Source: Flavobacteriaceae bacterium (GTDB taxonomy: Bacteria > Bacteroidota > Bacteroidia > Flavobacteriales > Weeksellaceae). From it: DNA of 43,337 bases. Position 1 is the first letter of the stretch, and every line of letters begins with the position of its first letter. Under the pieces are notes generated by a model, which saw only the letters and a program-made list of their open reading frames with translations, was not told the origin of the DNA and did no database searches. Shown piece after piece: positions 1 through 43,337 of the stretch. The stretch covers positions 1 through 43,337 of the forward strand of contig JAGLAZ010000010.1 of the NCBI GenBank assembly GCA_018260565.1, given 5' to 3'. The translations under genes and the position numbers were made by a program.

Positions 1-193
1 TTTTATCCTTTTTTCTCAATATCCTTAACTCTCTCTATTTCAAAGTGAAAGGGAACAGATTTGTATAATTTGAACCGAAATAATTTTATTCAATCTTAGT
101 ATTTCCATTTATTAGTAAGCTTCAGAATAAATTAAAAGCGGCTTAACACACGCAATTTTGGATTTTAATATAGATTTTGGATAGGATAAAGTC

Positions 194-224
194 TTGGAGC
201 TTAGCATAAAAATTCTGTAATTTG
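194..224 (+). promoter_or_regulatory. possible promoter of the deoxyhypusine-synthase-like gene
   Basis: A TTG at 194-196 lies 21 nt before TAATTTG at 218-224. This resembles the Bacteroidota sigma-factor pattern (TTTG, about 20 nt, TAnnTTTG) but the second box is one base short. It would place transcription start only a few bases before the TTG start codon at 240. The rest of 1-239 is AT-rich with no other signal I can see. Confidence 0.25.
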
Positions 225-239
225 TAAAAAATTCAAATT

Positions 240-1214
240 TTGGAAAAACCCATTACTCAATTCATTGAGAAATACTATTTACACTTTAATGCAGCGGCTC
301 TAGTAGATGCCTCTAAAGGCTATGTCGCACACCTAAAAGATGGCGGAAAAATGTTGATTAGCCTTGCTGGAGCAATGTCTACCGCAGAAATAGGGAAAAT
401 TCTTGCTCAAATGATTCGTGAGGACAAGGTGCAAATAATATCTTGTACAGGAGCGAATTTAGAAGAAGACTTGATGAACCTAGTGGCGCACTCACATTAT
501 GAACGTGTACCAAACTACCGCGATCTTACGGCACAAGATGAATGGAACTTACTGGAACGTGGGCTGAACCGTGTAACAGACACTTGTATTCCGGAAGAGG
601 AGGCGTTCCGCAGGCTACAAAAACATATTTTCAGTATCTGGAAGGATGCAGAGGAGGCAGGTGAGCGCTTTTTTCCGCATGAGTATATGTACAAAATGCT
701 ATTATCTGGCGTGCTGGAGCAGTATTATGAAATCCCAAAAGAAGACAGTTGGATGCTGGCAGCTGCGGAGAAAAATTTGCCAATTATAGTACCAGGTTGG
801 GAGGACTCTACAATGGGTAATATTTTCGCGAGCTATTGTATAAAGGGCGATCTAAAGCCATCTAGCATGAAATCTGGAATAGAATATATGATGTGGCTGG
901 CTGACTGGTACCGAGGAAATTGTGATGGAAAAGGGATTGGTTTTTTCCAAATAGGGGGTGGAATTGCTGGAGATTTCCCTATATGCGTCGTACCTATGCT
1001 ATACCAAGATATGGAAATGCATGATGTCCCATTTTGGAGTTATTTTTGCCAAATTTCGGATAGTACTACCAGCTACGGAAGTTATTCTGGAGCGGTACCT
1101 AACGAGAAAATTACTTGGGGGAAACTGGACATCAATACACCAAAATATATAGTGGAAAGTGATGCTACAATTTGTGCCCCGTTAATGTTTAGTTATATTT
1201 TAGAAAATTCTTAA
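240..1214 (+). CDS. deoxyhypusine-synthase-like protein
   Basis: This 324-residue protein belongs to the deoxyhypusine synthase family. Eukaryotic and archaeal members transfer an aminobutyl group from spermidine to a lysine of eIF5A. Bacteria lack eIF5A, so this homolog probably acts on a free polyamine or another small substrate. The C-terminal block SGAVPNEKITWGKL (about 283-296) matches the family's catalytic region, with the lysine in WGK at residue 295. The glycine-rich GGG at 239-241 is present, but the His-His pair that follows it in the human enzyme is replaced by Asp-Phe (245-246). No ATG precedes the conserved N-terminus, so the TTG at 240 is taken as the start; a stop codon lies just upstream at 225. 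The gene is alone on its strand and ends at a strong hairpin. Family assignment is secure; the substrate is unknown. Confidence 0.85.
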   Translation: MEKPITQFIEKYYLHFNAAALVDASKGYVAHLKDGGKMLISLAGAMSTAEIGKILAQMIREDKVQIISCTGANLEEDLMNLVAHSHYERVPNYRDLTAQDEWNLLERGLNRVTDTCIPEEEAFRRLQKHIFSIWKDAEEAGERFFPHEYMYKMLLSGVLEQYYEIPKEDSWMLAAAEKNLPIIVPGWEDSTMGNIFASYCIKGDLKPSSMKSGIEYMMWLADWYRGNCDGKGIGFFQIGGGIAGDFPICVVPMLYQDMEMHDVPFWSYFCQISDSTTSYGSYSGAVPNEKITWGKLDINTPKYIVESDATICAPLMFSYILENS

Positions 1215-1234
1215 ACTTTTTTATATTCAACAAA

Positions 1235-1262
1235 AAAAGGCTGCAATAATTTGCAGCCTTTT
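1235..1262. terminator. bidirectional intrinsic terminator
   Basis: A perfect 12-bp inverted repeat (AAAAGGCTGCAA at 1235-1246, TTGCAGCCTTTT at 1251-1262) encloses a TAAT loop. It carries an A-run on the left arm and a T-run on the right arm, so it can work in both directions. It sits between the convergent ends of the deoxyhypusine-synthase-like gene (1214) and the beta-barrel gene (1284). Confidence 0.85.
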
Positions 1263-1283
1263 ATGTTTAACCATAGTTAGATT

Positions 1284-1919
1284 TTAGTCTAATAGATATA
1301 CAATACCTACACTAATTATTTGCTCAGATTTCTTCTTTTCGGTATTTGAATCTCCTGTCCAAGTTTCTTTTAGATCGGGATATGTATCTGAAAGTCCGAT
1401 ATCATAAGTTACAAACAATTCAGCCTTTCTTTTATAGCTATAACCACCACCTAAGCTTACTGCTAAGTTAAATGGATTAGCCTTTCCTAATTTTTCCGAA
1501 GTGTAATCCAATCTTGCGGGACTTTTAATATTCTGATTAATCAGAAAGTTAAATTTTGGGCCTACAAGAGCAAAAAATTCATTTTCAGCCTCTGAAAAAT
1601 AGGCTTTAAAATGCAATGGTATAGAAATGTATGAATTACCATAGACAGCATTAGGAGCATCCTTTCCACCCTTTTCACCAGCACCTAAATATTGAATTCC
1701 TGGTTGTATATAGAATTGGTTGGATTGTCTAGCATTAAACGGAATAAGCGCAATACCCCCAGCGAAGAAATTATACATAGGACCAGATGGGTTATGAGCA
1801 TTTTTCACTTGAGAATAATCTGGACCGGCAACTATACCAAAACGTGTAGCTGACCATTCAAACTGTGCCGCTGCATAAGTAGATACACTGGCAAGTGCTA
1901 GAACCAAGAATTTTTTCAT
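1284..1919 (-). CDS. outer-membrane beta-barrel protein, PorT-like
   Basis: This 211-residue protein begins with a clear Sec signal peptide (MKKFLVLALASVSTYAAAQ, cleavage near residue 19). Alternating hydrophobic and polar strands with aromatic and glycine-rich segments (FGIVAGPDYS, FFALVGPKFNF, LAVSLGGGYSY, SVGIVYLLD) follow, typical of small Bacteroidota outer-membrane barrels. The C-terminus ends in a strand, as expected for Bam-dependent insertion. It lies one base after sucD and is probably co-transcribed with it. Its function is not known. A link to type IX secretion through PorT resemblance is only suggestive, because many unrelated barrels share this fold. Confidence 0.75.
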   Translation of the reverse strand: MKKFLVLALASVSTYAAAQFEWSATRFGIVAGPDYSQVKNAHNPSGPMYNFFAGGIALIPFNARQSNQFYIQPGIQYLGAGEKGGKDAPNAVYGNSYISIPLHFKAYFSEAENEFFALVGPKFNFLINQNIKSPARLDYTSEKLGKANPFNLAVSLGGGYSYKRKAELFVTYDIGLSDTYPDLKETWTGDSNTEKKKSEQIISVGIVYLLD

Positions 1920-1920
1920 T

Positions 1921-2793
1921 TTAATTTAATATTGATTTTACGGTTTTGCCAATATCAGCTGGAGAATCTACCACTGTAATTCCATTCTCTCTCATAATGC
2001 GCATTTTGGCTTGAGCCGTATCATCTTCACCACCTACTATTGCACCTGCATGTCCCATAGTTCTTCCCTTAGGCGCAGTTTGCCCAGCAATAAAACCAAC
2101 TACTGGCTTTTTACTTCCTGATTCTTTATACCACTTAGCTGCATCAGCTTCTAATTGTCCTCCAATTTCACCAATCATTACTACAGCCTCTGTTTCAGGA
2201 TCATTAATAAATAATTCTAAAGCTTCTTTGGTAGTAGTGCCAATGATAGGATCACCGCCTATTCCGATTGCTGTGGAAACACCATAACCAGCCTTTACTA
2301 CTTGGTCGGCAGCTTCATAAGTAAGGGTTCCAGATTTTGAAACGATACCAATTTTTCCTTTTTTGAATACAAACCCTGGCATAATACCAATCTTCGCTTC
2401 ATCAGAAGTAATGATACCTGGACAGTTTGGCCCAATAAGTCTACAATCTCTATTAGAAATATATGCTTTTACTTTTGCCATATCTGCAACAGGGATACCT
2501 TCTGTAATACATACGATTACTTTAATTCCTGCATCCGCAGCTTCCATAATAGCATCAGCAGCAAAAGCAGGAGGTACAAAAATGATGGAAACATTGGCAC
2601 CCACCTTTTCCACAGCTTCTGCTACGGTATTAAACACTGGTTTTCCCAAATGTTCCGTTCCTCCTTTTCCTGGAGTTACGCCGCCCACCAAGTGGGTACC
2701 GTATTCTATCATCTGCTGTGCATGGAATGAACCTTCCGTACCGGTAAAACCTTGTACGATTACTTTTGAGTCCTTGTCGACTAGTATTGACAT
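1921..2793 (-). CDS. sucD: succinyl-CoA ligase alpha subunit
   Basis: SucD (290 residues, the usual length) is the alpha subunit of the citric acid cycle enzyme that interconverts succinyl-CoA and succinate with NTP formation. The N-terminal CoA-binding Rossmann domain includes [14 protein letters not shown] (about 14-27). The phosphohistidine loop [13 protein letters not shown] lies near residue 245. The beta subunit gene sucC is not adjacent, which is common in Bacteroidota. A TAAATTTG promoter box lies 36 nt upstream of the ATG, and the beta-barrel gene follows after one base. Identification is secure. Confidence 0.97.
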
Positions 2794-2828
2794 GGGTATT
2801 TATTTTTTAAAATTAATATAAACTTATG

Positions 2829-2836
2829 CAAATTTA
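2829..2836 (-). promoter_or_regulatory. candidate -7 box (TAAATTTG) of sucD
   Basis: On the minus strand TAAATTTG matches the Bacteroidota TAnnTTTG element exactly. It lies in the 74-base gap between the lpxD-like gene and sucD, 35 bases before the sucD ATG. No convincing -33 TTG was seen at normal spacing. Confidence 0.4.
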
Positions 2837-2867
2837 ATGATTTATAATGAGGGAAAATTCAGCGTAA

Positions 2868-3767
2868 TCACAATTTCCTCAGCTTTGCTTCTTTTCGGAG
2901 CCAAGTTTTAAATTCTTCTGCTATGATTCCAAAATATGTCCCTTTTTCTAAGTTACGATTGACTCCACATTTTGCTAAAAGAACTGTTCCAGATGCCACT
3001 TTCACGCCGGATGCCATCCCTACCTGACCCCATATGGTAACATCATCCCCAATATCGCAACAGCCGGCAATTCCAACTTGGGACGCGATAAGACATCTTT
3101 TCCCAATCCTGGTATCATGACCTATCTGTATTTGATTATCTAATACGGAGCCTTCACCAATAATGGTAGCATCGGTAACGCCTCTGTCTATGGTGCAACT
3201 GTTCCCTATTTCTACCTTGTCTTTTATAATGACATTTCCTACAGAAAGTAACCGATCATAACGCCCAGCTATTTTTCTGTAATAAAATGCGTCACCACCC
3301 AAAATTGTATTGGATTGAATAATTACATGATCTCCGATGATGCACGCATCGCCAATAACCACATTAGGATAAATTTTACAGTTTTTACCGATTTTTACCC
3401 CGCTGCCTAATACTGCGCTGGGATGTATAACAGTTCCCTCCCCTATTTCCTGATCGCCGAATGTCGCAGTAAAGTTATATTCGGGTGAAAAGTGCTTATT
3501 AATTATGTTAAAATCCCGGAACGGATCGTCCGATATCAGCAAAGATTTACCCTCGGGACAAGCTACCTCCTTATCTATTAAAATAATGGTGGCAGGTGAA
3601 GATAGTGCCTTTTCATAATATTTTGGATGATTCACAAATACGATATCTCCCTCTTTTACCCGATGAATTTCATTGGTACCATAAACTAAAAAATCCTCCG
3701 GACCAACGTATTTTGCCTTTATAATTTGAGCAATATCTTTTAATTTTTGGGCTTGAGGAAATTTCAT
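2868..3767 (-). CDS. second LpxD-like UDP-3-O-acylglucosamine N-acyltransferase
   Basis: This 299-residue left-handed beta-helix acyltransferase is related to LpxD, which adds the second hydroxyacyl chain to UDP-3-O-acyl-glucosamine in lipid A synthesis. Hexapeptide repeats run from about residue 105 to 265. The family's catalytic histidine is at residue 217 in IQIGHDTRIG. It is about 40 residues shorter than the canonical LpxD encoded at 6835-7851 and has a different N-terminal domain. It lies between efp and sucD, as in many Flavobacteriia. It may have a different acyl-chain or sugar preference, or act outside lipid A; the sequence does not decide this. Confidence 0.85.
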   Translation of the reverse strand: MKFPQAQKLKDIAQIIKAKYVGPEDFLVYGTNEIHRVKEGDIVFVNHPKYYEKALSSPATIILIDKEVACPEGKSLLISDDPFRDFNIINKHFSPEYNFTATFGDQEIGEGTVIHPSAVLGSGVKIGKNCKIYPNVVIGDACIIGDHVIIQSNTILGGDAFYYRKIAGRYDRLLSVGNVIIKDKVEIGNSCTIDRGVTDATIIGEGSVLDNQIQIGHDTRIGKRCLIASQVGIAGCCDIGDDVTIWGQVGMASGVKVASGTVLLAKCGVNRNLEKGTYFGIIAEEFKTWLRKEAKLRKL

Positions 3768-3856
3768 TTGGAATGGAATTTTTATATAGAATTTTTGAGG
3801 TTTTTGTTTTTAGTCTTGTGGTGCTGGAGATGTGCAGCCCGGCCTGAGTGGAGCTC

Positions 3857-3906
3857 TTTTTTACTGGGGCGGCTGAGGCGAAGCCGAATCCCGCCCCAGT
3901 AAAAAA
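3857..3906. repeat. GC-rich palindrome between efp and the lpxD-like gene
   Basis: A perfect 16-bp inverted repeat (TTTTTTACTGGGGCGG at 3857-3872, CCGCCCCAGTAAAAAA at 3891-3906) surrounds an 18-base loop. The loop holds its own small GGC-GAA-GCC hairpin (3877-3885). The T and A tracts belong to the stem, so neither strand has a T-run after the hairpin; it is therefore not a classic terminator. Its GC content is far above the surroundings, which suggests a REP-like element or an mRNA-end stabilising structure. Confidence 0.6.
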
Positions 3907-3935
3907 AGCGGGAACGGAGGACGGAAAAGCTGCCC

Positions 3936-3966
3936 AAAATAAAAAGCCGGAAAAAGTTCCAGCTTT
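3936..3966 (-). terminator. intrinsic terminator of efp
   Basis: Read on the minus strand, 7 bases after the efp stop, AAAGCTGGAA pairs with TTCCGGCTTT (one U-G wobble) around a 4-base loop. The hairpin is followed by TTATTTT. Arms are 3957-3966 and 3943-3952. It probably separates the lpx-efp transcript from the downstream lpxD-like gene. Confidence 0.65.
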
Positions 3967-3973
3967 CATTCTT

Positions 3974-4537
3974 TTATTTTACCCGCTCCAGATAAGAACC
4001 GTCTTCCGTATTTACTTTAATCATATCGCCAGGCTCTATAAAAAGAGGTACCATAACGCGTGCACCGGTCTCTACTGTGGCATTTTTTAAGGCATTGGTG
4101 GCGGTGTTTCCTTTTACACCCGGATCTGCCTCCGTAACTTCTAGAAGGACTGTTGCTGGGATTTCTGCTGATAAAGGAGATTCATCCTCGTCTCTCATAA
4201 TGATAGTAACTTCTTCGCCAGCCTTCATAAATTGGGCGTTTTCGATCATTTCTTTGTTAAGATAAATTTGGGAGAAATCATCATTATTCATGAAATGATA
4301 GCCGTTATCATCCTCATAGAGATACTGAAATTTCCGGGTAATTACTTTTACTTCTTCTATTTTATGCCCTGCAGAGAAGGTATTATCTACCACTTTACCA
4401 TTGGTAACGGATTTTAATTTTGTACGCACAAATGCCGGTCCTTTTCCGGGTTTTACGTGCAGAAATTCTACCACTTTGTAGATATCGTTGCTATAATTAA
4501 TACATAATCCTTTACGGATGTCTGATGTAGTTGCCAT
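3974..4537 (-). CDS. efp: translation elongation factor P
   Basis: EF-P (187 residues) relieves ribosome stalling at consecutive prolines. The three-domain family pattern is complete: an N-terminal KOW-like domain (1-65), a central OB domain with YLYEDDNGYHFMNNDDFSQ, and a C-terminal domain ending in ETGARVMVPLFIEPGD. The tip of the modification loop reads VKPGKGPAF, with lysine 32 at the position that is beta-lysylated in E. coli. The modification used here, if any, cannot be read from sequence. It lies 89 bases after lpxA with no promoter box in the gap, so it is likely expressed with the lpx genes, and a terminator follows it. Confidence 0.97.
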   Translation of the reverse strand: MATTSDIRKGLCINYSNDIYKVVEFLHVKPGKGPAFVRTKLKSVTNGKVVDNTFSAGHKIEEVKVITRKFQYLYEDDNGYHFMNNDDFSQIYLNKEMIENAQFMKAGEEVTIIMRDEDESPLSAEIPATVLLEVTEADPGVKGNTATNALKNATVETGARVMVPLFIEPGDMIKVNTEDGSYLERVK

Positions 4538-4626
4538 ATTGTAATTCTTGTTTTTAGTATGTTTTGGGCGTGGCCTTTGTTGGTAATATAAGTCCTAGCG
4601 GGCTGTACTTCGTTGTCATTTATTTG

Positions 4627-5415
4627 TTATTCTTTTCCATTCCCGTATCCTTTCACTACGCCGCGTGGAGAATTTACAATAAACTGTAAAATTTCGTCTC
4701 GTTCCAAAGTGGGCAGCATTTCTTTTTCTATAAAATTGGCTGCCTGACTTACATTTAGATTACTTTGAAATAGCGTTCTGTAAATATTTTGGATTTCAAA
4801 TATTTTTTCATTGGTAAAACCTCTTCTGCGTAAACCTATGCTATTGAGTCCTGCGTATGCCATAGGCTCACGAGCGACCTTGATATACGGAGGAATATCT
4901 TTTCTTACTAGTGTTCCCCCCGAAACCATGACATGTTTTCCAATTTTCCCGAACTGGTGTACTGCGCTTAGTCCGCCCATCACGGTGTAATCTCCTATTT
5001 CCACATGACCAGCAATACCACAACCGTTTGCCATAATTACAGAATCCCCTATGATGCAATCATGTGCTATGTGATTGGTAGCCATTATAAGACAGTTGTT
5101 TCCAATTTTTGTAAAACCGCGGGCTTTAGTACCTCTGTTTACGGTTACGCTTTCGCGTATGGTGGTATCATCCCCGATAATAACTTGTGAATCTTCTCCG
5201 TCAAATTTTAAATCTTGTGGTATGGCTGAAATCACCGTCCCAGGAAATATAAAACACCTTTTTCCTATTCTAGCACCATCCATTATGGTCACATTAGGGC
5301 CAATCCAGGTATCATCCCCAATTTCTACATCGCTAGCAATGGTAGTAAAGGGTTCTACTACTACACGTTTGCCAATTTTAGCCCGTCTATCAACGGCTGC
5401 TAATTGATGAATCAT
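4627..5415 (-). CDS. lpxA: acyl-ACP--UDP-N-acetylglucosamine O-acyltransferase
   Basis: LpxA (262 residues) catalyses the first step of lipid A synthesis, moving a 3-hydroxyacyl chain from ACP to UDP-GlcNAc in the cytoplasm. The N-terminal left-handed beta-helix (about 1-185) has regular hexapeptides. The catalytic-site sequence NHIAHDCIIG carries His115 and His118; the latter corresponds to E. coli His125. The C-terminal helical region (RRRGFTNEKIFEIQNIY) is standard. Its ATG overlaps the lpxC/fabZ stop codon by one base (TAATG), which indicates translational coupling. Confidence 0.96.
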   Translation of the reverse strand: MIHQLAAVDRRAKIGKRVVVEPFTTIASDVEIGDDTWIGPNVTIMDGARIGKRCFIFPGTVISAIPQDLKFDGEDSQVIIGDDTTIRESVTVNRGTKARGFTKIGNNCLIMATNHIAHDCIIGDSVIMANGCGIAGHVEIGDYTVMGGLSAVHQFGKIGKHVMVSGGTLVRKDIPPYIKVAREPMAYAGLNSIGLRRRGFTNEKIFEIQNIYRTLFQSNLNVSQAANFIEKEMLPTLERDEILQFIVNSPRGVVKGYGNGKE

Positions 5416-6812
5416 TAGGCTTCTGGATTTTTAGCAACTTGTGCCATAAGTTCCGCTTCAACCACTATCCTATCATTTACAAATCCGTAGCCTTGCATAT
5501 GCACAATTCCTCTGCGAATAGGCTCTAATAAATCAATTTTAAAGATGAGGGTATCTCCAGGTACTACCTTTTGTTTGAATTTCACCTTATCCATTTTAAC
5601 AAAATAAGTGCTATAATTTTCTGGATCAGGAACGCCGGCTAAAACCAAAATACCCCCAGTCTGAGCCATTGCCTCTATTTGGATTACACCAGGCAATACG
5701 GGCTCATTGGGAAAATGACCTATGAAAAAGGGTTCGTTCATAGATACATTCTTTAAACCTACGACATGATTTTCTGAAAGTTCCAATATTTTATCAATAA
5801 ACAAAAAAGGTGGGCGGTGAGGTATTAGTCTCATAATACCATTGACATCAAATACCGGAGGAATTGCTGGATTATAGACTGGGACGTTTTTTTTCTTACT
5901 GATTTTATATGCTTTGCTCAGTTTTTTAGCAAACTGAGTATTAATATAATGACCTGGTTTATTGGCAATTACCTTTCCTTTAATTTTTACACCAGCTAAT
6001 GCTAAGTCCCCAATAACATCTAACAATTTATGTCGAGCGGCCTCATTGGGGTATTTTAAGGTTACGTTATTGAGAATGCCGTGGGTAGAAATGCTAACAT
6101 CCTCTTTATTAAACGCCTTTTGAAGTTTAATTTTGGTTTCATCTGTTAAGGGCTTATCCACATAGATAATCGCATTACTGAGATCTCCACCTTTAATGAG
6201 TCCATGATCTAGAAGCATTTCCAATTCGTGCAAAAAACTAAATGTACGTGCGGGGGCTATCTTTTCTGGAAAATCGTTGATATTTTTTAATGTGGCATTT
6301 TGGGTTCCTAAGACTTTAGTACCAAAATCTACCATGGATGTTATTTCGTATTGCTGCGAAGGTATTAAAGTGATTTCAGAGCCGGTATTTGCATCTACTA
6401 AGTTAATAACCTCCTTGACAACAAAATATTCTCTCTCTGCGTCTTGCTGCTTGATCCCCGCTGACTGAATTTTTTTTACAAAGTCAGCAGCTGAACCATC
6501 CATAATAGGAGGTTCTGGAGCATCTAATTCTATAAAAGCATTATCTATATCACATCCCGTAAGGGCAGCCAGAATATGCTCACATGTTTGGATTTTAACG
6601 CCAAGTTTTTCTAATGTAGTACCTCGCTCTGTATTAGTTACGTACATTACATCTGCTTCTACATTAGGATTACCTTCCAAATCAGTACGAACAAATACAT
6701 AGCCTGTATTTACTGGAGCTTGGCGGATTGTCATATTCACCGAAAGACCGGTGTGTAAGCCAATTCCCGAAAGAGTTACTGATTCTGCGAGTGTTTTTTG
6801 AAGCTCCGCCAT
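5415..6812 (-). CDS. lpxC: bifunctional LpxC deacetylase / FabZ dehydratase
   Basis: This 465-residue protein fuses LpxC, the zinc deacetylase that commits UDP-3-O-acyl-GlcNAc to lipid A, to FabZ, the 3-hydroxyacyl-ACP dehydratase. The LpxC part (about 1-305) has the zinc ligand His79 in QTCEHILAAL, HKLLDVIGD near residue 260, and the conserved KPGHYINTQ. The FabZ part (about 320-465) has the catalytic GHFPNEPVLPGVIQIEAMAQ with its histidine. The fusion is characteristic of Bacteroidota and places both uses of 3-hydroxyacyl-ACP on one polypeptide. It lies 22 bases after lpxD and overlaps lpxA. Confidence 0.97.
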   Translation of the reverse strand: MAELQKTLAESVTLSGIGLHTGLSVNMTIRQAPVNTGYVFVRTDLEGNPNVEADVMYVTNTERGTTLEKLGVKIQTCEHILAALTGCDIDNAFIELDAPEPPIMDGSAADFVKKIQSAGIKQQDAEREYFVVKEVINLVDANTGSEITLIPSQQYEITSMVDFGTKVLGTQNATLKNINDFPEKIAPARTFSFLHELEMLLDHGLIKGGDLSNAIIYVDKPLTDETKIKLQKAFNKEDVSISTHGILNNVTLKYPNEAARHKLLDVIGDLALAGVKIKGKVIANKPGHYINTQFAKKLSKAYKISKKKNVPVYNPAIPPVFDVNGIMRLIPHRPPFLFIDKILELSENHVVGLKNVSMNEPFFIGHFPNEPVLPGVIQIEAMAQTGGILVLAGVPDPENYSTYFVKMDKVKFKQKVVPGDTLIFKIDLLEPIRRGIVHMQGYGFVNDRIVVEAELMAQVAKNPEA

Positions 6813-6834
6813 AAATTGGTTTTAGCTGAAATTG

Positions 6835-7851
6835 TTACTGTTTATTTTTCTTTAATTCTTCCACATCTTGCGCGATTTTGCTCAGATTTTTGAAATGAAC
6901 ATAGTTTTTCCTATAATTATTGGCATCAAAAGCAGGGGAACCGTATAATATTCTGCCATCTCCTACAGTTTTATTGATACCGCTTTTAGCTTGGAATTTA
7001 TTATGATTTCCGATTTTTATATGTCCTACAATCCCCACCTGACCGCCAATCATATTCCAGTCTCCAATGTACGTAGAGCCGGCGATTCCCGTCTGAGCTG
7101 CAATTACATTATGTCTTCCAATTTTTACATTGTGGGCGATTTGAATTAAATTGTCCAGCTTGGTACCTTCGCCTATGTAAGTGCTTCCAAATGTGCCTCT
7201 ATCTATTGTACAATTGGAACCAATTTCTACATTATTTTCTATAACTACATTACCTAGTTGCGGAATTTTAGAAAAACCAGTTTCACCTGGTTGAAAACCA
7301 AAACCATCACTTCCTATTACGGTATTGCTGTGTATGATACAATTGTCTTTTACTATACAATAATCTAGAACTTTAACACCAGGCATTAGAACAACATTTT
7401 TCCCTATAATCGCGCTTTTACCCACATAACAATTGCCATGAAGAATAGAATTTTCTCCAATTTCTGCTTTGGGCTGAATGCTACAAAAATCACCTATATA
7501 GGTATTATCATGAACTTTTGCATCGGAAGCTATTGCTACATATTGACCTCGTCCTTTTGGCTGAGTATTTTGAGATGCATACCATTGAAGTAAATGCTGA
7601 AAGGTAGCATATGCATCTTCAACTAAAATAAGTGTCTTATTCTGCTGTGCAACTTGAAATAAATTTTTGGATACTATAAGGATAGTACATGGAGAAGACT
7701 GGATATAGGAAACAAATTTCTCCTGTGCAACAAAAGATAAGCAATCCTCTACTCCTTCTTCAATAGGTGCGACTCCAGTAATTTTGGCATCGGGATCTCC
7801 TATAATTTCGCCTTGAACAAGACCTGCAATTTGTGCGGCTGTGAACTCCAT
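6835..7851 (-). CDS. lpxD: UDP-3-O-acylglucosamine N-acyltransferase
   Basis: LpxD (338 residues) adds the N-linked 3-hydroxyacyl chain after LpxC. The N-terminal uridine-binding domain starts [20 protein letters not shown]. Hexapeptide repeats run from about 105 to 300, with the catalytic His240 in [14 protein letters not shown] three codons upstream (7858-7860) is in frame, but the ATG at 7849-7851 fits the family start. TATATTTG, a promoter-like box, sits at 7858-7865, so a transcript from it would be leaderless or nearly so. Read-through from the HD-domain gene 50 bases upstream is also possible. Confidence 0.95.
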
Positions 7852-7857
7852 ATTATG

Positions 7858-7865
7858 CAAATATA
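7858..7865 (-). promoter_or_regulatory. candidate -7 box (TATATTTG) just before lpxD
   Basis: The minus strand reads TATATTTG, an exact TAnnTTTG match, ending 6 bases before the lpxD ATG. If used, transcription would begin at or next to the start codon. No -33 element was found at normal spacing. Confidence 0.3.
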
Positions 7866-7901
7866 ATAATCTTTAATTTTTGTTAAAAACTCTTAACATA
7901 C

Positions 7902-9113
7902 TTATGCAATTTTGCCGCCAAGGCTATCAAGAAAAGAAAGGTAATATTTTTCGGTTTTATTTAGAAGCGATAAAGTCATAACACCACCATGATAAGAAGT
8001 CCAGGGGATAATTTTACCGGATTTTTTATATATTAATATGTGTTTAGCATTTATATCATATGCCGAAAGACTTTTGTAATGTCTTGTAACACATATATCC
8101 ACAATTGGTTTAGAGGCCATTTGGTATGCCTCTGCTAATTTCGAATGAAAAATTTCGTCTGATACAGGCTCGTAATAAACTTTAGTTTTAGGAAGATTTC
8201 TGTATATCAAAGCATTGGATAAAAATCGAATAATTTCATCTTTAGAATCACACCAATTTTTAATATGCAAATACATATCTGTATCGTCCAGCTTAGAAAA
8301 TAATTGAAGAAATAAAGATTTATTCTTTGAAAAATCAGTATCCTGCAAAGCCTGAAGCGTACCAAAAAATAAAGAACGATCTCCTTCTAAGTACAAAATT
8401 TTAATCCTTTTAAATAATTGAACTAAAAGGTATTCCGCTGTAATGGCAGTTTTATGAAAATATACCTGCCAATACATTAAAAGACGGGCTGAAAGGAAGT
8501 GTTCCACAGAGATAATACCTTTTTCTTCTATAACCAGATGATTTTCAGAAACGTTTAGCATAGCGATAATCCTATCCGCATTTACATTTCCTTCTACCAC
8601 GCCGGTAAAAAAAGAGTCTCTTTTTAAGTAATCCATTCTATCCATATCCAGCTGACTAGAAACCAATTCATGAAGGAAAGTTTTTGGATAATCTCCAGTG
8701 AAGATTTTGATACTTATATCCAATGCACCACCCAATTCATCATTAATATCCTTCATGATAAGCAAAGAAAGTTCTTCATGATGGAAACCCTCCAAAACCA
8801 CATTTTCTAAGGCGTGAGAAAATGGACCGTGCCCAATATCATGTAAAAGAATAGCTGCCTGAGCCGCCGTTTTCTCTTCTGGAGTGACTACTATTCCCTT
8901 AATCTGAAGGGTCTCCAGTGCAACGCGCATTAGATGCATTGCTCCTAATGCGTGCTGAAAACGGGTATGAGTAGCCCCTGGATAAACCAAACTAAGTAAA
9001 CCGGTCTGAGATATTCTCCGTAATCTTTGGAATTTCGGATGCTGTATAAGCCGAAGCAAAAGTGGATCTTCTATACTTATGAATCCGTGTACGGGGTCGT
9101 TTATTATTTTCAG
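7902..9113 (-). CDS. HD-domain phosphohydrolase (dNTPase-like)
   Basis: This is a metal-dependent HD-superfamily phosphohydrolase related to dGTPase/SAMHD1-type dNTP hydrolases. The HD signature is complete: a histidine in HTRFQHALGAMHLM, then LLHDIGHGPFSH, then an aspartate in SSQLDMDRMDYL. The first usual start codon in frame is a TTG at 9059, giving 385 residues. However, the conserved opening IINDPVHGFI is encoded in frame just upstream (about 9077-9107). I therefore place the start at a CTG at 9111-9113 (403 residues), with ATT at 9114-9116 as an alternative. No ATG, GTG or TTG exists between the upstream stop and this block. The substrate is not known. Confidence 0.85.
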   Translation of the reverse strand: MKIINDPVHGFISIEDPLLLRLIQHPKFQRLRRISQTGLLSLVYPGATHTRFQHALGAMHLMRVALETLQIKGIVVTPEEKTAAQAAILLHDIGHGPFSHALENVVLEGFHHEELSLLIMKDINDELGGALDISIKIFTGDYPKTFLHELVSSQLDMDRMDYLKRDSFFTGVVEGNVNADRIIAMLNVSENHLVIEEKGIISVEHFLSARLLMYWQVYFHKTAITAEYLLVQLFKRIKILYLEGDRSLFFGTLQALQDTDFSKNKSLFLQLFSKLDDTDMYLHIKNWCDSKDEIIRFLSNALIYRNLPKTKVYYEPVSDEIFHSKLAEAYQMASKPIVDICVTRHYKSLSAYDINAKHILIYKKSGKIIPWTSYHGGVMTLSLLNKTEKYYLSFLDSLGGKIA

Positions 9114-9127
9114 AATTGAAATTTTAA

Positions 9128-9135
9128 CAAAAATA
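9128..9135 (-). promoter_or_regulatory. candidate -7 box (TATTTTTG) of the HD-domain gene
   Basis: TATTTTTG on the minus strand matches TAnnTTTG and lies 14 bases before the proposed CTG start. Initiation a few bases downstream would leave only the codons from about 9121 to 9113 available, which supports a non-ATG start there. The -33 region is not clear. Confidence 0.35.
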
Positions 9136-9188
9136 CTGCTTATTTGTTCAATATTCTGTATAGATAATTCTTCCTATTTTTGAAAATC

Positions 9189-9902
9189 ATGTTTACGATA
9201 CCTGCTTTTATTATCCATGTTTCTACTGCAATTGAAAGATACAAGCATGTGGAAAAAATCTTGAATACTATTTTCCCCAATAGAAAATATATTATAGACG
9301 GAGATAAAGATGATCTAACAGAAAAAATTTTAAGGACATGGTTTGAAGATGCTATGATGGCTCCCCGAAATGACACATCTTGTGCTTATAAACATATTTT
9401 AGCCCTACAGGAATTTTTAGAAGGTGTGGAGAATGTAGGAATTATTTTCGAGGATGATGTTGTTTTAAAACCTAATTTTTCATCTTCATTGATTAGAATT
9501 TTAGAAGAAATTGAGCATCGTGGCCACGATAATTTTATGCTTACGCTGGAAGATTCAGATTGTAAAATAGTTCCTAAAAGTGAACGAATACAAGGTCAAA
9601 GTATTTATTTAACTCATCAAGGCTCACCTACGGCAGCTTACCTAATAGATAAAAAATGTGCAAGGAATATTATTGAATATTCTGAAAAATATAAGATTAA
9701 TAGTCCAATAGACTGGCATTATACTAAATGTTTTAAAGAAGGAATATTCACCATGTTTAGATCCTATCCTGCACCTGCCAGACAGGCTACCTTTGATGGC
9801 AGTATGGCATCTTTAATATCCAATAATAAAGTAGGATGGAAAAGGAGAATTGCATATTACGCACAGCGGTATTATAAAAAATTCCTGTACGAATTTCGAT
9901 AA
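9189..9902 (+). CDS. glycosyltransferase family 25-like (LOS-type)
   Basis: This protein of about 237 residues resembles glycosyltransferase family 25 enzymes that modify lipooligosaccharide. Supporting segments are an N-terminal VSTAIERYKHVEKIL, a central IIFEDDVVLKPNF with the acidic donor/metal-binding cluster, and GSPTAAYLIDKKCARNII further on. An in-frame TTG at 9180 would add three residues; the ATG at 9189 is preferred. It has no signal peptide and should act in the cytoplasm on a lipid-linked acceptor. It stands apart from the polysaccharide locus, flanked by a divergent HD-domain gene and a convergent YgiC-like gene whose stop is one base away. Acceptor and sugar are unknown. Confidence 0.7.
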   Translation: MFTIPAFIIHVSTAIERYKHVEKILNTIFPNRKYIIDGDKDDLTEKILRTWFEDAMMAPRNDTSCAYKHILALQEFLEGVENVGIIFEDDVVLKPNFSSSLIRILEEIEHRGHDNFMLTLEDSDCKIVPKSERIQGQSIYLTHQGSPTAAYLIDKKCARNIIEYSEKYKINSPIDWHYTKCFKEGIFTMFRSYPAPARQATFDGSMASLISNNKVGWKRRIAYYAQRYYKKFLYEFR

Positions 9903-9903
9903 A

Positions 9904-11025
9904 TTACTCTATTATATGAGGCACAAATCGGCTCGTATTCCCTGTAATAGGTTCAATACTTTCACGGATACCTATCCCTGCTGATTCCTGACCAATTACC
10001 CAACTACCAATAACGGGATATTTACCATCCATCGGATTAATTTCCACAAGATCTTGATATATATAGCCTTCCGCACCATAAACACCGGGCATGGAAGTAA
10101 TTAGTTGATTATTTTTAAACAAACTTACATTAGCCCCTTCTCTAGAATAAAAAGGTTTTTTTACAAAAGACATAAGATCTCTTTGTTCAAAATAGGATGG
10201 CAATAAAAAAGGGTGTCCAGGAAACAATTTCCATAAATACGGTAATAATGCCTTGGAGGAAGCAATGATTTTCCATGCAGGCTCTATCCATCGGGTTTCG
10301 GACATTGGAATATTTTTACCGAATAATTCCTGCACTAGCCATTCATAAGGATACAGTTTAAATACTGTGTCAATTAGTATATTCTCTTCATCCACAAACA
10401 TCTTAATTTCTTCTGCCCAGCCAATATTTTCAATAGGTAAAAAATCCGTAGTGAGACCAGCCTGAGTAGCAGTATCACGCAGGTATTCCAAGGTGGTAAC
10501 ATCCTCGATATTAGACATACCCGCAAAGTAAATATGCCCTTCGGAAATGTATGGTTTTAATCCCTCCCAAGTGGATATCAATTTTTCATGAATGGAATTA
10601 AACTGATCTTTCTCTGGAAATTTATCTTTTAACCAATACCATTGAATAACAGCTGCTTCATATAAGGAGGTAGGCGTATCTGCATTGCATTCTAGCATTT
10701 TAAGGTTTTTTCCGTCAAAGGCAAAATCAAATCTTGCATAGACAGAGGGCCACTCTTCTTCCCAGCTTTTTTCCACATAATGGTGAAACCATTCCGGAAT
10801 ATGGAACTTATAATATTCCCGGTGAGATATTACGTAATCTACTGCCTGAAGGACCATATCCCATAAAGTGACAGTAGCTTCTTCTAGTAGGGAAATTTCT
10901 TGTTTTGGAAAGGAATAATAGGCGGCTTCCTCCCAGTATGGGGTATCCAAGGAATGAAATCCAAATCCTAAATCCTCTAATTTTTGCTCCCAGTTTTCTC
11001 GTACTTGGCTATTTATTCTTTTCAT
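9904..11025 (-). CDS. YgiC-like glutathionylspermidine-synthase-family ATP-grasp protein
   Basis: This protein of about 373 residues belongs to the ATP-grasp family of the C-terminal domain of glutathionylspermidine synthase, like E. coli YgiC and YjfC. ARFDFAFDGKNLKMLECNAD followed by TPTSLYEAAVIQWYWL matches the family core. FVKKPFYSREGANVSL and GYIYQDLVEINP form the ATP-binding end. The reading frame is open up to an ATG at 11100, but the ATG at 11025 fits the family (MKRINSQVRENWEQKL) and lies one base after the preceding gene's stop. Enzymes of this group lack the amidase domain, and their physiological ligation reaction is not established. It is the last gene of a three-gene unit with two lipoproteins. 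Confidence 0.85.
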   Translation of the reverse strand: MKRINSQVRENWEQKLEDLGFGFHSLDTPYWEEAAYYSFPKQEISLLEEATVTLWDMVLQAVDYVISHREYYKFHIPEWFHHYVEKSWEEEWPSVYARFDFAFDGKNLKMLECNADTPTSLYEAAVIQWYWLKDKFPEKDQFNSIHEKLISTWEGLKPYISEGHIYFAGMSNIEDVTTLEYLRDTATQAGLTTDFLPIENIGWAEEIKMFVDEENILIDTVFKLYPYEWLVQELFGKNIPMSETRWIEPAWKIIASSKALLPYLWKLFPGHPFLLPSYFEQRDLMSFVKKPFYSREGANVSLFKNNQLITSMPGVYGAEGYIYQDLVEINPMDGKYPVIGSWVIGQESAGIGIRESIEPITGNTSRFVPHIIE

Positions 11026-11026
11026 A

Positions 11027-11359
11027 TTAAGAAGATGCTCGGAATCCTGTTCTTCCAAATCCTCCACGAACGGAAGTGCCTTTGTAAGAGTTTCGGCCAT
11101 AGTTTGACTCAGGATTTATCTGTCTGCTCTGGTAACCTCTCTGGTAACCCATTGGTCCCATATACCCATACGGGGAAAAAGCATAATACATTAAAAGGCC
11201 CGGTAGGAAACTGTGGGTACGGGAATATCCAGCAGTGGAATCCGAACGCATATAAACTTCCTTCTTGCTACTTCCCCATTCTTTTTCTTTCGGTTTATCA
11301 TTGCATGCTATCAACAGGCTTGTCATAAAAAGTAGCTCGATATTTTTAGATTTTTTCAT
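11027..11359 (-). CDS. small YgiB/DUF1190-like lipoprotein
   Basis: This 110-residue protein has a lipoprotein signal (MKKSKNIELLFMTSLLIAC, lipobox LIAC, Cys19). A Gly/Tyr/Pro/Met-rich middle (YYAFSPYGYMGPMGYQRGYQ) and the tail TSVRGGFGRTGF follow. The RGGFG tail and Gly/Met-rich middle resemble E. coli YgiB (DUF1190), whose gene lies next to ygiC. Here too the gene directly precedes a ygiC-like gene, with one base between them. The homology is proposed from memory of those features and position and is not certain. Its function is unknown; an envelope-attached partner of the ATP-grasp enzyme is a reasonable guess. Confidence 0.7.
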   Translation of the reverse strand: MKKSKNIELLFMTSLLIACNDKPKEKEWGSSKKEVYMRSDSTAGYSRTHSFLPGLLMYYAFSPYGYMGPMGYQRGYQSRQINPESNYGRNSYKGTSVRGGFGRTGFRASS

Positions 11360-11360
11360 A

Positions 11361-11684
11361 CTACTGCCCAGAAACTGTTATAAAGTGTTTATAATCTTTC
11401 TTTTGCTTTATTTTCGTACCACCTGAATTGGATTCTACTTCAATCATGGTATCACCTAATTGCGGAATAGTGTCATTGTAGATAACATCCTTCACTTTTT
11501 TATTATCTTTCCATATGCTGTGCTTCGTTGTAAGTATTACAGCATCTTTTACATTTTTAGAACTGATAACAGTTTCCACCGAACCGGATTTATCCACATT
11601 ACTTAGCGGCTGCTCTTGCTCTTCCTCACTATTACATTGGATAGTAATTAGAATGAAGACCATTGCAGGATATATAAATTTCAC
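11361..11684 (-). CDS. small lipoprotein of unknown function
   Basis: This 107-residue protein starts at a GTG (11682-11684) and has a short lipoprotein signal (MKFIYPAMVFILITIQC, Cys17). It continues with an acidic stretch (NSEEEQEQPL) and a polar, lysine-rich body. An internal ATG would leave too short a signal peptide, so the GTG is preferred. I recognise no domain. It is the first gene of the three-gene unit with the YgiB-like and YgiC-like genes, one base from the next. This position suggests a shared envelope process. Confidence 0.65.
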   Translation of the reverse strand: MKFIYPAMVFILITIQCNSEEEQEQPLSNVDKSGSVETVISSKNVKDAVILTTKHSIWKDNKKVKDVIYNDTIPQLGDTMIEVESNSGGTKIKQKKDYKHFITVSGQ

Positions 11685-11699
11685 TTTATAAAGTTTAGG

Positions 11700-11707
11700 T
11701 AAATATA
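11700..11707 (-). promoter_or_regulatory. weak -7-like box (TATATTTA) for the lipoprotein/YgiC-like unit
   Basis: TATATTTA on the minus strand differs from TAnnTTTG at one position and lies 15 bases before the GTG start. Bases 11708-11950 of this divergent gap show no other clear element apart from long A/T tracts. Confidence 0.2.
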
Positions 11708-11950
11708 CTAAGATTGAGAATATGGATATCTATAATCAATAGAAACTTACCAAGAATTCATACAACATTTTACATAGAATCTGGATAATTAGGAAGTTAA
11801 AAAGGAAGTGTAATATTCTCTCTTACTTTTTGAATGTTTTTATAATATGAGGTTTTTTTTGGATACAATTATTGGTTATTTCTATGCTTCTTAACTACTT
11901 TTTAACACAAAGTACCCATATGTTGGCCTTTTTTTCGGCTTTTCAAACGG

Positions 11951-11958
11951 TATATTTG
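11951..11958 (+). promoter_or_regulatory. candidate -7 box (TATATTTG) of porX
   Basis: TATATTTG is an exact TAnnTTTG match, 14 bases before the porX ATG. A TTG at 11923-11925 is 25 nt upstream, slightly further than usual for the -33 element. The predicted leader is only about 10 nt. Confidence 0.45.
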
Positions 11959-11972
11959 CACAAATAACATTC

Positions 11973-13526
11973 ATGCCCGACAAAATTCTCTGGATAGATG
12001 ACGAAATAGATTCATTAAAACCCCATATAGTATTTTTAGAAAGTAAAGGCTATAAAGTAACAGGTCTAAATAATGCTAATGATGCCTTAGACTTATTAGA
12101 ATTAAAAACCTTCAATGCTTTACTATTAGATGAAAGTATGCCAGGCATCTCTGGACTCGAAGCTATACCCTTAATAAAGGCTTTGGATAGCAGTATAAAG
12201 ATCATAATGGTTACTAAAAATGAGGAGGAACACATTATGGAGGAAGCCATAGGCTCTGAAATTGCGGATTATATCTTAAAACCTGTAAATCCCAAACAAG
12301 TTCTTCTTTCTCTTAAAAAAAATCTGCAAGAGTTGGATTTAGTGGAGAGAAAAACCGTAACCGAATACCAGCAATCCTTCCGAATGCTTAGTCAGGAACT
12401 TAGTAATCTAAGAACGCACGAAGACTGGGCGGAGCATTATAAAAAACTTCTTCATTGGGAGATAAAATTTGATAAAATAGTAGATCATGATTTTATAGAA
12501 TTACTCCAAAATCAAAAAGAGGAAGCCAATATCCACTTTTGTAAATTCATCGAGCAAGAATATCCTCGCTGGCTACGGGAAATAGACAAACCCATCATGA
12601 GCCATACCGCATTCCGCGATGTGGTACATCCAGTTTTAAAGCAAAATAATACCATGCTTCTCATGATTGATAATTTACGCTATGACCAATGGCGTATGAT
12701 AGAGCCACTATTTACACGATATTATAATAAGGTAGAAGAATTGGCCTATTATAGTATCCTACCTACTGCTACTCAATATGCGAGAAACGCCTTCTTTGCT
12801 GGACTATTACCATCAGAAATTGAAAAAAAATTCCCTAGAGAATGGAGAAATGACAATGATGAAGGTAATAAAAATGAGTTTGAAAAAGATTTCCTGAGAG
12901 ATCAACTGTTTCGATTGGGGATGGGTAATGTAAGTCAGAAATATTATAAAATTCTGAATGCAGATTTTGAGAGTAAAGTAGCTGATGATTTTGCTAATTT
13001 GAAAAAAAATGGGCTTATTACCATTGTTTATAATTTCATTGATATCCTATCGCATGCTAAAACGGATAATGTCATCGTAGATCAACTGATTCGGGATGAT
13101 AAAACATTCCGATCTCTTACATACAATTGGTTTGAAAATGCATCTATTTTAAAAATAATTAAACAAGCTGCTGAAGAAGGGTTAAGCCTTATCATCACCA
13201 CGGATCATGGTATGATAGATGTTAAAAAGCCTAGCCAAGTAGTAGGAGATAGAGAAACTTCTACCAATATCCGGTATAAAACAGGGAAAAGTCTTACCTA
13301 TGACAATAAAGATGTATGGGCAGTTACGAATCCGGAGAGTATCTTTTTACCTAAAAGTAATATAAGCAGCAGTTATATTTTTGCTAAAAATCATGTATTT
13401 TTTGCCTACCCTAAAAACTACCATCAATTTGTTAATTATTACAAAAACACCTATCAGCACGGCGGAATCAGTATGGAAGAATGCATTATCCCAATTATAA
13501 CATTGGAACCAAAATCTTTAGTATGA
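11973..13526 (+). CDS. porX: PorX: response regulator with PglZ domain
   Basis: PorX (517 residues) is the response regulator that, with the kinase PorY, controls type IX secretion genes in Bacteroidota. The receiver domain (about 1-120) has the acidic pair D9-D10, the phosphoacceptor Asp53 in LLLDESMPG, and a conserved KPVNP. The C-terminal PglZ domain belongs to the alkaline-phosphatase superfamily. It shows MLLMIDNLRYDQW, ILPTATQYARNAFFAGLLPS with its Thr, and the metal-binding TTDHGMID (near 410). PorX of Porphyromonas has been reported to bind zinc and act as a phosphodiesterase on oligonucleotides. The gene overlaps the exonuclease III gene by ATGA. Confidence 0.95.
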   Translation: MPDKILWIDDEIDSLKPHIVFLESKGYKVTGLNNANDALDLLELKTFNALLLDESMPGISGLEAIPLIKALDSSIKIIMVTKNEEEHIMEEAIGSEIADYILKPVNPKQVLLSLKKNLQELDLVERKTVTEYQQSFRMLSQELSNLRTHEDWAEHYKKLLHWEIKFDKIVDHDFIELLQNQKEEANIHFCKFIEQEYPRWLREIDKPIMSHTAFRDVVHPVLKQNNTMLLMIDNLRYDQWRMIEPLFTRYYNKVEELAYYSILPTATQYARNAFFAGLLPSEIEKKFPREWRNDNDEGNKNEFEKDFLRDQLFRLGMGNVSQKYYKILNADFESKVADDFANLKKNGLITIVYNFIDILSHAKTDNVIVDQLIRDDKTFRSLTYNWFENASILKIIKQAAEEGLSLIITTDHGMIDVKKPSQVVGDRETSTNIRYKTGKSLTYDNKDVWAVTNPESIFLPKSNISSSYIFAKNHVFFAYPKNYHQFVNYYKNTYQHGGISMEECIIPIITLEPKSLV

Positions 13527-14299
13527 AAAAGATTATAACATATAATGTAAATGGAATTCGTGCCGCAATGGCCAAAAATTTATCAGAATGGATATCTGGT
13601 GTAGCGCCAGATGTTCTTTGTCTCCAAGAATCTAAAGCTCATTCGGATCAGCTGGATAAGGAAATTAAGGAGTTGGAAGACCTGGGATATTCTCATTATT
13701 GGCATTCTGCCGAAAAAAAAGGCTACAGTGGAGTAAGCATCATCTCTAAGGAAAAACCAATTCGCCTAAAATACGGCTGTGATATAGCACATATAGACTC
13801 CGAAGGAAGAGTTTTACAAGCAGATTTTGAAAATTTTTCTGTAATATCTGTCTATGTTCCAAGTGCCAGCAATATGGACAGACTGGATTTTAAAATGGAA
13901 TTTTGTCGGGATTTTTCAAACTATATAGCTAATGTTTTATTGACACACCCCAATCTTGTAATTTGTGGAGATTTTAATATTTCACACGAACCTATAGACA
14001 TTCACGATCCTGTTAGGCTAAAAACGGTCTCTGGTTTCCTTCCTATGGAGCGGGAATGGTTAACCGAATTTTTAGTTGAAAATAAACTTGCAGACCCTTA
14101 CCGATACTTACATCCTGAAACGCAAGAATTTACTTGGTGGAGTTATCGCGCTGGCGCGAGGGCAAAAAATAAAGGTTGGAGATTAGATTATCATTATGTT
14201 TCCCAGCCTTTGCAACACGCTATTTCTGAGTGCAATATTCTTGGGGAAGCCATTCATTCAGATCACTGTCCGGTGGAATTGGTTCTAAACATAAAGTAA
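13523..14299 (+). CDS. xth: exodeoxyribonuclease III
   Basis: This is an ExoIII-type AP endonuclease/3'-5' exonuclease (258 residues) for base-excision repair. The motifs are YNVNGIRAA (7-15), LCLQESKA with the metal ligand Glu36, VICGDFNISH, and the C-terminal SDHCPVEL with its catalytic histidine. The frame is open further upstream, but the ATG at 13523 gives the standard start MKKIITYNVNG. It forms an ATGA overlap with porX, so the two are translationally coupled. It converges on rimO with 45 bases between stops and no clear hairpin. Confidence 0.95.
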   Translation: MKKIITYNVNGIRAAMAKNLSEWISGVAPDVLCLQESKAHSDQLDKEIKELEDLGYSHYWHSAEKKGYSGVSIISKEKPIRLKYGCDIAHIDSEGRVLQADFENFSVISVYVPSASNMDRLDFKMEFCRDFSNYIANVLLTHPNLVICGDFNISHEPIDIHDPVRLKTVSGFLPMEREWLTEFLVENKLADPYRYLHPETQEFTWWSYRAGARAKNKGWRLDYHYVSQPLQHAISECNILGEAIHSDHCPVELVLNIK

Positions 14300-14344
14300 T
14301 ACTTGGCGAAAAATAATTTCACCCAAATATTATAAATTTTAATT

Positions 14345-15646
14345 TTAAATCAGGTCACCGAAAAGATCAAATTCTGTGGCTGAGGATATTTTAACATGGC
14401 AAAACTCTCCCGGTTTAAGTTCTTTGGAACTGAGACGTATCATAACTGTATTATCCACATCGGGGCTATCAAATTCGGTACGTCCCACCCAAAATTCACC
14501 TTCTTTTCTGTCTAACAGAACACGGAAAATTTCACCTATTTTCTCTTGATTTTTATTAAAGGATATTTGAGCCTGAATATCCATAATTTCTGCAGCCCTG
14601 CGCTCCTTCTCCTCTTGGGGTACATCATCATCCAATGTATAAGCACCTGTATTTTCTTCGTGGCTGTAAGTAAAACAGCCCAAACGATCAAATTCTTGCT
14701 CCCCCACCCAGGCTTTCATTTCTTCAAACTCCTCCAAGGTTTCCCCTGGGTATCCCACAATGAGAGTTGTTCGTATGGCCATGCCAGGAACCATTTGCCT
14801 AAAATCTTGTAATAAAGCATTTGTACGATCCAAAGTGGTACCTCTCTTCATCGATTTCAATACCCTGGTATTGCTATGCTGAAGAGGAATATCAATATAA
14901 TTACAAATTTTGGGCTCACGTTTAATAATATGAAGGACATCTCTAGGGAAACCGCTTGGAAAGGCATAATGAAGCCGTATCCACTCTATCTCCTTTATTT
15001 TCGTTAAAGATTGTAATAAATCTCCTAAGGCTCTCCTTTTGTAAATATCTAGGCCATAATAAGTGAGATCCTGCGCAATAAGTATTAATTCTTTTACCCC
15101 TTCTTTAGCTAAAGATTTTGCCTGACGAACCAAATTCTCTATCGGAGTGCTCCTATGTTTGCCCCTCATTAAAGGAATAGCACAAAAAGAGCATGGCCTA
15201 TCACATCCTTCAGAGATTTTAAGATAAGCATAATGTTTTGGCGTAGTTAGAAGTCTTTCACCCACCAATTCATGCTTATAATCAGCGCCTAAATGTTTTA
15301 ATAAAATGGGCAAATCCTGTGTACCAAAATACTGGTCTACATCAGGAATTTCTCTTTCTAGATCATCTTTATAACGTTCTGAAAGACATCCAGTTACAAA
15401 TAATTTTTCAATAGTACCATTTCGTTTGGCTTTTGCACAACTCAATATGGTATTGATGCTTTCCTCCTTTGCGTTATCAATGAATCCACATGTATTCACT
15501 ACGACTATTTCCCCTTTCCCTTCATGGACTACATCCTTTCCATTAGCACGCAACTGCCCCATCAAAACTTCGGAATCATATATATTCTTAGAACATCCGA
15601 GTGTAATAATGTTTATTTTCTTTTTTCCTAAAGAACGAGTGCGCAT
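14345..15646 (-). CDS. rimO: ribosomal protein S12 methylthiotransferase
   Basis: RimO (433 residues) is a radical-SAM enzyme that methylthiolates the conserved aspartate of ribosomal protein S12. The N-terminal UPF0004 domain has cluster cysteines at 18 (TLGCSKN), 53 (VNTCGF) and 87 (VTGCLSE). The radical-SAM motif SEGCDRPCSFC provides Cys148, 152 and 155. A TRAM domain ends the protein (about 365-433). LGCSKNIYDSEVLMGQL favours RimO over MiaB. A TATTTTTG box lies 55 bases upstream. Confidence 0.95.
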   Translation of the reverse strand: MRTRSLGKKKINIITLGCSKNIYDSEVLMGQLRANGKDVVHEGKGEIVVVNTCGFIDNAKEESINTILSCAKAKRNGTIEKLFVTGCLSERYKDDLEREIPDVDQYFGTQDLPILLKHLGADYKHELVGERLLTTPKHYAYLKISEGCDRPCSFCAIPLMRGKHRSTPIENLVRQAKSLAKEGVKELILIAQDLTYYGLDIYKRRALGDLLQSLTKIKEIEWIRLHYAFPSGFPRDVLHIIKREPKICNYIDIPLQHSNTRVLKSMKRGTTLDRTNALLQDFRQMVPGMAIRTTLIVGYPGETLEEFEEMKAWVGEQEFDRLGCFTYSHEENTGAYTLDDDVPQEEKERRAAEIMDIQAQISFNKNQEKIGEIFRVLLDRKEGEFWVGRTEFDSPDVDNTVMIRLSSKELKPGEFCHVKISSATEFDLFGDLI

Positions 15647-15701
15647 AGTGAAATAGTATTGAAGGTCTCTATAAAAATGATGTTAACAATTTTATAGCCT
15701 G

Positions 15702-15709
15702 CAAAAATA
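15702..15709 (-). promoter_or_regulatory. candidate -7 box (TATTTTTG) of rimO
   Basis: TATTTTTG on the minus strand matches TAnnTTTG, with a leader of about 50 nt to the rimO ATG. Directly upstream is a small dyad (ACGC, 7 nt, GCGT; 15709-15723) that could be an operator, though its arms are short. Confidence 0.35.
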
Positions 15710-15757
15710 CGCATTATTCGCGTTAATGAATATTGTATTAGTTAGCCTAATTTTATA

Positions 15758-16522
15758 TTAAGGATTCTGTATTTTATGTCGTAAACTTCTATTACGTATT
15801 GAAACTGATGAAATAATAAGAATTAATACTAATCCTAAAATCATTGATGCTTTCCAATTTCCTAATCCTGAACCTTCAGGTTTGGTCATATAGTCACCAA
15901 TAGTGGCACCTATAGGATGAATACAAATAACCCCACACCAATACAAAAGAATTTTTGGAATCTTTTGAAAGAAGCTTAGGATTCCAATAACTGAAAGTAA
16001 AATTAACAGTACGATGCTTGCGCCATCAAATCCTAATGGAGTGTTATGCGCTAAAACATCCCCTACTGCCGTACCTAAAGTACTAGAAATTAGGATTGCT
16101 GACCAATATTGTACTCCGCCAGAAATAAATTTAGCACCAGTATGATCTTTTTTGGACTTATTTATTTTCCCAAAAAGAAAGACAAATCCAAAAAGAAATC
16201 CAAGGAATATTGTACTGAATGTATAGCCTTGATTTTCCGTAAAACCTAATAGTTCATGGAAAAATGATCTGCTGAGATAATCTGAAATGGCAGTGCCTAA
16301 TGTACTGGCTATGATAATAATAATCCAATAAAATACACCGGAGTTTTTTACCCGTTGGAAGATAAAAAACGCAAGGATATACAAGATTAATAATGCAATA
16401 GTTCCCCCGCCATATCCCAAATGCAAAGTCTGAGTAATTAGATCCCCTGCGGTTTCCCCTAAAATATTGGCACTCATCATTATCAACCAGTAAATGGGTG
16501 TAATGGAAGGTAGTTTTTTCAT
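15758..16522 (-). CDS. DUF347/COG4705 four-repeat membrane protein
   Basis: This 254-residue integral membrane protein is built of four copies of a two-helix repeat. Each copy has a Tyr-Trp followed by a G-x-x-x-[GS]-D core: YWLIMMSANILGETAGD, YWIIIIIASTLGTAISD, YWSAILISSTLGTAVGD and YWCGVICIHPIGATIGD. This matches Pfam DUF347, described as four tandem repeats with two transmembrane segments and a conserved tryptophan. About eight transmembrane helices are expected. The repeated Asp within the membrane suggests a channel or transporter, but the family function is not settled. The gene appears to be its own unit, with an inverted repeat in its leader. Confidence 0.85.
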   Translation of the reverse strand: MKKLPSITPIYWLIMMSANILGETAGDLITQTLHLGYGGGTIALLILYILAFFIFQRVKNSGVFYWIIIIIASTLGTAISDYLSRSFFHELLGFTENQGYTFSTIFLGFLFGFVFLFGKINKSKKDHTGAKFISGGVQYWSAILISSTLGTAVGDVLAHNTPLGFDGASIVLLILLSVIGILSFFQKIPKILLYWCGVICIHPIGATIGDYMTKPEGSGLGNWKASMILGLVLILIISSVSIRNRSLRHKIQNP

Positions 16523-16536
16523 TCGATAGGGTTTTT

Positions 16537-16581
16537 GGATTCGTACTAGACAAGGAATGTTAGATTTTGTACATCGAATCC
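16537..16581 (-). promoter_or_regulatory. inverted repeat upstream of the DUF347 gene
   Basis: GGATTCGTAC (16537-16546) is mirrored by GTAC-AT-CGAATCC (16569-16581), giving 7 + 3 paired positions with a 2-base bulge and a 22-base loop. On the minus strand it ends 14 bases before the DUF347 ATG and has no following T-run. It is therefore more like a leader structure or operator than a terminator of rfbC. Confidence 0.35.
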
Positions 16582-16626
16582 TCAGTAAGAAAATTTTTGG
16601 TAAATAATAAGTAAAAGTTTAAAACT

Positions 16627-17175
16627 CTAAAAGTAAGTTATAGAGTCGATATTTGGTAAATTTTGATCCTTTTCAGAAAGAATAATGTTCTTTTCTTCCA
16701 ATTGCCAATCAATATTTAATTCTGGAATTTTATAGTATATACCACCGTCATGCTCTTTGCTAAAATAGTTATCACACTTATAATGGAATTCCGCCTCTTC
16801 TGAGAGCACAGCAAATCCATGCGCAAAACCTCTCGGGATAAAGAATTGAAGCCTATTTTCTTCGGAAAGTTTAACTCCAAAGTGTTTTTTAAAAGTAGGT
16901 GAATTTTGACGCAAATCCACTGCTACATCCCAAACTGCTCCACGGACACAGCTCACTAATTTCCCTTGTGCCATATTTCCCGTCTGGAAATGCAGTCCTC
17001 GAACTACATTTTTCCGTGAAACAGATACATTATCCTGCACAAAATCATAGGGTGAAGCAGTAAGTTCTTTAAATTTTTCGGCATTAAATTTTTCAAAAAA
17101 CAAGCCTCGGGAATCTTCGAAAATTGTGGGCTCCAAAAGAAAAATTCCTGGTAACGGCTCTGATATTATTTTCAT
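16627..17175 (-). CDS. rfbC: dTDP-4-dehydrorhamnose 3,5-epimerase
   Basis: RfbC/RmlC (182 residues, normal length) is a cupin epimerase that converts dTDP-4-dehydro-6-deoxyglucose to the L-lyxo isomer in dTDP-L-rhamnose synthesis. It has PTIFEDSRGLFFE near the N-terminus, the catalytic base His62 in VRGLHFQ, and Tyr132 in FHYKCDNYF. Arg24 and the substrate-contacting PRGFAHGF are also present. The other rhamnose genes (rmlA, rmlB, rmlD) are not in the window. It lies 223 bases after the last gene of the polysaccharide block on the same strand and may be transcribed separately. Confidence 0.93.
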   Translation of the reverse strand: MKIISEPLPGIFLLEPTIFEDSRGLFFEKFNAEKFKELTASPYDFVQDNVSVSRKNVVRGLHFQTGNMAQGKLVSCVRGAVWDVAVDLRQNSPTFKKHFGVKLSEENRLQFFIPRGFAHGFAVLSEEAEFHYKCDNYFSKEHDGGIYYKIPELNIDWQLEEKNIILSEKDQNLPNIDSITYF

Positions 17176-17398
17176 TTTACTATGTTTGATATGATAGGGT
17201 AAGTTTTTATTTACATTAGAGTGATATGATTGTCAATAAAATATTCTATAAAATTTAGTACTATTTCTTAGGAGTGATATTTAAATCTTGCAAGGATGTT
17301 ATATAAATAAATGATGTACTGTATTGGTTTCATTAGGTTTTTAAATTAAAATTTACCCTGAGTATTAGCATACAAACCAGTAGGAAATGTTAAATTCA
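17176..17398. other. intergenic spacer at the end of the polysaccharide operon
   Basis: This 223-base AT-rich gap is the largest within the minus-strand polysaccharide genes. I see no convincing hairpin terminator, TAnnTTTG box or small gene in it. Confidence 0.4.
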
Positions 17399-18529
17399 TT
17401 AAAAAAGACTAAGAAATGATTCTTTAATTCTTAAAAAATCATCAGAAGAAAGGTTAGATCCAGAGGGTAAGCATAAACCTTTAATAAATAAATTTTCCGC
17501 AACTTGTCCAACATAATAGGGTGCATCTGAAAATACAGGCTGGAGATGCATGGGTTTCCAAAGTGGACGAGATTCTATGTTTTCTTTTTCCAAGTGTAGC
17601 CGTACATCTTCTCTACTAAACCCTAATTTTTGCTCATCAATTACGATAGCTGTAAGCCAATGATTAGAATAATAATTTGAATCAGGTTCGGAAAAAATTT
17701 GTATACCCTCTAAAGTAGAAAAAAACTCACGATATAATTGGTTTAATTGTCGGCGGGCAGTAATGTGATCTTTCAAAACTTCCATTTGACCGCACCCAAT
17801 CCCAGCACTAATGTTACTCATTCGATAATTGTACCCAATTTCTGAATGTTGAAAATGTGGGGCTGAATCCCTTGCCTGAGTAGATAAAAAGGTACTATAT
17901 TCTTTTTCTTTCTTTGTTTTACATATTAAGGCTCCACCACCTGATGTGGTGATTATTTTATTCCCATTAAAACTTAAAATCCCTAGATCACCAAGGGTTC
18001 CACACATCCTACCTTTGTAGGTGGATCCTAAGGCTTCCGCAGCATCTTCTATTACGGGGATATTATATTTAAGAGCTATTGCTGATATTTCGTCCATTTT
18101 TGCAGGCATACCATATAGATGAACTACTATAATGGCTTTGATAGTTTTGCCTTTAGATATGCGATCATTAATAGCCTCCTCTAGTAAATCTGGGCACATA
18201 TTCCAGGAATCTGGCTCGCTATCAATAAAAACAGGAATTGCTCCCTGATATACAATTGGATTAGCCGATGCTGAAAATGTAAAACTTTGGCAAAGCACTT
18301 CATCGCCTCGTTTAACGCCCAACATTATAAGTGCTAAGTGTATGGCAGAAGTACCTGACTGCAAAGCAACACAATAGGAATTGTCTCCCAAATAAGACTC
18401 CAATTTTTGTTCAAAAAGATGAATATTTGGACCTTCCGGGGCAACCCAATTGCTATCCAGGGCAGACTGAATATAGCCTAATTCTAATCCGGATAAATGA
18501 GGTGGCGAAAGCCAAATTTTTTCTTTCAT
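17399..18529 (-). CDS. DegT/DnrJ-family sugar aminotransferase (PglE-like)
   Basis: This 376-residue PLP-dependent aminotransferase of the DegT/DnrJ/EryC1/StrS family uses glutamate to aminate a nucleotide-linked keto-sugar. Seen are SGTSAIHLAL (phosphate binding), VIEDAAEALGS (PLP-ring aspartate, Asp162) and the Schiff-base lysine Lys191 in FNGNKIITTSGGG. The closest remembered types are PglE/EpsN enzymes, which act on UDP-4-keto-6-deoxy-GlcNAc. It directly follows a PglC-like transferase, but the matching PglD acetyltransferase and PglF dehydratase are not visible in the window. The exact sugar product is therefore uncertain. Confidence 0.85.
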   Translation of the reverse strand: MKEKIWLSPPHLSGLELGYIQSALDSNWVAPEGPNIHLFEQKLESYLGDNSYCVALQSGTSAIHLALIMLGVKRGDEVLCQSFTFSASANPIVYQGAIPVFIDSEPDSWNMCPDLLEEAINDRISKGKTIKAIIVVHLYGMPAKMDEISAIALKYNIPVIEDAAEALGSTYKGRMCGTLGDLGILSFNGNKIITTSGGGALICKTKKEKEYSTFLSTQARDSAPHFQHSEIGYNYRMSNISAGIGCGQMEVLKDHITARRQLNQLYREFFSTLEGIQIFSEPDSNYYSNHWLTAIVIDEQKLGFSREDVRLHLEKENIESRPLWKPMHLQPVFSDAPYYVGQVAENLFIKGLCLPSGSNLSSDDFLRIKESFLSLF

Positions 18530-18550
18530 CTATAAGACAAAAATGATGAA

Positions 18551-19168
18551 TTAATTTTTATTTATTGTATTTCCTTCAAAATCAAGGGGTATTGATGAAT
18601 CTAAGTGTTTACTTTTAGAAAATTGAAATACACTAAGCACAGTTTTAATTAAAATTCTTATATCTAAATAAAATTTTAAACTATCAACATACAATACATC
18701 TAATTCAAATCTTTTATCCCACTCTAAATGATTTCTACCATTTACTTGAGCCAATCCTGTTATACCTGGTAATACCTCATTTCGTCTTTTTTGAAAGTCA
18801 TTGTATAAATCTTGATAATAAGGCAATAAGGGTCTCGGACCTACCAAACTCATATCACCTTTTAAAACATTCCAAAGCTGTGGCAGTTCATCCAATGATG
18901 TTTTACGGAGCATATTTCCAATGAATGTAAGCCGTTCAGAATCTGGGCGTAAGTTTCCGTCAGCATCTCGTTCATCATTCATACTCTTGAATTTATATAG
19001 AGTGAAAATTTTAAAATTTTTTCCTAATCTTTTTTGCTTAAATAATGGGTTTCCCATTTGAAAAATTAAAAGTAGTATATAAAGAAAAATACAAATAGGA
19101 GATAAGAAAAGTAGTAATATTATTGTCAAGACAATATCCAGAAACCTCTTAAAAACATTTCGGTACAT
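18551..19168 (-). CDS. PglC-like initiating sugar-phosphate transferase
   Basis: This 205-residue monotopic polyprenol-phosphate phosphoglycosyltransferase loads the first sugar-1-phosphate onto undecaprenyl phosphate at the inner membrane. It has one N-terminal membrane-embedded helix (about 9-36) and KQKRLGKNFKIFTLYKFKSM. The catalytic core TSLDELPQLWNVLKGDMSL includes the Asp-Glu dyad, followed by VGPRPLLPYY. The short length matches PglC rather than the larger WbaP/WcaJ proteins. A second enzyme of the same class lies immediately upstream at 19176-19724, so this operon has two possible initiators. Confidence 0.9.
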   Translation of the reverse strand: MYRNVFKRFLDIVLTIILLLFLSPICIFLYILLLIFQMGNPLFKQKRLGKNFKIFTLYKFKSMNDERDADGNLRPDSERLTFIGNMLRKTSLDELPQLWNVLKGDMSLVGPRPLLPYYQDLYNDFQKRRNEVLPGITGLAQVNGRNHLEWDKRFELDVLYVDSLKFYLDIRILIKTVLSVFQFSKSKHLDSSIPLDFEGNTINKN

Positions 19169-19175
19169 GAGTATA

Positions 19176-19724
19176 TTAGTTTACTCTATCCCCTTGGCCT
19201 TTACCGCCTATTGTAGAAAAAATATAATGGAAATAACTTGCAGTGCTTAAATTCTGAAGCATTTTCGCATCCATTTCTGCTAATTTTTTTGGTGTGGACA
19301 TATCTATTTCATTGATTTGAGACAAACCCGTGATTCCAGGTAAATTATTATATACACCTCTTTTATCGCGTTCTTCAATAAGTTCTTTTTGGTTAAATAA
19401 ATTAGGCCTTGGCCCTACCAAACTCATATCTCCTATAAGCACATTAACTAACTGAGGGAGTTCATCCAACTTAGATTTTCGTAGAAAAGCCCCAAATCTA
19501 GTAATGTCATTTTTTTCTGCCAAGTGGGTAGCTACTTGCTTTGCAGAGACGGACATGGTACGGAATTTATATAATTTAAATGGTTTTTTCTTATACCCCA
19601 CTCGCTCCTGAGCAAATATAGGTTTGCCCGTATCAAACAATCCTATTATATATAACAATACACCAATGGGCCACAAAAACAAGATGCCAAATAACGAAAA
19701 GATAAAATCAAAAAGGCGTATCAT
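19176..19724 (-). CDS. second initiating sugar-phosphate transferase
   Basis: This 182-residue protein has the same monotopic phosphoglycosyltransferase fold as its downstream neighbour but is clearly divergent in sequence. It has an N-terminal membrane helix (LFDFIFSLFGILFLWPIGVL), AQERVGYKKKPFKLYKFRTM, KLDELPQLVNVLIGDMSLVG with the catalytic Asp-Glu, and GPRPNLF. It lies 7 bases before the PglC-like gene and 18 bases after a WbpV/WreQ-like reductase. That pairing suggests it might transfer QuiNAc-1-phosphate or a similar 6-deoxy-HexNAc phosphate. The specificity is inference. Confidence 0.88.
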   Translation of the reverse strand: MIRLFDFIFSLFGILFLWPIGVLLYIIGLFDTGKPIFAQERVGYKKKPFKLYKFRTMSVSAKQVATHLAEKNDITRFGAFLRKSKLDELPQLVNVLIGDMSLVGPRPNLFNQKELIEERDKRGVYNNLPGITGLSQINEIDMSTPKKLAEMDAKMLQNLSTASYFHYIFSTIGGKGQGDRVN

Positions 19725-19742
19725 GGGTTTATTATTAAAAAA

Positions 19743-20642
19743 TTAATGAGAATTTATAAAACTTCTGATGGTTTTTTGGAGTCCTTCTTCAGCAGATAAA
19801 GGTAGTTTTTCTATTTGTAAAACCCTTTTCAGCTTTTTATTTGAAACTAATAAATCTGATGTCAGTTTCTTATTTTTATTAGAATTAATCGGTAACGGCA
19901 AAAAGTCACCCGTTTTTCCCAAAAGTTGAACAAAAATTTCAGGGATTTTTAAAATTCTGCTTTTTTTATTGGTAGTGTTTCCTATTAATTTGATGATATC
20001 TACCACTGGTATTGCATTGTCATCTGCTATATGATATATTCCCGAAGAGATACTATCTTTTTTCTGTATCACTTTTTCCACAGCCCATATTAAATTATCT
20101 ATGCTTAAGAAACTTCTTCTATTTTGAAATGCACCGAATGGGTAAGGAATTCCTTTAGCAATCATAGTATAGAGCTGACGGAGATTCCCCTTATCACCAT
20201 CACCGTGAATCATACTTGGTCTTAGAATTAGTATTTTTTTATCTTCAGGAAGTTTTAAATTTAGGAGTAATACTTCCGCCTCTTTTTTAGACTTAGCATA
20301 AGAGGAGATGGGATTGCAAGTGGCTTCTTCTGTCAGCCATTCTTCTCTGGAAAATTCCTCCACCACAGCAATAGAACTTATGTGAATGAGTAAGCTTGCC
20401 AAAGATTTAGTGAACATTTTAGATATTTCTATTACTGGCTGAACATTAGACTTCCGAAAGTCTTCCATAGTTGCTGTTCCTTTATGATCATGGGCTTTGC
20501 CTATACAATTGATCCAAATATCTCCTGAAAATGTATCAATTTTTCTGATATCTACAGCTATTGAATTTTCCAAGTGGGAAAGAAGATGTTTTCCTACAAA
20601 ACCGGTAGCTCCGAAGATTACAATTTTGGACTGAGAATCCAT
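19743..20642 (-). CDS. NAD-dependent sugar epimerase/reductase (WbpV/WreQ-like)
   Basis: This 299-residue extended short-chain dehydrogenase has the NAD-binding GATGFVGKHLL near its start, a serine in HISSIAVVEE, and the catalytic YAKSK. The overall pattern (INCIGKAHDHKG, then LRPSMIHGDGDKGNL) resembles WbpV/WreQ-type enzymes that reduce UDP-4-keto-6-deoxy-GlcNAc to UDP-QuiNAc, or related C4 epimerases. It lies between the WbuB-like glycosyltransferase (2-base gap) and an initiating transferase. The retaining 4,6-dehydratase needed to supply its substrate is not in this window. Confidence 0.75.
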   Translation of the reverse strand: MDSQSKIVIFGATGFVGKHLLSHLENSIAVDIRKIDTFSGDIWINCIGKAHDHKGTATMEDFRKSNVQPVIEISKMFTKSLASLLIHISSIAVVEEFSREEWLTEEATCNPISSYAKSKKEAEVLLLNLKLPEDKKILILRPSMIHGDGDKGNLRQLYTMIAKGIPYPFGAFQNRRSFLSIDNLIWAVEKVIQKKDSISSGIYHIADDNAIPVVDIIKLIGNTTNKKSRILKIPEIFVQLLGKTGDFLPLPINSNKNKKLTSDLLVSNKKLKRVLQIEKLPLSAEEGLQKTIRSFINSH

Positions 20643-20644
20643 AC

Positions 20645-21817
20645 CTAGATATTTTTAAAATGAGTAAGAAATTTGGATAAAATAAACTTTTCAGAATAAG
20701 AGTTTTCAGCAAGTGATCGTGAATTTAAACTCATAATCTCATAGCGCATATCTGATAAGGGAAAATTGACTAAAAATTTTTCTAAATCTTCCCAATTTTC
20801 ATGAGAAAAGGAATAGCCAATTTTATGTTCTTTGACTAAAATATCAATTTCGCTGCCTTCATCACCAATATAAAGAATAGGTTTTCCAGCTGCCAAGATA
20901 TTATAAGTCTTAGAAGGAACGCCAAGCCCTTTCATCCCTTTGGCAAGAGTTACTATTGCAAAGTCACAGGAACTCAAAATCTCATCTTGCTGTTCTCTAT
21001 GGAATTTTCCGTAAAAATTAATGTGAGATTTGCCACTATTTTTAACTTGGTCTTCCAAGTCGTTTAGCAAAACCCCATCACCATAAATATCGAGGCAAAA
21101 TTGGTTTTCTGGAAGCCTTAAAAATAAATCCACTAATTCCCCCAAACCTTGCACTCTACCTATATTTCCGGAATATTGAAATCTAATATGCCTTTCACCA
21201 AAAGGTGTATTGGGAATAGGCTTTATATTTTTCGTATCAGCCCAGTTTTCTATAATTACAACAGGAATTTTGGCTTGAGTCTTTTCCCTCATTACTTTTT
21301 GCATATCTCTACCAAGAGCAATAAGGTAATCTGACTGTTTATATGAGGTATCAAATATCTTTTTTAATATTTTATACTTAAAAGTGTTTTTAGAGGTAAT
21401 AAGACCAGCGGATATGGCGTTTTCCGGAAAGACATCATGTACCAGAATAGTCCAGTTAAATCTCTTCCATTTTTTTAAGAGCGCGATAAATATGCTTAGA
21501 GGTAGCGGGTTTGTAACTGTAAATAATGAATCTCCACTTTTAATGTTTTTTGCTAAATGTCTTGTAAATATCAAGCTTACGGACAAAAATCTTATAAGCC
21601 GGAAAGATAAATTTCTCTTATTTTCTGCGATTGTTGTAAACCGTCTTATCTCTAAATGAGGTAGAAAAGAGCGTGTGGAAAATGAATCTTCTGGGCTTGC
21701 AGTAAGGACAATTACCTTAAACTCCTGTGAGAGACATTCAGCTATCTTAGTCATAATATAACCTGTGGATGTCTCATCAGGATAGAATAATTCTGTGGCA
21801 ATCCAAATAGTCTTCAT
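20645..21817 (-). CDS. wbuB: WbuB-like glycosyltransferase family 4
   Basis: This 390-residue GT-B fold transferase has an N-terminal acceptor domain starting KTIWIATELFYPDETSTGYI. Its C-terminal donor domain has FQYSGNIGRVQGLGELV and KGLGVPSKTYNILAAGKPIL. The opening and its place beside fnlC match WbuB enzymes, assigned to L-FucNAc transfer in E. coli clusters with fnlABC. It has no signal peptide and acts on the cytoplasmic face. The assignment to FucNAc or FucNAm is by context and resemblance. Confidence 0.85.
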   Translation of the reverse strand: MKTIWIATELFYPDETSTGYIMTKIAECLSQEFKVIVLTASPEDSFSTRSFLPHLEIRRFTTIAENKRNLSFRLIRFLSVSLIFTRHLAKNIKSGDSLFTVTNPLPLSIFIALLKKWKRFNWTILVHDVFPENAISAGLITSKNTFKYKILKKIFDTSYKQSDYLIALGRDMQKVMREKTQAKIPVVIIENWADTKNIKPIPNTPFGERHIRFQYSGNIGRVQGLGELVDLFLRLPENQFCLDIYGDGVLLNDLEDQVKNSGKSHINFYGKFHREQQDEILSSCDFAIVTLAKGMKGLGVPSKTYNILAAGKPILYIGDEGSEIDILVKEHKIGYSFSHENWEDLEKFLVNFPLSDMRYEIMSLNSRSLAENSYSEKFILSKFLTHFKNI

Positions 21818-21819
21818 AT

Positions 21820-22953
21820 CTATTTACTCCACACCACGCGGTTCACATAATCCGTATAGCTTAAGATAATTCTAACCATTTTCTCAGACACATTGGGCAT
21901 AGAATAATCCGCTACAGGTCTCATACTTCTTTCCTCTCCTACTTTCTGAGTTGAAAGATGTTCTAATCCTTGTATTATGCGTTCCGGAGACAATCCGACC
22001 ATCATCACGCTCGCTTCTTCCATCGCCTCTGGACGTTCGTGGGCGTCGCGGATATTCAGAGCGCGGAAATTTAAAATGGAGGATTCTTCCGAAATAGTAC
22101 CGGAATCTGACAATACGGCATAACTGCGCATTTGCAGTGCGTTGTAATCATGAAAGCCGAGGGGTTTCAGGAACTGAACCTCGGGGCGCACTTCGACTTT
22201 CATTTTGTCTATCATATTGCGTGTGCGCGGATGCGTGGAAACGATTATCGGGTAACCGTATTTCTCGGCGATTAGATTCAGGCTTTCAATTAGCCCATTG
22301 AAATTCTTTTCAGAGTTGATATTTTCTTCCCTGTGTGAACTTACCACAAAGAATTTACCTTCTTCCAGTTTTAATTTATTTAAAACATCGGATTTTTCAA
22401 TTTTGGGCAAATAATAATTCAGCACCTCGAACATCGGCGATCCGGTTTTTATAATCCTGTCGGCCGGAAGTCCCTCTCTCAAGAGATATTCTCTCGCAAT
22501 GTCACTATAAGTTAAGTTCACATCCGAGGTGTGATCTACGATTTTGCGGTTGGTTTCTTCAGGAACTCGTTGGTCGAAACAGCGGTTTCCGGCCTCCATA
22601 TGGAAGATTGGAATCTGTCTTTTCTTAGCAGGAATAGCACAAAGGCAGGAATTAGTATCTCCTAAGACTAAAAAAGCTTCAGGCTTTATAGATTCAAGTA
22701 ACGGATCTATTTTAATTAAAATATTACCAATGGTTTCAGTAGCTGTTTGACCTGCTGCTTCCAGAAAATAATCCGGTTTTCTAAGTCCAAGATCTTCGAA
22801 AAATATTTGATTGAGTTCATAATCATAGTTCTGACCGGTATGAATAATGATATGCTCTACTGCTTCAGAATTGTCTAAAGCACAAAGAACCCGAGAAAGT
22901 CTGATTATTTCTGGGCGTGTTCCCACGACCGTCATTACTTTAAGTTTTTTCAT
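21820..22953 (-). CDS. fnlC: UDP-N-acetylglucosamine-type 2-epimerase FnlC/WbjD/CapG
   Basis: This 377-residue non-hydrolysing UDP-HexNAc 2-epimerase of the WecB fold performs the last step to UDP-L-FucNAc after FnlA and FnlB. Seen are VVGTRPEIIRLSRVL (11-25), HTGQNYDYELNQIFFEDL, FHMEAGNRCFDQRVPEE and a C-terminal LSDSGTISEESSILN. A sharp composition change runs through the gene: blocks from about 21961 to 22620 reach 50-53% GC, while the N-terminal third is near 30%. It overlaps the polymerase/ligase gene by 14 bases, and wbuB follows after 2 bases. Confidence 0.92.
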   Translation of the reverse strand: MKKLKVMTVVGTRPEIIRLSRVLCALDNSEAVEHIIIHTGQNYDYELNQIFFEDLGLRKPDYFLEAAGQTATETIGNILIKIDPLLESIKPEAFLVLGDTNSCLCAIPAKKRQIPIFHMEAGNRCFDQRVPEETNRKIVDHTSDVNLTYSDIAREYLLREGLPADRIIKTGSPMFEVLNYYLPKIEKSDVLNKLKLEEGKFFVVSSHREENINSEKNFNGLIESLNLIAEKYGYPIIVSTHPRTRNMIDKMKVEVRPEVQFLKPLGFHDYNALQMRSYAVLSDSGTISEESSILNFRALNIRDAHERPEAMEEASVMMVGLSPERIIQGLEHLSTQKVGEERSMRPVADYSMPNVSEKMVRIILSYTDYVNRVVWSK

Positions 22954-24163
22954 TTGTTTGATATAAAGATATCCCTATTATAAGTGCACTAAGATGTAGA
23001 AATTCTGGCACCCCATACACATTATAGGAGGTTATGATTAATACGAAATATTGTAAAAATAAGGCAAAAAACAGAATAGAATAGGAAGATGAATGGGATT
23101 TAATCCGTATAAATTTCGTGATGTTTTTAAAAACTGGGAAAAATTTAGCAAAATAAATTACAAAACCTATAAATCCGGTTGCACTTAATAACTCAAGAAA
23201 AATATTATGCGGATACATTCCATTTGGAAACAAAACTCTACCTCCTAAAAGTGGATTGGCACAAAATATATCCCATGAATATTTAAAAAGCGGCATTCTC
23301 TCTGAAGTATCACCTTCGAAAAGCCATAGATGAAGTCTTTCTAAGATTCTAATTTTTTCTAAACCAAAAGAGGGAGCAAAATAAATAAATATATAGCTAA
23401 GCAAGGAAAATGCTATGAAGTATGCAATATATTTTTTATTCTTTTGATGTATTAAGATATAGGGAACCACTACATATAAGGCTAAAAACGGACTCCGAGC
23501 ATATGCCAATATAATAGTAATAAACCCTAAAATAAATCCCGAATACCAAAGTATTTTTTCGGCTTTGTTTTTAGGTGTAGAATTAAGTAGGAAAAATAAA
23601 GCTATCAGGGCTAAAGTAGTCCCAAAATGCCCGTATGAAATGTAATAAACGGAAAATATAAAAGGGAAATTTCGTCCTTCCCAATTAAACAATCCCCATA
23701 TTAGATTAATAAATAGCATTCCAAATACTATATAAAACATAGTATGCGCAATATTTTTCAAACTCATTTTGGAATAATCCAAACTAATAATTGCAATGGA
23801 AGGTAATACTGCTATTAATAATATCCGCCAGCATACCTCTTCTTCTTTTTCTAAAATTTTTAGTTGATACGTATCGTGGTGAAAAGACCAATATGTTTTA
23901 GCTATATATACTATCCAAAATAGTACTACCCAGAAAACACTCCATTTAAACTTCCCTATTCGAGGAATTTCTGTACAAAATATAGCAAAAGATGCTAGAG
24001 CAATTAATATACGATAAGGAACAGCAAATATTCGGGAATTATCGACCCCAAATGGTATTGCTATACCACTCACTGCTATATATCCCACGATTACAGCAAC
24101 CAGATACCATTCCTTATAATTTAGTAGTTTTCTGGAATACAGATGTCTTTGCGCGGATTCCAT
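22940..24163 (-). CDS. O-antigen polymerase/ligase-family membrane protein
   Basis: This 407-residue polytopic membrane protein (about 10-12 hydrophobic helices) has the large periplasmic loop and PHNIFLELLSATGFIGF motif of the Wzy_C/O-antigen ligase superfamily. An arginine-rich AYARSPFLALY segment also fits. It sits between fnlB (overlap TAATG) and fnlC (14-base overlap). Because a second polymerase-like gene exists at 36460-37779, this one may be a ligase, or a polymerase for a different repeat unit. Sequence alone does not separate these roles. Confidence 0.8.
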   Translation of the reverse strand: MESAQRHLYSRKLLNYKEWYLVAVIVGYIAVSGIAIPFGVDNSRIFAVPYRILIALASFAIFCTEIPRIGKFKWSVFWVVLFWIVYIAKTYWSFHHDTYQLKILEKEEEVCWRILLIAVLPSIAIISLDYSKMSLKNIAHTMFYIVFGMLFINLIWGLFNWEGRNFPFIFSVYYISYGHFGTTLALIALFFLLNSTPKNKAEKILWYSGFILGFITIILAYARSPFLALYVVVPYILIHQKNKKYIAYFIAFSLLSYIFIYFAPSFGLEKIRILERLHLWLFEGDTSERMPLFKYSWDIFCANPLLGGRVLFPNGMYPHNIFLELLSATGFIGFVIYFAKFFPVFKNITKFIRIKSHSSSYSILFFALFLQYFVLIITSYNVYGVPEFLHLSALIIGISLYQTNEKT

Positions 24164-25278
24164 TATACTGATTCAAAATACGTATCCGCATCATCCGGAT
24201 TATACGCTTCATTGATCCAGAAAATGGTATAAAGGTCTTCTTCTCCTATATTTTTTATGTTATGCGTATACCAGATAGGCATATCCACATAGGCGGGTTC
24301 CTGCCCATCTAAATAAAAATTAAAAACTTCTGCAGTGTTCACTTTTCTCATTTGTATTAGCGCCTTGCCACGGATAACTGCAAAGCGTTCTATTTTCCGA
24401 GTATGAAAGTGATTACCCCTTGTGATTCCAGGTACCGTAGTAGAAAATGAGCATTGCCCACCTATTCCTAAACGAATAATTTCCACGAACGCACCTCTGT
24501 CATCAGTATGTTGTTTAAAATTTACAGGAAAATGAGATTCTAAATCAATATAACTTCTAAATGTATTAAATAACTGATAGTCAAATTCAGTACGGAGTGC
24601 GGGAATTTCTCCTTTTTCTAAATATAATTTTTTGTATAGATTTAATTGTGCTAAAATTTCTGATACTTTGAAATAACCAGAAGGATGTATCAGAACTTCC
24701 GCTTCGTTATTTCTAATGCGAATATTTTGAAGGATTTTTTGTACCAATTCTCCCACATAAATGAGGCCTACCTCGCCATCTTGTTGAATTTCAGGCTCTT
24801 GGTTATGGGTGAGTTTATGACAAAATGTAGCAATGAAAGAGTTATAATTTGGCTTTCCAAAAGGCCCAAATACATTAGGAATAATTAATCCTGTAAATGT
24901 ACCGCCTTTCCTTTCTGCCCAATATTTAAATAAAACTCTACCTTCTTTTTTTGATTTTCCATACAGGTTATCTTTTTCCTCCTGTGAAGAAGAAGAAAAT
25001 ACAATATGTGCCTTAGAATCTGTATGCTCTAAAGCCATTATAAGTCTATTGGCTAAAGTAATATTGGTCTCATAAATAAATCCCTCACTTTCATGGCGGT
25101 TCATGGCAGCTAGATGCACGATAACCTCACATTGGCGCACAAAAGTTTCTAAAGCCTCCTGATCCTCGAAAAACTCTTTTCTAAATTCAATTCGTTCAAA
25201 TTCATCAGGAAAAAGCCCTAATGTATTATATAAATGCGATCCTACAAATCCATTCTGTCCGGTAATACCTATCTTCAT
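24163..25278 (-). CDS. fnlB: FnlB/WbjC/CapF bifunctional UDP-L-FucNAc pathway enzyme
   Basis: This 371-residue protein matches CapF-type enzymes: an N-terminal NAD(P)-binding short-chain dehydrogenase (GITGQNGFVGSHLYN at 3-17, YGKSKKEGR later) fused to a C-terminal cupin (about 250-371). The cupin has TRGNHFHTRKIERFAVIRG with metal-binding histidines and IWYTHNIKN. It epimerises and then reduces the FnlA product towards UDP-L-FucNAc's immediate precursor. It lies 9 bases after fnlA and overlaps the next gene by one base. Confidence 0.93.
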   Translation of the reverse strand: MKIGITGQNGFVGSHLYNTLGLFPDEFERIEFRKEFFEDQEALETFVRQCEVIVHLAAMNRHESEGFIYETNITLANRLIMALEHTDSKAHIVFSSSSQEEKDNLYGKSKKEGRVLFKYWAERKGGTFTGLIIPNVFGPFGKPNYNSFIATFCHKLTHNQEPEIQQDGEVGLIYVGELVQKILQNIRIRNNEAEVLIHPSGYFKVSEILAQLNLYKKLYLEKGEIPALRTEFDYQLFNTFRSYIDLESHFPVNFKQHTDDRGAFVEIIRLGIGGQCSFSTTVPGITRGNHFHTRKIERFAVIRGKALIQMRKVNTAEVFNFYLDGQEPAYVDMPIWYTHNIKNIGEEDLYTIFWINEAYNPDDADTYFESV

Positions 25279-25287
25279 AAACTTTTA

Positions 25288-26331
25288 TTATTCTGGATAC
25301 TGTAATACCTCTTCGCCTAATACATCTTTGCGTATAATCGGAAGTTTTAGCAAAAGTTTTTTCATGCCTTCCACGCCTTGCTGCACTGTATTATGGGAAT
25401 GATAATCCTCTATTAAAGATATATCCTTATCTCCTTCATGAAAATATTGAGCATAGTTTAAGTCACGATTATCTGCTGGAATTCTATAAAAATTGCCCAT
25501 ATCTTCAGCTTTTTCCATTTCTTCCCTTGTACATAAAGTTTCATACAATTTTTCGCCGTGGCGTGTGCCTATTATTTGTATTTCATTATCTGCATGATAC
25601 AGTTCTTTAAGTGCTTGTGCAAGATCTGAAATAGTACCAGCAGGTGCTTTATTTACAAACAAATCTCCAGAATTACCATTTTCAAATGCAAATAATACCA
25701 AATCCACGGCTTCTTCTAAGGACATAAGGAAGCGTGTCATGTTAGGATCTGTAATGGTAAGTGCTTGTTTGTTTTTAATCTGATTGATAAATAAAGGAAT
25801 TACTGATCCCCGGGAAGCCATCACATTACCATATCGAGTGAGACATACCACGGTTTCTCCTGCATCACGAGATGCAGCAACTGCTACTTTTTCCATTAAT
25901 GCTTTGGAAATTCCCATAGCATTGATGGGATAGGCTGCCTTATCTGTGCTAAGACAGATTACTTTTTTAACATGGTTTTTTATCGCAGCATCTATCACAT
26001 TTTGGGTGCCCTCTACATTTGTTTTTACAGCTTGCATGGGGAAAAATTCACATGAAGGAACTTGTTTTAAGGCTGCGGCATGAAATACATAATCCACTCC
26101 CCGACAAGCACGCTCCACACTGTGGATATCTCTTACATCGCCTATATAAAATTTTAATTTGTCATTTTTAAACTGATTTCGCATATCATCTTGCTTTTTC
26201 TCATCTCGAGAAAAAATGCGAATTTCCTTGAAATGATCTGTATGCAAAAATTTTCGCAGAACCGCAGTCCCAAAGGAACCGGTACCCCCTGTTATTAAAA
26301 GGGTTTTATCTGTAATATTCATTTTTTCCAT
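25288..26331 (-). CDS. fnlA: FnlA/WbjB/CapE UDP-GlcNAc 4,6-dehydratase/5-epimerase
   Basis: This 347-residue short-chain dehydrogenase belongs to the inverting UDP-GlcNAc 4,6-dehydratase group. It has GGTGSFGTAVLRKFL, FSRDEKKQDDMRNQF, HAAALKQVPSCEFFP and the catalytic STDKAAYPINAMGISK. The AYPINAMG form is typical of FnlA/CapE, which makes the L-arabino 4-keto-6-deoxy intermediate of UDP-L-FucNAc. An alternative start exists three codons later (26322). It is one base after asnB and precedes fnlB, giving the order fnlA-fnlB-(polymerase/ligase)-fnlC. Confidence 0.94.
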   Translation of the reverse strand: MEKMNITDKTLLITGGTGSFGTAVLRKFLHTDHFKEIRIFSRDEKKQDDMRNQFKNDKLKFYIGDVRDIHSVERACRGVDYVFHAAALKQVPSCEFFPMQAVKTNVEGTQNVIDAAIKNHVKKVICLSTDKAAYPINAMGISKALMEKVAVAASRDAGETVVCLTRYGNVMASRGSVIPLFINQIKNKQALTITDPNMTRFLMSLEEAVDLVLFAFENGNSGDLFVNKAPAGTISDLAQALKELYHADNEIQIIGTRHGEKLYETLCTREEMEKAEDMGNFYRIPADNRDLNYAQYFHEGDKDISLIEDYHSHNTVQQGVEGMKKLLLKLPIIRKDVLGEEVLQYPE

Positions 26332-26332
26332 G

Positions 26333-28135
26333 TTATGCTATATGCATGTTATATGTAGATTCCCACACTGCCAAATTATACAGTCTCCATTTTAATTCGG
26401 TATCCTTAATTTCTTTGAAGGGTTTTTTAAAGAGCTTTTTAATAATATTACTGTTATTAATAGTATCCATAATATCCTCGGAGTGTGGCCACCACAACTT
26501 GTATGGAGCTTCAAAACCTATCTTTTTTTTATTCCAAATAATTTCTTCTGGCACCTTTCCTTTTAATGCCAGTCTCAAAATATACTTAGACCATCCCTCT
26601 TTAATTTTATAATTACTGTTGATGGATAGACATATTTCTACAAATTCATGATCTAAAAACGGAACCCGAGATTCAATACTATGATACATTGAATTAATAT
26701 CCACATATTTTAATAATTGTGGGATTTGAGACCAAAAAATCTCATTTTTTTGAAGCTCAAAAATATTTCTATAGGATGAAGAAAGTTTTTTAATATGTGA
26801 GTAATCTATAAGCTTTTTATATTTTCTTTTTAAATAAGAACCTCTAAATTTTAGATACAATTTCCTAAAAAAGAAACTTGAGAAATAAATTACATGTAAT
26901 ATCCCAATATGGGTAGCTGTACCGTAATGGGAGCGGAACTTTAAAAGAAATGCTACAGTCTGCAAAAATGGATGAGTCATAGCAAACGCTGCCGCATACC
27001 GGGGATACCCCAGAAGCAACTCGTCTGCACCTTGTCCATCTAAAGCAACGATCTTATTATGCTGCTTCATACTTTTCATTAAAAAATATTGCATAAACAC
27101 AGATATTCCTAAAAATGGTTCTTCATGGGCTTTAATAACTTCCAATAACACTTCCTCAAATTCAGCCTTATCTGGGTAACTTTTTATATGTGGAACACCT
27201 AGAAAGCGTGAAACTTTTTCAGCATTTGGAATTTCATCTATTACTGGTTCAAGTGAACCGATAGTAAATAAGGATAATTCTTCCCCTTTATTTTTAAGTT
27301 TTTCTGAAGAGAGCGCCGCGATATAGGCAGAGTCTAAACCACCACTTAATGCTGCACCTATATCTACGCTTGAACGAGTCCGATATTCAATAGATTGATT
27401 AAATTTTTCTTCAAAGAGCTTTATAGAATCCTCTAATGACAATTCCGAAATTTCCTTATTTAATTTAATATCATAATATTTTTCTATCGATATTGTAAAT
27501 GAATCAAGGTGTATTATTAAATTATGTGCAGGCAATATTTTTTTTACCCCATGAAAAAATGTTTCATCATTATAATCCGTGAAATTAGTTTCTAAAAACT
27601 GTAAAACAGCCTGCAAATTAGCCTTCTGGATATTTTCTGCCTCTAAAATAGATTTGATCTCTGATGCAAAAATGAATCGTTCTCCATTGAAGAAGTAATA
27701 AAATGGTTTTATTCCTAAGCGATCTCTGGAACAGAATATTCTGTTTTTAGGCTTATCATGTATGGCAAAGGCCCACATTCCATTAAATTTATGCACGCAC
27801 TCCTCCCCCCAAAAATGATATGATGCTAAAAGAACTTCGGTATCTGTATTAGTAGTAAATTGATAACCATGGCTCAAAAGTTCTTTTTTAAGTTCCAAAT
27901 AATTAAAAATTGTACCATTAAAAACCAGAACTAAGTCCTCTTTAAAATAAAAAGGCTGTTTACCATGAATGGGATCCCCAATGATAGAGAGTAATCTATG
28001 GCCGAATGCAATAGTATTGGAAAAATAACATCCTTCGGCATCAGGACCTCTATGCTGAATTTTTTTCAACATAGAGGATATTATTTGCGCATCTACGGAG
28101 TGTTTCTTTTCTATCACTCCTACTATCCCACACAT
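26333..28135 (-). CDS. asnB: AsnB-type glutamine-dependent amidotransferase
   Basis: This 600-residue protein has an N-terminal class-II glutamine amidotransferase domain, with nucleophile Cys2 in MCGIVGVIEK and the RGPDAEG, HRLLSI and FNGTIFNY segments. An ATP-pyrophosphatase synthase domain with ALSGGLDSAYIAALS follows. It is annotated by homology as asparagine synthase. In surface glycan clusters such enzymes can amidate hexuronic acids. Being inside the operon between the WbuZ-like and fnlA genes, it more likely modifies a sugar, for example the carboxylate of ManNAc3NAcA, than supplies asparagine. The role is inference. Confidence 0.9.
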   Translation of the reverse strand: MCGIVGVIEKKHSVDAQIISSMLKKIQHRGPDAEGCYFSNTIAFGHRLLSIIGDPIHGKQPFYFKEDLVLVFNGTIFNYLELKKELLSHGYQFTTNTDTEVLLASYHFWGEECVHKFNGMWAFAIHDKPKNRIFCSRDRLGIKPFYYFFNGERFIFASEIKSILEAENIQKANLQAVLQFLETNFTDYNDETFFHGVKKILPAHNLIIHLDSFTISIEKYYDIKLNKEISELSLEDSIKLFEEKFNQSIEYRTRSSVDIGAALSGGLDSAYIAALSSEKLKNKGEELSLFTIGSLEPVIDEIPNAEKVSRFLGVPHIKSYPDKAEFEEVLLEVIKAHEEPFLGISVFMQYFLMKSMKQHNKIVALDGQGADELLLGYPRYAAAFAMTHPFLQTVAFLLKFRSHYGTATHIGILHVIYFSSFFFRKLYLKFRGSYLKRKYKKLIDYSHIKKLSSSYRNIFELQKNEIFWSQIPQLLKYVDINSMYHSIESRVPFLDHEFVEICLSINSNYKIKEGWSKYILRLALKGKVPEEIIWNKKKIGFEAPYKLWWPHSEDIMDTINNSNIIKKLFKKPFKEIKDTELKWRLYNLAVWESTYNMHIA

Positions 28136-28139
28136 AGTT

Positions 28140-28925
28140 TTATTTTGTTTGGTCTATATCACAGGATGCTAATAGCTCATCTTTTTCAGAAAAATTTGGA
28201 TAATTTATTAATACTGCCTTTAATTTCCCTTTATACACAAATGTACTTCCTGCTGCCGCACCTATGATACCAAATTTCTGAATTAATTTTTTAATATCAT
28301 CCAAGGAACCTGCACCTCCTAAGGCAGTAAGGGGAAGTGTAGTAGCTGCACGAGCTTTTTCCATTAAAACAAGATCGTAACCTTTCATTTCTCCATCTGC
28401 ATCTATATTATTTACAACAATTTCACCAGCACCTAATTCCTGAAGCTTTTTAATAAGATCAAAAGGATTCTTGCCTGTAGATTTTTTTCCATTGTGTGTT
28501 AATACTTCATAACCACCAAACAACTTTTTCTTTACGTCTATTACTATTACCACACTTTGGCTTCCCACTTTATCTGCTAATTCTGTAATCAAGGAAGGAT
28601 TCACTAATGCACCCGAACTTAAGGCAATTTTTTCAACACCCAGAGAAAAAATTCTCTGCGCCTGTTCAACATTAGTAATGCCTCCACCATAGCATAGGGG
28701 CATCCTACATTCTTCTGCCCAATGTTGAATCATTTTAAAATCTGGACCTCTACCTTCTATAGTAGCATCTATATCTACAATCATGAGTTCATCTGCCTCT
28801 TTTTCATTAAAGATGCGAACTGCATTCATAGGATCTCCTAAGTAACGGGCGTCCTTAAATTTTTGTGTTTTTACTAATCCTTTATCTCTCACGAGCAGGC
28901 AGGGTATAATTCTAGGCCTCAGCAT
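28140..28925 (-). CDS. wbuZ: WbuZ/HisF-like cyclase-type subunit of the acetamidino pathway
   Basis: This 261-residue TIM barrel is homologous to HisF, but the histidine-biosynthesis catalytic Asp at position 11 is leucine here (PCLLVRDKGLVKT). The second catalytic-region aspartate is kept in NNIDADGEMKGYD. This fits WbuZ/HisF2 proteins of O-antigen clusters. They pair with a HisH-like glutaminase and an amidotransferase to turn an N-acetyl group into an acetamidino group. HisF-like barrels pass ammonia from the glutaminase. It overlaps the hisH-like gene by 7 bases, and the WbuX-type gene is next. Confidence 0.9.
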   Translation of the reverse strand: MLRPRIIPCLLVRDKGLVKTQKFKDARYLGDPMNAVRIFNEKEADELMIVDIDATIEGRGPDFKMIQHWAEECRMPLCYGGGITNVEQAQRIFSLGVEKIALSSGALVNPSLITELADKVGSQSVVIVIDVKKKLFGGYEVLTHNGKKSTGKNPFDLIKKLQELGAGEIVVNNIDADGEMKGYDLVLMEKARAATTLPLTALGGAGSLDDIKKLIQKFGIIGAAAGSTFVYKGKLKAVLINYPNFSEKDELLASCDIDQTK

Positions 28926-29536
28926 AATTCAGCAAAATTTTTTAACAACTGAATGCCATAATGATGGCTTTTCTCAGGATGAAACTGCACACCATACACC
29001 TTATCACTATTGGAAGCACAGGTAAATTCTTTACCATAATTTGCTACAGCTATGCTGTTTTCAGGACTTTCACATTCAAAATAATAGCTGTGCAAAAAAT
29101 AAAAACGAGCATCATTTTCTAAATTGTAGAATAATTTTGATGCTTTAGAGGATGAAACATCATTCCATCCCATGTGGGGAAGTGGCATTTTTGCTGAACG
29201 CTGTGCATCATCAAATTTTCTCACATTTGCATTAATCCAACCAAGTCCAGGAAGTGAACCTTCCTCGCTGTTATTTGCCATCATCTGCATCCCTACGCAT
29301 ACTCCCAACACTGGAACTGCATCTTGTAACACCAGAGAATTTACAGTATCCTTCATCCCAGAATCGTAAAATCTTTGCATTGCATAATCGAAATGTCCTA
29401 CTCCAGGAAGGATGAGTTTATCCGCACCCTCTAGTTCCTCCGTGTTTTTGGCGGTTCGAGCGGGAATTTTTAGTTGTTTATAAATATTCAGAAATGCGTT
29501 AATATTTCCTACTCCGTAATCTATGATTGCTATCAT
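28919..29536 (-). CDS. wbuY: WbuY/HisH-like glutamine amidotransferase subunit
   Basis: This 205-residue class-I glutaminase of the HisH family supplies ammonia to its HisF-like partner. The triad is present: Cys80 in LGVCVGMQMM, with His and Glu in VQFHPEKSH. The frame is open 8 codons further upstream, but the ATG at 29536 gives the family start MIAIIDYGVGN and leaves one base after the wbuX stop. In this setting it is a dedicated sugar-modifying copy rather than the histidine enzyme, since no other his genes are present. Confidence 0.92.
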   Translation of the reverse strand: MIAIIDYGVGNINAFLNIYKQLKIPARTAKNTEELEGADKLILPGVGHFDYAMQRFYDSGMKDTVNSLVLQDAVPVLGVCVGMQMMANNSEEGSLPGLGWINANVRKFDDAQRSAKMPLPHMGWNDVSSSKASKLFYNLENDARFYFLHSYYFECESPENSIAVANYGKEFTCASNSDKVYGVQFHPEKSHHYGIQLLKNFAELC

Positions 29537-29537
29537 T

Positions 29538-30686
29538 TTACTTAAAAGCTCTTTTCTCAAGTCCTAAAACTTGCATCACTTTGGTACCTAATTGAATTAA
29601 ATGATGGTTATTTTTATAATCTTTAAAAGTTTTATTTGGTCCATTAAAATATCCCAATAGTTCTTCTGTGGTAAAATCTAATTTTTTAGCTACGTATTCA
29701 AACTCGTTCATTAAAACATCTTCCGGAAGTTCCGGTGAGGATACTCGTAATAGAGCATCTTCTCTGCTCATTTGGCCTGTAAGAATTAATGATGAAAGAT
29801 GATTTTTCCTTTTATCAAATCCAAATTTTCTTGGTAACCAAAAAGCTTCATACCATCTTGTAAAACGCGATTCGTGATGTTTATGTTTATAACGCTTCCA
29901 TCCGTATAAATTTTCAAGTGTGTCTTCTGCCTCCTTTTTAATAAACCGGGTATGATCCAACGGTTTTACTACACGAACACCGTTAATTAAGCGGTATTGG
30001 ATTTTATATTTAAATATATCACATCTTGGAAAAGTCTTTAATGGTCTTTCCCCAAATTTTTGATGGATATCATTCACATATTTCATATCCGTTTGGTAAT
30101 AGGCTCCCCAAGCTAATGGCTCTCGCACGCATTCAGTAGAATAATTTCCACCTGTAAGAATATATTTAATTTTGTTCTTAGCACAATAATTATATAGCGA
30201 AGAAAAGAAAACTAAATCCTGTGGTGTATCTATATCAGGAACTTGAGATTTAATAAAAGCTCTTTGAAGATCCTTCATTTCTTCCCAATTAATAACATCC
30301 GTATATAAATCCAGGCCTAGTTTATCCACAAGTCCCATGATATTACTTGTAGAGACATCAGAGTTCCATCCGGCATCTACATGATATAGCAAAGGCCGCA
30401 TTCCCCATTTGGTAACGGCCAGGTGCACGAGATATGAACTATCTAAGCCTCCTGAAATTCCGATAATACAATCGTAATCTTTGTTTTTCCCTTCTTGCTT
30501 AATCTTTTCCAGAGTAGGAAGAATATTTACTTCATCAGCTTCGGAATTTGTCCAGTTCGGCAGTATTGTATTATAATAATTATTACAATAGTCGCAAACC
30601 CCTTTTTCATCAAAAATTATAGATTCATCAGTAGAATCCATAATACAATTGGTACAAACTTGAACTTTTTTATTCTTGTTTTCCAT
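29538..30686 (-). CDS. wbuX: WbuX/WbpG-type N-acetyl sugar amidotransferase
   Basis: This 382-residue ATP-pyrophosphatase-fold amidotransferase begins with a four-cysteine zinc-type cluster (Cys11, 14, 31 and 34: VCTNC and VCDYC). Its ATP loop is GISGGLDSSYL (about 82-92). With WbuY and WbuZ it is expected to convert a sugar N-acetyl group to acetamidino. E. coli O145 WbuXYZ is linked to L-FucNAm, and P. aeruginosa WbpG/HisH2/HisF2 to an acetamidino ManNAc3NAcA. This cluster contains predicted routes to both sugars, so the target is open. A purine-rich GGAAGGAAG lies upstream of its ATG. Confidence 0.92.
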   Translation of the reverse strand: MENKNKKVQVCTNCIMDSTDESIIFDEKGVCDYCNNYYNTILPNWTNSEADEVNILPTLEKIKQEGKNKDYDCIIGISGGLDSSYLVHLAVTKWGMRPLLYHVDAGWNSDVSTSNIMGLVDKLGLDLYTDVINWEEMKDLQRAFIKSQVPDIDTPQDLVFFSSLYNYCAKNKIKYILTGGNYSTECVREPLAWGAYYQTDMKYVNDIHQKFGERPLKTFPRCDIFKYKIQYRLINGVRVVKPLDHTRFIKKEAEDTLENLYGWKRYKHKHHESRFTRWYEAFWLPRKFGFDKRKNHLSSLILTGQMSREDALLRVSSPELPEDVLMNEFEYVAKKLDFTTEELLGYFNGPNKTFKDYKNNHHLIQLGTKVMQVLGLEKRAFK

Positions 30687-30707
30687 ATTTTTAGCTTCCT
30701 TCCTTTT

Positions 30708-32165
30708 CTATTTTTTGGTATTTATCAATCGATTTTTTCTAATGATATTGGTATTGGGTATGGCCAATTTAAAATCTACAATATTTTGGCTCTTATTTTC
30801 TCTCGAAATTTTATTTTTTTCAAATATATTATTTTTAATTTTGTTATTCCACTTAGGATTGTCCTTGTAGAGGTTTCCTGTAAATAATAATACTTGTTTA
30901 TCTGTATTGAAAGTGTTACCTGTTATTTTAAAATTATTTCCAGTGTTGATGTTTTTATAAATTTCATCTCGCAATTGTTCTTTAATATAGGGTAAAGACG
31001 TATTTTCAAAGTATCCTTTTATACTGACCTCACCGATATTAGTAAAGCTATTTCCCGAAACTACTACATCATTCATATTGATAAAATACATTCCGGATTT
31101 TCTAACATTACTTATTTTATTATTAGTAAAGGAAGAATTAAAGCTATAATCGCTAACAATCCCATACATATATGAGACATCAATATTATTATTATTTACA
31201 GTACAAAAAGGGCTTAGGCTTACAGATATGGCCCCGGCTCCTAAAGTTTCACTTTTATCGGAATTTAATAAAACATTATAAACCTTATTATTCTCGATTA
31301 TTGCATGTACCGAGGTCATAAGATAAATACCCATACCTTTTACCGTTTTGTTATCCCCTATCTCTCCTATATTAGAGATATCATTATTCCTAATAATATT
31401 TCTTTTCATGGTATTACCTACAATTTGATATTCATAGGTAACTATTCCATAAGCTTTGGTATTTTTTACAGTATTGAATTCAAAGATATTATCGTTACCA
31501 TGTCCTATAAATCCTATCCCAATTTTTAAGATTTGACCGCCATCTATTTCATTATTGGATATTATATTATTATCATGTGAATAATAATTCCCCGCATATC
31601 CTAATAGAATTGCTGCCTCATCACCAGTTTTTGAAAAATTAAAAGAAGGTTTACTAATTTTATTCCCCTTAATCATGGAATTTCTACATCCTACATTACT
31701 TCTGCTGGGCATTAAAAGTATAGCATGACCACTAATGTTAGTAAAACGACAATTAATAATATGAGTATTTTGCGCACCGCTTATTAACACACCAAATCCT
31801 TGATAAAAATTTGTGGAACTTTTCCCATTACCATTGATAGTTGCATTATGTATGGAACAATTGTCCCTATTAATTATAAATCCTGATTCTAGGTTATTTT
31901 TAAAGTTTAGTACTGCTCCATCTTCGCAAATTATGTGTGTATTTGGGTTTTTTACTTCGATACTGGAATCAAAAGTGTAGATACCTTTGGAAACAATAAT
32001 TTTTAGTGGTTTGTTATTTGTTTGAGACAGTACTTTATTAAAAGTCTTAATATCAGCGATATTTTTTTGAGGTTTCACATACACTGTAATAGTATCATGT
32101 GCAGAAACATTGGCTATAGAAATAAGACCAATTAATATAAAAATATACCTAAGCTTTGTGTACAT
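30708..32165 (-). CDS. secreted right-handed parallel beta-helix protein
   Basis: This 485-residue protein has a signal peptide (MYTKLRYIFILIGLISIANVSA) and then many short Asn/Ile/Gly-rich coils such as IINCRFTNISGHAILL, NNIISNNEIDGGQILKI, and IIENNKVYNVLL. This is the pattern of NosD/pectate-lyase-like beta-helices. Many such proteins bind or cleave acidic polysaccharides. Inside this operon it may trim, lyse or organise the glycan in the periplasm or at the surface, in the manner of alginate-cluster beta-helix proteins. No catalytic set could be assigned. It overlaps the upstream glycosyltransferase gene by 17 bases. Confidence 0.8.
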   Translation of the reverse strand: MYTKLRYIFILIGLISIANVSAHDTITVYVKPQKNIADIKTFNKVLSQTNNKPLKIIVSKGIYTFDSSIEVKNPNTHIICEDGAVLNFKNNLESGFIINRDNCSIHNATINGNGKSSTNFYQGFGVLISGAQNTHIINCRFTNISGHAILLMPSRSNVGCRNSMIKGNKISKPSFNFSKTGDEAAILLGYAGNYYSHDNNIISNNEIDGGQILKIGIGFIGHGNDNIFEFNTVKNTKAYGIVTYEYQIVGNTMKRNIIRNNDISNIGEIGDNKTVKGMGIYLMTSVHAIIENNKVYNVLLNSDKSETLGAGAISVSLSPFCTVNNNNIDVSYMYGIVSDYSFNSSFTNNKISNVRKSGMYFINMNDVVVSGNSFTNIGEVSIKGYFENTSLPYIKEQLRDEIYKNINTGNNFKITGNTFNTDKQVLLFTGNLYKDNPKWNNKIKNNIFEKNKISRENKSQNIVDFKLAIPNTNIIRKNRLINTKK

Positions 32166-33255
32166 GATCTTTGAAAATGTGGATTATGTTATTTTGAAAA
32201 ATCGATGTTCTAAACTTTTGCTTAGACATTACATTATTGTTTAAAGCGATATTTTTTAAAACTTTTTTATTTATTATAAGTTTTATTAATGCATTACTTA
32301 AAGAATCTACGGATTTCTTTTCAACTTGGTAACCATTTATTTCATCCTGAAAAACATATGGAATACCACTATGGTCTGAGGTAACTACCACACAGCCAGT
32401 TGCGTAAGCTTCTAAAATACTAATAGGCTGTCCTTCAAATGGGTAATATGTAGGAAGGCAGAATATATGGCTTTTACTATAAAGATTCTTTTTTTGTTCG
32501 CCATCTACGAACTTTCCTAAATAGGTAATTTGGGGTTCAAAAAGTATCATCTGTAAAAAATCTTGCTCATCCGAAGATGATTCGAATCCGCCTACGAAAC
32601 TTAATTCTAAAAGAGATTTTATTTCTGTTGGAAGTGATATAAAGGCTTTTGCTAATTCTTTATAGCCTTTACCAGGAATAAGATTACTTAAATATAAAAT
32701 GCGCAAAGGCTCTGTATTGCTAAATTTTTCTTCAATTTCTTCTTGACTGAGAAAAAGGAAATCCTCTGCAAAATTTGGAACAATATGGATATTATTTCGA
32801 GGAATAACTTTTTCAAACATATCATAATTAACAGGGCCTTCAACAAAAATACCGCCTATTTTTCTTAAAAAATATACATTAATTTTTTTTAAGATTCCAT
32901 TAGAGCTTAAAATTTGTTTCATACCAGCCCCACCTAGCATGTGGATGAAAACTCTGGATTTATTTTTACCTAAAATAGTATAGATTAGTAAATCTCTAAT
33001 ATTTCCAGCCATAGATTCTGCTATGGAAAGGTATATAATATCGTATCCTTTTCTATGTTTTATAACATTAAACAGCACTTTTGCAATTTCTAAAAATCGG
33101 CCAAAGCTTGCATTATTATTTTTTAAACTTTCCTTACTTAAATTAATGCTTTTAACAGAATTTCCATCATGCAATAGACCATCTAAAAGTACTTTACCAG
33201 CTTTACTCTGGCCATTAATTGGAGGAGGAATAGGGGCTATAAATAATACTTTCAT
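32149..33255 (-). CDS. glycosyltransferase family 4
   Basis: This GT-B transferase of about 368 residues starts with MKVLFIAPIPPPINGQSKAG. Its donor domain has LRILYLSNLIPGKGYKEL and FCLPTYYPFEGQPISILEAY with the conserved Glu. The frame extends 9 codons upstream, but the ATG at 33255 is typical and forms an ATGA overlap with the epimerase gene. It acts in the cytoplasm on the lipid-linked oligosaccharide; donor and linkage are unknown. Confidence 0.88.
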   Translation of the reverse strand: MKVLFIAPIPPPINGQSKAGKVLLDGLLHDGNSVKSINLSKESLKNNNASFGRFLEIAKVLFNVIKHRKGYDIIYLSIAESMAGNIRDLLIYTILGKNKSRVFIHMLGGAGMKQILSSNGILKKINVYFLRKIGGIFVEGPVNYDMFEKVIPRNNIHIVPNFAEDFLFLSQEEIEEKFSNTEPLRILYLSNLIPGKGYKELAKAFISLPTEIKSLLELSFVGGFESSSDEQDFLQMILFEPQITYLGKFVDGEQKKNLYSKSHIFCLPTYYPFEGQPISILEAYATGCVVVTSDHSGIPYVFQDEINGYQVEKKSVDSLSNALIKLIINKKVLKNIALNNNVMSKQKFRTSIFQNNIIHIFKDHVHKA

Positions 33256-34190
33256 GTAGTGGATGTATTTATCCAATTCCAAACATCAAGAAGACCATCA
33301 GCCATAGTTATTCTAGGAGTCCATTTGTATTTTGTATTAAATTTAGTAATATCCAAAACATTATAATCACAATCAAAACTTCGTGCAGTCTTATTTTCAA
33401 TTAATAATTTCTCTTTAGATATGGCTTCTATCATCTGAAGTATTTCGTAAATAGCATATCCTTTAGAACTCCCTAAATTATAGGATTCTGTAATTCCAGG
33501 CGAGACTTCACCTTCTATAACAAGCTGGATCGCTTCAGCAATATCTTTAATAAAAACAAAATCTCGAACAACTTTTCCACCATTATAAATAGTTAAAGGT
33601 TGTTTTTCCTTAATGGATTTGAAGGCATAACCAATGATACCCTGTGGCTTTACCAAATTTTGAAAAGGACCATATATATTTGATGGTCTTAGAATAATAC
33701 TTTCGAAAAGTTTATTTTTAGTTAAAAATGTAATGTATTCCTCCGCTATCAACTTTGAAAGGCCATATGCGGATATTGGTATTTTCTCATGGGACTCAAC
33801 AATAGGTTTGTAAATTGTTGGATTTCCATAAATTGTCCCACCAGAAGAGATATATATAAATTTTTTTAAGTTTTTAAGTTGGATGGAGTTTTCCAAAAAT
33901 TTAATTAAGGGAGAAATATTTAAATGGAAATCTTCGGTGCAATTATTATGAGAGGAAGAGGGTACGGTAGCGTGTACCAACCAAATGACGATATTGGATT
34001 CTTGAGTTGCCTCCAAAAGTGCGTCTATATCTTGTACATCCACCTGTTTTTTAGTAAGATTTGCACTTCCCGTTTGAATTGGATTAATATTATGGTCAAT
34101 AGAAATAACCTGATACTCTAAGGATGAAAAATACGTGACAAAATTTTTTCCTAAAAAACCATTTCCGCCAATAATTGAAACTTTCTGCAT
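33252..34190 (-). CDS. NAD-dependent sugar epimerase (GalE-like)
   Basis: This 312-residue extended short-chain dehydrogenase has the NAD-binding GGNGFLGKNFV (8-18), SSGGTIYGNP, and the catalytic YGLSK. LRPSNIYGPFQN and VVRDFVFIKDIAEAI are also present. It resembles UDP-glucose or UDP-HexNAc 4-epimerases, but the substrate cannot be assigned. It sits between two glycosyltransferase genes, suggesting that it provides a donor for one of them. Confidence 0.85.
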   Translation of the reverse strand: MQKVSIIGGNGFLGKNFVTYFSSLEYQVISIDHNINPIQTGSANLTKKQVDVQDIDALLEATQESNIVIWLVHATVPSSSHNNCTEDFHLNISPLIKFLENSIQLKNLKKFIYISSGGTIYGNPTIYKPIVESHEKIPISAYGLSKLIAEEYITFLTKNKLFESIILRPSNIYGPFQNLVKPQGIIGYAFKSIKEKQPLTIYNGGKVVRDFVFIKDIAEAIQLVIEGEVSPGITESYNLGSSKGYAIYEILQMIEAISKEKLLIENKTARSFDCDYNVLDITKFNTKYKWTPRITMADGLLDVWNWINTSTT

Positions 34191-34194
34191 ACTT

Positions 34195-35409
34195 TTACTT
34201 ATTGGTCATGGATTTTATTTCCTGAAATTTATGATATTCATTGATCATGATATCTGTAAATTTGTTTGCAATAGGAAGAAAGTCATGGTTTTTAATAATG
34301 TTTTCTCTAGCATTATTTTGATATTTCTTAAAAGAATCCTCTGGCATATTCCCGAATTTTTCTATACACTCTCGAAATTGTTCTACATTACCCTCTTCAA
34401 ATATAAGACCTTTATTAGAGGAGGCTCTATCTATATTTATTTCATTTTTTTCTAAAATTACAGGCAAACCACAAGATTGTACCTCCATATAACTCATACT
34501 ACACTGTTTGGGAAAAATGGCAATATCTGCAGCTTGATAATATTGAGCTAAATCAAAATATGTCTGTGTAGGGTAAAATAAAATTCTATTTTTAGACTGT
34601 TCAAATATTTGTTTCACAGCATCCCCATATTCATCTTTGGGTGGGTTTCCTATAACAATAAAAACTATTTTTCTATCTTTTAAACTAAATTTATCCTTTA
34701 ATGTATCAGCCAAAAACTTTCCACCTTTAGCAGCGTCTAATTTTCCTGCATATAAGACTACGAAATCATTATCACCTATATTATTTAAATTCCGAAACTC
34801 CCTTTTAGCCTCTGGATTTGGACTATAAAATTGGGTATCAGTTCCAAATTGTAACAGTTCTGTTTTAGAGAGAGGAATGGCATAATGTTTTTCTACAAAG
34901 TCCGTATCCACTACTCTTATTAAGGGTATATTATTTTTTAAAATTACGGGTGTAACAAATTTCCTGTAAAACAATCTAAAATAATCTCTAAATCTGTTTT
35001 CAGAAGCCATTTCTAGCATGTGACAATCTAAAACATAAGGTATATTCATATTTTTATAATCCCATAATAATTTCATACCTGTAACAGTATCTTCATTATG
35101 GATAAATAACACATCCGGTTTTTGCTTTTTTATGAGAGCATGTAAACCAGGTTTAAATATGGCCCTTCCGCTATAATAAGCATATAAAGGGTGGCGTATT
35201 ATCTTTACACCCGTCTTTATCCTAAAGTTTTCGTCATGTTTTTCTATATTATCCTTTCCAAAAAAGGAGGTAAGAAATACGGGTATTTTATCCAGTTCAC
35301 CCGTAATAATTATTACTTCATGCCCTTGGGCAGCTTGAATTTTGGTTAATAAATTGATTTGATATCCGGCGTTAGGATGGACAAAATCTTCAACATGTAC
35401 AAACCTCAT
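34195..35409 (-). CDS. glycosyltransferase family 4
   Basis: This 404-residue GT-B transferase has an N-terminal FVHVEDFVHPNAGYQINLL and a donor domain with VVLYAGKLDAAKGGKFLAD. The nucleotide-binding segment is MSYMEVQSCGLPVILEKNE. It overlaps the WbpI-type epimerase gene by 4 bases (ATGA). As a neighbour of the ManNAc3NAcA epimerase it may transfer that sugar, but this is positional inference only. Confidence 0.88.
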   Translation of the reverse strand: MRFVHVEDFVHPNAGYQINLLTKIQAAQGHEVIIITGELDKIPVFLTSFFGKDNIEKHDENFRIKTGVKIIRHPLYAYYSGRAIFKPGLHALIKKQKPDVLFIHNEDTVTGMKLLWDYKNMNIPYVLDCHMLEMASENRFRDYFRLFYRKFVTPVILKNNIPLIRVVDTDFVEKHYAIPLSKTELLQFGTDTQFYSPNPEAKREFRNLNNIGDNDFVVLYAGKLDAAKGGKFLADTLKDKFSLKDRKIVFIVIGNPPKDEYGDAVKQIFEQSKNRILFYPTQTYFDLAQYYQAADIAIFPKQCSMSYMEVQSCGLPVILEKNEINIDRASSNKGLIFEEGNVEQFRECIEKFGNMPEDSFKKYQNNARENIIKNHDFLPIANKFTDIMINEYHKFQEIKSMTNK

Positions 35410-36488
35410 TTTGAATAATTTATAAGTTCCTCTAGAATTAATTCCGCTGTATTCCCATTGCCATATAGCGATGATTTAAAATTTGGTTTGGCCTTTTCCA
35501 ATATTCCAAGATTTTCCAAAATTTTGTCTTCATTAATGATCGAAAGGAAATTATAACCACCTATTACAAGTTCTACCCATTCTGTTTGATCTCTTAGAGT
35601 GAGACATTTCTTTTTAAAAAAGTATGCTTCCTTTTGAAGTCCTCCACTATCTGTAATAACAAATTCACAGTTTTTTAAGCACCATAGCATTTCAAAATAA
35701 GAAAATGGCGGTAAAAAACTAATATTATTAAATTCTTCTATATAATTAGGATTAATACTTTCTAACTTGCTTTTTGTTCTTGGATGTAAAGGAAGAACTA
35801 TGGGACAATTTTCGCTGATTCTATCTAAACTCTGAAAAATTATCTTCAAGTTTTCTTCATTATCCGTATTTTCTGCTCGATGAACCGTACAAAGTGCAAA
35901 CTTTTTTGGAAGTTTATAGCTCATTTCAAAATCCTTTTCAGCATAAAAAAGAGAAGCATCCAGCATGATATCTCCTGTCTTTATTATTTTTTTATCTGTA
36001 AAATTCCTATAACCTTCATCTTCTAAATTTTTCACTGCATTATCTGTAGGACAAAATAATATATTACTAATTCTATCTGTAAGAATCCTATTAATTTCCT
36101 CCGGCATTTTGGTATTGAAGGATCGTAAACCGGCTTCTACGTGAGCCAATTTAATATGAAGTTTGGAGGCTATTAAAGCTCCAGCTAGTGTGGAATTGGT
36201 ATCACCATAAACCAGAATCCAATCTGAATTCTCTTTTAAAACCACTTTTTCTATTTCTATCATCATAAGCCCCGTCATTTCACCATGAAATTTGCTTTGG
36301 ATATTGAAATGATATTGAGGATGAGGAATTTCCATTTCATTAAAAAATACATCAGACATATTAGCATCATAATGCTGTCCTGTATGTACTAAAACTTCAG
36401 TTACATTCGGTGTTTGCAAAATAACCCTACTAAGAACTGCGGCTTTAATAAATTGTGGCCTAGCCCCTATTATTGTTACTATCTTCAT
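35406..36488 (-). CDS. wbpI: WbpI/WlbD-type UDP-GlcNAc3NAcA 2-epimerase
   Basis: This 360-residue non-hydrolysing UDP-sugar 2-epimerase has IIGARPQFIKAAVLSR (6-21), HTGQHYDANMSDVFF, HVEAGLRSFNTKMPEEINR and TDSGGLQKEAYFF. The GARPQFIKAA and RSFNxKMPEE forms fit WbpI/WlbD, which makes UDP-ManNAc3NAcA, better than WecB. It is distinct from FnlC in this window (GTRPEIIRLS). With the WlbA/B/C and WbpA types upstream, it completes the five-step route. It overlaps the wzy gene by 29 bases. Confidence 0.88.
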   Translation of the reverse strand: MKIVTIIGARPQFIKAAVLSRVILQTPNVTEVLVHTGQHYDANMSDVFFNEMEIPHPQYHFNIQSKFHGEMTGLMMIEIEKVVLKENSDWILVYGDTNSTLAGALIASKLHIKLAHVEAGLRSFNTKMPEEINRILTDRISNILFCPTDNAVKNLEDEGYRNFTDKKIIKTGDIMLDASLFYAEKDFEMSYKLPKKFALCTVHRAENTDNEENLKIIFQSLDRISENCPIVLPLHPRTKSKLESINPNYIEEFNNISFLPPFSYFEMLWCLKNCEFVITDSGGLQKEAYFFKKKCLTLRDQTEWVELVIGGYNFLSIINEDKILENLGILEKAKPNFKSSLYGNGNTAELILEELINYSK

Positions 36489-37779
36489 TGATATACATAT
36501 TATTTTGTGAGGATTTAAAAATTAGGATAAATAACAACCAAACCTCCCCTCCAGTAAGGAATGATGAAAATAATGATTGGTTTAAAACTGAGGATATATA
36601 CGGAACAAATATACAAAGTAAAAATACCGGTTTATATCCTTTAGTGATTTTATTTATTACTAAAAAGTTAATAAAGAGTAATAAAGATGCTATTAATATA
36701 CCTGCAGTTCCAAAGGCAGCAAAACCATCTGTTGCCCAAAAATTGGCATTTGCATTAGTTTCGTCGGAGAAAAATTCAGATCCTATTAATTTCCCTAAAG
36801 ATTGATCCCCATAAGGGTAATAATGAGTAAGAGCATTAATAAAATTTATATGGGAATAATATGTAACTGGGTGATGCTGAAAAAAATCATGGTATAAAAC
36901 AGTAAGCAGGCCTCCATTTCCAAGAGTTCTCATCCAAAATAATGCAGAAAAAATAGAAAATTCCGTATTTAAAGTATAAATCATAACGAGGGATAACCCT
37001 ATGGTGATAATTGAAAATGCATTATTAAGACTTCTATTTTTTAAGAGCTTAAATAGCCCATAAATTATAAAAGGAAAGGATAAAATTGCTTTGTCAGCAG
37101 TAGCCATATAAAAAATAATAGAAGCTAAAAGTGCAGATAAAAAGTATAATCTTTTATTCGAAAACAGACCGTAGGCAGCAGATATCGGTATAAATACATT
37201 AGCCAACCAAGCTCCAAAATAGGCTGTTATAATATCTGAACCTAAGGCTTCAGTAGCAGAACGCTGAATATAAACATCCTCATAGGATACAAACCTAAGA
37301 TTTCCACGATATTTAAATCCTATATACAATGTCCCAAGCCAAGTAAGAAATAGTACTATTTTGAATATATTAATATTAGATGGAAGATAAAATTTATATT
37401 CATTTCCAAAACGATCTGCAATATGAAGAAGGCTCATTCCTAAACAAAAAAGTAACTGAAGTTCCATGATTTCCAGTTGGCTGCCCTTCATAACAAAGAA
37501 TATGGTAAACTGAATAGGTACATAAAGCAAGAGGTACAAAAAAATGGTAATAAAACTGGAAATTTGTTTATACCCGTTGCGGAAAATTAATGGCAAAATT
37601 GCAAAGAGAAATGTAACTAATACCAACATATTATTTTCTACTCTATGATCTTCTATAGTAAAACCCATATAAAGGTATCCCCCGTTTAAGATTTCCCTAT
37701 AACCATAAAAGAATAACAGTGAATATAAAAAACCAATTACATAAGTAAACCTCTTACTTTGATAAAATCTTTTAAGCAT
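36460..37779 (-). CDS. wzy: oligosaccharide repeat unit polymerase (Wzy)
   Basis: This 439-residue polytopic protein has about 11-12 transmembrane helices and a polar periplasmic segment (ALTHYYPYGDQSLGKLIGSE, about 313-332) typical of Wzy. Wzy links flipped repeat units on undecaprenyl pyrophosphate in the periplasm. It directly follows wzx with an 8-base overlap, the usual pairing. Primary sequence is poorly conserved in this family, so the call rests on topology and position. Confidence 0.82.
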   Translation of the reverse strand: MLKRFYQSKRFTYVIGFLYSLLFFYGYREILNGGYLYMGFTIEDHRVENNMLVLVTFLFAILPLIFRNGYKQISSFITIFLYLLLYVPIQFTIFFVMKGSQLEIMELQLLFCLGMSLLHIADRFGNEYKFYLPSNINIFKIVLFLTWLGTLYIGFKYRGNLRFVSYEDVYIQRSATEALGSDIITAYFGAWLANVFIPISAAYGLFSNKRLYFLSALLASIIFYMATADKAILSFPFIIYGLFKLLKNRSLNNAFSIITIGLSLVMIYTLNTEFSIFSALFWMRTLGNGGLLTVLYHDFFQHHPVTYYSHINFINALTHYYPYGDQSLGKLIGSEFFSDETNANANFWATDGFAAFGTAGILIASLLLFINFLVINKITKGYKPVFLLCIFVPYISSVLNQSLFSSFLTGGEVWLLFILIFKSSQNNMYINEDSNNNRG

Positions 37780-39031
37780 CCAATGAACATTTATAGGAAT
37801 ACCAAAGTATTATTAAACTTATTATGGAAGATATTCCAGAATACAATATTAATGACCATTTAATATCATTTTGTAAATAAAACCCTGCATACAACATGAT
37901 ACAAGCAAATGAAGCATTGATAAATTGAAATCGTGCTAATTTTTTTTGTTTATTTCTAATGTTGAAAACCGTACTAAGTGGTACTGTAATGAATTCAAAT
38001 AACAGCATTATAGATAAAATCCTTGCGTAATATCCAGCTTCTAACCATTTGCTACCTAAAAACAATTCAAATATTTTAGGAGATAAAACGTATACCAATG
38101 CATATATAGGGACAGCCATTATAAACAATTTCTTAAACGTATTTATAAATAATTGCTTGCAATTGCCCTTTTCACGGACTTCATCTATAGCTTCATTTCT
38201 AAATACATTACCAATAGCTGAGGTAATTACTATATTAGGTAAGCGTATCATTCTATTAGCCATTGCATAAAGACCTATACTATTTTTAGTATACAAAAAG
38301 GCTAATAAAATAGGTATAAATTGCTGACTCGCTGCCAAGGACAAATCGGAAAATATCATGTACCTCGGGAAGTTCTTATATTCCAATGCTACGGATTTTA
38401 TCCCAGTTGAGGGCACTATTTTGAGTAGATCTTTATCCTTTTTCAGATAAAACAAAACACTAATTAACACACCGATTACCAGCCCGCTAATCAACCCGTG
38501 GGACATTCCTAACTTGCCAAAAATTATGCTTACTATAGTGGTAGATATTACTTGTATGGCACTAGCCATCGTAATTAGCTTATATTTTTTCTTTCGTTGA
38601 AACCAATAACCTTGTGCAGAATAAACTGCTATTAAAAAAATATATAAAGGACTTAAGTATGCGGTTTTGCCTGTTAAAAAACTAAAATTGTTTTGTCCGC
38701 CGAACAATTCCCTTAATAAAAGTAAACTAAACCCATATAAAACAGAGAAAATAAGACCAATTCTAATAATTAGACGGTACAATTGTAAGGCCTTACTACC
38801 TGTTTCAGGCAGACCCATTGAAAGCTCATACCTACCTGTAGAGAGTACTGCAAAGAAAATACTTACACTCGTAAAAACGGATAAATTACCAAAATCCTCT
38901 ATCCTGTAAAGTCGCGAAAGTAACGGAGATGCACCAATTACTATAATTTGACTAATAACAGTACCTGCGGCTAAAGTGGAAACATTCCGAATAAATGGAT
39001 TGGTATAAAGACCTTTTACTTTGCTTCGCAC
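37772..39031 (-). CDS. wzx: Wzx-type polysaccharide flippase
   Basis: This 419-residue polysaccharide transporter of the MATE/MOP superfamily has about 12 transmembrane helices. The N-terminus is family-typical: VSTLAAGTVISQIIVIGASPLLSRLYRIEDFG (7-38) has the conserved pattern of Wzx proteins. It moves the undecaprenyl-linked repeat unit across the inner membrane. It lies 3 bases after the WlbA-type gene and overlaps wzy. Confidence 0.93.
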   Translation of the reverse strand: MRSKVKGLYTNPFIRNVSTLAAGTVISQIIVIGASPLLSRLYRIEDFGNLSVFTSVSIFFAVLSTGRYELSMGLPETGSKALQLYRLIIRIGLIFSVLYGFSLLLLRELFGGQNNFSFLTGKTAYLSPLYIFLIAVYSAQGYWFQRKKKYKLITMASAIQVISTTIVSIIFGKLGMSHGLISGLVIGVLISVLFYLKKDKDLLKIVPSTGIKSVALEYKNFPRYMIFSDLSLAASQQFIPILLAFLYTKNSIGLYAMANRMIRLPNIVITSAIGNVFRNEAIDEVREKGNCKQLFINTFKKLFIMAVPIYALVYVLSPKIFELFLGSKWLEAGYYARILSIMLLFEFITVPLSTVFNIRNKQKKLARFQFINASFACIMLYAGFYLQNDIKWSLILYSGISSIISLIILWYSYKCSLDA

Positions 39032-39034
39032 AGT

Positions 39035-40060
39035 TTATTTTTGAGTAGGTAGTTTCAGCGCATAAATCCTTTCGATAATATCTACCACTTTAAGACCCTC
39101 TAAGGCATTAGTAGTAATATGATTTCTATCTTTTAATACATCTACTACATTCTCAATAATATAATGGTGATTGGCAGCTGATCCTTTGTATGCACCATAA
39201 TCGTTTCCTGGATTAGTAGGCGCCAAGTCTGGCATCTCGTAATCTTTGATATGGCAATATTCCACCTCATTCATATACTGCCCACCCACTTTTAACGAGC
39301 CGTTCTCTGCTATTACGGTTATACTACTTTCTAAATTTTTATTCCAAATTGAGGTGGAATAATTAAGACATCCCATTCCCCCATTTATAAAATCAAAACT
39401 AATAAGTCCACTATCTTCAAAATCTGTAAGATTTTCATGGTTAAAATCTGCAAATTTTGCTTGAATGTTCTTAATGTCTCCGAAATACCAATACATTAAA
39501 TCTATGAAGTGGGAGAATTGAGTATATAAGGTACCTCCATCGAGATCTTTTTTACCATGCCAGGAATCTTTTTTGTAATATCTATCATCTCTATTCCAAT
39601 AACAGTTTATCTGAACCATAAATATTTGGCCTAATTTTCCAGATTCTAGTAATTCTTTAAGCCAAACAGACGGTGGTGAATACCTATTTTGCATTACACA
39701 AAACACCTGTTTATGTTTCTGTAAACCTTTAAATATTAGCGCCTCTGCATCAGTCTTAGATAAAGCCATTGGTTTTTCTATAACCAAATGCCTACCTGAC
39801 TCTAATACTTTCATTCCTTGAACAGCATGAAATCCATTGGGAGTGGCAATGGAAATTACATCTGCTAAAATACCGGAATCCAAAAAATCGTCTAAGGAAT
39901 AAAAATGGGGTAAAGCATAACTTTCAATCCCACATTCTTCTGGAGAGCGCACATCTACAAGGGCTACCAATTCACTTTCTGAATTTCTAGAAATCATCTC
40001 GGCATGTCTTTTACCGATGTGTCCACAGCCTACTACTGCAAATTTTATTTTTTCTGACAT
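39035..40060 (-). CDS. wlbA: WlbA-type UDP-GlcNAcA 3-dehydrogenase (Gfo/Idh/MocA)
   Basis: This 341-residue Gfo/Idh/MocA oxidoreductase has the Rossmann motif VVGCGHIGKRHAE (9-21), the catalytic EKP at 95-97, and a substrate-domain GGTLYTQFSHFIDLMYW with its histidine. Followed by wlbB- and wlbC-type genes, it is best read as the enzyme that oxidises UDP-GlcNAcA at C3. Some enzymes of this step regenerate NAD+ by reducing 2-oxoglutarate to 2-hydroxyglutarate, others do not. An L-2-hydroxyglutarate oxidase gene lies three genes upstream. Confidence 0.87.
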   Translation of the reverse strand: MSEKIKFAVVGCGHIGKRHAEMISRNSESELVALVDVRSPEECGIESYALPHFYSLDDFLDSGILADVISIATPNGFHAVQGMKVLESGRHLVIEKPMALSKTDAEALIFKGLQKHKQVFCVMQNRYSPPSVWLKELLESGKLGQIFMVQINCYWNRDDRYYKKDSWHGKKDLDGGTLYTQFSHFIDLMYWYFGDIKNIQAKFADFNHENLTDFEDSGLISFDFINGGMGCLNYSTSIWNKNLESSITVIAENGSLKVGGQYMNEVEYCHIKDYEMPDLAPTNPGNDYGAYKGSAANHHYIIENVVDVLKDRNHITTNALEGLKVVDIIERIYALKLPTQK

Positions 40061-40062
40061 GG

Positions 40063-40638
40063 TTATTTTATTTTTGAAACTCGCTGATTTTCCAAAAGAT
40101 ATTCCTCTCCACTTTCCTCACATCTTGCAACATTTTGATCAGTGAAATTCAACTTATGACCATATTCGCTCATCCACCCCATTTGTCTTGCGGGATTACC
40201 TACAACTAATGCATATGCAGGAACTTCTTTCGTAACTACAGCGCCTGCACCAATAAAAGCGTAGGGGCCAATATTATGACCGCAAACGATAGTGGCATTC
40301 GCACCAATTGATGCACCTTTACCAACATGAGTAGTGAGGTATTCACTTTTTCTGTTTACCGCGCTGCGGGGATTTATAACATTTGTAAAAACCATAGATG
40401 GACCTAAAAATACGTCATCATCACAAGTTACTCCTTCATAAATGGAGACATTATTCTGTATTTTAACATTCTTTCCCAATACAACACCTGGTGAGACTAC
40501 TACATTCTGGCCTATATTACAGTTTTCTCCTATGGTGCAAAGGGGCATTATATGGGAGAAGTGCCAAATTTTGGTACCCTTTCCTATGGTGCAACCGTCA
40601 TCTATTACCGCAGTTTCGTGCGCAAAATACTCCTCCAT
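40063..40638 (-). CDS. wlbB: WlbB/WbpD-type UDP-sugar N-acetyltransferase
   Basis: This 191-residue left-handed beta-helix acetyltransferase has hexapeptides from about 10 to 145. [19 protein letters not shown] has the conserved His pair, and [15 protein letters not shown] and [20 protein letters not shown] close the fold. It acetylates the 3-amino group made by the WlbC-type aminotransferase, with acetyl-CoA as donor. It overlaps the wlbC-type gene by one base (TAATG), indicating coupled translation. Confidence 0.92.
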
Positions 40639-41762
40639 TAGGTAAAAAATATTTGGATTTCATTAATGATTTTATCCGAAATTTCAGGCTTAAATTCTGT
40701 ATGAATAGGCAGAGATATTACCTCCTGGCATAATTTCTCAGTAACAGGAAGCGAAAAATCTGGCTCGACATATTTTTGAAATGCTTCTTGCTTGTACAAG
40801 GGTAAAGGATAATAAATCATGCTCGGAATAGATTTTTCTTCAAGATAGTTCTGCAATGTATCTCTTTTGCCATTTTTTATCAAAAGCGTGTACTGATGAA
40901 ATACATGGGTTGACTGAGAAAATCTTTTAGGGATGGTTACACCGGGAATATTTTTTAATCCTTCATCATAATAGGCAGCCATTTCATTTCGGGCCTTCGA
41001 ATAGGTATCCAGATATTTAAGTTTAACTTTGAGAATTTCTGCCTGTATAGTATCCAAACGGGAATTACATCCTAAAACTTTATGGTAGTACTTTTTCTCC
41101 TGTCCGTGGTTGGCAATAATTCGTATTGTTTGAGCTAAATCGTCATTATTAGTTAGCAAGGCACCACCATCACCATAACAACCCAAATTTTTTGATGGAA
41201 AAAATGAGGTACATCCGATATGACCTATAGTACCCGTTTTCTTCACCTCTCCAGATGAGAAGGTATAATCTGCACCAATGGCTTGTGCATTATCTTCAAT
41301 AACAAAGAGATTATGTTTTTTAGCGATGGCCATAATACTTTCCATGTCCGCACTTTGCCCATAAAGGTGTACAGGGACAATAGCCTTAGTTTTGGGCGTA
41401 ATGAATTGTTCTATACAGGATGGATCTATATTAAAAGTATCGGGTAATACATCTACCATAACTGGTTTTAGGCCTAATAAACCTATTACTTCGGCAGTAG
41501 CTACATAGGTAAAGGCGGGGCAAATTACCTCGTCTCCTGGCTGTAATCCCAATGCCATCATAGCGATTTGTAAAGCATCGGTACCATTAGCACAAGGTAT
41601 GACATGCTTGACATCGAGGTAAGATTCAAAATCTTTTTGAAATTGTTTTACGGCAGTACCATTTATATACTCTGTACTTTCCAAGCAATCCAATATACCT
41701 TGATCTATCTCTCTTTTTATTTTTAGGTATTGACCTTTTAAGTCAACCATTTGAATTTTCAT
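40638..41762 (-). CDS. wlbC: WlbC/WbpE-type UDP-3-keto-GlcNAcA aminotransferase
   Basis: This 374-residue DegT/DnrJ-family PLP enzyme has [17 protein letters not shown] (phosphate binding), [11 protein letters not shown] with the PLP-ring aspartate Asp157, and the Schiff-base Lys191 in [16 protein letters not shown]. The sequence is typical of WbpE/WlbC, which installs the 3-amino group using glutamate and so releases 2-oxoglutarate. It lies between the acetyltransferase and the hydroxyglutarate oxidase genes. Confidence 0.92.
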
Positions 41763-41763
41763 A

Positions 41764-42954
41764 TCAACTTTGAATTAATCTGTCCACAATATTTTTCCCG
41801 ATAGAAAGGCAAGATGTAGCTGCGGGTGATGGTGCATTCCGTACGTGAATGATATGTCTGGAATTCTGAATATCAAAATCATCAATTAAAACACCATTTC
41901 TATTACATGCTTGAGCACGAACGCCAGCTCCACCAGGCACTAAATCTTCGCTATTAATTTCTGGAACTAATTTTTGTAATGCCTTTGTAAAGGCAGCTTT
42001 GGAAAGTGACCGATAGATTTCCCCCATCCCTATTTTGCCATATTTCTTTGCAATGATCCAAAAGCCTGGCCAGCGTAGGGTTTCTGCTAATTCCTTTATT
42101 TCTAAGTCAGAAAATTTATAACCTTCTTTTTTAAAAGCTAAAACTGCATTAGGACCTGCTTCTATATTACCCTGTATCATCCGGGTAAAATGTACACCCA
42201 AAAACGGAAATTTAGGGTCTGGTACAGGGTAAATTAAATTATTGATTAAAAAACTTTTTTCTTTTTTAATTTCGTAATATTCTCCTCGGAAGGGAATTAT
42301 CTGTAGATCATTTTCCTTCTGTGTCATTCTACTAACTGCATCAGAGTATAATCCAGCACAACTTACCAGTTTTTTTGAAGTGTATTCGGATTTTGTCGTG
42401 CGTATTCTTACCCGATTGGATTCTTCAAAAATATGTTCAACTTTTTCATTAAGATGAACTTCTCCACCATGCTCAATAATTAACGCCTTTAATTTTATGG
42501 CTATAGCAGGGTAATCAATAATTCCAGTCTGAGGCACATAGATAGCTTGTACCCCTGCACAATGAGGTTCGATTTCTTGAAATTCTTCTTTAGATAAAAG
42601 TTTCAAACCGGAAAGTCCATTGGCTGTACCTCTTTGGTAAATTTCATTTAGTTTGGGTACTTCAGTGGAATCACTTGCCACGATAATTTTGCCGCAAATT
42701 TCATAAGGTATATGATGTTCCGCAGCAAAATCTATAATCTGATGATAGCCTTCTATACAGTTTTGTGCTTTTTGACTACCGGGCTGGTAATATATCCCAC
42801 TGTGTATAACGCCACTATTATGACCAGACTGATGCATACAAACTTCTTTTTCTTTTTCTACAATAAGAAGAGAAGTGCCAGGGTGTTTTTTAAGGAATTG
42901 ATACCCAGTAGCTAATCCTACTAGACCTCCACCAATGATAACAATGTCGTACAT
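41764..42954 (-). CDS. lhgO: L-2-hydroxyglutarate oxidase-type FAD enzyme
   Basis: This 396-residue FAD-dependent oxidoreductase has the dinucleotide motif IIGGGLVGLATGYQFL (6-21), the family signature SGHNSGVIHSGIYYQPGS (43-60) and PQTGIIDYPAIAI. The C-terminal VPGGAGVRAQACNRNG is also characteristic of LhgO. It oxidises L-2-hydroxyglutarate to 2-oxoglutarate. Its place between wlbC and wbpA, with one-base gaps on each side, suggests a job inside the ManNAc3NAcA route, probably recycling a by-product of the WlbA step. Confidence 0.9.
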   Translation of the reverse strand: MYDIVIIGGGLVGLATGYQFLKKHPGTSLLIVEKEKEVCMHQSGHNSGVIHSGIYYQPGSQKAQNCIEGYHQIIDFAAEHHIPYEICGKIIVASDSTEVPKLNEIYQRGTANGLSGLKLLSKEEFQEIEPHCAGVQAIYVPQTGIIDYPAIAIKLKALIIEHGGEVHLNEKVEHIFEESNRVRIRTTKSEYTSKKLVSCAGLYSDAVSRMTQKENDLQIIPFRGEYYEIKKEKSFLINNLIYPVPDPKFPFLGVHFTRMIQGNIEAGPNAVLAFKKEGYKFSDLEIKELAETLRWPGFWIIAKKYGKIGMGEIYRSLSKAAFTKALQKLVPEINSEDLVPGGAGVRAQACNRNGVLIDDFDIQNSRHIIHVRNAPSPAATSCLSIGKNIVDRLIQS

Positions 42955-42955
42955 T

Positions 42956-43337
42956 TTATAATCTTGCGTCTGTAAGATCTCTATCTAAAATTGCTTTAAC
43001 ATCAAATAATACAGAAACCGGTTTTTTAAGCGTGCTAAAATCAATGTTTTTAAACTCGTTATGTGCTACAGCAAGAATAATTACATCATAATTTTTATTG
43101 GATGGTACAGTATCCAGAATGTTGAGTTGATATTCATGTAAGACCTCTTCTGAGGAGGCCCATGGGTCACATACATCTACATCTAAACCAAAATTCCGAA
43201 TCTCCTTATATATATTAATTACTTTGGTATTTCTAACATCAGGACAATTTTCTTTAAAGGTAAATCCTAAAATTAATGCATTGGATTCTCTAATACTAAG
43301 ACCCTTTTTAATCATTAGCTTAATAACCTTAGATGCT
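42956..43337 (-). CDS. wbpA: WbpA-type UDP-GlcNAc 6-dehydrogenase, C-terminal part
   Basis: This is the C-terminal ~127 residues of a nucleotide-sugar 6-dehydrogenase; the gene continues past the right edge. The frame stays open through 43337 (reading ASKVIKLMIKKGLS), so the internal ATG at 43315 is not the start. ALILGFTFKENCPDVRNTKV and VDVCDPWAS are characteristic of the WbpA/WbpO/TviB group. Context with wlbABC and wbpI favours WbpA, which oxidises UDP-GlcNAc to UDP-GlcNAcA as the first step of the ManNAc3NAcA route. WbpO (UDP-GalNAc) cannot be excluded from this fragment. Confidence 0.88.
   Translation of the reverse strand, partial: ASKVIKLMIKKGLSIRESNALILGFTFKENCPDVRNTKVINIYKEIRNFGLDVDVCDPWASSEEVLHEYQLNILDTVPSNKNYDVIILAVAHNEFKNIDFSTLKKPVSVLFDVKAILDRDLTDARL

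Follow-up and report, generated by a model that had tools for sequence, protein, structure and literature searches.

GspSA couples spermidine to the C-terminal glycine of glutathione and, like trypanothione synthetase, acts on a small peptide. For two further ATP-grasp enzymes, YgiC and YjfC of E. coli, Pederick et al. are said to have observed peptide-spermidine ligase activity in 2023. Both carry the RefSeq product name peptide--spermidine ligase; no report of their native peptide was found in the literature that we searched, outside which the primary paper (Pederick 2023) falls. A passage in a G3 paper describes YgiC as being without glutathionylspermidine synthase activity (PMC12506659). 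Larger operons of DUF1190, DUF350, PspA and polyamine genes, containing an ATP-grasp enzyme related to GspSA and a DUF1190 lipoprotein, are linked to envelope stress in parts of a 2024 study (PMC11237479). The pairing of a lipoprotein with YgiC is in itself already known; the Bacteroidota form described here, with an extra lipoprotein (LP1) and a reduced partner (LP2), is a variant that none of the Pfam and NCBIfam models searched gives a name to.

In the window, i.e., the whole stretch of 43,337 nucleotides that was analysed, the ORF listing places LP1, LP2 and a YgiC-type ATP-grasp gene in head-to-tail order on the minus strand (Table 1). The preliminary description had the three genes separated by single bases, which holds for LP1 and LP2 (position 11360) and for LP2 and YgiC (position 11026) only if the ligase starts at the internal ATG at 11025 (MKRINSQ...), as the longest ORF runs 74 bases into LP2. 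Most relatives begin at this internal ATG (M[KE]R...), which favours the short start. The flanking genes, encoding a glycosyltransferase-25 protein and PorX, lie on the opposite strand and the unit therefore stands alone; no PspA, DUF350, DUF2491, channel, AdoMetDC or spermidine synthase genes were found beside it in the window, and a promoter and terminator scan gave no excess over shuffled sequences. PorX, the response regulator of type IX secretion, is divergent from the unit (11973-13526, plus strand; NF052313, 740.8 bits). The window also holds a lipid A gene cluster with two distinct LpxD-like hexapeptide proteins (2868-3767 and 6835-7860, both on the minus strand).

Table 1 Features of the three-gene unit and of a possible polyamine gene in the window.
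Feature	Position	Strand	Evidence or remark
LP1, 107-aa lipoprotein	11361-11684	-	ORF, GTG start
LP2, 110-aa lipoprotein	11027-11359	-	ORF
YgiC-type ATP-grasp amide ligase, 373 aa	9904-11025	-	PF03738 match; longest ORF reaches 11100
LP2 C-terminal tail, RGGFGRTGFRASS-COOH	11030-11068	-	Proposed as recognition and acceptor site; YgiC partners of two phyla have its motif and small last residues in common
Deoxyhypusine/homospermidine-synthase family gene	240-1214	+	PF01916, E 1e-39; outside the operon

The identification of the largest gene product as a YgiC-like ATP-grasp ligase is borne out by its match to Pfam PF03738, which covers the full length of the protein (profile 1-371, E 1e-138, 462.9 bits vs. 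a cut-off of 29.3). Its nearest solved structures in the PDB are E. coli YgiC (7uk8, E 4e-94; 44% identity over 372 columns) and YjfC (7uk6, E 6e-79; 41% over 369 columns), followed by trypanothione synthetase and GspSA (GspSA E 7e-25). The ligase stands alone, without an amidase domain. All eight GspSA residues compared (R316, D318, E330, N332, K498, K533, R538 and R598), which we take to have ATP, Mg and acyl-phosphate roles in catalysis or substrate binding, are kept as R98, D100, E112, N114, K258, K290, R295 and R354. Each is conserved in 122-123 of 123 aligned relatives, and at four positions the only departure is an alignment gap. The window enzyme thus belongs with YgiC and YjfC as a true homologue, its active site is intact, and peptide-spermidine ligase activity is predicted for it. 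To speak of unknown chemistry, as had been done before, was an overstatement, the E. coli enzymes being reported as peptide-spermidine ligases under their RefSeq name.

Both small proteins had been taken for lipoproteins, in agreement with signal sequences that end in a Cys invariant in relatives: ...TIQC in LP1 (C17, 48/48 aligned relatives) and ...LIAC in LP2 (C19, 32/32 aligned members), each a predicted lipobox. LP1 is modelled by AlphaFold2 as a small all-beta domain of five strands (mean pLDDT 81.6), and its C-terminal end is conserved in relatives as KKDYxFYITVQ/K. No domain had been recognised in it at the outset, and we obtained the same outcome with structure and profile searches, the model having no match in the PDB at E<=0.001 and the family-level profile matches looking signal-peptide driven. 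The idea that LP1 corresponds to the N-terminal domain of the longer Bacteroidota partners described below, split off as a separate gene, is unsupported, with a probability of only 12.7% in profile comparison. LP2 is predicted to be disordered (AlphaFold2 mean pLDDT 49) and is nonetheless conserved, with a mean column identity of 66% in the alignment of 32 members. The conservation includes the signal peptide, where the modal residue accounts for 72% in LP2 vs. 41% in LP1. A start of the form M-K/R-K/R-S/T is found in 75/80 LP2 proteins (the best 80 of 115 relatives) vs. 3/79 LP1 proteins, and a similar basic-S/T motif occurs in 15/21 DUF1190 proteins. The Gly/Met/Tyr-rich stretch and the RGGFG tail noted earlier in the 110-aa protein are both present, and the tail is rich in G, R, Y and S.

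The likeness of LP2 to E. coli YgiB that had been pointed out on these grounds is confirmed in layout, i.e., in an RGGFG-type tail with small last residues. LP2 as a plain member of Pfam DUF1190 (PF06693) is ruled out, since none of the 32 aligned members, the window protein included, matches the model; across the phylum, PF06693 found nothing in 395 genomes. In direct comparison of LP2 with DUF1190, hhalign gave scores of 30.8 over the full length and 28.2 over the mature part, which exceed the best column-shuffled controls (18.0 of 40 and 17.6 of 60, respectively), but the corresponding probabilities are only 44% and 41% and the similarity rests mainly on the tail. The profile similarity is thus weak yet above controls. 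The central Cys-containing region present in DUF1190 sequences is absent from the LP2 alignment. Longer Bacteroidota partners of YgiC match both DUF1190 (94%, on the central motif) and LP2 (64-86%) in profile comparison and may therefore bridge the two. Overall, we class LP2 as YgiB-like in layout and not as a DUF1190 member.

Linkage to the ligase gene is very strong. PF03738 occurs in 14 of 246 genomes of the window's order, all of one family, and the LP2 profile A1 matches exactly the same 14, although seven of these supplied rows of A1, so that only the other seven matches and the 232 absences are independent of profile building. LP1 and LP2 precede YgiC in 13/13 of the relatives drawn first. 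In a later, larger draw, 28/395 genomes matched, 27 of them above the cut-off; LP1-LP2-YgiC was found in 11 of the 12 newly found genomes above it; in the remaining one (G635), another lipoprotein precedes YgiC. The unit is also carried by a member of another family of the window's order (G977, locus L230), while the single match below the cut-off (G1001) was rejected because it is not a YgiC unit. A scan of genome collections extended the range of LP2, its best 80 of 115 relatives coming from Chryseobacterium and other Weeksellaceae, Chitinophagaceae and unclassified Bacteroidota. Within these best 80, LP1 lies directly upstream of LP2 in 79/79 loci with at least 450 bases there, and YgiC lies downstream in 75/77 loci with at least 1300 bases there, in 74 of them within 200 bases. 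Both exceptions are Segetibacter, and each of these genomes has one YgiC elsewhere. The two Segetibacter loci (L150 and L162) show LP1-LP2 followed by a convergent cyanophycinase-like gene and then a cyanophycin-synthetase-like gene, both named from sequence reading.

Class-wide, PF03738 was found in 32/395 genomes. Outside the window's family, the LP1-LP2 pair is present in 6 of 30 class loci (L073, L074, L079, L080, L082 and L083), in most others the gene upstream of YgiC encodes another exported protein with a Gly/Ser/Arg-rich tail, and no tailed partner is visible there in four (L067, L078, L087 and L088). The claim that lipoprotein and ATP-grasp genes stay linked across distant phyla was upheld in Pseudomonadota as well: by stop-to-stop search, a YgiC-family gene lies on the same stretch, upstream or downstream, in 18/20 plasmid DUF1190 loci, and no YgiC match was obtained in the other two (L185 and L202). 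Several of these plasmid loci also carry DUF350, DUF2491 and PspA genes. At one locus, from Halomonas sp. PA16-9 (L204), the YgiC-family gene beside DUF1190 is split over several frames, which suggests a broken gene or sequencing errors. As judged from gene order, LP1-LP2-YgiC is a conserved three-gene unit in Bacteroidota, with a conservation far beyond chance.

The partners of YgiC range from 81 to about 255 residues and have little in common besides their tails. A strict R[GSQ]G[FYW]G motif at most 75 residues from the stop was found upstream of YgiC in 16/31 loci vs. 1/3841 other ORFs of the same stretches; the tail sequences are related by descent and therefore neither these nor the following counts are independent, and no probability is claimed. 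The last two residues of LP2 are SS in 73, GS in four and GG in three of the best 80 of 115 relatives, i.e., small in 80/80. The 21 distinct DUF1190 proteins end in GG in 18 cases (the rest in GS, GS and CG), and GG makes up 29/609 positions within their tails. By a cruder composition rule, two terminal residues drawn from G, S and A were found in 19/23 partners vs. 201/851 internal pairs and 56/704 other ORFs; this rule missed the visible partners of L076, L077, L082, L084, L093 and L095 and picked an incorrect ORF at L092. Partners without two small terminal residues end in PR (L077), GE (L080 and L081), HA (L084) and RS (L089). Judging from these sequences, YgiC partners with dissimilar bodies in Bacteroidota and Pseudomonadota tend to have R-G-G-F-G and two small residues at the C-terminus.

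Neither spermidine synthase (PF01564) nor carboxynorspermidine decarboxylase (nspC) was found in the window genome, and the amine used may therefore not be spermidine itself. The genome has three PF02784 decarboxylases, one of them arginine-decarboxylase-like, and the PF01916 gene of the window is a possible polyamine source for the unit, a link that we infer. This gene (start at 240 or 243) lies 2.8 kb from the EF-P gene (3974-4537, minus strand), and EF-P is the bacterial relative of the protein that is hypusinated in eukaryotes. Three loci (L093, L094 and L231, the last from G635) show a second type of YgiC unit, in which a lipoprotein ending in SYGG and YgiC are joined by what appears to be an AdoMet decarboxylase; a membrane spermidine-synthase-like gene, so named from sequence reading, lies divergently next to this unit.

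Expression data bear on the role of the unit. In the reported part of a study of Flavobacterium columnare delta-sppA, the 21 induced genes include V8245_RS10380 and RS10385, both annotated as lipoprotein, and ygiC, together with algU, lemA and macAB-tolC (PMC13236525). The consecutive numbers fit the two-lipoprotein layout, from which we infer that the two genes are LP1 and LP2. A role of the unit in envelope stress is likely.

Taken by sequence, two predicted exported lipoproteins and a YgiC-type ligase that is predicted to be cytosolic and has a complete active site form a unit. Its best explanation, put forward tentatively, is that it represents the Bacteroidota version of E. coli ygiB-ygiC and yjfM-yjfC and that the ligase joins the C-terminus of LP2 to a polyamine. 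In the cytosol, the ligase would convert the carboxylate at the C-terminus of the LP2 precursor into an acyl phosphate and couple it to a polyamine, much as GspSA uses the glycine at the end of glutathione; the amine would be spermidine in E. coli and possibly homospermidine, putrescine or agmatine in the window host. The position of the ligase beside an exported protein that keeps two small last residues and a marker motif suggests that the C-terminus is the acceptor. Since LP2 is exported and the ligase cytosolic, modification would have to come before export, and recognition of the precursor by a cytosolic enzyme would account for the conservation of a disordered protein, signal peptide included. 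The flexible LP2, with its RGGFG...SS tail, would then be exported as a lipoprotein bearing a positively charged polyamine end. More speculatively, this end may, under envelope stress, act on some part of the envelope, be it membrane, LPS or peptidoglycan, with LP1 as an envelope partner or binding platform for LP2. Several points stand against the tail as substrate: a terminal G or S in a Gly/Ser-rich tail could have other causes, LP1 also keeps its last residues yet is no proposed substrate, and the partners without a small dipeptide and the loci without a tailed partner listed above do not fit.

The known characterised relatives of the ligase, GspSA and trypanothione synthetase, act on small peptides, and it is quite conceivable, though short of probable, that YgiC likewise yields a soluble small peptide-polyamine conjugate resembling glutathionylspermidine, with the lipoproteins serving as envelope sensors or binders in the same stress response and not as substrates. 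The genes beside L093, L094 and L231 that resemble SpeD and a membrane spermidine synthase, assigned by sequence reading and not by profile, would fit such a product, as would the association of the pair elsewhere with DUF350, DUF2491 and PspA genes (in part from sections of PMC11237479); neighbours of these kinds suggest metabolite or membrane sensing. What a small conjugate leaves unexplained is why the partners should have little in common beyond an RGGFG tail with two small residues at the C-terminus, and why the disordered LP2 is strongly conserved at both ends.

These features of the tail could also be those of a binding element, for polyanions, LPS, self-association or ligase docking, with another envelope component as the target of the ligase. 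RGG motifs in disordered proteins of other systems bind polyanions such as RNA, as stated in a section of one paper (PMC12774642), and the composition of the LP2 tail is in keeping with this. Nevertheless, we regard such a role as unlikely, given that conservation extends to the very last two residues in both LP2 (among the best 80 of 115 relatives) and DUF1190, which goes beyond the needs of binding. Least probable is that the genes are merely co-transcribed in an envelope-stress regulon without a direct biochemical link. The co-induction of the lipoprotein genes and ygiC in F. columnare delta-sppA would be accounted for in this way, and part of an E. coli study gives tolC-ygiA-ygiB-ygiC as one operon, in which BaeR altered only tolC (PMC2731931). 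Shared regulation alone is difficult to reconcile with the joint presence or absence of LP2 and ligase in relatives of one family (14/246 genomes) and with their staying in the same genome where they are split, as in Segetibacter.

If the LP2 tail is indeed the acceptor, the reading might be extended to the family as a whole, although we consider this extension rather doubtful: YgiC-family enzymes would be protein C-terminal polyamine ligases acting on the next-door lipoprotein with its RGGFG tail and two small last residues, and both Bacteroidota and Pseudomonadota would have envelope lipoproteins with a polyamine tail, among them YgiB and YjfM of E. coli. The tail shared by unlike partners in two phyla makes the question of the native substrate of YgiC and YjfC testable. 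Should the proposal be true, it would describe a novel protein modification in bacteria, connected with envelope stress; should it be false, LP1 and LP2 remain a well-bounded partner family of a widespread ligase, missed by the Pfam and NCBIfam models searched.

Products of the proposed type exist, since SUMO in yeast and mammals carries spermidine on its C-terminal carboxylate according to one paper (PMC12270671). The attachment corresponds to that proposed for LP2 by analogy only; SUMO is conjugated by E1 and E2 enzymes and not by an ATP-grasp ligase, and the two systems are unrelated by descent. With GspSA, the window ligase shares ATP-grasp homology and the eight active-site residues, but it differs in having no amidase domain and reaches only 130 bits against the NCBIfam GspSA equivalog model (cut-off 882). 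The operons of PMC11237479 likewise combine a GspSA-related ATP-grasp enzyme with a lipoprotein, whereas a Bacteroidota two-lipoprotein version, a shared C-terminal tail and the lipoprotein as a substrate are not among the features described in the available parts of that study. Closest are the E. coli ygiB-ygiC and yjfM-yjfC pairs, in which, as here, a lipoprotein gene lies directly upstream of a YgiC-type ligase gene. YgiB and YjfM resemble LP2 in a basic K/R-S/T signal start, a centre of the F-M-P-x-x-x-Y type and an RGG[FY]G tail, which ends in GG in the E. coli proteins and in SS in LP2. Compared with E. coli DUF1190, LP2 is half as long, is without the central Cys-containing region and is unmatched by the Pfam model. 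In contrast to the E. coli pairs, the Bacteroidota unit in the window has no PspA, DUF350, DUF2491 or channel genes beside it, and it places a second lipoprotein, LP1, before LP2.
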